From Spiroplasma alleghenense (lineage in GTDB: Bacteria > Bacillota_I > Bacilli_A > Mycoplasmatales > Mycoplasmataceae), in the NCBI RefSeq assembly GCF_003363775.1, contig NZ_CP031376.1:558001-622000 (forward strand): a DNA stretch of 64,000 nucleotides. The letters run 5' to 3'. Made by a program: the position numbers and the translations under genes. How positions within the stretch are numbered: the first letter of the stretch is position 1; each line of letters begins with the position of its first letter. Under the pieces are notes generated by a model. The model made no database searches, had not been told where the DNA came from, and saw only the letters and a list, made by a program, of their open reading frames with translations. Of this stretch, positions 1 to 64,000 are shown piece by piece.

Positions 1-239
1 CAAGTAAAGATGATATTGAAATGTACCGCTTTTTTAAGGACTTTAATATCAAGGTTTTCATGATAGCAACAAAACTGGATAAAGTTAAAAAGAACGACAT
101 TGCTAAAAATGAAAAAAATATTAAACAGTTATTAGAATTTGATAATGAAGATTACTTCATGAAATTTTCAAACAAAGACCGCAAAAATTTGCAAGATATC
201 ACAAGAACAATGAGCGAAATTTTTGGTTTTAATAATTAA
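1..239 (+). CDS. ysxC: Ribosome biogenesis GTP-binding protein YsxC/EngB, C-terminal part
   Basis: The window opens inside this gene; reading starts in frame at base 3 and ends at TAA. About 78 residues are present. The G4 guanine-specificity motif is visible as A-T-K-L-D-K, followed by the Lys-rich helix usual for the end of the TrmE-Era-EngA-YihA GTPase fold. The family helps assemble the large ribosomal subunit in the cytoplasm. The G1-G3 motifs lie upstream of the window, so the assignment rests on G4 and on the overall end of the protein. Confidence 0.75.
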   Translation, partial: SKDDIEMYRFFKDFNIKVFMIATKLDKVKKNDIAKNEKNIKQLLEFDNEDYFMKFSNKDRKNLQDITRTMSEIFGFNN

Positions 240-242
240 AAT

Positions 243-272
243 ATCTATTTAATATCTAGATATTAAATAGAT
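243..272. repeat. Perfect 30-bp palindrome between ysxC and the ATPase gene
   Basis: Two 15-base arms meet with no spacer (left arm ATCTATTTAATATCT). There is no T-run on either side, so it is a poor intrinsic terminator. It ends 17 bp before the TATAAT at 290-295 and so covers the -35 position of the ATPase promoter, which would suit an operator. The function is inferred. Confidence 0.6.
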
Positions 273-289
273 AAAAATATTATTTGTGA

Positions 290-295
290 TATAAT
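290..295 (+). promoter_or_regulatory. -10 box of the P-type ATPase gene
   Basis: TATAAT preceded by TG (TGTGATATAAT), 25 bp before the ATG at 320. No good -35 hexamer is seen; the TG may act as an extended -10. A weak AGTAGG Shine-Dalgarno lies at 304-309. Confidence 0.5.
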
Positions 296-319
296 TTTTT
301 AAAAGTAGGTAATTATTTG

Positions 320-3202
320 ATGAAAGAAAATTGTACTAAAAGTAAAACTGAATTATCCAAAATTTTTAAAACTAATTTAGAAAACGGTTTAGAAGTTGAA
401 GAGGCTGAAAAGCGCCTTTTAGAAAATGGACCTAATGAAATCCCTAAAGGAAAAGTTACCCATTGATTGGTAATCTTTTTAAAAACTTTAATGGAACCGC
501 TGCAATTAATTTTGCTTGCGGCTGCCATTATTTCTGTTTTCACGTCTCTAGTTGCGAGTAACTGAGAAGTTTCAGCAGATAATTTTATCGATTTTATTGT
601 TATTATTTGTATTGTAATAATCGATGGAGTACTTGAAACAGTTCAAGAAGTAAAAGCTAGAAAATCAATGGATTCGCTAAAATCTTTTACCAAGCCAAGA
701 GCTGTTGTTATTCGTTCTGGGCACCAACAAGAAATTGATGCTAGTGATATTGTTGTTGGGGACTTAATTGTTCTGGAAGCTGGTAAATATGTTCCAGCAG
801 ACCTTATAATGATTGAAACAAGCGAGTTAATGGTCGATGAATCTATTTTAAGTGGTGAATCAGTTCCGGTTTTTAAGACAAGTAATCCATTGGAAAAAGA
901 AACTAGTATATTAGGAGATATGAAAAATGCAGCTTTTATGTCAACTTTCACAACGGCTGGTCGCGGTATTGGAATGGTTGTTCGCACAGGATCTCAAACC
1001 GAGATTGGAAAAATTGCTGAGTCAATTAATGAAAATGATGAATCTAAAACTCCTTTAGAAAAAAAATTAATAAAATTCAGTTACTGAATTGCCTTACTAG
1101 CATTTTTAATCGGGATTTTTGTATTCTTAACAATGTTCTTGAAAGGAAATCCTCAGTTCTGACCAAGTTACTTAATGGTTTCGATTACATTAGCAATTGG
1201 GGTAATTCCTGAATGTTTAGCAGCGGTGGTGTCGATTTCTCTGTCATTTTCAACCAAGAGAATGGCTCGCGAGAACGTTATTGTTAAAAAACTTGCCAGT
1301 GTTGAAACTCTAGGAAGTGTAAATGTTATTTGTACTGATAAAACCGGAACACTGACTGTTAACCGCATGACAATTAAAAAAATTATGCACGATAATAAGA
1401 TTCTATCAAGTGAAGAATATCTTAAATTAAAAAAGAATGAACAAAAAAAATTATTTCTACAATCATTGGTTCTACCAAATGATAGTGTTACTGAAGGTAA
1501 GGAAAGAATTGGAGATCCAACTGAATTAGCTTTAGTAGATTTTGCTGAATTAGCAGGAATCGATGAACAAGAAGCGAGAGACAAATGAGAAAGAATTGAT
1601 GAAATTCCTTTTGACTCTGAACGTAAGCTGATGACAACTGTTAATAAAATAGATGGCAAACCAACTACCTTTACAAAAGGAGCGGTTGATGAAATTTTAA
1701 AAGTCTGTGACAGAATTTATATTAATAATGAAATTAGAAAAATTACTCAAGCAGATATTGAAATTATTTTAAAACAGGCAGATGAATTATCTCAGCAGGC
1801 ATTAAGAATCCTTGGTTTTGCTTATCATCAAAATTATAAAAATAGCAATGATAAAAGTAATTTAGAAAAAAAACTTATATATGTTGGTTCAGTTGCAATG
1901 ATTGATCCGGTTCGCCAATCAGCTATTGATGCAGTACGAGAAGCTCATGATGCAGGAATTAATGTAGTAATGATTACTGGAGATCATGCAACAACCGCAT
2001 TGGCAATTGCAAGAGATTTAAATTTAGCATTTTCTGAATATGAAGTAATGTCTTCAGACCGTCTAGAATTAATGTCAGATTTGGAATTATCAAGAATTAT
2101 TACTCAAATTAAAGTTTTTGCTCGAGTTAACCCCGAACATAAGGTTAGAATAGTTAAAGCATTACAGGAAAAAGGGAACATTGTTTCAATGACAGGTGAT
2201 GGAGTTAATGATGCTCCAAGTCTTAGTCGTGCCGACATTGGAGTTGCTATGGGAATTACAGGAACTGATGTTGCTAAGCAAGCCAGTGATGTTATCCTAA
2301 CTGATGATAACTTTAAAACTATTATCAAGGGTGTTGGGGAAGGAAGAAATGTTTACCAAAAAATTCGTCGTGCAATAACTTTTGTAATTAGTGTTAATAT
2401 TGCCAATGTTTTAGCAATATTTATTTTATCTTTAATAAATGATATCTCTCCAGTTGAAGCAACAAACATTTTATGAATTAATTTAATAGTTGAGTCAGTC
2501 TTGGCGATAACAATTGGAATGGGACCAAATGATCAGTCATTAATGAAGATAAAACCAAAGTTGGGTAAAAACAGTTTATTTGAAGGTGTTTGAAAACCGA
2601 TGTTTAAAATTTGTGCGTTTTCAACAGCTGCAGCTATTGCAGGATTCTATATGGGAATGTCTTTTACTCCAAGCGAACTTTATGCAGATAGATATTCAAG
2701 TTGATATGAATTATTAAAATCAACAGATGCAACTTTACAAGAAAGAGTTGCTGTAATGACTTTTGGAAGAACAGCGATGTTCTTAGTAATGACAATAAGC
2801 CCATGTTTTTATGTCAATTTTATTAAATTGAGTAATTGAAAAGTTTCAAAAAAAATTCAATTTAACCCAAATTTACCACTAGTTTTTGCAAGTATTTTCG
2901 CAGCCTGTTTAAATATTATTGTTTTATTTATCCCTGGTCTAAATAGTGTTGTTTTATTATTGAACCCAATTAGCAGTTGAAATAGTAATAATTGATATTT
3001 AATTTTAGCTTCAATTGGAATTGCGATTATCCCTGGAATATTAATTTTATCAACAGATGCGATTGTATTTTTCACTTACCATTGGTTGCCAAAAAGTTGA
3101 GAAAGAAATCGACGTATAGCTACAGAATTTGTTGAGAAGGATAAGATAAAAACAGTTAAAAAAGTAAACTCAGTTGTTGAAAAAGATAAAAAAATTAATT
3201 AA
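320..3202 (+). CDS. Cation-transporting P-type ATPase (calcium-ATPase-like)
   Basis: A 960-residue membrane pump with the full P-type order: N-terminal cation-ATPase domain, actuator with the S-G-E-S motif, phosphorylation site D340 in DKTGTLT, and hinge TGDGVNDAP at about 625-633, followed by C-terminal helices. The M4 motif is I-P-E-C-L-A-A-V-V, nearest the PEGLPAVV of Ca2+ pumps, with Cys in place of Gly. Ten or more in-frame TGA codons sit at Trp positions, many near membrane edges. It should couple ATP hydrolysis to cation export at the plasma membrane. Calcium is the likeliest ion, but the ion is inferred. It is a single gene with its own promoter. Confidence 0.92.
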
Positions 3203-3235
3203 ATTAATTAATTTTGATGTAAAATAAAATTAGTT

Positions 3236-3415
3236 TTAAGAGGAGTATTTTAAGAAATTTATCAGAGAGTTAACGGTCGGTGTGAGTTAATAAATTTTCT
3301 TAAAAGAAGGTTGCTTAATAAATAATATTATAAATAATTAAGTGGACTTGAAAAAGTCAATTTGGATGGTACCGCGGAGAAATTCGTTCCTAAAGAGGGA
3401 TGAATTTTTTTTATT
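3236..3415 (+). promoter_or_regulatory. T-box leader of valS
   Basis: The T-box core TGGTACCGCGG is at 3367-3377, followed by a terminator hairpin with a T-run (3379-3411). Upstream, arms around 3254 and 3292 (AAGAAATTTAT / ATAAATTTTCTT) form a compact stem I with an AGAGAG element and a GGTCGGTG-type apical region. By family knowledge, uncharged tRNA binding favours the antiterminator and switches on the downstream aminoacyl-tRNA synthetase, here valS. I could not place the valine specifier with certainty; a GTT in the AAGGTTGC stretch just after stem I is a candidate. Confidence 0.88.
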
Positions 3416-3431
3416 ATAAAGGAGAAATAAA

Positions 3432-6068
3432 ATGAAGAAATTAAATGATAAATATGATTTTAAATTAGTAGAAAAAGACAAAAACAAATTCTGAATTGAA
3501 AATAAATACTTTGAGGCAAATTTGGATTCTGGTAAAAAGACTTTTTCAATAGTAATGCCTCCACCAAATGTAACTGGTAAATTGCATTTAGGTCATGCTT
3601 GAGATGGAAGTATCCAAGATTTTTTAATTCGCTATAAAAAACTCCACGGTTTTAATACTCTATGAGTTCCAGGAATGGATCATGCCGGAATTGCTACCCA
3701 GGCAAAAGTTGAAGCTCGTCTTCAAGAACAAGGGGTTTCGCGATACGATTTAGGCAGAGAAAAGTTTATCAAACAAGTTTGAGATTGAAAGGAAGAATAC
3801 GCTAGTTTAATTAGAGAACAATGAGGTAAAATGGGTCTTGGATTAGCATATGATAGTGAAAAATTTACTTATTCGCCAGAATTAAATAAAATTGTCAATT
3901 TAGCATTTGTAAAAATGTATGAAGAAAAGTTAATTTACAGAGGGAAAAGAATTATTAATTGAGATCCAAAATTAAAAACTGCTTTAAGCAATATTGAAGT
4001 TATTTATAAAGAAACTCTTGGAGCTATGTATCATTTTAAATATCAATTGGAAGGGGCAAATAATTTTTTAGAAGTTGCTACAACTAGACCTGAAACAATG
4101 TTTGCCGACCAAGCCGTAGTTGTAAATCCTGCAGATAAAAGATATAAAAAATTTGTTGGTAAAAATGTTATTAATCCTGCGAATAACCAATTAATTCCCG
4201 TAATTGCTGATGATTATGTCGAGCTTGATTTTGGAACTGGGGTAATGAAATGTACTCCCGCTCATGATTTAAATGATTTTGAAATCGGTGTGCGTCATAA
4301 TTTGAAAATGCCTTTATGTATGAATGAAGATGGAACTATGAACGAAATGGCTCTTGAATTTTCAGGATTAGATCGTTTTGCTGTTAGAAAAAAATTAGTT
4401 GATAAATTAAAAAAAACAAACCAATTAATAAAGATTATGGAAATTAACCACCAGGTTGGTTACTCAGAAAGAAGTGAAGTAGTGGTTGAACCATTTTTAT
4501 CAAATCAATGATTTGTAAATATGAAACCGCTTGCTCAATCGGTGCTTGAGTTACAAAATGGACCAGAGGCTATCAATTTTTTTCCAAATCGATTTGAAAA
4601 AACTTTGAACACATGAATGACGGATACTTTGGACTGAACTATTTCACGTCAAATTTGATGAGGACACCAAATTCCAGCCTGATATCATAATCAAACAAAA
4701 GAAATTTATGTGGGAATGGAACCGCCCAAAGATTTAGAAAATTGAGTCCAAGAAGAGGATGTTCTAGACACTTGATTTTCATCAGCATTATGACCTTTTG
4801 CTGCTATGGATTGAACAGAGAAAAATCCTTCAAAATTATTTCAAAATTTTTTCCCAATACAAACTTTAGTTACTGGATATGATATTATCTTTTTTTGAGT
4901 AGCTCGAATGATTTTTCAAACAAAAAATATTGTTAAGAAAAAACCGTTTAATGATGTTTTAATACATGGTCTTATCAGAGATGAAAATGGAAAAAAAATG
5001 TCAAAGTCACTGGGAAATGGGATTGATCCTATGAATGTTATTGAAGAATTTGGAGCTGATAGTTTGAGATTTTTCTTACTTACAAATTCTTCTCCGGGAG
5101 CTGATTTAAGATTTTCAACCGAGAAAATTAAATCAAGTTGAAATTTTATTAATAAACTTTGAAATGCTTCAAGATTTGTTGAATTAAGTAAAAGTAAGTT
5201 TTCAAAAATTAGTCTTTCAATTGATGATGTTGAAAAAAATAATGATTTTGAAAATAATTTAAATAAGTGAATTTTGGCAGAGTTAATTAAAGTCGAGTCA
5301 GAAGTTGAAAAACATGTAAGTAATTATGACTTTAATTTAGCTGGAAGAGAAATTTATGATTTTGTTTGAAATACTTATTGTTCTTGATTTATAGAGCTTT
5401 CTAAAGCTAATTTGGAAAATGAAAAAGTAAGTGAGTTATCAGTAGTAACTTTGATATTCGTGCTTAAAAAAATATTGATTATGTTACATCCTTTTATACC
5501 TTTTGTGACAGAAGAAATTTATCAATCTCTAGACTTAAAAAAATCAATTTTAGAAGAAGAATGAATTCAGGTGAAAACAAAATATTCTGATATTTATTTA
5601 AGTTATGTAATAGAAATTATTTCATCTATCAGAGAATTTAGGTTAAAAAATAATTTGAAAAAATCTATCCCACTAAAATTATCTTTGACAAAGTTTAAAG
5701 ATAAAAAAGTTGAAAAGGATTTAATTAATAATAACTCAGAAATAAATTCAATCTTAAATAAAATGATCAATTCACAAATAGAATTAGTTAAAAATAATCA
5801 AGCAAATAAAACGGTTATACCTCAATCAGAATTTGTGATAGAAATTGAAAATGAAAACGTTTTTGATGTAGAAACTCTTAAAAAAGATTTGAAAAATAAT
5901 CTGGATAGAATTTCAAGGGAAATCCAAAGATCTAAGCAAATACTTAATAATGAAAGTTTTCTTTCGAAGGCTAGTCCGGATAAAATCAAAATTGAAAAAG
6001 AAAAATATGAAAATTATCTAAAACAATTTGAAAATATAAAATCAGAAATAGATAACTACAAAAAATAG
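3432..6068 (+). CDS. valS: Valyl-tRNA synthetase
   Basis: An 878-residue class I synthetase that charges tRNA-Val in the cytoplasm. HLGH (the HIGH signature) is at residues 52-55 and KMSKS at 522-526. The CP1 editing domain is recognisable by T-R-P-E-T-M-F and by [12 protein letters not shown]. The C-terminal 160 residues are Lys-rich and end in a coiled-coil arm typical of ValRS. The start has GGAG eleven bases upstream and directly follows the T-box leader. Trp is encoded almost entirely by TGA. Confidence 0.97.
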
Positions 6069-6084
6069 TAGTTATCTTTTTTTT
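6050..6084 (+). terminator. Intrinsic terminator of valS
   Basis: AGATAACTAC pairs with GTAGTTATCT and a run of eight T follows. The valS stop codon lies in the loop. Confidence 0.85.
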
Positions 6085-6107
6085 ATGCGAATTATGTTAG
6101 GGGACAC

Positions 6108-6656
6108 ATGAACAAAAAAACGATTTTAGCTATATTTATTATTATTCTAATATCAGTAACCGGAGCATTAATTTATAACTTTCAAAATAAAAGTAGAGAA
6201 TCTTACAATGTAATTTCAAACGATAATGATAAAAAAGTATATTTAAATTTTAAAATGCTGTATAAATTTCCATTAGTAAATGAAATAGACCTTCCAGAAA
6301 AAGTTTTAATAATAGAAGAAGGCAAAACTATAGACGAAATTATTAAAGAAGAAAATATCAATTTAAATTTTTTTCAAAAAATAAATACCCAAAAGCTTAA
6401 CAAGTCCATTACCGAAAGCGAAACAGTTGAACTTATACCAAAAATACAATTTATTGCAAAGAAAAGCCATCTTGAAGCAGACAGAAATGATTTTATTGAA
6501 AATGGTATATCACCAGAATTGGCAAATCAAAGCTGTCTAATGCTAAAGAATAAAACCCTAAAGACTTCAGAAATAATGATAAAACTTAAAAAAAGTTACA
6601 AAACTGCAGAGGAGAAGAAATTCTTTGAAAGATTTATTCTTGAAGTTTACACCTAG
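6108..6656 (+). CDS. ComEA-like membrane-anchored protein
   Basis: 182 residues. A hydrophobic N-terminal anchor (about 5-23) is followed by an external domain. Residues about 65-120 look like the SLBB segment of ComEA: E-G-K-T-I-D-E-I-I-K, then L-N-F-F-Q-K-I-N. The last 60 residues are helical, in the place of ComEA's helix-hairpin-helix, but the GIG hairpins are not recognisable. It overlaps comEC by 32 bases, matching the comEA-comEC order of Bacillus. In that family ComEA binds DNA outside the membrane and hands it to ComEC. The assignment rests mainly on position and architecture. Confidence 0.5.
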   Translation: MNKKTILAIFIIILISVTGALIYNFQNKSRESYNVISNDNDKKVYLNFKMLYKFPLVNEIDLPEKVLIIEEGKTIDEIIKEENINLNFFQKINTQKLNKSITESETVELIPKIQFIAKKSHLEADRNDFIENGISPELANQSCLMLKNKTLKTSEIMIKLKKSYKTAEEKKFFERFILEVYT

Positions 6657-8688
6657 AATAAATTTTAATTTAGTTTTTTTTGCACTAGCAATTTTCATAA
6701 TGATGGGAATAGTTTTAAAAATAAATGTAATCATGATAACAGGGGGAATAGCTTTTTTGTTAATGGTTTTTTATTTAGTTAAAAAAAATTTTAGATATTT
6801 ATTAATAATATTAATTCTTTTGATTTCTGTTTTTTTAAGTTTTTTTGTAAACCAAGAATATAAAATGGCAAATAACTCTTTAAGTTTCACTGTTTTCAAT
6901 GTTAGTAAAAATTATTCAATTTTGTCCAATGGAGGTAAAAAGTTTTTATTTAAAGAATTTGAAAACGAGAAACAAATTGGTCAAACTTATAAAATGAAAT
7001 GTGAATGTAATAAAATTGCAAATAAAAATAATATTTATCAATTTAACTTTCAAAAACTCATGCTGTCTAAAAATGTAATTTATGAACTGAAAAACTGTCA
7101 AAATCAAAAATTTATTTCTGACAATTTTCAGACTAAACTAAATGCAAAAAAACAAATAAATTCAGACTGAATGAAGTCAATTAATAATTTGGAGGAAAAC
7201 GATTTAACAATTTCTTTTAAAAATTTGGGTATAAGTTTTTTATTGAACTCCAATGGTTATTTGGTTTTAACTGGTTATTATTTTCTTGATAAAATATTTA
7301 GGCGATGAAAAAAATATCACAAAATCAAAATAATCTTATATTTGCCATTGTTATTTAACTTAGTATTATTAAATTTTTCAGTTGAAATATCAAGAATTCT
7401 TTTAATACTTTTTATTAATTATTTTTCCAGAATTTGAAAATTAAAATTTGGTTACTGAAATAAACACGTTTTAATTTGGTCTATTTTACTTTGCATCAGC
7501 CCAAATTGATTTTTATCAACAGGATTTATTTACAGTTTAGTTATTTCATTTTTTAATCAATTTTATTTAAAAATGAATTGTAAAAAAAATGTGATTAAAA
7601 ACTTAATTAATTGAAGTTTAACTATAATTCCATTGCAAATAATGTTTAATTACAATATTTTGTTTCTATTAGTTTTAAATCAATTTTTTTGACAACCATT
7701 GTTAAGTGTGATGTATTTATTTACACTATATACAAATTTAATTCCGGGAATGGGAGTTATTTATAATATTTTTTTTAGCATAAGTCTTAGTTTGGCAAAG
7801 ATAGGGGAACTAGTAAATTTGAGTTGAAACATTGGTCATATCGAAAGTTTTTACTACGTTATTTACTACCTAATTTATTATATTATTTGTAAAAATAGCT
7901 TACGCTTTAGATCCAATCGAGTATTAATGACTATTTTAATTGCTTTTTCCATATTTGCTTGCAACATAAATAACGCCAAAAATAACTATAACTTTATTGC
8001 AATGATAAATGTTGGCAATGGAAATAGTTTCTTGTTACACGAGCAGGGTGGTAAAAATATTTTCTTTGATATTGGTTCGGGAATTGGTAAGTCTAAAAAT
8101 ACTGACAGTGATTTTTTGAAATACTATGGATTGAATGTCATAGAGGCGGTATTTATATCTCATACAGACCAAGATCATAATAATAATATAGATCAAGTTT
8201 CTAGAAACACTATAATTAAAAATATTTATAAAAATGACTTTTATTTTAGAAAAATGATTGTTAATGATATTAGTATTCAAAATTTTGAGTATTACAATGA
8301 GAAAGACCCCAATGATAGTTCGCAAGTCTTGCTTTTAAACTGAAGAAATAAAAGAATGCTTTTCACCGGGGATTTACCAAAGAGGATAGAATCTCAGCTA
8401 GTAGCTGATAAAGAATTTTATAGTTTATTTTTAAATCGCGGGCTCGACTTTTTGCAAGTTCCACATCATGGTAGTAAAACTTCTTCCTCAAGAGAATTTA
8501 TTAATTTGATTAAACCTAAAATATGCTTTATTTCTGGAGAAAATAAGGGCAGACTCCACTTCCCTGATCCCATAACATTGAATACATTACAACAAAGTGG
8601 CTGCATCACTTATGCAACATTAGGTATAAACACTTATAAATATTTGCCATTTACAAATAAGAAATCTGATATTGAAATTATTAATTAA
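6625..8688 (+). CDS. comEC: DNA internalization-related competence protein ComEC/Rec2
   Basis: 687 residues. The N-terminal two-thirds is very hydrophobic with about ten membrane segments (ComEC/Rec2 core). The C-terminal third is a metallo-beta-lactamase-like domain: S-H-T-D-Q-D-H at 512-518, F-T-G-D at 580-583 and P-H-H-G-S at 613-617. The usual D-x-D-H-x-G-G ends in Asn rather than Gly. Start is TTG at 6625 with AGAGGAG ten bases upstream, inside the preceding gene. The family forms the channel for single-stranded DNA during uptake. At least eight in-frame TGA codons are read as Trp. Confidence 0.88.
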
Positions 8689-8716
8689 AAAAGACAAGCC
8701 TTAACTTGTCTTTTTT
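8687..8716. terminator. Bidirectional terminator between comEC and rpsT
   Basis: GACAAG pairs with CTTGTC, flanked by A6 and T6, so it works in both directions for these convergent genes. Confidence 0.85.
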
Positions 8717-8725
8717 ATAATATTT

Positions 8726-8971
8726 TTAAGCACTCATTAATCGAGATTTTTCGCGAGCTGCTTTGTTAGCTTTAAAAATACCTTTTGTAACACCTTTATC
8801 AACCAAACTTACAGCTTCGTTAACTAGTTTGTCTTTATCTGCACTATTTGCTTTTTTTGCAACTAGCGCCTTTTTTATAGCGGTTTTAACAGATGATTTA
8901 AAGCTTTTATTTGCTAATCTGCTTTTTTCGTTTGTTAAAATACGCTTCTCTTGTGATTTAATATTTGCCAT
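8726..8971 (-). CDS. rpsT: 30S ribosomal protein S20
   Basis: 81 residues, very basic. It starts M-A-N-I-K-S-Q-E-K-R-I and keeps the S20 pattern of N-E-K-S-R-L-A-N-K-S-F-K-S then L-V-D-K-G-V-T-K-G-I. S20 binds 16S rRNA early in 30S assembly. AGGAG lies ten bases before the ATG. It stands between comEC and holA, as in Bacillus, where comEC, holA and rpsT are neighbours. Confidence 0.97.
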   Translation of the reverse strand: MANIKSQEKRILTNEKSRLANKSFKSSVKTAIKKALVAKKANSADKDKLVNEAVSLVDKGVTKGIFKANKAAREKSRLMSA

Positions 8972-9007
8972 TTTTTCAACTCCTTTTAAAGTTCACACAC
9001 ATAAGTA

Positions 9008-9013
9008 ATTATA
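9008..9013 (-). promoter_or_regulatory. -10 box of rpsT
   Basis: Read on the minus strand, GCTATAATTAC lies 37 bp before the rpsT start. No convincing -35 hexamer is seen. Confidence 0.5.
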
Positions 9014-9090
9014 GCAAAAAAACCATTTTTTTTTGAATAATTTTCGCATTTTTTATCAAATTATGTTTAAATCATAAAAGTAGGTGTTTT

Positions 9091-10044
9091 ATGTATTTAA
9101 TTTTAGGTAATGATGAATTTTTGATTCGTAAGGAACTTCAAAAAAATATAAAGAAACTTTCTCATAATAGTGAATATGAAAGAGTGAACTTCGATTTAAT
9201 AAATGACGATTTTAATGATTTAGTTAATGAATTATACACATTTGGTATGTTCTCGGAAAGAAAGATAATTGTTATTGAAGAAGCCTGATTTTTAACCGAA
9301 AAAAAAGTTGCTTTAAATAAGACTTTTGAATTAGAAAAATTAAAAAAATATCTAGAAAACCCAAATCCAAACAACGAAATATTTTTCCTATTAAACAATG
9401 ATAAAATTAGCAAAAAATTAGTAATTTCCAAATTTTTTGAATCAAATTCTGAGATAATTACAGTTCCAAGTTTAAACAAAGAAAGTGCATATAAATTAAT
9501 AACTAAAAAACTTAGTAGCGAGGGTATCGAGTTTGACAAGGATGCTATCGAGTATTTGCTTGAAAAAGTCCCTCTAGAGTCTAGGATAATAATTAATGAA
9601 ATCAATAAATTAGTTAATTTATCAGAAAAAGTTACAAAAAAACAAATTCAAAATATTGTTTCAAAATATATTTTTTATGATATTTTTGAAATCAGCAATT
9701 ATTTTTTAAACGGAAATATTGATAAATTTTTGATTAACTATAAAAAATATCGTAGCCAAAATAAAGATTTCTTTTCATTTATTAGTTTAATAATTAGTTC
9801 TTTAATATTAATGAGAAATGCTATTATATTGAAAAATAAAAATTTTAATAATTTAGAAATTGCCGAAAGACTGGAAGTAAATCCTTACCGAATTTCTAAA
9901 ATTTTAGAAATTAATTATAGAAATTTCAAACAAATTAATGATAAAATAAAGGAAATGTATGGTTTAATTTCAAACATTTTCGAAGGAAACTACGATGATC
10001 AAGTTATTTCTGAGCTATTTTTTATAAAAACATTGCTAATATAG
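9091..10044 (+). CDS. holA: DNA polymerase III delta subunit
   Basis: 317 residues. The start M-Y-L-I-L-G-N-D-E-F-L-I-R is typical of HolA (Y-x-x-x-G-x-[DE]-x-[FL]), followed by the family's AAA+-like fold without a working Walker A. The third domain includes L-E-K-V-P-L-E-S-R-I-I-I-N-E-I-N-K-L, the L-x-x-E-I-x-K-L motif of the clamp-loader delta subunit. It opens the beta clamp. The neighbours rpsT and comEC match the Bacillus order. Confidence 0.88.
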
Positions 10045-10060
10045 GGTGGGGGAAATCTTG

Positions 10061-11494
10061 ATGGAAGCAAAACAAAAACAATATGAAGATATTTTGAATA
10101 TTTTAAATAATATTGTTCATGATGAAAAACTTCGTACAAATCTTTTCTCAGATGAAAAGTTTAGAGATTTATTTGTTAGTCAAGTTAACAATTTGTTAAG
10201 TTTAGAAATAGATAATAATTTAACTTTTTCAGATAAAAAGTGAGCTGCTATATTTGGTAAATCTTTAGTAAATATAACTAAGCAAAAAATAAAATTCTCA
10301 AAAATTGATAATAACACAGAAGATAACATTTTTGCTGATTACACAATGCTTGCAAATTTCGTAACTAAAGAATTTAACTTTGAAAAAGAAGAATTATTAA
10401 AAATCAATGAAATAACCGAAGAGGGGATAAAAGATAATTCTTCAGTCACACCAGAAATGAAAAAAAATTTTTTAACAGATGATAAAGTAAATCCTGATAT
10501 TGAAATCGTTGATAAAGATAAGGAGATTCCTAATACCAAAAATAGTGAAGGTTTTAATAATAATCCTCAAGGTTTAGTTGCTCCTCCATTACATCCAAGA
10601 CAAGATCCGCGTTTTTACCCTTATAAAACCAAACCCCCAGGAATAAGAATAGCCAAGTACATGATTGGAGCATCATTGTTGTTACTTACAAGTATTTTGC
10701 TTATATTTTTTATTTTAGGAATATCGCGTAGATATAACTTCGGTATTGACAATAACGATATTTCTGGTTTATTTAATGGTTTTCATGTTTGGAATCCTGA
10801 AGATAAACTCTACAACAAGTTTATAGTTGCTGGTGGTAATGTTAATTTGAGTAATTTGAATATAATTTCATCTCCATTTGGTGATGCTCAATTAATTAAT
10901 CCTGGATTTTGGATTTATGCTATTGCTGGATTTTGTATTTATAGGGGTTTAAAGTTTTTTAGTACTTCAAGAAATAGAGTTGAAGAATATACTTACGGAT
11001 TGGGAAATGCTGTATTTGTTTGGATTATAGTAGTGATGTTTATTGCGATGTATTCTCAATACTTATCAGAAGATTGAATAAAGAATTCCTATAAAAATCA
11101 TATAAAAATAAACTTTTTCAACGAATCAGAGGGAGCGCTAAAAATATATCCCCTTGAAAAATTTAATTCAGATTTCGAAGTTTTTTGAAAAGATTTTAAT
11201 AGCAAATCGATTTTTTTACCAATGAGAATTTTAGCAATTATATCTACAACAATTTCTTCTTTTGTTGCTTTATTATCAATAATGCTGATAGCTATAAATC
11301 CCAAAGGTGATTTGGAAAAATTAAAACTAGCTGACATGGAATATCAAAAAATGCTTTCAGAATTAATGCAAGGTAGAAAATATGAAATGTCAAGTTCTCT
11401 TTACGAAAAAGATGATTTTGTACCAAAACCTTTCTTTAAGAAAAAAGAATTAAATAAAAATAAATCTGATAAAGATAATGAAGAAAAAAAATAA
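10061..11494 (+). CDS. Unknown membrane protein with cytosolic acidic N-terminal half
   Basis: 477 residues, family not recognised. ATG at 10061 is preceded by a GGGGGA Shine-Dalgarno seven bases away; an in-frame GTG at 10046 is less likely. Residues 1-185 are soluble, acidic and end in a Pro-rich linker (V-A-P-P-L-H-P-R-Q-D-P-R). Four membrane segments follow at about 200-225, 285-305, 325-345 and 390-410, then a charged Lys/Glu tail. It uses both TGG and TGA for Trp. It begins 16 bases after holA and is probably cotranscribed with it. Confidence 0.7.
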
Positions 11495-11548
11495 ATATTT
11501 ATGATTAGGTCTAGTTAATTTTTAATGGATCATAAATATTTTTTTTAT
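11493..11548 (+). terminator. Terminator after the holA-linked membrane gene
   Basis: AAATATTTATGAT pairs with ATCATAAATATTT across a 23-base loop, and a T-run follows. Confidence 0.65.
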
Positions 11549-11576
11549 TTTAAAATAAGAATGGTGGTTTATCAAA

Positions 11577-12230
11577 GTGACTGAAGTAAGTTTAATGATT
11601 CCAGATATCCTAAATGAGATTTACATTGCTTATGATTTTTTAAATCATAAGTTATTCAACAATGAACTTAAAAAAATCCAAATTACAATTGCTTCATTTA
11701 ATCAAAAAACTAGAAGTAATAAAACTGTTTTAGCTCATTTCAATCCTAGAAAATCATGAGAAGGGGATTTTAATGAAATAGTTTTGTATGATTCGGTTTT
11801 TACCGGGAATTTTAACGATATTCTACAAACCTTGGTTCATGAAATGGTTCATCAGTATTGCTTTGAAAACGGAATTAAAGATACCGAAGCTAATGGCAGA
11901 CATAACAAAAACTTCCGTCAACAAGCTGAAATAGTCGGCCTTACCGTCAACAAGCCATTAACTAAAAATCAAGGATACACAACGTCCTTGAGTGGTGCTT
12001 TGGAAAGTGTTTTCAGGGTTATCCCGCTAAACCATAGAGTTATTGAAGATTTTATTGGCATTAATAACTTTAAGAAATTAAATAAAAAAAATAAAGAAAT
12101 CAAAGAGACAATTAAACCCGTTAATTTTAAGTATCAATGCAGTGGGTGTGAAATTGAGTTTAGATCCAAAAAAGACATGAATTTGAATTGCGCTGATTGT
12201 GATATTAGTTTAATTAAAAGTGTATTTTAA
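11577..12230 (+). CDS. SprT-like zinc metalloprotease domain protein
   Basis: 217 residues from GTG at 11577 (GGTGG upstream; ATG at 11592 is an alternative). H-E-M-V-H at 88-92 is the HExxH zinc site and a later G-R-H at 109 could be the third ligand. Cys pairs at 188/191 and 205/208 form a C-terminal zinc ribbon, the SprT/Spartan-like order. By family the protein would cleave proteins, perhaps DNA-protein crosslinks; the substrate is inferred. Both metal sites are intact, so it is likely active. Confidence 0.82.
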
Positions 12231-12241
12231 AATACACTTTT
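12216..12241 (+). terminator. Terminator overlapping the end of the SprT-like gene
   Basis: A perfect 26-base palindrome, AAAAGTGTATTTT and its complement. The stop codon TAA at 12228-12230 sits at its centre. T4 ends the hairpin. Confidence 0.65.
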
Positions 12242-12326
12242 AATGTAATTTATTATTTATATTTTTATTTTAAAGTGATAATATTATATAAGTAAGTACA
12301 TTAGTTATAGAAATGGAAAAATATAT

Positions 12327-13190
12327 ATGGCCCTACCGCAATACCCTAGATTCTGTAATATTCATCAAGTAATCCATATTTGCGAAAATATGGATCCGAT
12401 GTTTAAGTCAAAAACTGAAGAAGCTAAATTAGCAAGTAAAGTAAGACGTCTTCATGGTAAACAAACAGAAGAAGAATTAGAAGAAGAAAGACAAAAATCT
12501 ATGCCTCAAAAAGGCTCTCTCGCGGCTATTTTAGCCAGCGCTAAGGAAAATATTAAAAAAGAAAAATCTAAGTTAAATGGGGGCCAAAACAGTCAAAATT
12601 CAGAAGGAGACTCTGAAGGGAAAATTGATGAAGGAAGTCTTTCAGAAAGAATGATGGCTTTGAGAGCTAAAACTTTGGGCGAAAGCGTTACACATCAAAA
12701 AGAAATAGTTAAATCTAATAAAATAGACCCCCCTATTCAAAAAACAAACCCCCCTACTGGAAACTTTGGCACTAGTCAATCAACAATAAGTAGTGACTAC
12801 TTGAATGATATTAAGGATAGACACGAAAGTATGTATTCTGCTGTGAGAATGAGTGAAATAAAAAAACGTCCTACTGCAGCAATTCACCTGCCTAAGAAAA
12901 AAGCGCAGACTAAATTAATAAATCCTTCAGAAAAACTAGAAAAAGCTGTTTCTAAACCTAAAACAACCCCAACCCCTATAGCTAAAACTAAATCTATTGT
13001 AGTTGAGAAACCTAAAACCAAGTCAATTTCACCTACAATTACCAAATCTACTACAGTTAAAAAAAGTGTAAATTTAGAAAAAAAAGTTAAATCCGATAAA
13101 GATAAACCAGTTTTTACAAAAGCTGAAACAAAAAAATTAATTGAAGAGGCTGTAAAAATAGCTTTAAAAAAAGTCGGAAAAATTGAATAA
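12327..13190 (+). CDS. Unknown Lys-rich low-complexity protein
   Basis: 287 residues, family not recognised. It has a short ordered head with C-N-I-H-Q-V-I-H-I-C near residues 10-19, a possible metal site. A charged helical stretch rich in Glu, Lys and Arg follows (30-90). From about 130 onward it is disordered: P-P-I-Q-K-T-N-P-P, then long runs of Lys, Thr, Pro, Ser and Val. It ends in an amphipathic helix. No signal peptide or membrane segment. The basic tail could bind nucleic acid, but that is a guess. It is monocistronic, with terminators on both sides. Confidence 0.7.
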   Translation: MALPQYPRFCNIHQVIHICENMDPMFKSKTEEAKLASKVRRLHGKQTEEELEEERQKSMPQKGSLAAILASAKENIKKEKSKLNGGQNSQNSEGDSEGKIDEGSLSERMMALRAKTLGESVTHQKEIVKSNKIDPPIQKTNPPTGNFGTSQSTISSDYLNDIKDRHESMYSAVRMSEIKKRPTAAIHLPKKKAQTKLINPSEKLEKAVSKPKTTPTPIAKTKSIVVEKPKTKSISPTITKSTTVKKSVNLEKKVKSDKDKPVFTKAETKKLIEEAVKIALKKVGKIE

Positions 13191-13192
13191 AG

Positions 13193-13220
13193 AAAAAGCG
13201 ACATTTAAATGTCGCTTTTT
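13193..13220. terminator. Bidirectional terminator between the Lys-rich gene and coaE
   Basis: AAAAAGCGACATTT and its exact complement with no spacer. It serves both convergent genes; the coaE stop overlaps it. Confidence 0.85.
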
Positions 13221-13797
13221 AATCTTTATTTATATTTTCAATTACTCGATCTATTTTTTTATATAAACTCTCTTTGTCTGAACTATTATCGATTATGTAA
13301 TCGATGTTACTTTCTCGGTGCATTGTTTCTTGAATCTTTAAAATCTTACGAATTTCTTTATTATCTCGCTTATCCCTTTCATCAATTCTATTAACGTGAC
13401 TATTATAATTTTTATTGATCAAGTAAATATATTTATCGATTGGTAACTTAAGTAGTGGTAGAAGAGCTGCCTCGACCGCAATCTTATCTCTGTTGCAGTT
13501 TGCTATATCAAACCTTATTAACTTACTGATGTGTGGTCACATTATTTTCCCAAGCTCAATATTAAGTGATTTCTTCATGAAAATAACACTTCTTAATTTT
13601 GAGCGATATACTTGTTGATTTTCAAAATCATATGCTTCTGGAATCTTATTTTTAATAAACTCTTGAACCTCAGGATAACCCAAGACCACCTTGCTTTTCT
13701 TGTCAGCATCAATTACATAGAATCCGTGTTTTGTACTCAAATATTCTAGTGCGGTACTCTTACCTGTGCCAATATAACCAAAAACCCCTAAAATCAA
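13219..13797 (-). CDS. coaE: Dephospho-CoA kinase
   Basis: 192 residues. The P-loop G-Y-I-G-T-G-K-S-T is at 7-15, followed by V-I-D-A-D-K (the DAD motif) and a later R-x-x-x-Q-E region. It phosphorylates dephospho-CoA, the last step of CoA synthesis; coaBC of the same pathway is at 47589-48764. In-frame TGA at 13537 is Trp, and the sequence either side matches the family. It lies 29 bases downstream of the membrane gene and is likely cotranscribed with it. Confidence 0.9.
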
Positions 13798-13826
13798 ATT
13801 AACACCTTCTCTTTTTAATTATTTAT

Positions 13827-15284
13827 TTATGATAATTCTTCAATAAATTTTTTCAATTTTTCTTTAATTGGAGACATTAATAAAATTGTTTCTTCACAAA
13901 TCAATTTATAAGTGCTAAATTTCTTATTATCCCTTGCGAAATCAAGTTTAGTAATTAAATTATTTTCTTTTTCAATTGAATCAAAATTATTCACCAATCT
14001 GTGTTTGATACAGAAACCTACTTTAGCAATTAAGTTTTGATAATTAAGTGCAATGGCAAATATTTGTTCGATTGCGACTTCTGCTTCTAATAGTTCTCAC
14101 TTTTCTAGTGAATTTTTGTATTTTGAAATTAAAGTATATAAAATTTCTGAGTAGCTTGAGAAAAAACCTGAATTATTTCTCATTAAATCCTCGATTTTAT
14201 TAATAAACTTTAAGTCAGCTTCGCTTGTAAATTTTATGTAATCATTTATACTATTTTCTACTTGATCTAGCTTATGGTCTAATGAATTATCAATTAGAGC
14301 GCTATAAGTAACTCTAAATTTTTTGTACATATCATTATTAGTGTTTCCGCCTTTTTCAAACACCTGAATTGCTTTTTTGAAAAAGATCTCACATTTATTT
14401 TTTAGATTGTAGTCTAATGATTCCAATTCGCTAATATCGTTATTTAGATTTACCTCTAATCCATCAACTTTTGTCAAGTCATCTCAATGGTTCTTTTCAT
14501 CCGCCATTCTTTGATTAAAGTTTTTAAAATCACTTATTTTACCATTGTTAGTTAGATCACTTTTTTTATTGCTAAATTTATTTGCTTTTTCTTTTTCTAA
14601 TTCTGATTTTTTAATAATGTCTTCGCTAGTCATCATTTTTTTAGTCGATTTTATAAAATCAGATTTAAATAATTCCAATGGATTTTCTTTTACTTTTGAT
14701 AAAACCTTAAATGAAAATACTACTGTAAATATTGGAATAATTAAGAAAGGTAATACCGAAATGAAGTTTATAGCTATTCTTAAAGAGGTTGAAATACTAG
14801 CGTTTTTTAAAATATTACTCCCTCAAAAAACTACGCCATAGTCATATCCTAATTCTATAGCTTTAGATTGAAAATATGTGTCGATTGCCAGTAATTTTAA
14901 AAATCAAATTAATATAAAAATAAGGCTTATCAAATTTACTGTAATAAGAATTGACAAGAAACTGCTTGATTTTGAAATTGTTTGAGGCAATTCTTTTTCT
15001 AAATTAACATCCATATCAGTCATGCTTTTATCTTTTACATTTATCTTGGTCATTTTGGCTGAAAAAACAATCATCATTATTCCTAGAAATAAAGGAATAA
15101 AAGAATATAGAAAAGAAATGTGTATAAAACTTAAGAAAAGAATTAAAGAATTTATTTTAAATAATTCTGGAGTAGTAAAAATTATAGGTGAAATTAAAAT
15201 TAAAAAAATCCCCTGTAAAATCGAAAGAATAAAAATTGATTTAACAGTTTTATTTTCAAAAGCTCAAATATACTTATTATTCAA
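13827..15284 (-). CDS. Unknown membrane protein with long cytosolic helical tail
   Basis: 485 residues with TTG start at 15284, chosen because AAAAGGGG lies nine bases upstream; in-frame GTG 15293 and TTG 15290 sit too close to that site. Membrane segments lie at about 15-35, 45-70, 110-135 and 165-195. The second half (about 200-485) is soluble, helical and Lys/Glu-rich, with no family recognised. It is flanked by coaE and an unknown soluble gene in the same direction. TGA codons at Trp positions break it into fragments if the standard code is used. Confidence 0.72.
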
Positions 15285-15320
15285 GTTCAACACCCCTTTT
15301 CTTAATTATAAACTATTTTT

Positions 15321-16358
15321 CTAATTTTTATTAGTTAAATCTTCCAATGCAATTTTAATTCCTTTAATACTAATCGCAAAATTAAACATTTGTATTTGTT
15401 CTTTATTTAGTAATAATGGCTTGAAAATGAATTTATTTCTTTCGCCTCGATTTTCTGCATCTAAAATAACTCTATGGTTTGGATGCAAAATGCTAGGAAT
15501 TTTTTCAATATTAATTGAATTATTTTGAATATAATCAAATAATGGTCTAAACTCTCCCTTTCCTGGTCCTAAATTGATAAATCCTATTGCCAAATCTGGA
15601 TTTATGATCATGATTGATAATAGCGCCATTTGTGATTCGTTATCAACGAAGTTACCAATCATTTGGTTATTTAGCAAGAAATTCTCTTTTTCAAATTCTG
15701 AAATTTTAAAAATTTTCATAAAATTATTATTTACAATATGGTGAAAATATATTTCAATATAAGTGAAGTCTTGATTCTCAAAATCTTCTGCCTTAATATG
15801 AATTATTTTGTCTTCTTCACTACCTAGACTTTGACCTTCGTATCTATCAACATATTTTTTTAAATAAGCAAAAAGTCTGTTTGTAAATAATAAATCGTAT
15901 AATTCAAAAAGAATATAATTTAAAATTAATAACAAATTATGCTTCGTATCATCATTCATTTCTTTTGTCAAAATGTCTAGAAAACAATAAATTTCATCAC
16001 TTGCATCATCTCTAAAACGGTAGTCCCCATTTAAAATGCTAATTAGAAAAAAGAAATAACGTAAAAATAATACATCAAAACCGTTTAATTCTGGATTTTT
16101 CTTTCCTTCAATTTTCTCCTCTATGATAAAACGAGCTTCTTGAGAAATTTTATTAAATTGATTCATGACTTCTTCAATATCGAAACTATCATCTGATTCA
16201 AATAATACTTTTATTAAAGGGTTATTATCCAAATTTATTCGATACTTTTTATTTGTATGAAAATCTAAATAGGTAAAGCTATCTTCGTTTAACCACTGTT
16301 TAATGAAATCATTTGAATATATTAATGCTGAAGTGACTTTTTTAATTTTTTTCTCCAT
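15321..16358 (-). CDS. Unknown soluble protein
   Basis: 345 residues, acidic, with no signal peptide or membrane segment. The N-terminal part is Asp/Glu-rich and helical. The C-terminal third is beta-rich with M-I-I-N-P-D-L-A-I-G-F-I-N and a conserved-looking H-P-N-H-R-V-I-L-D. The general layout recalls DUF4238 proteins, but I cannot support that beyond a resemblance. It begins 20 bases after a small DUF4258-like gene and shares its promoter, so the two probably act together. GGAG sits about eight bases before the ATG. Confidence 0.65.
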   Translation of the reverse strand: MEKKIKKVTSALIYSNDFIKQWLNEDSFTYLDFHTNKKYRINLDNNPLIKVLFESDDSFDIEEVMNQFNKISQEARFIIEEKIEGKKNPELNGFDVLFLRYFFFLISILNGDYRFRDDASDEIYCFLDILTKEMNDDTKHNLLLILNYILFELYDLLFTNRLFAYLKKYVDRYEGQSLGSEEDKIIHIKAEDFENQDFTYIEIYFHHIVNNNFMKIFKISEFEKENFLLNNQMIGNFVDNESQMALLSIMIINPDLAIGFINLGPGKGEFRPLFDYIQNNSINIEKIPSILHPNHRVILDAENRGERNKFIFKPLLLNKEQIQMFNFAISIKGIKIALEDLTNKN

Positions 16359-16378
16359 AAAAATTCTCCTTATTTAAA

Positions 16379-16660
16379 TTATAGATCTTTATCTATGACC
16401 TCTAATTGTTTTGCGACCGACATTTTTGTGACTGTTATTATCAAATTTTGCAACTTATTTATAACAAAAAATATTTCTGTTTTTCCTACCCTAATATAAA
16501 TATGGTTAGTAGTATGAAATTCATAAGTTGATTTATCAATCAATTTCATACAATGCTCTTTTGCTTCAAACATATTTTCTTTATTTAAATTTAAACGCTC
16601 ACAAGCCCTTTGCAAGCCATGGTCCGTAAATACATAATTATGTTTGAAATAGTAACTCAT
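16379..16660 (-). CDS. Small DUF4258-like protein, possibly RelE-fold
   Basis: 93 residues. It begins with F-T-D-H-G-L-Q-R-A-C-E-R-L, matching the H-x-x-x-R-x-x-E-R start of DUF4258 and related RelE-fold proteins. Alternating beta strands follow (H-I-Y-I-R-V-G-K-T-E-I-F-F-V-I, then L-I-I-T-V-T-K-M). Several such proteins are toxins of two-gene modules. Whether this one is a toxin is unknown, and its downstream partner is far larger than a usual antitoxin. AGAGG is six bases before the ATG, and a TATAAT lies only about 16 bases upstream. Confidence 0.6.
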   Translation of the reverse strand: MSYYFKHNYVFTDHGLQRACERLNLNKENMFEAKEHCMKLIDKSTYEFHTTNHIYIRVGKTEIFFVINKLQNLIITVTKMSVAKQLEVIDKDL

Positions 16661-16675
16661 AAAAAACCTCTAATT

Positions 16676-16681
16676 ATTATA
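16676..16681 (-). promoter_or_regulatory. -10 box for the 16660-13219 gene run
   Basis: On the minus strand TGTTATAATAATT precedes the start codon by 16 bp, leaving a 5' untranslated region of roughly ten bases. Confidence 0.55.
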
Positions 16682-16729
16682 ACATAAAAAGAGGCGATTT
16701 TAATCATTTCTATTCTCCAAAAATAGTGA

Positions 16730-16755
16730 AATAAAAAAAAGGAAAACAATTTCCT
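16730..16755 (-). terminator. Terminator of the nusB-to-lipoprotein gene run
   Basis: AAAGGAAA, loop, TTTCCTTT and a T8 run on the minus strand, immediately after the stop at 16756. Confidence 0.8.
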
Positions 16756-18222
16756 TTAAATTATTATGGTATTTTTAAAGCTATTATATAACTTGCTATT
16801 TACACCATATTGGTTTTTATATATTTCCAATTGTGATTCAGAATCAAATAGATATGATTCTATAATATTTTCAATTCCTGAATCATAAAGCGCCATTACT
16901 GCAGTTGATGAAGCTGTCGGGATGATTCTAAATTCCTTATCGTCAACTTTATCAAAAGCTTTAGCATATAAATAAATTTCTAATGGTATTTCTTGCTTTA
17001 TAATTTCGATTTTTTCAACTCCTAGTTTTTTTGACTCTTTAATTAAATTTTCAATATTTTTTTCACTTTCTCTTGGATGAGGCTTAAACCAAATTGTAAA
17101 ATCATCGCTTCCATGATTTTCTTTTAAATAATCACTAATAGTTTTTATTGCTTCGGCACTTTTTTTTACGGTGATACCTTCCCCCATTTTATTTCCGCTG
17201 TAAACAAAATTTAAATTACTTTTGGGTTTTGGAAAAACATCTTCTGTTAATTTAAAAACTTCTTTAAAAATTTTCAAACCATCTTTATCATACCCTTGTT
17301 GACTTCAATTCGATATAGCATCGTTTAACCCAGCACTTGTCGAAGAGTATGTATTTCTAATTTTTCAAAATTCTGCTTCATCATAAAATTGAACGTCACT
17401 AATTGATCAAGAATTAATATACCTAACCCCATAGTTATTTTTTTCCGTAACTAATGGAAAAAAAGTGTTTGTATACTTTTTAAAATTTGATTTTTTGTCA
17501 TAATTTCCTTCAAAAATTGAAACGACCTCTAATTTTGTTTTTTCAAAATTATCATTTGAAAGATATTTTAAATTTTCAAATAAATTTATTGAGAATGTGT
17601 CATGAGCTGTACCATCAGTCATTAATGTTAAAAATTCAACTTTATCCATTACGCTTGCCAAGTTGGTCAATGATTTTGAAGATACATTGGAACTCATAGC
17701 GTAATCATCAACAAATAAATTTATTTTTTTTATTTTATCATCGCGTTTTTGCAATTCTTCTAATGCTGAATTAATGATAAAAGGTTTTATCTCCTCGTTT
17801 GAATTTTTCAAATACTCTATGTGAACATTTGAAAAATTTTGACTCATTGCCTCTATTTTCATGCTATTTTTACCTAATGGTCCATCTGGATTCATTTGAT
17901 CACTAAGATAGATTACTATTTGTCTGTCAGGAAACATTAGAGCTTCACTGATTGCTGAAACAAAAGTCTGTACACCAATCGCTGCTCCTGCTCTGGAAAT
18001 ATAATATAGGGTTCCAGTATTTAAACTTAATTCGTTTTGTTTTTTAACCGCGTTTAAATAATTTTTTATGCCGTTGTGGTCGTCTTCTCCGATTACTTCT
18101 GGAGTAAAATTATATCTTAGATTTTCATCTACCAACTTTAGATTCATTTGACATGAAATTACAGCAAGTGATGATGTAGATAATATTGATACAGATGCTA
18201 AAATACTTAATATTTTTTTCAT
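16756..18222 (-). CDS. Lipoprotein with GT80 sialyltransferase-like body
   Basis: 488 residues. A lipoprotein signal ends at L-A-V-I-S-C (Cys24), so the protein should be anchored outside the cell. The body resembles GT80 bacterial sialyltransferases as I recall them. There is a T-D-G at 202-204 where the family has Y-D-D-G, then F-V-Y-S-G-N-K, then W-F-K-P-H-P-R-E with the HP motif at 382-383, and A-S-S-T at 437-440 for the SS motif, in the expected order and spacing. If active it would transfer a sugar to surface or host glycans; donor and acceptor are unknown. One Asp of the DDG motif is Thr. It follows dinB by 13 bases at the end of a ten-gene run. Confidence 0.62.
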
Positions 18223-18235
18223 TTCTTTACTTCTT

Positions 18236-19525
18236 TCATTTATTTTTTACTTGTTCATTTGAGATGTGAACATCATCATTTGTTAAAAATTTTGATTGAG
18301 AAATATTTTTATCAAGTTTGCTCTTTAATTTGTCAGCAGTAAATACTTTTTCTGAATTAAGAGAAAAATTTATATCAAAGGCTACTTGTTCTAAATCGTT
18401 TTTTCTCTCCCGACTTTTCAAATTTTCAAAATCTATTTGTTTGAAACCTTCAATTTCTGATATTAAATTTGAAGAACGAACACCAATCAGGGAAACCGAT
18501 TCACCCTTTCATAGATAATCAAAACAACTCTGGGCTACTGAAAGTATTTCCTCAAAATTATTTGTATGTCTAATTATTGTTTCTTGGCGAGTAGTTGTCT
18601 TTTTGTGCATTCTCTTATTAAAAATTTCGCCTTTAGTTTTTTCAAATCTTAGTACAATTGCAAATGTTTTGGGTTGCAAAGACCTTTGTTTTAATCTCTT
18701 TGAAATATTTTTGCAAATTCAATAAATTATACTTCTAAGTTCCTCTTCATTACTTGTAGGAAATTCAAGTGTCATTTCATTGCCAATGCTCTTCATTTCA
18801 TTACTTTGAAAAGCCACCTCATCATCGCCCTTACCTAGGGCGTTTAATTTTAATGCTCGACCATTCTTACCAAGCAATGATTCTAAAAAACTTATTTCAG
18901 TATTTGCAATATCCCCAATAGTAAAAATATTATTTTTATTTAAAATTTCTGCAGTAGCAATTCCAATTCCAAACATTTTCCTTATTTCTAAAGGTCAAAT
19001 TAATTGTGGAACTTGATGTGGTAATATTACCATTGTTCCGTAAGGTTTTTTAAACTCAACGGCCGTTTTGGCTAAAAATTTATTAGTGCTAATTCCTATA
19101 GAACAACTTACATTTAATTCGTCCATAATTCTGCTTTTAATTGCTTCTGCCATGTTAGTAACGGATTTAAATTTTTTATATTCTTGTGTCACATCTACAT
19201 AGCATTCATCGATTGAGGCTACTTCCATTTTTTTTGAAAAATTATTGTAAATCAAATCAAAAATTTTGCTAGAAAATTCAATATAAGTTTTAAAATCAGT
19301 TGGTAAAATTATTAAATCCTTTGATATTTTTTTTGCCTGAAAAACTGGCATTCCGGCCTTAATCCCTAGATTTCTAGCGGCATAACTTGCTGCTGTAATA
19401 ATTGATCTACTATTTGGCGAAGCTACACCCACTATTGAATTTAGGGGAAGTTTGTTTTTGGCCATTGAACAAGATGCAAAAAAAGCATCTAAATCAATTA
19501 AAAAAATAACTTTATTATTGTCCAT
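18236..19525 (-). CDS. dinB: DNA polymerase IV, Y-family
   Basis: 429 residues. Catalytic acids are D11 (D-L-D-A-F-F-A-S) and D106/E107 (S-I-D-E-C-Y-V-D), so the palm is intact. A helix-hairpin-helix follows (M-F-G-I-G-I-A-T-A) and then the little-finger domain. The family copies past damaged bases with low fidelity. About 70 Lys-rich residues trail the little finger; no clear clamp-binding motif was picked out. Its start lies one base after the tlyA stop, so the two are translationally close. Confidence 0.93.
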
Positions 19526-19526
19526 A

Positions 19527-20348
19527 TTAAACTTCTTTCTTCATTAATAGATCCTGGGAATCTTTGACAACTTTATTAATTTTATCTTCCGATACTTTTA
19601 TTTCGGGATTTAATTCCTGTTTCAATAAACAAATATATTCTATGTTATTTTTCTTGCTACCTAAAATTGGTGAAAAATCCAATTCAACTACCGAAAAGTT
19701 ATTTTCAATTGCGTACTTAAAAACTTTTTCAATTGCTTGTTTATGATTTTTTTCTCCCAAAACTTTTCCATTTTTTATTATTTCTCTATTTGACTCAAAC
19801 TGAGGTTTTATTAATATAACACCAATTGCTGGCTTAACCAATATATTTTTTAAAGCTGGCAAAATTTTGCTTACTGAAATAAAACTTACATCACAACAAA
19901 AAAAATCAATTTCTCCTTTGTTAAAATTTTGGATTGTAACATATCTAAAGTTTGTCTTTTCCATAGAAATTACTTTTGGATTATTTCTTATTTTTCAATC
20001 TAGTTGGTTTGTACCAACATCAACTGCATAAATCATTTTTGCACCATTTCTCAAGCAACAGTCAGTGAAACCTCCTGTTGATGAACCTATATCTAAGCAA
20101 ATTTTATCATTTATATTTAGATCTCACACTTCGATTGCTTTTTGCAATTTCTCCCCAGCTCTTGAAACAAAGTTTTTTTCATTATTAATTATTTGAATTT
20201 TGATGTTGCTACCATCAAATAATGTACCGGGTTTAGTTTCCTTTAAATCGTTAACCAAGACTTTTCCATCTATTATTAATCCTCTTGCTTTACTTCGATT
20301 TTCAACTAACTCTTTATCTAATAATATTTGATCTAAACGCTTTTTCAT
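19527..20348 (-). CDS. tlyA: TlyA family rRNA 2'-O-methyltransferase
   Basis: 273 residues: an N-terminal S4 RNA-binding domain (1-60, K-K-R-L-D-Q-I-L-L), then an FtsJ-like methyltransferase with the SAM loop [10 protein letters not shown] at 86-95 and D-V-S-F-I-S as motif IV. The family methylates ribose in 16S and 23S rRNA. In Bacillus the homologue also follows dxs. GAGGAA is placed well before the ATG. Confidence 0.9.
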
Positions 20349-20357
20349 ATTTTCCTC

Positions 20358-20960
20358 TTATTTATCTGAATATAATTCTTCTTCTTGTTTTATCCATTCT
20401 GCTACTTTTGCCAAAAAATTTGATCCATAATTATTTTCTATCTCGTTTGTAAAACTCTCAACTCTTTTAATAATTTCTCGAGTCTTATCGGTCAATTTTC
20501 TTTCTAATTTAATTCTAATAAAACCTAAATGAAAAAAATCGTTTTCCTCTAATAATTTTTTATCTGTAAATTGTAAACTTTGTGATACATCATTATTTTT
20601 ATCAAATTCATCCCCATCATTATTTAAAATATCAATTTCAATTTCTTCTGAAAGTTCTAAACTATTATCGGATAAATCATCAACTCAATTACTAACTAGC
20701 TCTGGATTTTTATACTTATATCCATAATTATTCATATTGAATTTTTCTAACTCGTTAATTAAATTATCTTCGCTGTCCTGTGAGACTCCTGTTGATAAAA
20801 TTTTTTTCTTTAAATTTTTATTAAAACCATCTCTAATGTGTAGCATTTTTTTTAATTCATTAACGTCTTCTAATATTTTTTCAAAAATTTCTTCATCTTG
20901 ATTTTCTTTAAATAATTCATCAGATTTGATTTTATTTTTTAGAAAATTATTCTCATTCAT
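20358..20960 (-). CDS. Unknown acidic helical protein
   Basis: 200 residues, strongly acidic and predicted helical (N-E-N-N-F-L-K-N-K-I-K start; repeated Asp, Glu and Asn). It has no signal peptide, no Cys and no membrane segment, and no family is recognised. It starts nine bases after dxs and ends nine bases before tlyA, so it is part of that operon. One Trp is TGA (20685) and one is TGG near the end. Confidence 0.68.
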
Positions 20961-20969
20961 ATTTTCTCC

Positions 20970-22607
20970 TTAGTTCAAAATATATTTTATGACATCATTA
21001 TACCAAAGATTATTTTCTTTTAATAAACTTTCCATATCACCATGTCCTATTTTATTTTTTTTAAAGTTTAAATCAATAATCTGAATATTTAACTTTTTAA
21101 ATAAACTTGCAAGACTACCATTATAAATTACGTGTTCATAAACATATATTTTTGTATTTTTTACTTTTTCCACGGATTTTTCATCTATCGTGTGAAGTCA
21201 TCTAGCATTTATTAGGTTAATTGGGAATTCATTTTCCCTAATAATTTTTTCAAAAATATTGCAATTTTCCCCATAGGTAATAATAGTATTTTCGTTATTT
21301 TCATCATATAATACTGATTCATATTTTCCGATATCAAAGTTATCTTTTTGATGATTATTCTCCTTAACAAAGTTCTCTAATCTGATAAAAAATGGACTTA
21401 AATTATTTTCCTTACTAATTTCTAAAACCCTATTGAGTTCAAATTCATTTCTAGGTTGAACAATAATCTTATTTTCAATATTTTGACACATTGAAAGATC
21501 ATAAATTCCGTGATGAGAAACTCCATTTCCAATACTCAAACCAACCTTCTCGATTAGAAATGTCACTGCTAAACTATTTCTTATAACATCATGAATTAAC
21601 TGATCAAAAGTTCTTTGAAAAAATGTTGAATAAATCGAAACAACCGGTTTTTGATTATTAATGGCTAAACCAGCAGCTAATAAAACAGCGTGTTCTTCAT
21701 TTATTCCAACATCTATGACATTTTTTGGGAATTTACTTTTCAGATCAAATAACAAATTTGACTCAATCATTCCTGGTGAGATTAATTTTATACTTTTATC
21801 TGAATTAATATTTTTTTCATAAAATTTATTTATAATCACATCTAAGTTTTTTTTGCTTTTATCCTCTATTAGAGAAATATTATGATTTGCTGTTCTAGAA
21901 TTGTTATGATCATAGCCAAAACTTTTTTCTGTTTTAAAGTGAATTACAGTTGTTTTTTCAAATTGTGATGCTTTTTTTATTGCGTTTAATACATCTACTA
22001 TGTTATTACCATTTTGACAAAAAACGTATTCTAGATTTAAACTTTTGAAAAAATTTTCAGAATCTTTTATCTTTAATTTATTTTCACCAATTCCATGACC
22101 ATTATCATTATAGATAATAATAATTTTTTCAGATTGATTTGCTATATTAATTAACCCTTCAAAAGCCACTCCGTTCAATAAAGCGGCATCCCCTATAATG
22201 GCAATGATATTTTTTTGCAAATCACTAATTTTATGAGCCAGAGCAAAAGACAAACTTGTAGATGAATGACCTGATGAAATATGGTCATACTGACTTTCTC
22301 TAATTTCTTGAAACGGACTTATCCCTTCAAATTTTTTAATATTTGCAAAATCTTCAATTCGCCCTGTTAATAATTTGTAAAAATGTGATTGATGTCCAGT
22401 ATCAAAAATTATTTTAGTTTCATCCAGTTTGAAATAGTTTAATAACCCAACTGTAATTTCCAAAACTCCTAAATTACTTCCTAAGTGTCCACCATTATTT
22501 TCGTTATGTTTAATTAAAAAAAATCTTAAATCATTAATTAATTCTTCAATTTCATCAATACTATTTTTATAAATATCTTTTCAATTTTTGTAATTAATTA
22601 ATTTCAT
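20970..22607 (-). CDS. dxs: 1-deoxy-D-xylulose-5-phosphate synthase
   Basis: 545 residues against about 620 in most bacteria. It condenses pyruvate and glyceraldehyde 3-phosphate to DXP, the first step of the MEP pathway, using thiamine diphosphate. G-H-S-S-T-S is at 113-118. The ThDP site reads G-D-A-A-L at 139-143 (family GDGAL), with the partner Asn in Y-N-D-N. The catalytic Glu is E304 in N-E-E-H-A. The transketolase C-domain is short. The ATG at 22605-22607 was chosen because the N-terminal helix then includes G-G-H-L-G-S-N-L-G, which the family requires. Confidence 0.9.
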
Positions 22608-22624
22608 GATTTAAGATCCACCTT

Positions 22625-22843
22625 TTAGTTTTCGAAATCAACAATTTTATTGTCGATCATTACTTTCTTTACTTCGCCTTTTATATTTTCTAATTTATCT
22701 TTAGCCTCTTTTATTATTTCTAAACTTTCTTTAAATATTTCTATAGAATCTTCCATATTTGTTTGAGAAGAGTCTAATTTATTTATCTTTTCTTTTATCT
22801 GGTTCAAAAGTTCATCAAAACCCTTTTCTTTTAATTCGTTCAT
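22625..22843 (-). CDS. xseB: Exodeoxyribonuclease VII small subunit
   Basis: 72 residues. F-D-E-L-L-N-Q-I-K-E-K-I-N-K-L, then S-I-E-I-F-K-E-S-L-E is the standard XseB helical pattern. It binds several copies per large subunit. It lies directly after xseA, with GGGGGG before the ATG. Confidence 0.9.
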   Translation of the reverse strand: MNELKEKGFDELLNQIKEKINKLDSSQTNMEDSIEIFKESLEIIKEAKDKLENIKGEVKKVMIDNKIVDFEN

Positions 22844-22865
22844 TTTGTGTCCGCCCCCCTTTTAA

Positions 22866-24125
22866 TTACTCTGTTTTAGTATTTATAATTCCATCTCTCA
22901 TTTCAATAGAAACTATTTTTTCAGCACTTATTTCATTTATGCTTCTTAAAATTTGATTATCTTTATTTCTAACTATTGCAAAACCTTTTTCCAGTGGTTT
23001 CAATGGATTTAGAAGTTTTATTTTATCATTAAAATGGTTTAAATTAACTTCATTTCATTCAATTTTATTTTTAATTTTAAAATATTGCTGATTTAAAGAG
23101 TTGTCTAAAAAATCATCAATTGATTTAATTTTAGAATTTATTATTTGAATTAAATTCTTTGAAATTAAATGAAACTCTCTATCAAAGTTCAGAAATTTAT
23201 TTTTAAAAGACTTGATTGAATTCTGATAATAATTTCTTAGCTCTTTTTTAAAGTCATTATGTTTTTTTATTATTCCCTTTGAAATTTGTGCTTCATAGTT
23301 TTCCAAAGCTCTTTTTAGTTCTTCAATACTTGGAGTCGCAATTTCCGCTGCAGCTGTTGGAGTTGCCGCTCTCAAATCTGCAACATAGTCTGAAAGTGTA
23401 AAGTCCGGCTCATGTCCTACTGCTGAAATTGTTGGAATAATGGAATCCCTTATTGCTTCCAAAACAGGCATTTCATTAAAGGATCATAAGTCTTCATAAC
23501 TTCCACCGCCTCTTCCAACAATAAGCACATCCAATTTTTTTTCAAAATTATTTGCTTGTTTAATTTTATTTGCGATATCAAATTGTGCTTGTTCTCCTTG
23601 AACCAGTGTTGGAAAGACATAAACATTTGCTTGTGGATATCTTCTCGATATGGTTTTTATTAAATCCTGAACAGCAGCTCCTGTACTGGCTGTAACTATC
23701 CCGATATTTTTTGGAAAATTTGGGACTGTTTTCTTTATTGATTTATCAAATCATCCAAGATTTTCTAATTGAATTTTTCTTTCATTATAAAGCAAATGAA
23801 GTTGTCCAAAACCATCAAGTTTAATATCAACAACTTCAAAGTTTGTTTTTCCATTTGGTACATAATAAGTTACTCTACCTGTAACAGTAAGATTCATTCC
23901 CTCTTTTGGATTTAGAGATTTTAATAGAATTGATTTATCCTTTCAAATCATACAGGAAATTGCAGAGCCTTCATCTTTAATTGAAAAATAAATATGTCCA
24001 GATTTATTAAATGTTAGATTACTTAGCTCACCAGTGACGTTGATATTTTTTAAATACTCATTTGACTCTAAATTTCTTTTAATAAAATTATTTAGTTCTG
24101 TAACTGATAAAGCCTTCTCTTCCAT
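22866..24125 (-). CDS. xseA: Exodeoxyribonuclease VII large subunit
   Basis: 419 residues. The N-terminal OB fold ([12 protein letters not shown]) is followed by the catalytic region with [11 protein letters not shown] and [13 protein letters not shown], and then coiled coil. It degrades single-stranded DNA to oligonucleotides. Its ATG abuts the TAA of the upstream repeat-protein gene with no spacer. In-frame TGA at 23943 and 23055 is Trp. Confidence 0.94.
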
Positions 24126-26453
24126 TTATTTTTGTCCCCTTTTTCAATTTGTAATTAATGTTTGCGCTTCTTCAAATTTACTTTGAACATGAAGAAATAA
24201 AGTATAAATTCTCAGAGCGAATAAACTATCAACCTCTTTGTTATAAATTTTGTTGAAAATCATCGAGCTATTTTCTTTTAAAAATTCATATGTTTCTTCG
24301 ATATTCATGTATCTTAAATTTTCCTCAAATTTTTTGAATTTACTTTTATCGTATTTTTTTGAGTTAACAACTAAATTATCTTTTTGAATCTGAAATTGAT
24401 CCATAAAATATTCAAAATATACTGCTCATCTCATAACTTCTGGCAGCGACTTATTATTCTTTAAGTAAACAAAATCCTCGGTAATTTCGGTTGTTAAATT
24501 ATTTTCAAAAACCATTTCGAATGTATTATTAATAAATTCGTCATTAATTTCTTCAACTGTCATATCATTTTCGATTAAGTTTTTTTCATAAATATTTTTT
24601 TCTTTATTTTTAATAATTTTTTTAGGTTGATCTTTTTCTTTTTTTCTTTTTTCTTTTTTTAGTTCCGTAGTTTTATTAATAGTTTTCACTTCTTCAATTA
24701 CTGGTTCTTCAATTACTGGTTCTTCAATTACTGGTTCTTCAATGATTTTTTCAAACTCTTCTTCAAGGACTACTGTAAAAATTTCATCCTCTTCAGAAAA
24801 CTCGGTTGTAAAATCAACTTCTTTGGTTTCATCAATTTCTTCTTCATCGATATTATTTTTTTCGTTATTATCAAAAATATCACTTTTTTGAGCATCTTCT
24901 ATTATATTTATTGGAATAACTTCTTTTCAAATATCAAGTAAATATTCACCGCTTAAATTAAATTTTTTCTCTTTTTCTTTAAACTCAATTGTGTGAATTT
25001 CGTTATTTTCATCTACAAATTCTGTTGTTGGGTCAAACGCAACAAATTCCTCTAAAACAATTGTTTCCTCAACATTTTTTTTATTTTTAGTTTTTCTTTT
25101 AGTTAAAAATGGTTCTTCAATTACTGGTTCTTCAATTACTGGTTCTTCAATTACTGGTTCTTCAATTACTTCTTCAATTACTGGTTCTTCAATTACTGGT
25201 TCTTCAATTACTGGTTCTTCAATTACTGGTTCTTCAATTACTTCTTCAATTACTGGTTCTTCAATTACTGGTTCTTCAATTACTTCTTCAATTACTTCTT
25301 CAATTACTTCTTCAATAACTGGTTCTTCAATTACTTCTTCAATTACTTCTTCAATTACTTCTTCAATTACTTCTTCAATAACTGGTTCTTCAATTACTTC
25401 TTCAATAACTGGTTCTGGAAAAATAATTTCTTCATCGAGTTTTGTATTACCTAATGGTATTGAAGAATCCAAGATTGATGTGTTTTCAAAAATAACTTTC
25501 TCTTCAAATACCGGAAACGTCATGTCTTTAACGGCTTCGTTTTTACAATTTAATTGTGATGATTGAATATTATCTAAAAATAATTCATCTAAACTAGCAA
25601 TCTTTTTTAAATAAAAGCAGCTAGTAAGTGAATGAAAAAAATTGTTTGTTGGATTATATTCAATTATAGGTAATTGATTTTCTAATAAATTATTGTTAAT
25701 AAAATCAAAATTATTTTCTAATAAATCATCTTTTAACTCCAAATTTACTAAATTTGAATTATAAATAATTATTAAAGAGTTTTTAAAAAACAATTCCTTT
25801 AAATTACTAATTACTATACTTCCTTTTTCTGATTTCATCAAATACTGTTTTAACATAGGTTTGACAGCTTCCTTAATAAATTGGAAATAAAGTTTTTTAT
25901 AATCGTAATTTTCTTTTATGTTGATTAAATTCTCGTTAATTATTTTAAACTGTTCGAAATCAAAGTTAATATAATCGCTCATCTGGTATTCGATTAGGTT
26001 TTCTAATTCTAATTCACTTATTTTATTTTTCCCTACAAGTTGTTTTAGATCAATCTTTTTAAATTTAGTCTTTCGGTTTCAATTTTTCTTTATTGAATTG
26101 AAAATTTCTTTCTTCTCTAATTCACTTATTTTACCGTTATTTTCAATAAAACAAACATCTTTAAATTGACGATTATCAAAAGATTTTTTAGCTTCACTAA
26201 GATAGCTTCCTAAAAAATCATCTTCGTCTTCGATTAATTTTTTAAATTCTTTTTCTAAATTATGTAGAATTAATTTACTCTTAAAAATTTCGTTAAGAAG
26301 TTCTCTTTTTGAGTTTGCAGAATCGTTATTTGACAATTTTTTCTCATAATTAAAAATAGCATTAATAAATATTCTTAACAAAATATTTTTATCAAGACTA
26401 TTTTTAATTACTTTTAAATTGTGAAATTGATCTGAAAACTTAGTTTTACTCAT
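24126..26453 (-). CDS. 775-residue repeat protein in the nusB-xseA operon, function unknown
   Basis: One continuous frame from ATG 26453 (GAGG upstream) to TAA 24126; TGA at 26079, 24927, 24426 and 24144 is Trp, so shorter versions of this gene are artefacts. The head (1-300) is helical. Residues about 348-447 are 22 units of P-V-I-E-E or V-I-E-E, and the same unit returns at about 571-588. Acidic stretches and a Lys-rich patch (K-K-E-K-R-K-K-E-K) follow, then a helical C-terminal domain. No signal peptide or membrane segment. The acidic elastic middle suggests a spacer between two folded ends; this is inference. It occupies the slot of folD in Bacillus. Confidence 0.75.
24690..24742 (-). repeat. 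Second, short block of the 15-bp PVIEE repeat
   Basis: Three copies of the 15-mer encoding P-V-I-E-E plus a partial one, in the same frame as the main array about 370 bp away and with the same codons. Confidence 0.85.
25113..25412 (-). repeat. Tandem repeat of 15-bp and 12-bp units (PVIEE / VIEE)
   Basis: Exactly 300 bp: 12 units of 15 bp and 10 of 12 bp, nearly identical in DNA (TTCTTCAATTACTGG and TTCTTCAATTAC on the plus strand). Units nearest the protein's N-terminus use ATAACT in place of ATTACT. All units are multiples of three, so slippage keeps the frame. Confidence 0.95.
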
Positions 26454-26464
26454 TGTTACCTCAT

Positions 26465-26863
26465 CTATGATATTTTATCTAAAATTGCATTAATAAATTT
26501 AGAATCTAAGTCCGGTTGATAGCTACGTGACAATTCAACCATCTCGTTAATTATTATTGCTTTTGGAACCTCTAAAATTTTTATTTCAAAGATGCCGACT
26601 ATTATTATTGCTTTAAAAATATTTGGAATTCTACTTCAAGTCCATTCTTTTGATAGCAAGTCTGTCGCAATTGTCTCAAGTTCACTTATTTTATCTAAGA
26701 GATTTAAAGTGGTCTGAATTGCATTTTCATCAAACTCAAGTTGAAAATTATCAAGTATCTCTTGCTTAATTTTATTTTCATTACAATCTAAAATATAGTA
26801 TCGATATATAATCCTTATAAGTCCTTTTCTTCTAGATGTCAAACTTGTGCTTAGAATTTCCAT
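26465..26863 (-). CDS. nusB: Transcription antitermination factor NusB
   Basis: 132 residues. The N-terminal R-R-K-G-L-I-R-I-I-Y and the C-terminal V-P-K-A-I-I-I-N-E-M-V-E-L-S then F-I-N-A-I-L-D-K-I are the NusB signature. It joins the rRNA antitermination complex. TGA at 26636 is Trp. It begins 13 bases after an upstream lipoprotein gene and ends 11 bases before the repeat-protein start. Confidence 0.9.
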
Positions 26864-26876
26864 TATTAATCCCTTT

Positions 26877-27794
26877 CTAATTACCTAAATAAATTGAGAA
26901 TCAAACCCCTGCTATTTCAATTGGTTTTGAAATTTCTGAAGTATTATTTGCTTGAAAATCAATTAGAAGTTTCTTCATTGACTCATTTAATTTTTGAGTA
27001 TCCGAATTTTCTTTTGTGTACAAGAAATTTACAAATTCAAAAAAGTTTAAACAATAAGATTTACCTTCATTACTAAATCCCTCGATAATATAATTTCTTT
27101 GCAACTGATTACTTATTTCTGTTGTAATCCCATCTTTAAATCTTTTAAGTTGCAAACTTTCTTCATTTGGATTGGTATTTCATTCAGATGGTTTTGAGCC
27201 TCTAAAATTCATGAAAAATGTTGAAGTGAAGCTAACCTGAAGTGGTTTTTCTTCGCTATTTTCTAATCCGGTGAATGACAATTTTTCGCCATTTCCGTTT
27301 ACATCAATCTTTTCTAAATTAGATAAGGTGAATTGCAAGAAACTTGTTTTTTTATCCCCTTCAACGAATTTTATAAAATAGTTTCCAGGATTATTTAAAA
27401 TTCTACCGTTTTCCGCGTCACCTTCTTTATGAAACAAACCCATTGGAGAAACAAAGTCATTATCAAGTATTCTTGATTGTTCCCTATTTGTACGATAAAA
27501 CTCAATTTCAAATTTACTTATGTCGTTGATTATTTTGTTACTAGAGTTATTGTTTGTAAATTTAACTGCACTTTGATGATAAATTTCTTCCTTGATTTCT
27601 TTTAACGCGTCACCTTCTTTAGTTTCGCTACTTACATTACTAATTATAACTTTTTTAGAATTTGATCATGCTTTCTCGAATGAATCAATATTTTTGAATT
27701 CCACAAAAGTTAAGTGTTCAGCGCAAGCAACGACTCCCAAACTAGCTGTTGATGTTAAACCAAAAGCTGCTAAAAAACTCAATAATTTTTTCAT
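26877..27794 (-). CDS. Lipoprotein, function unknown
   Basis: 305 residues. Lipoprotein signal M-K-K-L-L-S-F-L-A-A-F-G with the lipobox L-G-V-V-A-C, Cys24. The mature part is Asn/Glu/Lys-rich with mixed beta content and contains L-Q-F-T-L-S-N-L-E-K. No family is recognised. AGGAGG lies before the ATG. It is the first gene of the long run toward nusB and the second lipoprotein (16756-18222). Confidence 0.82.
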
Positions 27795-27888
27795 ATTTCC
27801 TCCTAAAATGTAATTTTACATATTTATTCTCTATTTAAATATACACTATTTCACAGTATTTTTATAGTTTCCTAACCCTATTAAAGTA

Positions 27889-27917
27889 AAAAAATAGTTA
27901 TAAAATAACTATTTTTC
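27889..27917 (-). terminator. Terminator of nfo
   Basis: AAAAATAGTTA, loop, TAACTATTTTTTT on the minus strand, starting within the last codons of nfo. Confidence 0.75.
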
Positions 27918-28817
27918 ATTATTGAGTTCTGGAAAATTATCTTTGAATTTTTTTTCCTTTAACATTGCTATTTCTGTTTTGTAAGGATTTTGGTCATTTA
28001 CTCAAGGTGTTTCTAAAACTATCGGAATTCCTTGTAGTCTAGGGTTTTCTGTTATGCTAAGCAAAGAATCAAAACCAATCTTTCCATATCCAATATTTGC
28101 ATGGCGATCTTTGCGGCTACCACTCTCGTTTAATGAATCATTAAGATGGACAGCTAATAATTTATCAAGTCCCACAATTTTATCGAATTCCTCAATAACA
28201 CTATTAAAATCATTTTTTACATTGTAACCTGCATCATTTAAGTGACAGGTATCAAAACAAACTCCAACAAATTCTGGATACTTAAGACGATCTATTATAT
28301 ACTTAAAATCTTCAAATTTTGTCCCGACTTCATTACCTTTTCCTGCCATTGTCTCTAAGGCAATTTTAACATTTTGACCGGGCTTAATAACTTCATTTAG
28401 ACCTTTTACTAGCTGATTTAAGGCTTGTTCAATTGGAGCTCCTAAAGAACTTCCTGGGTGAAGAACAAGAGTCTTAATTCCAATTGCTTCAACTCTATTA
28501 ATTTCTTCTTTTAATAATCTAACTCCAAATTCAAAAGTTTCTGGCTTTAATGAATTCGCTAAATTAATTGTGTACGGTCCGTGGACAATTAAGTCGTTTA
28601 TATCTATATTGTTTTCTGTCATTTTTTCTCTAAATTCTGAGATATTCAATTCTTCAACCGGAGTTCTTCTAGTGTTTTGTGGAGCTCCTGTAAAAATCAT
28701 AAACGTATTTGCACCACAATCTAAAGCTTCTTGTAGTGAACCTAATAGATATTTTCCTGGTTTATTCATACTTACGTGGCATCCCAATAATAATTTTTTA
28801 TTTTCTGCTAAACTCAT
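27909..28817 (-). CDS. nfo: Endonuclease IV (AP endonuclease)
   Basis: 302 residues, TIM-barrel zinc enzyme of base excision repair that cuts at abasic sites. Metal ligands are visible in order: G-C-H-V-S, L-H-P-G-S, A-L-E-T-M, D-T-C-H-L-N-D-A-G-Y, H-L-N-D-S, D-R-H-A-N-I-G-Y-G and L-E-T-P. All are intact. TGA at 28002 is Trp. It is the last gene of the run from 31754. Confidence 0.95.
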
Positions 28818-28864
28818 ACTAATTTTTACCTCCCCTATTGGTAAACAAACTCCCCTATGAGGTT

Positions 28865-29761
28865 TTATTTTATCTTACTTATTAAATTTTTGGCTTTTTC
28901 AAGATCCTTATTTATTAATTCTTTAAGTTCTTCCAAATTATTAACTTTTTTATTTTCTCTAATATATTCTAACGGTACTATTCTAACCTGTCACCCATAA
29001 ATGTCTTGGTTAAAGTCTAAAATATAAGTCTCAAACATAGTTTTTCCTTCGGCATTGTCTCAATGATCACTAATTCCAAAAAATGATCTGTCTTCAATTC
29101 CTCTAACATAAACCTTTGATAAAAAAACTCCTTTTTCTAAAGGCAGTTTATCATCAACCTCTTGATTTATTGTTGGAAAGCCAATTTTTCTACCAATTTT
29201 TTTACCCTCTTTAATGAATTCGCTAAACTCATATTTCATCCCGGTTCTTTTTTCAAACTCTAAAAATTTACCGGCTTTTAGTAATTTATTTAATTCTAAA
29301 ATTTCGGGATTTTCTCGACCTTTTAAATATTTAAAATTACCTTCAAAGCAATCGAATTTAGATTCATCTAAAATTCCGTTATCATAAAATTTAAAACTAT
29401 CATCATAAAGTGCCGCTTGTGTATTCAAGTTCAGTTTCATAGCATAAAAAATACTAGTTACAGGGTCTTCGTTAAAAATATTTGTAGGATAGTAACAATA
29501 AAATATTAAGTAATCAATATCATAGTTTGAAAATTTTTCAATTATATTATGTTCGGCTCATAAACGATTGTGCTCTAATGTTTCAATCATAAATACAGTA
29601 ATTGAGGTTTTTAATTTTCTCTCTCTACCATATTTAATCAATTCCTCAATTTTTTCATCATGATAGTCTGTTCAATTAGCAAAATCCGCTACTAGAGTTA
29701 CATTCGGATCTAAGTGATGCAACATTCTGTTGTATGGATTAAAATAGGTTACTCTACTCAT
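28865..29761 (-). CDS. ribF: RibF-type riboflavin kinase with degenerate FAD synthetase domain
   Basis: 298 residues. The C-terminal half is a clear riboflavin kinase: G-R-K-I-G-F-P-T-I-N, G-V-F-L-S-K-V, E-T-Y-I-L-D-F then Y-G-W. The N-terminal nucleotidyltransferase half has the fold-like pattern A-D-F-A-N-W-T-D-Y-H where the family has F-D-G-V-H-x-G-H; of the (H/T)-x-G-H site only T and the last H remain. The I-S-S-T-x-x-R motif before the kinase domain is also absent. It should make FMN; FAD formation is doubtful. AAAGGAG sits nine bases upstream of the ATG. Confidence 0.85.
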
Positions 29762-29781
29762 ATAAAAAACTCCTTTAAAAT

Positions 29782-30024
29782 TTATTTTATATTTTTTACT
29801 ACAATTCGATGGCGAAATTTATTAAATCTAATTTTTCCATTTAGATTAAATTCACTACCACATTTCAAGCAACCATATATTGCTGGAGGTCCAACTAATC
29901 TAATCTTTTCGTGAGAACAAGTTGGCATTCCTTGTCCAATGCTATATTTTACCAATGAGTTCGAAGGACTTTCTGCTTCCTCTTTTTCAATTCCAAATCG
30001 GTAATCCTTTGCGGTTTTATTCAT
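29782..30024 (-). CDS. Small unknown protein with a Cys-His metal-like site
   Basis: 80 residues from ATG 30024, chosen for the GGAGG five bases upstream; an in-frame TTG twelve bases earlier overlaps that site. C-S-H at about 40-42 and C-L-K-C at about 56-59 could bind zinc. The rest is basic and ends in R-H-R-I-V-V-K-N. Family not recognised. It lies between the SDR gene and ribF. Confidence 0.65.
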   Translation of the reverse strand: MNKTAKDYRFGIEKEEAESPSNSLVKYSIGQGMPTCSHEKIRLVGPPAIYGCLKCGSEFNLNGKIRFNKFRHRIVVKNIK

Positions 30025-30036
30025 TGCTACCTCCAA

Positions 30037-30774
30037 TTATATTTTTTGATTAACATGAGAAATAACTAATTCTTTAATAGCGATATGCTGTGGCAAACTA
30101 TAAATGTATAATATTTGCTGAGCTATTTCTTCACTGGTTAAACCATTATTTATTTTTTTCTTAATTGTTTTATATTTATCAACAATTTCCAAATTCTTGC
30201 TTGTACTTAAAAGATTGGTATCAACAATTGCTGGAGCAATCAAACAAATTCTGACTCCTGAATCACTTACTTCTCTTCTTACAGCTTCAGTAAGTGCGTG
30301 TACTCCGAATTTAGTTGCATTGTAAACCGCTCTTCAATCACTAGTTCATCTACCAGCAACTGAACCAACGTTAATTATTGTTCCATGATTACGTTTTGTC
30401 ATATTGGATAGAACACAATCCATTCCGTTTATAACTCCTTTTAAGTTAATATCTATCATATCCATTTTTTCGTTATGATCTTGACTTAAAAACCAATCAA
30501 CTGGCATCACTCCTGCATTATTTATTAAAAGATCGACGGGTCCAAACTCCTTTTCGCCTTTTTCAACAGCTTTTTTAAATTCTTGAAAATCTCTTACGTC
30601 AACTTTTGCAGCAATACAATTATTTAATTTTAACTCTTCTATTAATTCTACTCTTCGAGCCATTAATAATAACGGGAACCCTTGAGCTGCAAACATTTTT
30701 GCGCACGCAAGTCCAATACCGCTACTTGCTCCTGTAATTGCAATTAAAGGTTTATTATTTTTGCTTTTCTCCAT
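30037..30774 (-). CDS. Short-chain dehydrogenase/reductase
   Basis: 245 residues, classical SDR: T-G-A-S-S-G-I-G cofactor loop near residues 14-21, N-N-A-G, catalytic Ser in V-G-S-V-A-G and Y-N-A-T-K (Y-x-x-x-K). M-A-R-R after the second strand suggests NADP preference. The substrate is unknown. ATG 30774 is chosen for AGAGG upstream. It overlaps the upstream gene by 20 bases. Confidence 0.92.
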
Positions 30775-31057
30775 TTGAATCAACCTCTTGTTCCTTGTTC
30801 TTTTTGTAAAAAAGTAATTGTAACTCTAATAGTGCCATTTCTTCTTTAATTTTTCTCATTGGAATTTGAAATTCTGGATTTTCATTTCTTCTTTGAATGG
30901 CAAAATAGTAAATTAACATTCCAATAATAGGAATCATAAATCAAAGTCATAATTTACCTCTTTTTATTTTATCAATCTCTTTCTCTTTTTTATAAAGTTC
31001 GCTTAATCGGTCTTCAATCTCTTTTAGTTCTTCGGGATTTAAATCTTTTTTAATCAT
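30755..31057 (-). CDS. Small single-span membrane protein
   Basis: 100 residues. A charged helical N-terminus (L-N-P-E-E-L-K-E-I-E-D-R-L) is followed by one membrane segment at about 36-54, with two TGA-encoded Trp at its edge, then a charged tail. Function unknown. It overlaps the gene before it by eight bases (ATGATTAA) and the SDR gene by 20, so translation is coupled. Confidence 0.65.
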
Positions 31058-31754
31058 TGGCTACTTCAACCACTCTTTTTAAAACTCTTTCAACTAAAAT
31101 ATCTACCGACTGTAAAACTATTTTTAATTCATTTAATTGTGTTAGAAATATTTGTTGATCACTATCTAGTTCTAGACTTGATGACTTTAAGTCAACAAAT
31201 GAATTTGTTTGTAATCATAACACAAATTCTTCTACACGGGCAATTTTTTCAATAAAATCCTTCTCAGTTAAAGCGGTAGAAATTTTATTATTTAATTTAG
31301 TAGAAAATACCTCATTTCAAACACTTAGTTTAGTTTCTCTTACGATTGCTAAAAAATTATCAAAATAAAAATCAATTTGCTTGCTGAAAAAAGGAACATA
31401 AATTGACTCAAAAGTTGCTGTTGGATTAGTAATTGATTCAGCAGAAATCGGATCTGTAAAATTATTATAGTTTACATATGTCTGATAAAAATAGTGATAT
31501 CTTTGGATGAATTGTGATATAACCATCGCTTCGTTAAAACTTTCTTCTTTAGCTAATTTTTCAAATAAGGCTTCCAAGTCATTTAAAAAATCCTTTGGTT
31601 CAACCTTTTTTGTAATTTTCTGAAATTCTTCAACCATGCCTTTATTTACTATAAAATCATTACTCTTATTATTTTTTAGTGATTTTAAATCATCTAAAAT
31701 AATTTCTCTGATAATTGGTTTAAAATTAATCACTTCATTTATTTTTTGACTCAT
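31050..31754 (-). CDS. Unknown soluble helical protein
   Basis: 234 residues, acidic and helical, without signal peptide or membrane segments. ATG 31754 (M-S-Q-K-I-N-E-V) is preferred; an in-frame TTG at 31772 has no ribosome-binding site. One TGA (31317) and one TGG read as Trp. Family not recognised. It is the first gene of the run through ribF to nfo, 96 bases from the divergent plsY. Confidence 0.65.
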
Positions 31755-31850
31755 ATTATTTCTCGCTTTCAATATAATATTATTTTAACTCATTTATTCA
31801 ATTATCTATTATTTTATTGTAAAATAATGATTATATAAAGGAGTTCATAA

Positions 31851-32714
31851 ATGATATTAGGTACATTATTTGCAAGTATAATTGGTTACTTGATTGGAAG
31901 TATTAGTTTTTCGATAGTTTTTGTTAGATTTAAAACTGGTGGCGATGTTCGAAAACATGGTAGTAATAATGCTGGAGCAACAAATGCTAGCAGGATTTTA
32001 GGAAAAAAATGAGGTTTATTCATTGTTTTTCTAGACCTTGTTAAAGTAGTGGTTGCATCATTTGTTGCTTTAGGAATAAGCGCGATTCCGCATTCATTAT
32101 TTTCTGAAACTTCGTTATTTATCCCGGCTCTGTTCGCCTTAATTGGCCACTGTTACCCGGTCTATTACAAATTTAAAGGTGGAAAGGCTGTTAGTTGTTT
32201 TATTGGTCTAATATTAGTCGCAAATGGCTTCTATGCGGTTATTTTCACCATCATCTGATGAACTACTATATTTGTTTTTAGAAAAATAAGTATTTCATCA
32301 CTTGCAGCAACTATTGGGGTTTTGATTTTAGCTTGAGTACCTCAAATATCAAGTTTATCAAATTTCAGTATAAATGGTAGTGATTTTAATCAAATTTACT
32401 TCCAAGATGATTTTGTCAGTCGCCAAACTTGAATGAATTTCTTTCATAGTTTTGTTGGTCAAGATGGTGATTACTTTTTTGAAAGTTGATTAGTAATTAA
32501 CATTACTGTTACAATTGGGGGTATTATTCTAATTATAAAACACCATGCTAATATCAAAAGACTATTCCAAGGTACAGAACCATATTACTTTACTTACGGA
32601 CAAAAAACTAAGCGTATTGATGTGACAAAAGAATCAGATCAGTTAGTAGAAAAAGAATCAGTTGTAAAAGAACTAAAATCAAAAATAACCAAAAAAGGCA
32701 ATTCATCAGAATAA
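31851..32714 (+). CDS. plsY: Acyl-phosphate:glycerol-3-phosphate acyltransferase PlsY
   Basis: 287 residues, multi-span membrane enzyme that starts phospholipid synthesis by acylating glycerol 3-phosphate. Signatures: Y-L-I-G-S-I-S-F-S near the N-terminus, [10 protein letters not shown], and F-K-G-G-K-A-V after the third span. It is about 80 residues longer than typical because of an extended middle loop and a charged C-terminal tail. AAAGGAG precedes the ATG. Confidence 0.94.
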
Positions 32715-32729
32715 TGAATTGCCTTTTTT
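32691..32729. terminator. Bidirectional terminator of plsY and the UPF0154 gene
   Basis: AAAAAAGGCAATTCAT, seven-base loop, ATGAATTGCCTTTTTT. Confidence 0.88.
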
Positions 32730-32738
32730 AAATAATAT

Positions 32739-32957
32739 CTAAGCGCCTTTTTTAACTGCGTTCATAGTTCTTTTTATATCGCTTTCGCTTGGTTTACGAC
32801 CCATGCTCATATACATTGCACGAATTTGTGCTTCATTTATAGGTGGGTTTTCTTTCAGTTGTTTCTTTACGATTTTTTTAGTAATTAAAAAACCGCTAAA
32901 ACCTCCGACTACGAGTGCAACAATAATTAAAATTAATACTCAATATCACTCTAGCAT
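32739..32957 (-). CDS. UPF0154 family small membrane protein (YneF-like)
   Basis: 72 residues: one N-terminal membrane span (I-I-V-A-L-V-V-G-G-F-S-G-F), then K-K-I-V-K-K-Q-L-K-E-N-P-P-I-N and M-Y-M-S-M-G-R-K-P-S-E, the UPF0154 signature. AGGGGGG precedes the ATG. Two TGA codons near the start read as Trp. The family's role is unknown. Confidence 0.88.
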
Positions 32958-33006
32958 TGTAATCCCCCCTTCATAATATTTTTCTCTAATTAGAATAACA
33001 CATTTT

Positions 33007-34983
33007 TTATTTATTTAATTTTTTAATTATTTCTTTACTAATTTTTTCAACTGTAAAGCCAAATTCTTTAATTACCAAATCACCAGGAGCTGAATGACCA
33101 AATTCATCAATTCCAAAACTATATCCAGAATCGCCTAAATATTTTCCTCATCCAAATGTTGTTCCCATTTCAATTGAAAATCTTTGAGTGTTTTTATTAA
33201 TAATTTTGTCTTTGTAGTCTTTTGGTTGTTGATCAAATAAATTCATTGATGGCATTGAAACGACGTTAACTCCAATTTTTTGAGTTTTTTCAATTTCATC
33301 ACGAACCTTAATCGCTAAGTTTACTTCACTACCAGTGGCAATCAAAGTAACTTTGGCATTTTTTGATTCTCTTATTAGGTAAGCGCCCTTTTTAACGTTT
33401 TCAAGAACTTTTTCATTTTGAATTTCTTCTAAATCTTGACGAGTTAAAATGAATGCACTTGGATGATTTTTATCCTCTAATGCTGTCATATAAGCTGCGT
33501 AAGTTTCTTTAAAATCAGCAGGTCTAAAAACATTTAAACCCGGAATACTTCTTAGCATTGCTAATTGTTCAACAGGTTCATGAGTTGGTCCATCTTCTCC
33601 GACTGCAACTGAATCGTGAGTGAAAACATAAAAGCTTTGTAAATTCATTAAAGCAGCTAATCTTATGGCTGGTTTCATGTAATCTGAGAACACAAAGAAT
33701 CCTCCAGCAAATGGTAATAAACCTCCGTGAGCAGCAATTCCGTTATTAATTGCTGTCATTCCAAATTCTCTTACCCCATACATTAAGTTTCTTCCAACAA
33801 GGTTTTTGTTATTAAAATTACCATCTGCTCCTTTAGCTTTTGTTGAGGCGGTTAAATCTGCACTTCCCCCAATAAAAGAAGGAATTAGTTGTGAAATTTT
33901 GTCTAAAACTTGACCAGAAGAAACCCTTGTTGCTTGCGCTTTTCCAGGAACCATGCTTTCAAAATCGCTTTCCTTAATTTGGTAATTTTTAGAAATTGCA
34001 TTTTTGAATTCTTTAAATTCTGTTGGGAAAGCTTTTTCATAATCTTTTAGTAATTTATCTCATTGCTCTTGAACTTTAGCTCCACGTTGAGCCACTTTTT
34101 CTTGGTAATGATCATAAACTTCTTTATCAATTTGAAAACTTTCGTTTGTTCAATTGTAATATTTTTTAACATTAACTAAATCATCTTTAACTGGTTCTCC
34201 ATGAACTGAACTGGTTCCTTGTTTGGTTGCTCCCAATCCGATTATAGTTTTAACTTCAATGTAAGTTGGTTTTGAAGATTTTTTAGCTTTTTCAATTGCC
34301 TTGCTAATTGCATTTAAGTCTTCTCCATCAGTTACTAAAATAGTTTCTCAATTAGCTGATTTAAATCTTTCAATCATATTTTCAGATTGGGCAACATTAA
34401 CTGGTCCATCCAATTGAATATCATTTGAATCATGAAAAACGATTAATTTGTTTAATTGATAATTACCAGCAAACGAAATTGCCTCTTGAGAAATTCCTTC
34501 TTGCAAATCTCCGTCCCCAAGTAAAACGTAGGTAAAGTGATCAATAATTTCAAATTTAGGTTTATTGAATTTACCTGCTAAATGTTTTTCAGCCACGGCC
34601 ATTCCAACTGCTGCTGCTAGACCTTGTCCTAAAGGTCCGGTTGTCACCTCAACACCATCTGTCATTCCAAATTCGGGATGACCTGGAGTTAATGAATGTA
34701 ATTGACGAAATTGTTTTAAATCCTCAATTGATAATTTATGACCACTTAAGTGTAAAATTGAGTATAATAATCCACTTCCATGACCTGCTGATAAAACGAA
34801 TCTATCGCGATTAAATCACTTAGAATCTTTTGGATTAATATTGATATGTTTTGTATACAATTCATATACCATTGGAGCTGCCCCTAAAATAATTCCAGGG
34901 TGCCCTGAGTTAGCCTTATTTACTGCTTCTACTCCTAAAATTCTTAAACTGTTTAAAAATTTGTTACTTTTATTGTCCACCAT
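33007..34983 (-). CDS. tkt: Transketolase
   Basis: 658 residues, full length. The thiamine diphosphate motif G-D-G-D-L-Q-E-G begins at 156 and the pyrimidine-domain glutamate is in [10 protein letters not shown]. It moves two-carbon units among sugar phosphates in the non-oxidative pentose phosphate pathway. It feeds the same sugar-phosphate pool as deoC and dxs in this window. It is monocistronic with GGAG before the ATG. Confidence 0.96.
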
Positions 34984-35078
34984 TAAATAAATCTCCTTGA
35001 CTTTATTATTATATAACTAATTTTATAGATTATAAATAATTTTGGAATTTTTACCATTTAAATTAATATAAAATAACT

Positions 35079-35105
35079 AAAAATAGTAGCATTAGCTACT
35101 ATTTT
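35079..35105 (-). terminator. Terminator of the yqeG-yqeH-glk run
   Basis: AAAATAGTAGC, four-base loop, GCTACTATTTTT on the minus strand, just after the DUF896 gene. Confidence 0.8.
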
Positions 35106-35111
35106 AAAAAA

Positions 35112-35309
35112 TTATTTTCGTTTCGGGGTAATGTCGTTCCCATCTTTATCCACAACTTTAATTGCTTCTAAATGTTGTTTAAATCCAGCTCGAAAGTTTT
35201 TAATATATTCTTCACGCAATAGTGTTCGCTCATTTGTTTCGCTTAAAGTTAAATCTCTATCCTTAGCAATTTGGCTTAACTCATTAATTCTCTTAATTAA
35301 CTTTTCCAT
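35112..35309 (-). CDS. DUF896 / UPF0291 family protein (YnzC-like)
   Basis: 65 residues. The pattern R-I-N-E-L-S-Q-I-A-K-D-R-D-L-T then L-R-E-E-Y-I-K-N-F-R-A-G-F defines DUF896. ATG 35309 lies one base after the glk stop, with AAGG in the end of glk; longer starts would sit inside glk without a site. Function unknown. Confidence 0.9.
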   Translation of the reverse strand: MEKLIKRINELSQIAKDRDLTLSETNERTLLREEYIKNFRAGFKQHLEAIKVVDKDGNDITPKRK

Positions 35310-35310
35310 A

Positions 35311-36267
35311 TTACTTACCTTCTTTTTGAAGAGCATAATATGCGGCTCCAATTATCCCAGCATCATTTCCTAATTCTGCGGTTTGAATTTTTAAATCCGC
35401 TGCATAAACTGGCAACAATAATGGTTTTAGTCCGGTTCTGATAATATCAATTAGAGGGTCACCCATTTTGCTCCCCCCTCCACCAATTAAAATTGCTTCT
35501 GGATCCAATGCTTTAGTCATTAGTGCCATATGATTTAATAATGGCTTATACATTGTGATAATTAAATCTTTTAAATCTTGGGGAAAATTATTTTTTTTAT
35601 AGACATTCGCGATGTCTACCATTTCAACTTCTTGGGGATTAGGAAAGTAACTTAAAGTTGAGTGATTTGGATTTTTCAGTCAAAATTTCTTAATGGCTTT
35701 ACTTAGACCAACAGCGCTTGTGGTCGGTTCTAAACAATGTTTCAAACCACAATTACAGTCAATTTCGTGTTGCATATCACCACCGTGACCAAATTCTCCC
35801 GCATAACCGTGTTGACCTTGAATTAATTGTCCGTTAATGATGATTGCTCCTCCGATTCCAGTACCAAGAGTGTAAAAAACCACTGATTTATATTTTTCCC
35901 CAGATCCAACTCAAAACTCACCTAGCGCTGCTGCGTTGGCGTCATTTAAAACGACTACAGGTTTTTTGAATAATTTTTCTGCTTGATCTTTGAGATTAAA
36001 GTCGAATCAATTAAGATTACCAGCGATTCTAACAATACCTTGTTCATGGTCGATGAATCCCGCAGTTGAAAATCCGATTAAATCAATTTCTTCGTATTGA
36101 AAGTTTGATTCCTTCAGTTTTTCCTTAATTTTTTCTAACAGATTGGGTAAAATGTTTTTCATATCGTTTTCTACAATAAAGTTAATATCTACCTTACCAT
36201 TCTGATCAACAATTCCAACTTTTGCGCTTGTCCCACCAAGATCGATTGACAATATTTTATTTTTCAT
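35311..36267 (-). CDS. glk: ROK family glucokinase
   Basis: 318 residues. ATP loop D-L-G-G-T-S-A-K at 9-16; sugar site G-E-F-G-H at 157-161; the ROK zinc motif C-N-C-G-L-K-H-C at 171-178. It phosphorylates glucose or a related sugar in the cytoplasm. It begins 11 bases after yqeH. TGA codons at about 35680 and 36007 are Trp. Confidence 0.9.
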
Positions 36268-36278
36268 TATTTCACCCC

Positions 36279-37499
36279 TTAAATAAGTGCTGGTAACAAT
36301 TGGATTTTAACACCCATTGCTGTTTTTGGAAATGTCACACTAATTTTTAATCCTGGATAGGAATTGAAATTAACTCATCCTAAACCCGAAATATGTAAGT
36401 CAACATTTTCGCTTTTAGAAAATTCAAATTTTTTAGTTTCAAATTCACTGTCATTATCAGCTAAGCGAGGAGCTAATACATGACGATTTTTTCTAAAGTA
36501 ATTTTCAGCATTGATTGCCTTAGTTCGATGCAATGGTAAATTTCGATTTACATAGAAATGAAAATTTGTGGCATTGCGCGATTTATGATTACTTAGTGGA
36601 TTAATTCCCTCTTCGAAAGTGATTCAAGCAATTCCACCATAAAAAATTGTTTGTCCCGATTCTAATTGATAAGTTTTTTGAACTAATTCTTTGGCGAAAA
36701 AGAAAAAGTCTCAATATGAAGTTGCTGTTGCATTAGCTATGTGATGATGTTTCACCAAACCCGGAGTATCATAAATAGAATTGTTTTCTGTAAAATTAAT
36801 TTTTATTCTGTCTAAAGTTGTATTTACATATTTACTAGCAACAATTGAAGAAATTTGGTTATTTGCTTTTAACATGGCGTTTATTAGGCTCGACTTACCA
36901 GCATTAGAAATTCCAACAACATACTGATCATAACTTACCTTCATTATTTCTTTTAGCAATTCTTCAACATAAATATTTTTCAAAGAACTTGTTAAAATAA
37001 TTTTAGATTCTTTTAATGGAGTTGATGAAAATAGCTCCTTAACATATTTAATTATTTTCTCAGGTTTAACTGATTTTGGTAATAAGTCCTTTTTGTTAAC
37101 AACGATTACAACTTCTTTAGTGGCAATTAATGATTCCAATCAAGTAATTCTGCTACCAGGAAGGTCGAATATATCGATTACATAATAGTAACGAATTTTA
37201 TTTTTTTCTTTATTGATATTGTCTAAAATTTCAATAAAATCTTTATCATTAATTTCTTGTTCGACTAGACTATTATAGTACTTTATTTTAAAGCAACGAA
37301 GACAATAATCTTGCAGTTCGATATCCTTTACATAACCAGGTTTTTTAATATCTCTGGTATGAAGAAAATGACCACATCCAACACACTTTTTATTAGACTC
37401 GTTTTTATTAGTTGTATTACCAACATTTTCATCATTTTCTTTTAAAGCAGTTTTTGACTTGCCTTTTTTGCTTCCATCATCTGAATTAAAGAATCTCAT
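36279..37499 (-). CDS. yqeH: Ribosome biogenesis GTPase YqeH
   Basis: 406 residues. A four-Cys zinc finger (C39, C42, C66, C69) precedes a circularly permuted GTPase: N-K-K-D (G4) at 135-138, then G-I-S-N-A-G-K-S-S (G1) at 196-204, then D-T-P-G (G3) at 244-247. The C-terminal domain is present. It assists 30S assembly. It overlaps yqeG by 14 bases; yqeG-yqeH adjacency is as in Bacillus. Confidence 0.94.
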
Positions 37500-38079
37500 A
37501 ATTACCTCCTAATTCACCCTCTGTATAAAAACCTTCCTGAAGAATATTTTTTTGTGACAAACTCTTATAAATAAAGTTCTCCAAGAACCTCACAATTTTG
37601 CTGTCCTCATTTATTTTACTAATTGGTGAAACCAAAATACTTTTAATGTGAGCTCGATTGGCGACTAAAATATCAGTTATTAGTTGATCGCCAATCATAA
37701 TAATTTCTGAATCATCGAATGGTAGTAATTTTTTTACAATTTTCATTTTACCCAAAAGCGGCTTTTTACAATCTCAAAAATAATTTTCAATCCCAGCTTT
37801 TTTTGCGAAGTTTTGAACTCTACTTCTGATATTATTTGAAAACAAAACAAATTCAAAACCATTTTCCTTAACATTTTTAACAAAATTCATTATATCTGCA
37901 TTTGGAACTCTTTGATTTCAACCAATCAAAGTATTATCTAAATCACATAAAATAACTTTAATTCCGCTATTTTTCAAACTATTTAAATTAATTTTTTTAT
38001 AACTTCTTAAGTAAATTGAGGGTTTGAAATAGTTTAGAAGTAAAAAGTTTCTGCCGCTGTTATTTTTCTTATTTGCCAT
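37486..38079 (-). CDS. yqeG: YqeG family HAD-type phosphatase
   Basis: 197 residues. HAD motif I is C-D-L-D-N-T-L (D46, D48); a later G-D-Q-L-I-T-D-I-L gives motif IV, with Lys in C-K-K-P before it. The family is YqeG (HAD subfamily IIIA) with unknown substrate. GGAGGG precedes the ATG. Confidence 0.9.
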
Positions 38080-38137
38080 TTTTAAGCCCTCCCTTTAGAC
38101 ACATATTTATATTATATTTGAATTTAATGCCAAATTG

Positions 38138-39067
38138 CTAACTTTGACCACTTTTTATGTATTTATTATCTTTATACGGAAGGAAAGAAAATGAATACAA
38201 AAAATCAATTAGTAATAATAATTTTAAAACATCGTTATAGCAATGTTTACGTATTTGTTTTATATCATTATTCAATTCTTTATATTTTTCTAGACTCACT
38301 TTTTTATAACTATAAAATTCAAGAGCTCGACAAGAGAGTTCATAAACATCTTTCTCCTCATAAAAATCATAATTATTTATTTGTTTAAAATAATCAAAAA
38401 ACTTTTTCAAACCCGGTATGGAAATCATATCTTCGCCACACCAACCTGTCTTTAAAAAATTTTTAACATGAAATTCATGCCCCTCTTTATTAAAATTAGA
38501 AAAAGCTAAAGCTTCTTCTAATGGTTTATAAATATCAAAAGAATTAATGTCTGGTAAAGGACCTTTGCTATTGAAGTTGAATAAATCAATTTTTTTATTC
38601 TTGAATAATCCGTGGTATTTAGCTGCTCACTCGCGAATTATTTTATTATCATTAGTACCACCGGCAACAATCATTGTTCTTATTCTTTTTTTAATGCAGT
38701 TTGACAAAAAACTTTTAATCATTTTTTCGTACTGAGCTTCAAAGTCATACTTGCTATCGTTATAACCCCTTTTTAGAGATACCGATTGTATCGCTTTTGT
38801 ATTATCTCTTGTTGTAATTTCTTTTAAGTTACTTATAAATGAATATTGAAAAACTACTACTACATCTTTTCTATTTTCATTATAAAGCTTTTCGTTGTTT
38901 GGATCATTTCGGTCGTGGGAGTGGTTGAAAAATTCAGTATCAATAACAATCGCTGGAAATTTAATCTGACTTAAGTAAGAATTTAACTTAGTTCGATCAA
39001 TTTTCATAAATTGATGTTCATTAATAAAGAATTTGCCATCTCTTGGCGTAATTGAATATTTCTTCAT
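38138..39067 (-). CDS. Predicted RNase H-fold (DnaQ-like) exonuclease
   Basis: 309 residues. V-I-D-T-E-F-F at about 40-46 fits exonuclease motif I (D-x-E). A hydrophobic strand then A-G-G-T-N-D-N-K-I-I fits motif II, and H-C-Y-N-D (H-x-x-x-D) late in the protein fits motif III, between the DEDDy and DEDDh forms. The spacing suits a 3'-5' exonuclease, but I have no family name. TGA at two or more sites is Trp. It lies 58 bases upstream of yqeG. Confidence 0.5.
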
Positions 39068-39162
39068 GATACCACTCTCTCTTAATAAATAATATCAAAT
39101 AAATTCTATTTTTTAAAAGTATTATGTTATAACATTTAAGTAAGAAAGTTTTGGAGATTTAA

Positions 39163-40014
39163 ATGAAAAAAACCAATTATGATAAAAATTTAAAGCAATT
39201 TATAGATGAAATTGCTTTGTCTTGATTTAAAAATAATTTATCAATTAAAATAGAAAAATTAAAAAAAGACTTTTTAGAAATTTCAAACGGTGGTTTTGGT
39301 GAGTTCAACCCCCTAAGCGATGAAAATGCTGCAATTTCAATTAAACCACAGGTGATTGACAATGTCTACAAAGATTTTCAAATTAGGGTATCTGAGTGAA
39401 AAACCATTGAAGACATTAACTCATACTCTATTGATAGCCAAAATATTTTTGATTTATCAAAAATATTTTCAAATCAAAATACAGAAATCGGGACAGATAT
39501 TGTTCAAGACTTAATTGAAAATCAAGTTGATATTGGAGAATTGATTGTTAAAGTTCAAATTGAAACTATCATTAAAATGTTGGCAAATAGCCTAGAAATA
39601 ATGAATGATTTGGTAAATAAATTAGGACCTACTACCACATTGCAAAGTATCGATTTAGAGGACTTAGATTACATTTTAAAATTAAGTATTAAAAAATCAG
39701 TTGATAATTTTGAAAAATGAATAAATAGCAATTATAAAGAACTAGAAAATTTTAAGGAAGAATTTTTAATTCTTAAAGACGATAAAAAAGATTTAGAAAT
39801 TAGGTTAGAAAAAGCTGATGTAATCAACATATTCTTTAAACAATTTAAAAGTAAAGAAATCGCCAAAGACATTGAGTCAATTGATTTAAATAATGATGCT
39901 GGTGTTTCGCAAAATACAGCTGAAAAGTTCATTAATTTTACTAACGGAGCACAAATAGCTGGAGATATTAAAAACCGTATTAAAATAGCTATTTTAATAA
40001 AAGAATCTTTTTAA
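39163..40014 (+). CDS. Unknown acidic helical protein
   Basis: 283 residues; three TGA codons read as Trp (39222, 39397, 39718). It is helical and acidic, with coiled-coil-like stretches (L-E-N-F-K-E-E-F-L-I-L-K-D-D-K-K), a middle D-L-I-E-N-Q-V-D-I-G and no signal peptide or membrane segments. Family not recognised. GGAG seven bases before the ATG and a terminator after the stop support it as a real gene. Confidence 0.65.
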
Positions 40015-40045
40015 AACTTTGTTCAATATTTAACAAAGTTTTTTA
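40013..40045 (+). terminator. Terminator after the 283-residue gene
   Basis: AAAACTTTGTT, loop, AACAAAGTTTTTT. Confidence 0.8.
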
Positions 40046-40143
40046 TTTAAAAAAATATGGTTAAAGAAAATTTAATAAGCTAATTGATAATTATATCTAT
40101 GCAGCAAATATTTGATAAAATATTTAAAGAAAGTGGTGAATGA

Positions 40144-40641
40144 ATGAAAAAGGCGTTGTTAATAGTTGATTACCAATATGACTTTGTAAATCCTTTAGGA
40201 AGCCTATATGTTAAAGGTGCAGAAAAATTGTCAAATTACATCACGGAATTATTGACAAAATTTAAAGAAGAAAATCACATGGTTTTTGCTTCTCAAGACT
40301 GACATCCTAATAATCATTATTCATTTAAGCAATGAGGCGTTCATTGTTTACAAAATGAACAAGGCTCGCAATTGTGCCTTCCAGTTGATCAAGTTGATGA
40401 AATAATTATTAAAGGAACAGACCCTGAAATAGAAAGCTACAGCGCTTTTTATGATGAAAAAGGCAATAGTAATCATCTTCACGAAAAATTGGAGCAACTA
40501 GGCATCAAAGAACTAACAATTGTGGGAGTAGCCACCGATATTTGTGTTGCTAATACAGTTGCAGACGCAATTAAATTGGGTTACAAAACTATTCTAGACT
40601 TAGAGGGTTGTGCTGGATTTACCGACAAAATCCCCTTCTAA
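40144..40641 (+). CDS. pncA: Nicotinamidase / isochorismatase family hydrolase
   Basis: 165 residues. The catalytic triad is visible: D9 (V-D-Y-Q-Y-D-F), K90 and C134 (A-T-D-I-C-V-A-N-T). D52, H54 and H58 form the metal site. It converts nicotinamide to nicotinate for NAD salvage. Slightly short at the C-terminus compared with most PncA. It has its own terminator shared with arcC. Confidence 0.88.
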
Positions 40642-40658
40642 TTTACAATATTAAAGTT

Positions 40659-40687
40659 AAAAAAAGAATCCTAATGGATTCTTTTTT
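40659..40687. terminator. Bidirectional terminator of pncA and the arc operon
   Basis: AAAAAAAGAATCC, TAAT loop, GGATTCTTTTTT. Confidence 0.85.
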
Positions 40688-40691
40688 AGTG

Positions 40692-41624
40692 CTATAACAT
40701 TATTTTTGTTCCTGAATTTCCCTCAAGAACTTCTTTAACTTTTTCTAGATTTCCAATTACTGCAATATTATCTTTTTTTCTTGCAGCAAAACTAATTGCC
40801 GCTTCAACTTTTGGTAACATGCTTCCTGGAGCGAATTGGTTGTCTTTGATATGTTTCTCTAAATCTGTTGTTGAAATTTCCTTCAATGCTTCTTGGTTTG
40901 GTTTACCATAATTTATCATAATATTATCAACAGCAGTCAAGATAATTAGTTGATCGGCATTAATAATTTCTGCTAATTTTGCTGCAGCAAAATCTTTATC
41001 AATTACAGCAGCAACACCAACTAAATTTCTTTCTTCAAGAATGACAGGAATTCCTCCACCTCCTGCTGCGATTGGAACGATATGATTTTCAACCATTGAA
41101 ATAACAATATTTTTCTCAACGATATCAGTTGGTTTTGGTGAAGCGATGACTCTTCTTCATCCCCTACCAGCATCTTCTTTAATTGACCAATTATTTTTTG
41201 CTGCTAAATCTTTGGCGGTCTTTTCATCATAAAAAGATCCGATTGGTTTTGTAGGATTTTTAAATGCTTGGTCATTTTTATCAACTAATGTCTGAGTGAT
41301 TAAACTAGCAACTTCTTTTTTTAAATTCATTTTTTTTAACTCATTATTTAAAGCCTGTTGCAAATGATAACCAATGTAACCTTGACTCATACTTCCGCAT
41401 TCTGGAAAATCAACGATTGGAGATTTACTCTCATTTTTATGAGCAATATCAAACCCTAAGTTAATCATACCTACTTGAGGACCGTTACCATGAACAATCA
41501 CTAGTTTATTGCCTGCAGCAATAATATTTGCTAAATGTTTTGCGGTATTTTTAACAATTTGTTTTTGTTCTTCTGGGCTATCACCTAAAGCGTTTCCCCC
41601 GATTGCTACAACAATTTTACTCAT
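40692..41624 (-). CDS. arcC: Carbamate kinase
   Basis: 310 residues. G-G-N-A-L near the start, V-H-G-N-G-P-Q-V-G, G-R-G-W-R-R (Trp by TGA at 41157) and A-A-G-G-G-G-I-P-V are the family motifs. It makes ATP and ammonia/CO2 from carbamoyl phosphate, the energy step of arginine catabolism. ATG 41624 has AGGAG upstream. It is the last gene of the operon, after a hairpin. Confidence 0.95.
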
Positions 41625-41641
41625 TTTAATTTTCTCCTTTA

Positions 41642-41673
41642 TTAAAAATATCACACACCAAGTGTGTGATATT
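41642..41673 (-). terminator. Hairpin between arcD and arcC
   Basis: AATATCACACAC, four bases, TGTGTGATATT followed by T-rich sequence on the minus strand. It may lower arcC expression relative to the upstream genes, or act as an RNA-stabilising processing point. Confidence 0.7.
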
Positions 41674-41684
41674 AGTTTTTATTT

Positions 41685-43265
41685 TTAAAAAATTGGTGAT
41701 GGTAATAATGGACCAACTGAAAGTAATACAATCGAAATTAGTAATACTCCTAGTAGGTAAATTCATCCACCTTTAAATATTTTGCTGTACTCAATTTTAG
41801 CAATTCCTAATGCTCCCATTACTACTCCTGAAGTTGGAGTAAATAGGTTTAAGAAACCTGAAGCAAATGAGAATGCTGTAATCGATCCACTAGCCGCACT
41901 TATTGAAATGCTTCCAGCAACTGGTCCTCATAAAGGGAATATTGCTGTGGCAAATCCTGAAGTTGATGGAATTAAGAATGATAAAGGAATAAAGAGGAAG
42001 AAAGAAATTACTACAAATCCTATTGTATTTAATCCTCCCAGACCACTTGAAAGTCCAGTAATAATTAGAGTTTGTAAACCAGTTTCGCTCATAATGAATC
42101 CAAGTCCAGCTGCAACTGCAATTACCAAACATACTCCTAACATATCTTTACTTCCAACAATAAAACCATCAATATAGTCTTCCTCACCTTTTCAATCAAT
42201 TAATGCAATAATTAATGAACTAATAATGAAGAAACATGCAACCTCAACAAGTCCACCAGTTCCAAATCCTGGAATTAGTCCTGAAAGGAAGAAAACGTAT
42301 TTGTTAAATCATTCCCCCGCTTGTTCTGCACCGTTACTTCCTAGGATGTCATTTCACCCCACTAAGTACAAAATCATAATTACAAAGGTTAATAAAAACA
42401 CTACAAGTGAAGCGATTCTTTTTTTATTGAATTTTACTTCTTCAACTGATTCGCCAAGAAAGAAAATACGATCTCTTTCAGCTGTTTCGAAAACAACTGA
42501 TTTTTGTGGATTTTTTTTAACCTTACTTGCATATCACATAATAAAGCAAATTGTGAAAAAAGTGAAGATTATTCAACCAATTCAACGAAATGCCATTCCT
42601 GTACTAGTTGTTAGTTCTGCAACTTTTGAAGCTTCAACAGCCAAACCAATTAAGAATGGGTTTACTGTTGAGGCAACAACCCCGGCTCCGGCTCCAAATA
42701 AAACAATCATCAAGGCTGTAAAGCTATCAAAACCCGCAGCAATCATTAATGGAATTACAATCATGTAGAAACCTAATGTTTCTTCTGCCATCCCATAAGT
42801 TGAACCACAAAAACTGAAGAAGGTTACTAAGATTGGGATAACTCAAATTGTTCTTTTACCCATTTTTTTAGTTATTGATTGGGTAAAAGCTTCCAGTGCT
42901 TTTGTTCTCATTATTATGTTCAAGAAACCTCCCAAACAAATAATGAAGATAATAATATCCGCTTTACCAACAAATCCTTTAGTCATTGCTAGGAAAATAT
43001 CGAATATTCCAGCTCCTTTTACAACTACGTCTTTTTCAATTGTTTCAGGTACAAGAACTCCTCCACCAGGAGCGATATGTTCAGGAACTACTCTATCATA
43101 ACTTCAGCCTGCTAAATTACCAATTCAGGTAAATATCACAACTATAAATAGTATGAAAAACAAGATTGTAAACGACGTTGGCATTTTAAATTTTCTTTTT
43201 TTGGCTGGTTTCGAACTCTTATCAGCTTTGAAATCTACATCAACCACTTTGTCATTTTTTTTCAT
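41685..43265 (-). CDS. arcD: YfcC/ArcD family arginine-ornithine antiporter candidate
   Basis: 526 residues with about 12 membrane spans, of the C4-dicarboxylate anaerobic carrier (YfcC) type: G-G-F-L-N-I-I-M, C-G-S-T-Y-G-M-A-E-E and I-P-S-T-S-G-F-A-T-A. Its place between arcB and arcC suggests it exchanges arginine for ornithine; that substrate is inferred from context. Ten or so TGA-coded Trp fall mostly in membrane regions. Confidence 0.82.
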
Positions 43266-43351
43266 AAAAAACCTTTCTATATTTAACAGATATAATGTTT
43301 ATTTTAAACAATATTTCCTTAAATTAATAGTTCTTTATAATATTTTAAAAA

Positions 43352-44347
43352 CTAATTTCCAATCATCGCAACCATAACGGCTTTGATTGAGTGAACGCGG
43401 TTCTCAGCTTCTTCAAAAACAACTGAATTTTTAGATCTAAAGACCTCGTCGGTAACTTCCATTTCTTTTAAACCAAATTTTTTATTGATATCCATTCCTA
43501 CTTCTGTATTTAAATCATGGAAAGCTGGTAAACAGTGCATAAATAATGCGTCTGCTTTAGCTTGTTTTAAAATTTCTTTGTTAACTTGATATGGTTTTAA
43601 TTCTTTAACTCTTGATTCTCAAACCTCAGCAGGTTCTCCCATTGAAACTCAAACATCTGTATAAAGTACGTCAGCATCTTTGGCAGCTAGTTTTGCATCT
43701 TCTTGAAATTCAATTTTAGCACCAGTTTCTTTGGCAATTGCTTGACATTCTTTTACTAAATCTTCATCAGGTCAGTATTTTTTTGGTGCAGCAGCAACAA
43801 AGTGCATTCCCATTTTAGCAGCCCCAATCATTAGTGAGTTACCCATATTGTTTCGAGCATCTCCGAAGAAAACTAATTTTTTACCTTTTAATTCCCCTCT
43901 TTCCTCAATGATAGTCATAAAGTCAGCTAGAATTTGAGTTGGATGGTATTTGTCTGTTAATCCATTAAATACTGGAACTCCGGCGTGATTGATTAGAATC
44001 TCAACATCTTCTTGTTTATAACCCCTAAATTCAATTCCGTCATACATTCTTCCTAAAACTTTGGCAGTATCTTCAACAGATTCTTTTTTACCCATTTGTG
44101 ATCCACTAGGTCCTAAGTAAGTAACTCGAGCACCTTGGTCAAGAGCTGCTACTTCAAAAGCACATCTAGTTCTTGTTGAATCTTTTTGAAATAGCAAGCA
44201 AATATTTTTACCTACTAATTTTGGAATTTCATTCCCAGCGTATTTAGCTCTTTTTAAATCCCTTGCTAAGTCTAGCAAGTATCTAATTTCTCTTGGTGAG
44301 AAATCTAGTAAAGTTCTAAGACTTCTCCCTCTTAAATTTAAGGCCAT
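43352..44347 (-). CDS. arcB: Ornithine carbamoyltransferase, catabolic
   Basis: 331 residues. Carbamoyl phosphate site S-T-R-T-R at 57-61; H-C-L-P at 271-274; the [12 protein letters not shown] motif in between. In this operon it runs toward carbamoyl phosphate and ornithine from citrulline. It lies 24 bases after arcA. Confidence 0.96.
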
Positions 44348-44371
44348 ATTTTTTCTCCTAACTTATATAGT

Positions 44372-45559
44372 TTATTTTAAATCTTCTCTTACTAGTGGCA
44401 TTGTCATACAACGAGGTCCACCTCTACCGCGAGAAAGTTCGCTACTTGGAGTTGTGATTACCTCAACTCCAGCTTTTTTAAGTAAATCAATTGTTACTCA
44501 GTTTCTTTCATAAGCAATTACTTTACCTGGAGCGATTGTGATTACGTTTGTTCCATCGTTTCATTGTTCTCTACCTGCAGCAATTTCATCTGATCCACCA
44601 CATTTTATTAGTTGAACATCTTTTCCAACTACTGAACTTAAGAATTCAATTAATGGTAGTTTAATTTCTTTTTTACCTGCTTTTGTAATTTCGAATATTT
44701 TAAATTCACTTATTGCATCGAAAATCAATGGATGCACAATAAATTTATCAAAATCAATATTAGTAAATACTGTATCTAAGTGCATATAACTTCTAGTTTT
44801 AGGCAAGTCTAATACTATAATTTTTTTAAATGTTTCTTCACCCTTGAATAAGTTTTGAGCTAATTTTTCAACAGCTTCATGACTTGTTCTTTGTGAAACA
44901 CCAATTATTAATGTCTCCTTATTTAATACTAAGATGTCACCACCTTCGATAAAATCTTTATATTCTCTTTGATAAACTTTTTCTACATTATTTTTGTAAT
45001 CTTTGTGATTATCAAAAACAAAGTCTGGAAATAGTGTTTCGCGATTTCTTGTCTCACTTCACATTTTGTGAATTGTAACTTTATTACCAACTGATGCAAA
45101 TGGATCTCTTTGGAATAAAACGTTTGGCAGTGGATCTGCGATAAATGGATATGGTGATTTGTCATCTTGATTTAACTCAATTTTTTTAGTACCACCAATC
45201 ATTTGTTTTACCATGTCAATATTTGTCATTTTTGATAAAAAGTCTTTAAAATCTTTTGCATATTCTTTTTTGACTTTTGCTTCTTCGATAAATTTGTTAA
45301 TAAAACCGTCTCTTAAATCTGGGTTTTGATCTAGTGCTTCAGCAACTAGATTTTCAATATATTTTACTGTTACTCCGTTTTCAGTTAGCAATTGGGTAAA
45401 CCTATCATGTTCATACTGTGCAACTTTTAGAAAAGGAATATCATCAAATAGTAAACGGTCTAATAAATCTGGAGTTAAATTTTCAACTTCATTTCCTGGA
45501 CGGTGTACTAAAACTTCTTTTAATTTTCCGATTTCTGAAAATACATTAATTTTGCTCAT
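44372..45559 (-). CDS. arcA: Arginine deiminase
   Basis: 395 residues. The C-terminal [12 protein letters not shown] holds the nucleophile Cys384. F-Q-R-D-P-F-A-S and [13 protein letters not shown] are also typical. It hydrolyses arginine to citrulline and ammonia in the cytoplasm. GGAGG precedes the ATG. It is the first gene of arcA-arcB-arcD-arcC. Confidence 0.97.
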
Positions 45560-45657
45560 ATTAATAATTCCTCCTTCTTGATTTTTACTACTACTCTAGG
45601 CGTCACCCCCAAAATCTATCTTCACGATTATTATTACACTTTAAAATTTAAAAGCAA
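45560..45657 (-). promoter_or_regulatory. arcA leader and promoter region
   Basis: On the minus strand TTGCTT (45652-45657) and an AATAAT-type -10 near 45630 could be a promoter. The following leader of about 60 bases holds a G/C-rich patch, GGGGGTGACGCC (45599-45610), unlike the surrounding AT-rich DNA. It may be an RNA or protein site; no known riboswitch was recognised. Confidence 0.4.
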
Positions 45658-45683
45658 TAGTTTTTTAGAAATATTACCGCATA

Positions 45684-46640
45684 TTAATATTTCTTTTGGT
45701 GAAAATTATTTTTGAAAAGAATAGAAATTCCATCATCTGTTAGCATTCTTCCTTTAGAAGTCCTTTTTATAAGGTTTTGAATCAATAATGGAGGCTCAAT
45801 AACTGACAAAATGACAGAAATCGGAATTGAAGCAATGTGTGAAATTGTTTCAATTCCGATGGGTTGATACTCTTTGACTATTAATAAATAATTAATATCA
45901 ACATCAGTCAAACCATAATCATAAATATTCATTTTCTCCAAAATTGTTTTTAGTCGCGAAATTGTTAATATATCATTTTCTTCATAAACAATATAATCAT
46001 AAATTCTTTTTAAAATATTGATCGCAACTCTTGGAACTTGTTTACAATGATTAGCTAAAAAACAAGCTAATTCCTCAGTAAGTTTAAGACCTATTTTTTC
46101 GCTCGCTCTAAAAACTATTTGACTAATTTCTTTGATATTATAGTTTTTTAAGTGTAAGTTAATCGCAAATCGATTTGAAAATGGTACCGGTAATTTATTT
46201 AATTCTGTTGTTGCCACAATTATTGTGATATCAGGAATTTTAATATTTATAACCTTAGAATTATAATCTTTACCGATTATTACACTAAGTTTACCTTCTT
46301 CAAGTACTGGATATAGAATTTCTAAGACCTCTTTTGTAACTGCGTGAATTTCATCAATAAATAAAATTTCTTTTTCCTTAATTGAAGTAAGAGTGGAAAT
46401 TAAATCACTTGGTTTTTGTAAGCTTGGACCATTTAAAATGTGAATTTTTTGATTCATTACTTTTGAAATTAAATAAGCAAGCGAAGTTTTTCCCATTCCA
46501 CTCGGACCATGAATTAAAATATTATCAAGAGATTTTCCTTGAATTTTTGCAGAACTTACATAAACCTTAAGATTGTTTATAATGTTTTCTTGTCCAAAGT
46601 ATTCTTTTCAGGTCTTGGGTCTAAATACTTGACTGTTCAT
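45684..46640 (-). CDS. ruvB: Holliday junction branch migration ATPase RuvB
   Basis: 318 residues. Walker A G-P-S-G-M-G-K-T-S at 45-53; Walker B F-I-D-E-I-H at 94-99; the C-terminal winged helix includes G-I-E-T-I-S and the end R-T-S-K-G-R-M-L-T. It drives branch migration with RuvA. Its start overlaps ruvA by 20 bases. One early TGA is Trp. Confidence 0.95.
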
Positions 46641-47199
46641 TTTCAACCACCCTAACTAGTACTTTTTGAAACATTTCTTCAATTTTTAAATTGTTATCAA
46701 TTTTACTAACTGCTTGATAAATTCTTCTTTGGTTATAACCAAGTTTTTGTAAACTGTCAATTACACTTAATTGTTTGGAATTATAAGTTACTTTAAAGTA
46801 CACTTTTTGTAACTCATTAATAATAACCTTAGCTGTAAAAGATCCAATATTTTTTAAGTCTTCTAATTTTTCAAAGTCATTGTCTTGAATTATTTGAATA
46901 ATTTCGTCGTGCTCAAAACTTTTCATAATTAATTTTGCCGTCTTAATTCCAACTGTTTTTATTTTATTTAGTTCTGAGAATAATCTTTGATTATTTTCGT
47001 TTTCAAAGCAAAAATAAAATGACTCAAAATCCGACTTTATTTCTGTAACAAAGACCTTATTATTACTTGTTATATTTGTTTCAAATCCCTTATCTCCTAA
47101 TGATTTAAAGTAATTGAACCTGAAGCCGATTTTTTGCTCAGTTTCGATTATTAAGAAGTTTTTTTCTATTTGTTTAATATCACCAATTATATAATGCAT
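46621..47199 (-). CDS. ruvA: Holliday junction DNA helicase subunit RuvA
   Basis: 192 residues. An OB-fold N-terminus (Y-I-I-G-D-I-K-Q-I), two helix-hairpin-helix regions (L-N-K-I-K-T-V-G-I-K-T-A-K and L-K-N-I-G-S-F-T-A-K-V-I) and a C-terminal domain III. It binds four-way junctions and recruits RuvB. Confidence 0.93.
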   Translation of the reverse strand: MHYIIGDIKQIEKNFLIIETEQKIGFRFNYFKSLGDKGFETNITSNNKVFVTEIKSDFESFYFCFENENNQRLFSELNKIKTVGIKTAKLIMKSFEHDEIIQIIQDNDFEKLEDLKNIGSFTAKVIINELQKVYFKVTYNSKQLSVIDSLQKLGYNQRRIYQAVSKIDNNLKIEEMFQKVLVRVVENEQSSI

Positions 47200-47249
47200 T
47201 TTTCATTCCCCTAATATTAATCGTATTTTTGGCAATTAAATAGGCAATA

Positions 47250-47281
47250 AAAAATAAAAAAATTTGGCTTAGCCAAATTTG
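47250..47281 (-). terminator. Terminator of rpsU
   Basis: AAATTTGGC, TAA loop (the stop codon), GCCAAATTTTTTT on the minus strand. Confidence 0.8.
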
Positions 47282-47433
47282 CGGTTTTGTTTTTGTTTGT
47301 AAATACGTTTTTCTTTTTTACTTAAGTGATATTCACGTTTACGAGCTTCTGCTTTATTTGCTGAAGCAACTTTTTGAAAACGTTTTAATGCTTTTTCGAT
47401 TGGTTCACCTTCGTGTAAAGTAACACTAGCCAT
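47269..47433 (-). CDS. rpsU: 30S ribosomal protein S21
   Basis: 54 residues, basic: M-A-S-V-T-L-H-E-G-E-P-I-E-K-A-L-K-R-F, then K-A-E-A-R-K-R-E-Y and a Lys-rich tail. This is the S21 pattern; it joins the 30S platform. GGAG lies before the ATG. Confidence 0.95.
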   Translation of the reverse strand: MASVTLHEGEPIEKALKRFQKVASANKAEARKREYHLSKKEKRIYKQKQNRKFG

Positions 47434-47588
47434 CTTTTTCAACTCCAATTCAATTAAATTTTATAAAATTTCAAGAAATATTTCAACTAAAATGTTGATA
47501 AAGTTGAAAAAAATTACAATTATATTTTATTTTTCAAGAAAATTAACACTAATTTTAGTAAAATTATACAAAAGAAAAGGATGATAAA

Positions 47589-48764
47589 ATGAAAAAGGTT
47601 AATTTGATTGTCACAGGTGGAATAGCTGCAAGTAAGAGTTATGAATTATATCAATTATTAAAAGAGAAATATGAGGTTAGTGTTATTTTAACCAAAAATG
47701 CATTTCGTTTTGCTAAGTTTGAAAATACCAAAATTTCGAGCAAGATATTTGATCAAGAATTTTATGATTCTCATAGTACTGGAGAGCACATTTCTAAAAC
47801 CTATGACTCAGATTTCAATATAATTTATCCAGCAACATACAACTATATTGGTAAAATAGCATCAGGAATTTGTGATGATTTGGCATCTTTGATATTTGCT
47901 GCAAGTAATACGAAAACATGAATATTTCCTAGCATGAATTCAAGGATGTACTTAAACCCAATTTTTCAGAACAATAGAGAAACCTTGCAAAAATTAAATC
48001 ACATCTCTTGAATCGAACCTAAAGAAGGTCGCCTTGCTAGTGGAGAATATGGAATTGGTCGAGCACTCGAACCCAAAGAAGTTTTAACTACAATTGAAAA
48101 AAACTATTATAATAAATTTAGCAAAATAAAGGATAAGAAATTTTTGATTAATTTTGGAAGAACCAGAACTTATCTAGATAAAATTAGATATTTAACAAAT
48201 GAAAGTTCTGGAAAAATGGGGTTGGAAATTCTAAAGGTTCTTGAATCGAACCTTATTAATTCACAAGCAGTTGTTGGAGATTGCGACTTCTCCCTACCCA
48301 ATAATTATAGCTACCAAAAAGTTAAAACCAACTATGAAATGCTTGAAGCAATGAAAAACAATTTTAAATCCGCAGAAGTTGTGATTTGCGCTGCAGCTCT
48401 TAATGATTTTGAATTTACAAATACTTCTGATAAAAAAATTGAAAAAAGAAGCATCGATTTAAAAAACTATAAAATAGACTTGAAGGGAAGTGTTGATGTT
48501 TTAAGAGAGCTCGGTAGAATTAAAACTAATCAATTTTTAGTCGGTTTTTCACTTGCAAATGATTTTAATTTAGAGAAGTCATGGGAAAAAATTCATGAAA
48601 AAAATCTAGATGCCTTAATACTAAACCTAACAACAGCAATGAGTAATTCAGAAACTGAAATAAAAATTCTTATCACTAAAACTAAAAAAGTTATTGATTT
48701 TAAATTAATGTCAAAAGTTGAAGCAGCTTTTGAGATCGTCAAAACTTTAAATGAAATAATGTAG
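47589..48764 (+). CDS. coaBC: Bifunctional phosphopantothenoylcysteine decarboxylase/synthase (CoaBC)
   Basis: 391 residues. The flavoprotein CoaC half begins T-G-G-I-A-A-S-K and has P-S-M-N-S-R-M; the CoaB half begins near residue 185 with N-F-G-R-T-R-T-Y-L-D and contains A-A-A-L-N-D-F and N-L-T-T-A-M-S. The expected I-D-x-V-R after the CoaB start reads L-D-K-I-R. It converts 4'-phosphopantothenate to phosphopantetheine on the way to CoA. It is monocistronic. Confidence 0.88.
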
Positions 48765-48769
48765 TATTG

Positions 48770-48813
48770 CAAAAGAGTTTAAACCAATTTAGTGGCTTTA
48801 AATTCTTTTTTTA
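48770..48813. terminator. Candidate terminator between coaBC and the PTS gene
   Basis: AAAAGAGTTTAAA and TTTAAATTCTTTT with one wobble pair, followed by a T-run in the coaBC direction. Confidence 0.55.
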
Positions 48814-50662
48814 ATTTCAAATATTTTTCTCGATCTTCTGAGAAGTTCTCTTGATTTTTATTTAAAGAATATATTCAAAGTCTACCCGCATAAGTTATTT
48901 GTGATTTATCGAATTTAAAGATAATTCTTTTTTCTGTAATAGAAAAACTTTTTATAAATTTATATTTATCTAAAATCTGCAAATCAATTTTAGCAACTTT
49001 GAGTTCTATTTCAAGACTTTCATCATTGATCATTGTGACTTTTGAAATATTTTTGATTCCCCTAAATGATAAATTCAAGATTTGAAAGGCATGTTTTTCC
49101 TGTAAGAATCTATTCTTCATTTTTAAAATACTTATATCCTGAATTAATGTTTTTTTTCAAACATCCTTTTTGTATAGATAGAAAAATGTCAAAAATGAAA
49201 TTAAAGCAAAAACTAAGCCGATGATAAAAATATATCAAATTTTCATATCTTGATCGCCATTAGCTAGACTTGGTATTATTCCGTTAGTTGCAAAATCAAG
49301 TAACCCTGTAGAAAAAGTTGAACCAATTTTAATCTCTAATAAATTTGCAATCATTGCTTGCAATCCAGCCATTGGTGCATAAAAACCAAAATAAATAATA
49401 GGATTAGAATATAGAAATAGAAATTCAATTGGCTCAGTAATCCCCAAAAGAGCTGACATTAAAATTGCCATTAAATAATAGCCTTTTCTCTGTTTCCTTT
49501 CATTTTTATCTAAACTAAAAAATAAACTAGCACCAATAGCTGGTAAAACAATCATAGAATTACTAAAGCCCCCGCTTGTAAATCTTGTAAGTTTTAGACC
49601 AACATTCCAAAAATCTTGAATATTAACATAGCTGTTATTTAAAACTAAAACACTAGCAATTTGATCACCTTGGGCACTTCAAAAATTAACTCCAGTTCCC
49701 TGTCATCAATTTTCGACTAATGGAATAAAGTCCCCACAACTATTAAGCGACATTTTGTAAATCACTTCATTAATAAGGTCTTGATTGACTAAAGCTTCAC
49801 TAATTTCTCATTGTGCAAATAAATTTTTATTAGCTGAACTGGTTATTTGAATCACATAATTTTGTAAAACTAGGTATTGATAATCAATTAAAGAACCCCC
49901 GACACTAGTTCATCAAAATGGACCATGTCAAATAACTTGGCCTTGAAAAACTACCAAAACTCTTTGAATAAATTTGAAAATAAAACTATCAATTCCAAAT
50001 GGTAATTTAGTTGTTCAGTTACCAAAGATATTTAAACCGATTACAAAAATCGGTCAAACCAAAATAAAGATAACTCCTAAAAGAATTGCTAAAATCGGGG
50101 TAATTAAAAGTACAAAACGCTCTTTTGCAATGAAAGTTAAATAACTTGGCATTTGAAAATCTTTTAACTTATTATAAGCCAAAATAACAACAATCCCAAC
50201 AACCATTCCACCAAGAACTCCGGTTTGCAAAGTTTCTAATCCATAAAAACTATCTAATAGTAGTTTGCTTTGCTGATTTTTGTAAAATCAAATATTAATC
50301 GTCCCATTATTGTTATGAACGATAAAAGCACCCATAAATGCTATAAAAACAAAATAACCCAAAACCCCAGATAAAATTGCAAAACCTTTATTTTTAGTGA
50401 AACCCAATATTAATGCGAGGCAAAAAAACAATCCTAAATTTTTAAATAAAATCCCCCCAATTATGTTAAAAACATTTGAGGCTTGATTAGGTCCATGACT
50501 GATATTTGTAATAATATTTGCAATTGAAAGTGATAATCCAAAAAAAGGCATTAATATAACAACGACAAAAAGACTCGAACCGATCTTTTGAAAAAAACCC
50601 GAAACGATGACTTTATTAAAATCTTTGATAGCAAAATTTGACACTGGTTCTTGATTTGACAT
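48779..50662 (-). CDS. PTS EIIC-type sugar transporter with Cys-less IIB-like tail
   Basis: 627 residues. The membrane part (about 1-510) has many spans and the EIIC motif G-I-T-E-P-I-E-F. The C-terminal 110 residues look like a IIB domain (L-N-L-S-F-R-G-I-K-N-I-S-K-V), but where glucose-family IIB has the phosphorylated Cys (C-I-T-R-L-R) it reads I-N-D-E-S-L-E-I, and no Cys is present. Transport would need a separate IIB, or the protein is a sensor or non-PTS permease. The sugar is unknown; EIIC is of the glucose/maltose/GlcNAc type. Confidence 0.82.
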
Positions 50663-50705
50663 TATTTATTCCTCAACTACTTTAATTAACTATAAACTAA
50701 TCATA

Positions 50706-50736
50706 CAAAAAAACCTCTCAAATGAGAAGTTTTTAA
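50706..50736 (-). terminator. Terminator of the D-2-hydroxyacid dehydrogenase gene
   Basis: On the minus strand AACTTCTCA, loop, TGAGAGGTT with a wobble pair and a T7 run. Confidence 0.75.
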
Positions 50737-50739
50737 AAA

Positions 50740-51732
50740 TTATTTAATTGGATTTTTGCAAGTTCCTGTTGCAACTAATTCTTTAATATTTTCAAAACTG
50801 GTTTCAACCATGTTTTTAATTGCTTCATCTGTAAAGTAAGCGATGTGAGGAGTAACTATTACTCGTGGATGCATACTAATCAATTCTTTTTGAACTGTTG
50901 ATTTCATATCATTTTTTCACTTTTTGAAAAATAACTGATCTTCATTTTCTATTACATCTAAAGCTGCCTGTTTAACATGTTGACTTTTTAATGCATTCAC
51001 CAAGTCTTCTAGATTAATTAATTCTCCTCTCGAAGTATTAACAATTATTACTCCTTTTTTCATTTTTGAAATTACTTCTTTATTAATAAAGTGTAGATTT
51101 TGACCCGGAATATATGGAATGTGTAAAGAAATTAAATTTGAATTTGCAAGTAAGTATTCCAAGTCTTTGTATTCCAGAATTCCTTTTGCATTATCACTTT
51201 TAAAAACATCATATCCAATTACATTAGCTCCCATACCCTTTCACGATTTAGCGGTTTCTAACCCAATTCTACCAGTTCCGATTATCCCAATGGTTGAGTT
51301 TCGAGCTTCAGTGGAAAACATTTGAGAGTCTACTGTAAAATCTTGATTTAAAAATTTTTCATAACAATAGAAGTTATTTCTTAGCATTGACATCCCCATT
51401 GAGAATGCCAATTCACTAATTGCATTTGGTGAATACCCTGGCACATGGCCCATTAAAAATCCTAATTCTTTTGCTTTTAAAATATCAATGTGGTTTGTTC
51501 CCACTGTTCTTGTTAGTAAATATTTAATTCCAAAATTTTTGATAATTTCTAAGCGAGCCTCGTTAGCATAACAATTTGTCATTAATAAAACTGCATCATG
51601 CCCCTTAGCTTTAAGAACGGTTTTATCATCTAAAAGATCTTCCAACAAAGTTAAATCAAAACCATATTCTTGATTTATCTTGTTAAAAACAACCGCTTCA
51701 ACGTCACGGACACCATAACAAATAATTTTCAT
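50740..51732 (-). CDS. D-2-hydroxyacid dehydrogenase (D-lactate dehydrogenase-like)
   Basis: 330 residues. NAD loop G-I-I-G-T-G-R-I-G; the catalytic set R235 (N-T-S-R-G), E264 and H of T-P-H-I-A-Y near 296 is intact at the positions usual for D-LDH. It would reduce pyruvate to D-lactate, or another 2-oxoacid. L-LDH is encoded next to it (51971-52930), so both lactate forms may be made. Confidence 0.9.
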
Positions 51733-51925
51733 TTTCTAAATTCCCCATTTGCCTATTTTATAAGACTTTTCTACATAAACAAATCTAATTGCCTATATTA
51801 AAATTCTATCTTTGTTAAAAAAATATAACAAAAATAGGAAAAATATTTAATTTATTTTAAAATCAAAATATATTTGAATATTATTGTAAATATTCAGAAA
51901 AATGATTATAATTTTACGAATAAAA

Positions 51926-51952
51926 AATTGAAACCAGTTTGGTTTCAATTTT
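51926..51952 (-). terminator. Terminator of ldh
   Basis: AATTGAAACCA, AAC loop, TGGTTTCAATTTTTT on the minus strand. Confidence 0.8.
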
Positions 51953-51970
51953 TTTTGTATTAAAGTTTTA

Positions 51971-52930
51971 CTATTTTTTAATAGCTTCTCTTGCTTTGCT
52001 AATTGCAGCAGATAATGTAGTACATGATTCATTGAATAATTTTTGTTCATCTTTTGTTAAATCTCATTCAATAATTTTTTCTCATCCGTTTTCACCAATT
52101 ATAGCAGGTACTCCTGTAAATAAATCTTTATTTCCATACTCCCCGTTTAATTTAGCTCCAACCATTAATGTAGCGCGTTCATTTCTCAAAACTGCCTTAA
52201 CGATTCTTGTTAAACAAACACCAATTCCGTAGAATGTTGCGCGTTTTAGTTCAATAATTTTATAAGCCATGTGAACAGCTTCTTCTCTAATTTTATCTAA
52301 ATCTGCTTGCTTAATTACTCCATCGCTGATGTATTTGCTAATTGGTTGTCCCATAACTGAAGCGCGTGATCATACAGCAACTGAAGAATCACCATGTTCT
52401 CCCGCTAGGAATGCATCAACTGATTCTGCTCCAACATTAAGTTTTTCAGCAAGCAATCTTCTTAAACGAGCTGAATCAAGTGTAGTTCCTGAACCAATAA
52501 CTTTGTGTTGATCAAATCCTGTAACTTCTTGGTAAACTAATGTTAATACGTCAACTGGGTTTGAAGCAATAACTGTAATTCCTTTAAAACCAGATTTTTT
52601 AATTTCTTCACCGATTGATTTCATAATAACTGCATTTCCAGCAACCATGTCTAATCTAGTTTCTCCATCTTTTTGTGGTCTTCCTGCTGTAATAACAATT
52701 ACATCAGCGTCTTTACAATCTGAATAATCTCCAGCTTTAATTGAAGTAAATGGTTGTGGTAAAACAGCCATTGTATCAGCTAAGTCTAAAGCATTCCCTT
52801 GCGCTGCTTGAGGAAAGGCATCAATTAATACATATTCTGACGCAATTCCTTGATTAATTGCAGAATACATAAATGAGGTCCCAACAGCACCAGCTCCTAC
52901 TAAAACGACTTTGTTAGATGTTTTTTTCAT
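51971..52930 (-). CDS. ldh: L-lactate dehydrogenase
   Basis: 319 residues. NAD loop G-A-G-A-V-G at 12-17; catalytic H179 in G-E-H-G-D-S; substrate Arg in G-R-P-Q-K-D-G-E-T-R. It regenerates NAD from pyruvate at the end of glycolysis. TGA at 52370 is Trp. It has its own promoter with a long hairpin over the transcript start. Confidence 0.96.
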
Positions 52931-52963
52931 TTTTCTCTCCTCTTACCCATTATTAGGTTATCC

Positions 52964-53006
52964 TTCTTTATAAACAAAAACCGAAATTGTTTATAAAGAA
53001 ATTATA
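52964..53006 (-). promoter_or_regulatory. ldh promoter -10 with adjacent 14-bp inverted repeat
   Basis: TATAAT (53001-53006 on the minus strand) is followed at once by TTCTTTATAAACAA, nine bases, TTGTTTATAAAGAA (52964-53000). The transcript would begin within the first arm. This is either an operator or a 5' stabilising hairpin. Confidence 0.7.
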
Positions 53007-53049
53007 GCACTTTTATATTAATAATATTATTGAAATAAGATAATTTCAT

Positions 53050-53087
53050 AAAAATAGTTCTTTAAATATTTAAAGAACTATTTTTTT
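53050..53087 (-). terminator. Terminator of deoC
   Basis: AAAAATAGTTCTTTAAA and its complement around a two-base centre; a T-run follows on the minus strand. It ends the nagA-deoC run. Confidence 0.82.
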
Positions 53088-53745
53088 AATATTCTTCGTT
53101 GGTTTTACCTTCGATAATAGCAACCCCGCCGCTTGTTCCGAGACGATCGGCTCCTGCTTTAATCATTTCTTCGGCATCCTGGAGGTTTCTAACTCCTCCG
53201 GCTGCTTTTACTTTAGCTTTTCCGTTAACTATTTTTTTCATTAAAGTAACATTTTCGATTGTTGCCCCAGCTGTTGAGAAACCTGTTGAGGTTTTAACAA
53301 AATCTAATTTAGCTTCAACTGCTAATTCACAAGCCTTAATAATTTCTTCCTTTGTTAAAAGTGCTGTTTCAAAAATAACTTTAACAATTGTTTTTCCGGC
53401 TGCTTCTTTTACTTTTTTCATGTCATTTAAAACTACATCATATTTTTGGCTTTTTAGAGCTCCGATATTAATTACCATATCAATTTCAGTTGCCCCATCT
53501 TTAATTGCTAGAGTTGTCTCAAAAGCCTTAACTTCAGATGTGTTCACTCCAAGTGGAAATCCAACAACAGTTGTAATTCCTACATTCGAACCTGTTAATG
53601 ATTCTTTAGCCAGTTTTATTCAATAAGGATTTACACAAACTGTTGCAAAATCATATTTTTTAGCTTCTTCACATAGCTTAATTATTTGGGGTTCAGTTGC
53701 CTCTGGTTTTAATAAAGTGTGGTCGATATATTTATTTAAATTCAT
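53086..53745 (-). CDS. deoC: Deoxyribose-phosphate aldolase
   Basis: 219 residues. Schiff-base Lys151 is in F-V-K-T-S-T-G-F; the second Lys122 is in V-K-V-I-F-E-T; Asp89 is in E-I-D-M-V. It splits deoxyribose 5-phosphate to glyceraldehyde 3-phosphate and acetaldehyde, salvaging nucleosides. It starts one base after the oxidoreductase stop; GGAG lies before the ATG. Confidence 0.95.
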
Positions 53746-53746
53746 A

Positions 53747-54727
53747 TTAGTTTTCTCCTATTTTCTCTTGATCTAATTCGATCATATTTAGTACTCTAAT
53801 TGCTTCAATTGAAATTTCTAACAAATAGTCTCTTAAATTAAATTCGAGGTTTAATACCATTTCTACAAAAGTTTGAATTTCATAATCAAATGCATCTTGA
53901 TTTTTTGGTGCTTCAAAGACTGTTTTTAAATTTTCCTCTCTTTGAGATACTGAAATTTTATTTATTTTGGTTAGTCCTTCAAATACTAAAGTTTCCTCAT
54001 CTGAAAGTAGTTCGCTTCCTATTTTTCCATGACTAGCCTTTGAATTAACAATATTAACTAAAGTATCATTTTGGTGTCTTAAAATAACTGTATTATTCAA
54101 TCCAACATGATTTGGTAAGAAGTGAGCCATTGCCTTTATCTCTTTAACTGGTCCAAATAAACTCACCGCTAATTCTACGGGATAAATTAATGTATCGTAA
54201 GTTGAACCCTTACCTAAGTTGGAATCGAAAACAGATTCATAAACACCCTTTTTGATGTCCTTCATTCTACTTGAATATTGATTAAATGATAAATTTGCTA
54301 AAAATGGGTTATTATTTTGAACTCAATCAACCAAGTTTTTAAATTGAGGAACATGAATAGTTTTGAATGCTTCCATTAAAATTACATTATTTCTGCTTGC
54401 AATTTCGCTTAGTTCAACTGCCTCTTCAAATTTCAAAGTTATAGGTTTCTCGACAAAAACATGTTTTTGTTGTAATAAAAAATACTTTGCTTGTTCATAG
54501 TGCAATCCATTTGGAGATGAAATATAAACTGCATCTATTTCATCAACCAAAACATCAAATTTATTAACTGCTTTTGCAGTTTTTATATTACATTTTTGGA
54601 TAAACTCCTTTGCTCTTTCGATACTCCGCGAGTATACGCAAGCAATTTTGATTGCAACATTTTTTTGTGCTGCAGCGATAAATTGCTCACAAATTTGACT
54701 TGTACCAATTGTTGCAATTTTAATCAT
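53747..54727 (-). CDS. Gfo/Idh/MocA family oxidoreductase
   Basis: 326 residues. N-terminal Rossmann fold (I-A-T-I-G-T-S-Q-I), Y-I-S-S-P-N-G-L-H and the family E-K-P-I-T motif; the C-terminal domain is the sugar-binding half. The substrate is unknown, probably a sugar derivative given the nagA and deoC neighbours. ATG 54727 has GGAGG upstream. It overlaps the upstream gene by eight bases. Confidence 0.88.
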
Positions 54728-55310
54728 CAACAGTTTCCTCCTCAATCGCAAATGGATTTTCTTTGTTTTTTATTTGAGTTTCCTTCAAATTTTTTGAATT
54801 CAAATTTTTTTTAATTTTAGGTTTATTTTCTGCTGATTTAACTTCTTCTAAAACCTTTTTTCGATTTCAGTAAATAGTTTCATTTAACCTACTAAAATTT
54901 TCTAAAATAGATGCTAAAACACTTATGATAAGCGTTAATGTTAAAAAAACAATAGAAGGTATTTTTATTCTATTTAACTGAAAATTAATTATATAATAGC
55001 TTGTGAAAAACACTTGAAACAATATTACAAGAACTATTAGCGAAATAACTAATCATAAATAAATTTTGTCAATTTTAACCATTTTATAATCTGATTTTTT
55101 TTTATAAATAATTAGGATGATTATATAAGAAATACTAAGTAAAATTATTAGTCCAAGAAAAATAAATATTGTTTTTCTAACATTATCGATGTATTGAACA
55201 CTTAGATCTTTTTTTGAACTAACTATTATTCCTAAAACAAATGTTATTAGATTTAAAAGAAAAAATAAAGTAAAAATAAATTTTGCATAAATATAATTTC
55301 TAGGATTCAT
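54720..55310 (-). CDS. Unknown four-span membrane protein
   Basis: 196 residues with spans at about 10-30, 45-67, 85-105 and 115-135, then a Lys/Glu/Asn-rich cytosolic tail of 50 residues. Family not recognised. It overlaps nagA by 11 bases and the oxidoreductase by eight, so it is an integral part of this operon. Confidence 0.7.
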
Positions 55311-56454
55311 TATTTTTGTAAACTATTTGTCCTTCGCTAATTGTCATTTCTACTTCTAATTCCTTATTCAAAATAACTAAATCAGCAAATTTATTTTCCG
55401 CAATACTTCCCGTTTTATCAAAAATATTCAATTGTTTAGCTGCATTAATTGATGTCATTTTTATAAGATCTAACATATCCACTCCACAAATCTTTTGGAA
55501 ATAGCGAACATTATAATCATAATTCGCCCCGGCACCAGCTAGTGTATTTGTCCCTTCAAGAACTACCTTCATTCCCGTTTTTTCCACCGATAAAGTTCCG
55601 AGTTTATAGTCACCATCAGGCAAACCTTTCGCATTCATGGCGTCTGTAATAATCGAAATTCCTTCAGGACCTTTAATTTTATAAATTAATTGTAAAGTTT
55701 CTGGTTGAATGTGAATTCCATCAGTAATAACCTCGGCAATAACGTCGTCTCTTAGTAAGGCTGCGGTTGCTAACCCTGGTTCGTGCTGACTAACTCCGCT
55801 CATTCCATTAAATAAATGAGTTACATGTCTCAATCCTAATTGATAATCTTTCTCAAATTCACTTGCGTGCATATTGCTATGTCCTGCGCTTGGAATAACG
55901 TTATTTTTGAATAAGAACTTTGTAAAATCACCATTTTGTAAATCACTTGCATATGTAAGCATTCGAATGTTATTTTTAGAAAGGTCAATTAAAACTTTCA
56001 TGGTTTCAATATCTGGATTCATTAAAAGATTTTCTGCATGAGCGCCCTTTCTAAGAGGAGAAATAAATGGGCCCTCTAGGTGAGCTCCTAAACATTGTGA
56101 TTGAGGCAACCCCTTTTGTTTATCAATAAAAACAGCAAACTCTTTTAGTATTTTCTTATTATCATCTAAGCTATTTGTAACAGCAGCTTGTAAATATTTA
56201 GTAATTCCTTCTCGACTTACATTTTTAGCGAATTTATTAAATCCATCAACTGTACCAGTTTCAAAATCTACTCCATATCCTCCATGAACATGAACATCTA
56301 TAAAACCCGGAACAATTCACGAGCCTCTTAAATCAACCCCTTCAAGTCCGCAACTCCCCTCTTTGATTCTAAAGATCCTATCATCTTTTATTTCCAAGTA
56401 TCCGTTAGTGATTATCTTATTTTCTAATACGATTTTGGCATTTTTTAATATCAT
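55300..56454 (-). CDS. nagA: N-acetylglucosamine-6-phosphate deacetylase
   Basis: 384 residues, amidohydrolase fold. H-V-H-G-G, H-L-E-G-P-F-I-S-P, A-G-H-S-N, H-L-F-N-G-M and I-T-D-A-M supply the metal and substrate residues, all present. It removes acetate from GlcNAc-6-P, so imported amino sugar can enter glycolysis. GAGG lies before the ATG. First gene of the nagA-deoC run. nagB is not in this window. Confidence 0.95.
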
Positions 56455-56549
56455 ATTGCACCTCTTCTAATAAACAATAATATAAAATAATTTTAACTCT
56501 TTTTTAGTTTAATTAGCAGAAATTTTAAATTATCTCATTTAGGTAATTT

Positions 56550-56585
56550 AAAAATCTTTCAAAAAATATGAAAGATTTTGTTATT
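56550..56585 (-). terminator. Terminator of the surface-protein genes
   Basis: AAATCTTTCA, loop, TGAAAGATTT with T-rich flank on the minus strand, directly after the secreted-protein gene. Confidence 0.75.
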
Positions 56586-56586
56586 T

Positions 56587-58631
56587 TTAATTTTTTTCAT
56601 GATTATTTATAAATTCGTCAATTTCTGATTCCTTAGAGTATATAAAACTTTGGGGTTCATTATTTTCCAAATAGATATATATAAATTTATTAGAGGCCAT
56701 ATTTTTGGCTAATCCACTAGCAAATATTTTTTCTTTGTAGTTTGTTAGAGCTAATTTCAGTGAATTGAAATTCCTAAATTCTCCGTCATTGTCTTTGTAA
56801 CTATACAAAGTTCTAATATTATCTTTATCTAAAAAAAAATTTTTATTTTTTTTACTAAAATAGTGGTGTTTTATATTTAATAAATCTATATTTTTATTTG
56901 CTAGTTGAGAGTGATCCTCTTCTATCATTTTTTTCTTGCCAAATATATTCTGACATTCATTATAACTATATAAAAACGGCTTTTCTAACTTAAAAAATTT
57001 TAGCTTTAAATCATCTAAATTTGTCTCAATTTTATCACCTTTAATATCAGAAAAATCTTTCCCTTTGTTTCATGTATAATATTTTTTAAAATCATTGTAT
57101 TGGTAAAAGTCGCTTGGTGATTCCTCGTGCAAATTATCATCTATAATTAAATTTTTTGATTTAAACGGAAATTTACTTATTAGTTTATAGAAACCTTTAT
57201 ATAAACTGATCATAGCCTTTAAATCATGCTTATTTTTTTCTAATTGTCCCCTTTCAATTAGAGGCATCATTGAATTATTATTATTGAAGACTTGGGTTTT
57301 TATTCCATAGAAGTCGCTGTCTTGATTTCGACCTCTTTTATAATCTAAATCGAATTTATCAAATAAATATTTATCGTAGAAATTATCAAAAATTATTTCA
57401 AAATCATCTTCCTTTTCTGAATATCACCTTTCTTTTGATGCCTCATCTTCTCCTATTTCTGGATAGTATATTTTAAATGGGTTATCAATTTCAGTTGTAA
57501 ATTTTAAACCAATTTCCTTGTGAATTTCAATACCTTTTTTATCATGAAAGTGAAATGAAGCTTTTTCAAAATTTGGGTGATGCCCTTCAATGCTATCTCC
57601 GTAAGTTTTTGGATGAGCATTTTTAAAAACGACATTTACTTTTTCGTCATTGCAATCAGAAACATTGATTTCTCAATATGGTTCTCTCCCTGAATGCTTT
57701 TTTCAATTCTCCCTATTTATAACATATTCGATTCAATCATTACCGCCCTTTTTAAGTCTTAAATTAGCAATTTCCCCCCCTCATATCTTTCATATTTTCC
57801 GTCTGTATCTGGATAAAAAAAGTCAAATCTATCATCTGGACCAGGAATAAAATCTAAAGTATCCACATTAACTTCTTTCTGATTTTTATAATAATTTAGA
57901 GACAAATATTTTTCTTCATCGCTAGAATAATTATCTATTTTTTTAAAAAAATTTTTCTTTACAGCTTGTTTAACCTGACTTTTTAAATCTTCTTTTGAAC
58001 CAAAAATAAAATCTTCTTCCAAAGGAATCATTTTTGATTTAAATATTACATAAACATCTTCTAATCTGCTCCTGAAATTTTCAATATCTTTTTTATTATT
58101 TGGATTAAAATAATTGTCATTTAATTTATACATTTTTAAACTTCGTACTTGAACGTCATTATCAAAATATTCATTTTTAGCCTGATCTATATTATCGTAT
58201 CAATTGTTCCCTTCATAACTATATTTTTTAGTTCAGTTTAAATTATAAAAAAAACTTTCTGCGGCATTTTTGTAATTAGTAAGGACTCCGTTTTCACTTT
58301 TGAAATAAGAATTGTAGTTTTCAATCTCTCAATCGATAATTTTACTTTCATCTATTTTATAGCTTTGATAATTACTTAAATCTAAATCTTCAATTGTTTC
58401 TCTCTCAAAAACAAAATTATTTTTTATTAAGTAGTTGTCTAATGAAATTTCATCACTGAATTCTAATCCATTAAATGAAATTCTATTTTCATCTTTAAGG
58501 ATATTAGAATTTCTCTGAATTTCCTCAACTATTTCATTTCTATTTGATGATGTTTTTAAGGCGGAAATGGGAGATAAAGCTCCTACTGTCGTTAAAATAG
58601 AGCACAGTAATTTAATTGAAAAGTTTTTCAT
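56587..58631 (-). pseudogene. Large secreted protein gene broken, or phase-switched, at a G7 tract
   Basis: Without one missing base this would be about 681 residues. A Sec-type signal (residues 1-25: M-K-N-F-S-I-K-L-L-C, ending near I-S-A) has no lipobox. Reading from ATG 58631 reaches a TAA at 57759 after about 290 residues. The frame is lost at GGGGGGG (57774-57780); inserting one G restores an open frame through to TAA 56587, with plausible composition (N-W-K-K-H-S-G-R-E-P-Y-W) and TGA-coded Trp throughout. No family recognised. AGGAGG precedes the ATG, which lies inside the upstream lipoprotein gene (20-base overlap). It could be true decay, reversible phase variation or a sequencing error. 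Confidence 0.75.
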
Positions 58632-60675
58632 TTGGACCTCCTGAATTTGTTTCTATAATTTCGCCTTCAATATATTCGTTAAAATTTTCCAAATTTTTGA
58701 ATATATTTCCTTGATAAATAACAAATCTTTTATAAATATTGTAAATACCTTTTTGAATATCCAAATTTCTAACTAGGTAATATTTGGCGTCTTCATAAGT
58801 TTTAAAATTCAAAAGACGATCATTTAAATAAATTTGAAAATAATTACTTGTCAAATATGGACTTGCTTTTAACTGATCAAAATTTGATGAAATCAATAAA
58901 TCATTAGAAAGAACGCTCTTCTTCAATACTAAAACGTTTTTTATATAATCTAAATTTTCTTCAATAAATTCCTGATTATTTTTATAGTATGTATCATACA
59001 ACATTTTAAATGTAGGTTTTAATAAATATTGGTAATTTTCGTTTTCCAGAGTTTTATTGAGACTAGTTAAAGCCTCATCGCGACTACCAAATGTTTGCCC
59101 AAAACCATTTGTATATTCCTTTTTAGCATAGTCCTTGTATCTTGAATTAAAAATATCATTAGCATATTCATTAAGTTGAGTTTCAAAATTTTCTAGACTT
59201 TTATCTTTTATTACCCGCTTTTTAGAATTCTCTTGGTAATAATTTATTTCCAATTTTACTTCACTAAATTTTTCCGGAAATCTAATTATGTAATTTTTTA
59301 GTGCATTTATTGCTAATTCCTTTGAACTGTGAAGCGTGTTCATAAAAGTATAAAATTCTTCGTTTTTATTTGAGACAAGTGCTTTAAAAAATTGTTTTGA
59401 GTAAACGTATTTTGCAGGATTGTTTAAGTTAAATGAATAATTAAATATTGGTAATTTTAAGTCCATACCTTTAAAATAAATTTCCTGACCATTACCAAAA
59501 TTTATTTTTAATATTTTGCTTTCAATAGGAGATAAAGATTGACTTAATTTTCATACTTTGGAAATTTCCTTAAAAAACGGCAATTCACTAACTATAGGTA
59601 ATTTTTCCACATTTTCTACAAATTTATTTATCACAATATTCAAAGTTTTTACCATGTCATTAAATTTTTTTTTATTTGTAAGTTTTGAATTAAATAAACT
59701 AGGACTCAACAATAAATCTAATATGTCTATATTCAAAAAATCTTTATTATCAAAAATTTCACTTATCGGATTTTTTATTTCTTCAGTAACATTAACTATT
59801 AGAGATTTTTTAATGGCATCTTTAAATCTTTTATTAAATAAATTCATATTAACCTCATTAAAATCGTTGTTAGATGATTCAATATTTAACATAATTTTTT
59901 TTAAAAATAAAAGTGACTTTTGTTTATTATTTAAGCCATCAAAATTATTTAAATCTTTTTCCTCTTTTTTTCGATTGAAATTTAAGATATTGTCATCAGA
60001 ATCTCATTCTGAATCTGAAACTAAATTAAAGGCATTAATAAAGTCGCTATAGTCAGAAGAATTATTATCAAAAATATCTCTTAGAACACTTCAACTTTTA
60101 TCCTTTATATTTGGATTCTTCTTAAATTCAGTAAGAATATTTAAAAATTTAGATTGGGCTAGAATTGAGCCAAAAGCTAGACTTATTGATTGACTGTCTA
60201 CAACTTCTCAGTTTGATAGTTTATCGCTAAAAGATTGCTTTCCAAGCTCACTTCATATTATTTTATCACCATAAAAATTTTGATTATTAGAATTAAAATT
60301 AATAACATAGCCATTCAGGGAATTATGAGATTTTCTAATATATTTATCAATGTATTTTTGAATTAATTTATTGTCAAATTTTTCGAATGGTGGAACTACA
60401 TTATTTGATCAATGATAATCACCAAAACTAAAATTTTTAACAGTTTCTTTTTTAATTTTACTTAATACATCGCTCTTCTTAAAGCAAGAAGTGAATCCGA
60501 TAGTATAACAATCTGTTTGAATGCTTGATTCTAATTCTTTTCTCTTTTTATCGTTTAAAAATTTAGTTAATTCATGTTTAAATTCAAATACTCCATCCTT
60601 AGCGCTTTCATCATCACTTTGTCAGTATTTGATAGTTGATAAATAACTTTCGATTGCTTCTTGTTCGTTTCTAAC
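58612..60675 (-). repeat. 2.06-kb direct repeat, copy A
   Basis: This matches 61937-64000 without insertions or deletions at a constant offset of 3,325 bp. In the C-terminal 284 residues there are about eleven substitutions, five of them in the last nine residues. The unmatched block is 60456-60505. Confidence 0.92.
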
Positions 60676-61080
60676 TGCATTTCCGTGAGAGTCACGATAA
60701 ACCTGAACAATTTTTGATTTGTTTGAATCATAAACTCTAGAATTTATTTTATTACTATCATCAATATCCAAATTATCTAGATTCTGCAAAGTTTGTTTTT
60801 TTACAATTGGATGATCTTTTAAAATCTCTTCATACATTTTTTCTGATTGATAATTTTTGTAAATAACTCCTTTATAACTTGAAAATTCTGTGTCATCTTC
60901 TGTATAAGGTTTTGTTAAACTTCTAGCGTACTCCTGAGCTGCATTTTTGGTTGAAAAAAACTTGTCTTTAAAAATGAAACCATTTAAATTGTCTTTTTTA
61001 ACAACTGAGCAAGATGCTGTAACTGCTGCTGATGATGCAATCGGGAGAATAGCACAAAGAATTTGTAAAATCCTTTTCAT
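58612..61080 (-). CDS. Large surface lipoprotein, copy A
   Basis: 822 residues from ATG 61080, chosen for AGGAG upstream; the in-frame start 27 bases earlier lacks a site. Lipobox V-T-A-S-C gives Cys24. The mature protein is Asn/Lys/Asp-rich, with frequent aromatic residues and TGA-coded Trp, and no known family. A near-identical second copy lies at 61937-64000. It overlaps the secreted-protein gene by 20 bases. Likely membrane-anchored outside the cell. Confidence 0.85.
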
Positions 61081-61289
61081 ATACTCTCTCCTTTTTAGTC
61101 TTTTCACTTTTGATTATATAAAAATACATTATTAGGCAGCCAGTTATTCCAATTCAAATTATTTTCTCAACCTATCTTATAAAAGGTTGCAATTTCTTGG
61201 TGCTAAATTATTATTGCACTTAATTTTTAAAATACAATATTTCATTTAATAATAATTAAAGTTACTTTTTTAAAAATTAGAAAAAAACA

Positions 61290-61345
61290 AAACTGATAAA
61301 TAAATTTTTAATTAGAAATTAATTAAGTCAAATTTATTTATCAGT
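61290..61345 (-). terminator. Long hairpin after the ABC remnant
   Basis: ACTGATAAATAAATTT and its exact complement, 16 bp arms, with a T-rich stretch on the minus-strand side. It separates the remnant from the copy A promoter region (61081-61290), in which I see no gene. Confidence 0.7.
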
Positions 61346-61359
61346 AATTTTATCTATTT

Positions 61360-61838
61360 TTATTTGTAGAAGCTTGATAATTTTTCTAAATTATTTTCAC
61401 CCTCAGTAATTAAACTATTGTGAATTTTTAAAATACTTTGAGTTTTATTATCAACTATTTTACCATTATCAATAATAATTAGTCAATTTTAAATCAACTG
61501 AAGATTATTGATTAAATGACTTGTATTCATAATTGTGATACCCTCTTTATGTAATTTTTTAATAATTTTAATGAGCTCCAATTTTGATTTGACATCAAGA
61601 TTTACAGTCGGTTCATCAAAGATGATTAACTCGGGTTTATAAATAAAAGTTGCTACCATAATATCTTTCTTCTTTTCTCCATCTAAAGGGTCCTTAAGAA
61701 ATGATTCGCATAGACTTAAAATTACCATCATGGACATTAACTTTTGACGAATATAATCAATTCCTCTTTTTTAATACCATATAACAATCCTATATATTTA
61801 TCATATTTCTTTTTTGTCATTAAGAATTTTAGAATTTC
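61360..61838 (-). pseudogene. Decayed ABC transporter ATPase remnant
   Basis: Only the later part of an ABC ATPase survives. Walker B reads L-I-I-F-D-E-P-T-V-N-L-D, followed by M-N-T-S-H for the H-loop. The signature is worn to L-D-G-E-K-K-K, and no Walker A exists. Upstream, L-L-Y-G-I-K-K is in another frame, so a frameshift lies at about 61740-61770. TGA at 61489 reads as Trp. No start codon with a ribosome-binding site is present. It was probably a transporter gene cut down when the surface genes were duplicated. Confidence 0.8.
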
Positions 61839-61845
61839 TTTGAAT

Positions 61846-61956
61846 TTACTTGATTAGTTCAATTCTATTCGATGGTGTTTTTAAAACAAAAATCGGAGAC
61901 CAAGGTACTAATTCTCGTAAAACTGAATACAGTAATTTAATTGAAAAAATTTTCAT
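61846..61956 (-). pseudogene. N-terminal stub of the secreted-protein gene
   Basis: 36 residues, M-K-I-F-S-I-K-L-L-Y then L-K-T-P-S-N-R, matching the first part of the gene at 58631 (M-K-N-F-S-I-K-L-L-C then L-K-T-S-S-N-R) and stopping at TAA. It holds the same 20-base overlap position with copy B as the full gene has with copy A. So the duplicated unit once included this gene, and the rest was lost. Confidence 0.8.
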
Positions 61957-64000
61957 GCTTCCCCTCTGAATTTGTTTCTATAATTTCGCCTTCAATATAT
62001 TCGTTAAAATTTTCCAAATTTCTGAATATATTTCCTTGATATATAACAAATTTTTTATAAATATTGAAAATACCTTTTTGAATATTCAAATTTCTAACTA
62101 GGTAATATTTGGCGTCTTCATAAGTTTTAAAATTCAAAAGACGATCATTTAAATAAATTTGAAAATAATTACTTGTCAAATATGGACTTTCTTTTAACTG
62201 ATCAAAATTTGATGAAATCAATAAATCATTAGAAAGAACGCTCTTCTTCAATACTAAAACGTTTTTTATATAATCTAAATTTTCTTCAATAAATTCCTGA
62301 TTATTTTTATAGTATGTATCATACAACATTTTAAATGTAGGTTTTAATAAATATTGGTAATTTTCGTTTTCCAGAGTTTTATTGAGACTAGTTAAAGCCT
62401 CATCGCGGCTACCAAGTGTTTGCCCAAAACCATTTGTATATTCCTTTTTAGCATAGTCCTTGTATCTTGAATTAAAAATATCATTAGCATATTCATTAAG
62501 TTGAGTTTCAAAATTTTCTAGACTTTTATCTTTTATTACCCGCTTTTTAGAATTCTCTTGGTAATAATTTATTTCCAATTTTACTTCACTAAATTTTTCC
62601 GGAAATCTAATTATGTAATTTTTTAGTGCATTTATTGCTAATTCCTTTGAACTGTGAAGCGTGTTCATAAAAGTATAAAATTCTTCGTTTTTATTTGAGA
62701 CAAGTGCTTTAAAAAATTGTTTTGAGTAAACGTATTTTGCAGGATTGTTTAAGTTAAATGAATAATTAAATATTGGTAATTTTAAGTCCATACCTTTAAA
62801 ATAAATTTCCTGACCATTACCAAAATTTATTTTTAATATTTTGCTTTCAATCGTAGATAAAGATTGACTTAATTTTCATACTTTGGAAATTTCCTTAAAA
62901 AATGGCAATTCACTAACTATAGGTAATTTTTCCACATTTTCTACAAATTTATTTATCACAATATTCAAAGTTTTTACCATGTCATTAAAATTTTTTTTAT
63001 TTGTAAGTTTTGAATTAAATAAACTAGGACTCAACAATAAATCTAATATGTCTATATTCAAAAAATCTTTATTATCAAAAATTTCACTTATCGGATTTTT
63101 TATTTCTTCAGTAACATTAACTATTAGAGATTTTTTAATGGCATCTTTAAATCTTTTATTAAATAAATTCATATTAACCTCATTAAAATCGTTGTTAGAT
63201 GATTCAATATTTAACATAATTTTTTTTAAAAATAAAAGTGACTTTTGTTTATTATTTAAGCCATCAAAATTATTTAAATCTTTTTCCTCTTTTTTTCGAT
63301 TAAAATTTAAGATATTGTCATCAGAATCTCATTCTGAATCTGAAACTAAATTAAAGGCATTAATAAAGTCGCTATAGTCAGAAGAATTATTATCAAAAAT
63401 ATCTCTTAGAACACTTCAACTTTTATCCTTTACATTTGGATTCTTCTTAAATTCAGTAAGAATATTTAAAAATTTAGATTGGGCTAGAATTGAGCCAAAA
63501 GCTGGACTTATTGATTGACTGTCTACAACTTCTCAGTTTGATAGTTTATCGCTAAAAGATTGCTTTCCAAGCTCACTTCATATTATTTTATCACCATAAA
63601 AATTTTGATTATTAGAATTAAAATTAATAACATAGCCATTCAGGGAATTATGAGATTTTCTAATATATTTATCAATGTATTTTTGAATTAATTTATTGTC
63701 AAATTTTTCGAATGGTGGAACTACATTATTTGATCAATGATAATCACCAAAACTAAAATTTTTAACAGTTTCTTTTTTAATGTAGTTTATTAAATCAACT
63801 TTTGTGTTGCATTCTATTTGAGAAGTTGAATAACAATCTGTTTGTATGCTTGATTCTAATTCTTTTCTCTTTTTATCGTTTAAAAATTTAGTTAATTCAT
63901 GTTTAAATTCAAATACTCCATCCTTAGCGCTTTCATCATCGCTTTGTCAGTATTTGATAGTTGATAAATAACTTTCGATTGCCTCTTGTTCGTTTCTAAC
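61937..64000 (-). CDS. Large surface lipoprotein, copy B, 5' end outside the window
   Basis: 688 codons are present, in frame to the window edge at V-R-N-E-Q-E-A-I-E, with the N-terminal signal beyond it. It is almost identical to copy A, apart from one replaced segment (63781-63830) and a changed tail (S-E-G-K-H-E-N-F-F-N). Unlike the secreted gene, its frame is intact. It is very likely a lipoprotein like copy A, although its signal is unseen. Confidence 0.85.
61937..64000 (-). repeat. 2.06-kb direct repeat, copy B
   Basis: Partner of 58612-60675 at an offset of 3,325 bp. The match runs to the window edge, so the true repeat may extend further. Confidence 0.92.

Follow-up and report, generated by a model that had tools for sequence, protein, structure and literature searches.

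The polysialyltransferases known so far serve capsule synthesis and are encoded beside NeuABC; in UTI89 the polysialyltransferase gene adjoins neuB, neuC and a cytidylyltransferase gene. In MhPST (structure 5wcn), E153 is the catalytic base, K289 lies at the cytosine, H291 lies at the phosphate and is also the catalytic acid, E323 lies at the ribose, and S339/T340 lie at the phosphate (PMC5517516). The corresponding residues in PM0188/PmST1, which belongs to GT80, are D141, H311, E338, S355 and S356 (PMC4202792). The enzymes of a third family, GT52, have a CMP site similar to that of MhPST (PMC5517516), and one of them, gonococcal Lst, is exposed on the cell surface and uses CMP-Neu5Ac that is scavenged (PMC4668040). 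A different kind of sugar transfer occurs in mycoplasmas, where surface proteins are hexosylated from oligosaccharide donors with no nucleotide sugar; the gene responsible is unknown, and conservation of the process extends even to M. genitalium and Syn3A (PMC12453214).

The window analyzed here is a stretch of 64,000 nucleotides from Spiroplasma alleghenense (contig NZ_CP031376.1, positions 558,001 to 622,000). It contains a gene for a 488-aa lipoprotein (Table 1). Judged by its sequence, this protein is conserved, surface-anchored and related to the CMP-sugar-dependent sialyltransferases, with PF07388/GT38 as the nearest family by profile. What is unusual about this polysialyltransferase relative is its predicted outward-facing location and the lack of a detected donor pathway. 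The reading frame contains three TGA codons, which are read as Trp in code 4. The NCBIfam model LP_plasma matched residues 1-24 over its cut-off (E=1.2e-5) with Cys24 as the lipidation site, in agreement with the lipoprotein signal described in the initial annotation. The protein carries the lipobox Cys signal of mollicute surface lipoproteins, and this export signal suggests that it is located on the cell surface.

Table 1. Position of the lipoprotein gene and of its signal and active-site motifs in the window.
Feature	Position	Strand	Remarks
Lipoprotein gene with PF07388 domain	16756..18222	minus	488 aa, intact ORF, code 4
Signal peptide, residues 1-24, lipobox VISC, Cys24	18151..18222	minus	LP_plasma match and motif scan
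T202-D203-G204, counterpart of the D/E-D/E-G motif; D203 proposed catalytic base	17611..17619	minus	D203/G204 invariant (n=19)
HP motif K380-P-H382-P383-R384-E385	17068..17085	minus	K380, H382 and P383 invariant (n=19); within the PF07388 match
E415, proposed ribose-binding Glu	16978..16980	minus	invariant (n=19); cf. E323 of MhPST, E338 of PM0188
S438-S439-T440, proposed phosphate-binding S/T-S/T pair	16903..16911	minus	cf. S339/T340 of MhPST, S355/S356 of PM0188

The protein had first been described as a lipoprotein resembling GT80 sialyltransferases. One part of this description, the nucleotide site of the bacterial sialyltransferase type on a lipoprotein, was borne out by the analysis; the assignment to GT80 was not, because the GT80 profile PF11477 is unmatched and PF07388 (alpha-2,8-polysialyltransferase, GT38-type) is matched instead. 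The superfamily originally named therefore appears to be right and the family label wrong. The match to PF07388 covers only residues 353-426 in the C-terminal half (E=1.4e-7; 31.9 bits against a gathering cut-off of 23.3). Six of 12 family members match PF07388 individually, and in one of them (L077) the match extends over residues 279-518, from the region of the D-G motif through the HP and Glu region. The search against GT80 and GT52 that had been suggested as a check gave no match of the 488-aa protein to either PF11477 or PF07922 at E≤10. Furthermore, PF11477 was found in none of 60 genomes of the taxonomic family, and PF07922 in none of the 19 genomes that carry the lipoprotein family (E≤0.1). 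Membership in GT80 and in GT52 was rejected on these profile results.

The relationship to the polysialyltransferases was also seen when profiles were compared with each other. In hhalign, the profile of the mollicute family aligned with that of NeuS, MhPST and Gastranaerophilales proteins at a probability of 92% (E=8.4e-7) over the C-terminal nucleotide-binding half; the control with a reversed profile gave 0.1%. The N-terminal half of the family revealed no profile homology in hhalign beyond the D-G motif. Searches of the sequences of solved structures, done with the 488-aa protein alone and with family profiles, gave no significant relative. AlphaFold was run twice without a usable alignment and returned a mean pLDDT of 37 and 42 (about 40); in one of the Foldseek lists for these models 5wcn (MhPST) ranked fourth, at E=0.03 and a TM of 0.16, which is not significant, and with models of this quality the lists do not count as evidence. 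We infer the GT-B fold of the lipoprotein from its sequence.

The 488-aa protein, family alignments and PF07388 were used as queries, and relatives came to light in further genera and families of the Mycoplasmatales. Clear members of this divergent surface family have a patchy distribution and occur in about 20 of 320 genomes of the order. The alignment comprised 19 intact members including the 488-aa query, to which the others are 13-72% identical. In spite of this diversity D203, G204, K380, H382, P383 and E415, and only these among 401 well-occupied columns, are invariant. The 12 closer members all have S439 and T440; the S/T-S/T pair is visible in the remaining seven as well, though it was shifted by the aligner. 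When E. coli NeuS, MhPST and two Gastranaerophilales proteins were aligned on their own, 19 columns proved to be invariant, and these include the equivalents E164, G165, K285, H287, P288, E321 and S337 (NeuS numbering). The invariant set of the mollicute family, together with the S/T-S/T pair, matches the catalytic base and the CMP-binding and phosphate-binding residues of MhPST. The HP, SS and D-G motifs that had been pointed out earlier are indeed present in the 488-aa ORF. Since the D-G motif, K-x-H-P and E415 are the sole invariant columns among 19 surface homologues of low identity, they are not due to chance.

A comparison with the individual enzymes leads to the same residues, and the motifs are most like those of MhPST. 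The KPHPRE of the 488-aa protein resembles the KLHPKE or KPHPKE of GT38 enzymes (MhPST, E. coli K1-type NeuS), and the stretch FIK-LHPKE of MhPST with K289 and H291 corresponds to K380-PHPRE-385. E152-E153-G of MhPST corresponds to T202-D203-G204, with xEGTGT in GT38 and xDGTA in the mollicute protein. An HP motif with a Lys two residues upstream, a ribose Glu and an S/T-S/T pair, as in GT38, are all present, and the C-terminal half can be aligned at the profile level. In PmST1/PM0188 the counterparts of D203, H382, E415, S439 and T440 are D141, H311, E338, S355 and S356, but the GT80 profile does not match the mollicute protein. All the known active-site residues of bacterial polysialyltransferases are kept in the 488-aa protein except for one helper acid.

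This exception is the first acid of the D/E-D/E-G motif. The initial annotation had noticed that one acid of a Y-D-D-G motif is replaced by Thr, and this is correct (T202); but the position is occupied by T, S or A in all 19 members. In MhPST it is the second acid that acts as base; the first acid supports the loop, and losing it cost about 300-fold (PMC5517516). The replacement lowers the confidence in activity. Because it is found across the whole family it is no sign of decay or of a defect in the 488-aa copy, and it points to a changed loop, not to a dead copy. The two acids of the GT38 motif are not found in the 488-aa protein (T202-D203-G204), and for this reason we do not claim strict membership in GT38. 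The mollicute proteins further differ from GT38 in that they are exported and anchored on the outside and have a divergent N-terminal half.

An export signal is present in all 19 aligned members. Twelve of them have a lipobox, four combine a signal peptide with a C-terminal transmembrane anchor, and three have an N-terminal hydrophobic segment only. The fact that all members have an export signal but use three kinds of anchor means that outward display persists even as the mode of anchoring varies. The family is under strong purifying selection, as judged from the two closest pairs (dN/dS 0.11-0.13): dN/dS is 0.11 for the homologues L008/L009 and about 0.13 for the 488-aa gene and its closest congener L006, a pair in which dS is near saturation. 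In one relative the gene has been lost; a decayed pseudogene copy with stops and a frameshift is found in genome G046 (L011:1501-2793).

The lipoprotein gene begins 4 bases downstream of the stop codon of a gene for DNA polymerase IV (18227-19525). Upstream of the latter is a gene for a TlyA-like methyltransferase, and farther upstream dxs. The orthologues in two congeners (L006, 70%; L007, 54%) are found in the same order, with the Pol IV gene upstream and a 345-aa gene downstream. The neighbors of the gene in its own genus are housekeeping genes, which we counted against a function as transferase. Below the lipoprotein gene are three minus-strand genes for proteins of 488, 345 and 93 aa (13827-16660) without a Pfam match; the position of the 345-aa gene is kept in both congeners.

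The GT38 enzymes work in capsule synthesis with NeuABC partners, in contrast to the mollicute family, for which no donor pathway was detected. NeuB was absent from all ten carriers tested, including this genome. Hits to PF02348 in the 19 carriers were all below the cut-off except for one in G300. This NeuA-like hit is IspD when read by eye, and the only such hit in the present genome is IspD according to Pfam. Hence a recognizable CMP-sugar synthetase was not found in the carriers (PF02348, n=19; two hits checked, both IspD). The earlier remark that the window contains no CMP-sialic acid genes can be extended to the whole genome, which has no NeuB and whose sole PF02348 hit is IspD. NanE is over the cut-off in three of 19 carriers, not including this genome, and no sialidase profile was over the cut-off. 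Since donor synthesis is apparently missing, the cell would have to obtain any CMP-sugar from its surroundings, and the 488-aa protein probably works on sugars taken from the host. A point against such a source is that free CMP-sialic acid is scarce outside cells, especially in arthropods.

In the carrier G031 a PTS gene overlaps the NanE gene beside an RpiR-type regulator (L113:13874-16329), about 4-5 kb from the family member. A functional link between NanE and this member was dropped, because NanE is part of an amino-sugar PTS operon and genes for a DNA methyltransferase and an ATPase lie between the two.

It is an even call whether the 488-aa protein is a lipid-anchored, outward-facing enzyme of the superfamily of CMP-sugar-dependent GT-B sialyltransferases, which would transfer a scavenged CMP-activated sugar at the cell surface. 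The C-terminal half of such an enzyme would bind a CMP-activated acidic sugar, with contacts of K380 to the cytosine, of E415 to the ribose and of H382 and S439/T440 to the phosphate. D203 in the N-terminal half would deprotonate the acceptor hydroxyl, leading to an inverting transfer, and H382 would stabilize the CMP leaving group. As the cell is apparently unable to make CMP-sialic acid, the enzyme would scavenge its donor from the host, like the surface-exposed Lst of gonococci. The acceptor would be the surface glycans of the bacterium itself or those of the host where the two are in contact. The activity, the donor and the acceptor of the lipoprotein are all what we infer here. A broader and more tentative proposal, which we consider somewhat doubtful, is that the proteins form an undescribed mollicute family of cell-surface Leloir-type CMP-sugar transferases, which would use host-scavenged donors and alter their own or host sialylation without a donor pathway. 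A literature search on polysialyltransferase together with Mollicutes found nothing.

The family-wide loss of the first acid, the extracellular location and the failure to find donor synthesis genes in the carriers tested would also suit a surface protein that binds CMP or a sugar, i.e. an adhesin or scavenging receptor, in which the nucleotide pocket of a polysialyltransferase is kept and transfer is lost. However, D203, the catalytic base, is as invariant as the CMP-binding set although the mere binding of CMP does not require it, and we consider a binding protein unlikely. A second alternative to surface transfer from a scavenged CMP-sugar is a CMP-dependent trans-sialylation or sialidase-like enzyme, which in the presence of CMP would strip sialic acid from host glycans in the reverse reaction and pass it to other acceptors. 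Such an enzyme needs no ready-made CMP-sialic acid; this would explain the absence of donor genes and also that of a classical sialidase over the cut-off. Trans-sialidase, sialidase and CMP-sialic acid hydrolase activities have been reported for some enzymes of GT80 (PMC4202792). The mollicute family, however, resembles GT38 and not the GT80 enzymes for which these side activities are documented, and the supply of extracellular CMP is uncertain; this explanation is quite improbable. We give equally little credence to a different CMP-releasing GT-B enzyme whose donor is CMP- or CDP-linked but not CMP-sialic acid, for example CMP-Kdo or a CDP-polyol: the HP motif is common to the beta-Kdo transferases (PMC5517516) and the contacts of the invariant residues are with CMP and the acceptor rather than with the sugar of the donor, but the closest curated profile is the polysialyltransferase family PF07388 and the carriers have no recognized CMP-sugar synthetase. 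A true GT80 sialyltransferase, as originally proposed, would have the same order of motifs (H-to-E spacing of 33 against 27 and E-to-S spacing of 24 against 17 in PM0188), but with PF07388 matched in place of PF11477 it is extremely improbable.

With respect to a surface transferase that uses scavenged CMP-sugars, gonococcal Lst is a surface-exposed bacterial sialyltransferase with a scavenged donor, as we propose for the mollicute protein. It differs in that its profile PF07922 is unmatched by the mollicute protein and in that Lst is located in the outer membrane of a Gram-negative bacterium with LOS as acceptor. The hexosylation of mycoplasma surface proteins has in common with the proposed reaction that sugar is transferred on the outside of a wall-less cell. 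The mollicute family was rejected as the hexosyltransferase, since hexosylation works without a nucleotide sugar and its conservation is much wider (PMC12453214); the family is too patchy for a general hexosylation enzyme. It nevertheless adds specific candidates to the question of which genes are responsible for surface glycosylation in mycoplasmas. An outward-facing, lipid-anchored relative of the polysialyltransferases whose catalytic residues are conserved, in cells with no donor synthesis detected, would make the editing of surface glycans with host CMP-sugars testable in wall-less bacteria.

Searches of plasmid and viral collections gave no relative of the mollicute family. A first scan of genome contigs found none either, and a second found only a distant locus in Gastranaerophilales. 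This locus, from a gut MAG (L068:7170-11868), contains three adjacent genes of the PF07388 type. One of them is split, and the D-E-G motif is intact in both complete copies. Within the mollicutes, the member in G170 is in a 738-aa frame that has a long additional region at the N-terminus and remains open where the locus ends (L089:1-2217). The member in G123 is split over two frames (L115:7173-8891). After it come glycosyltransferase-2-like, UDP-galactopyranose mutase-like and GalE-like genes (named by eye), a set that resembles the galactan capsule loci of mycoplasmas.
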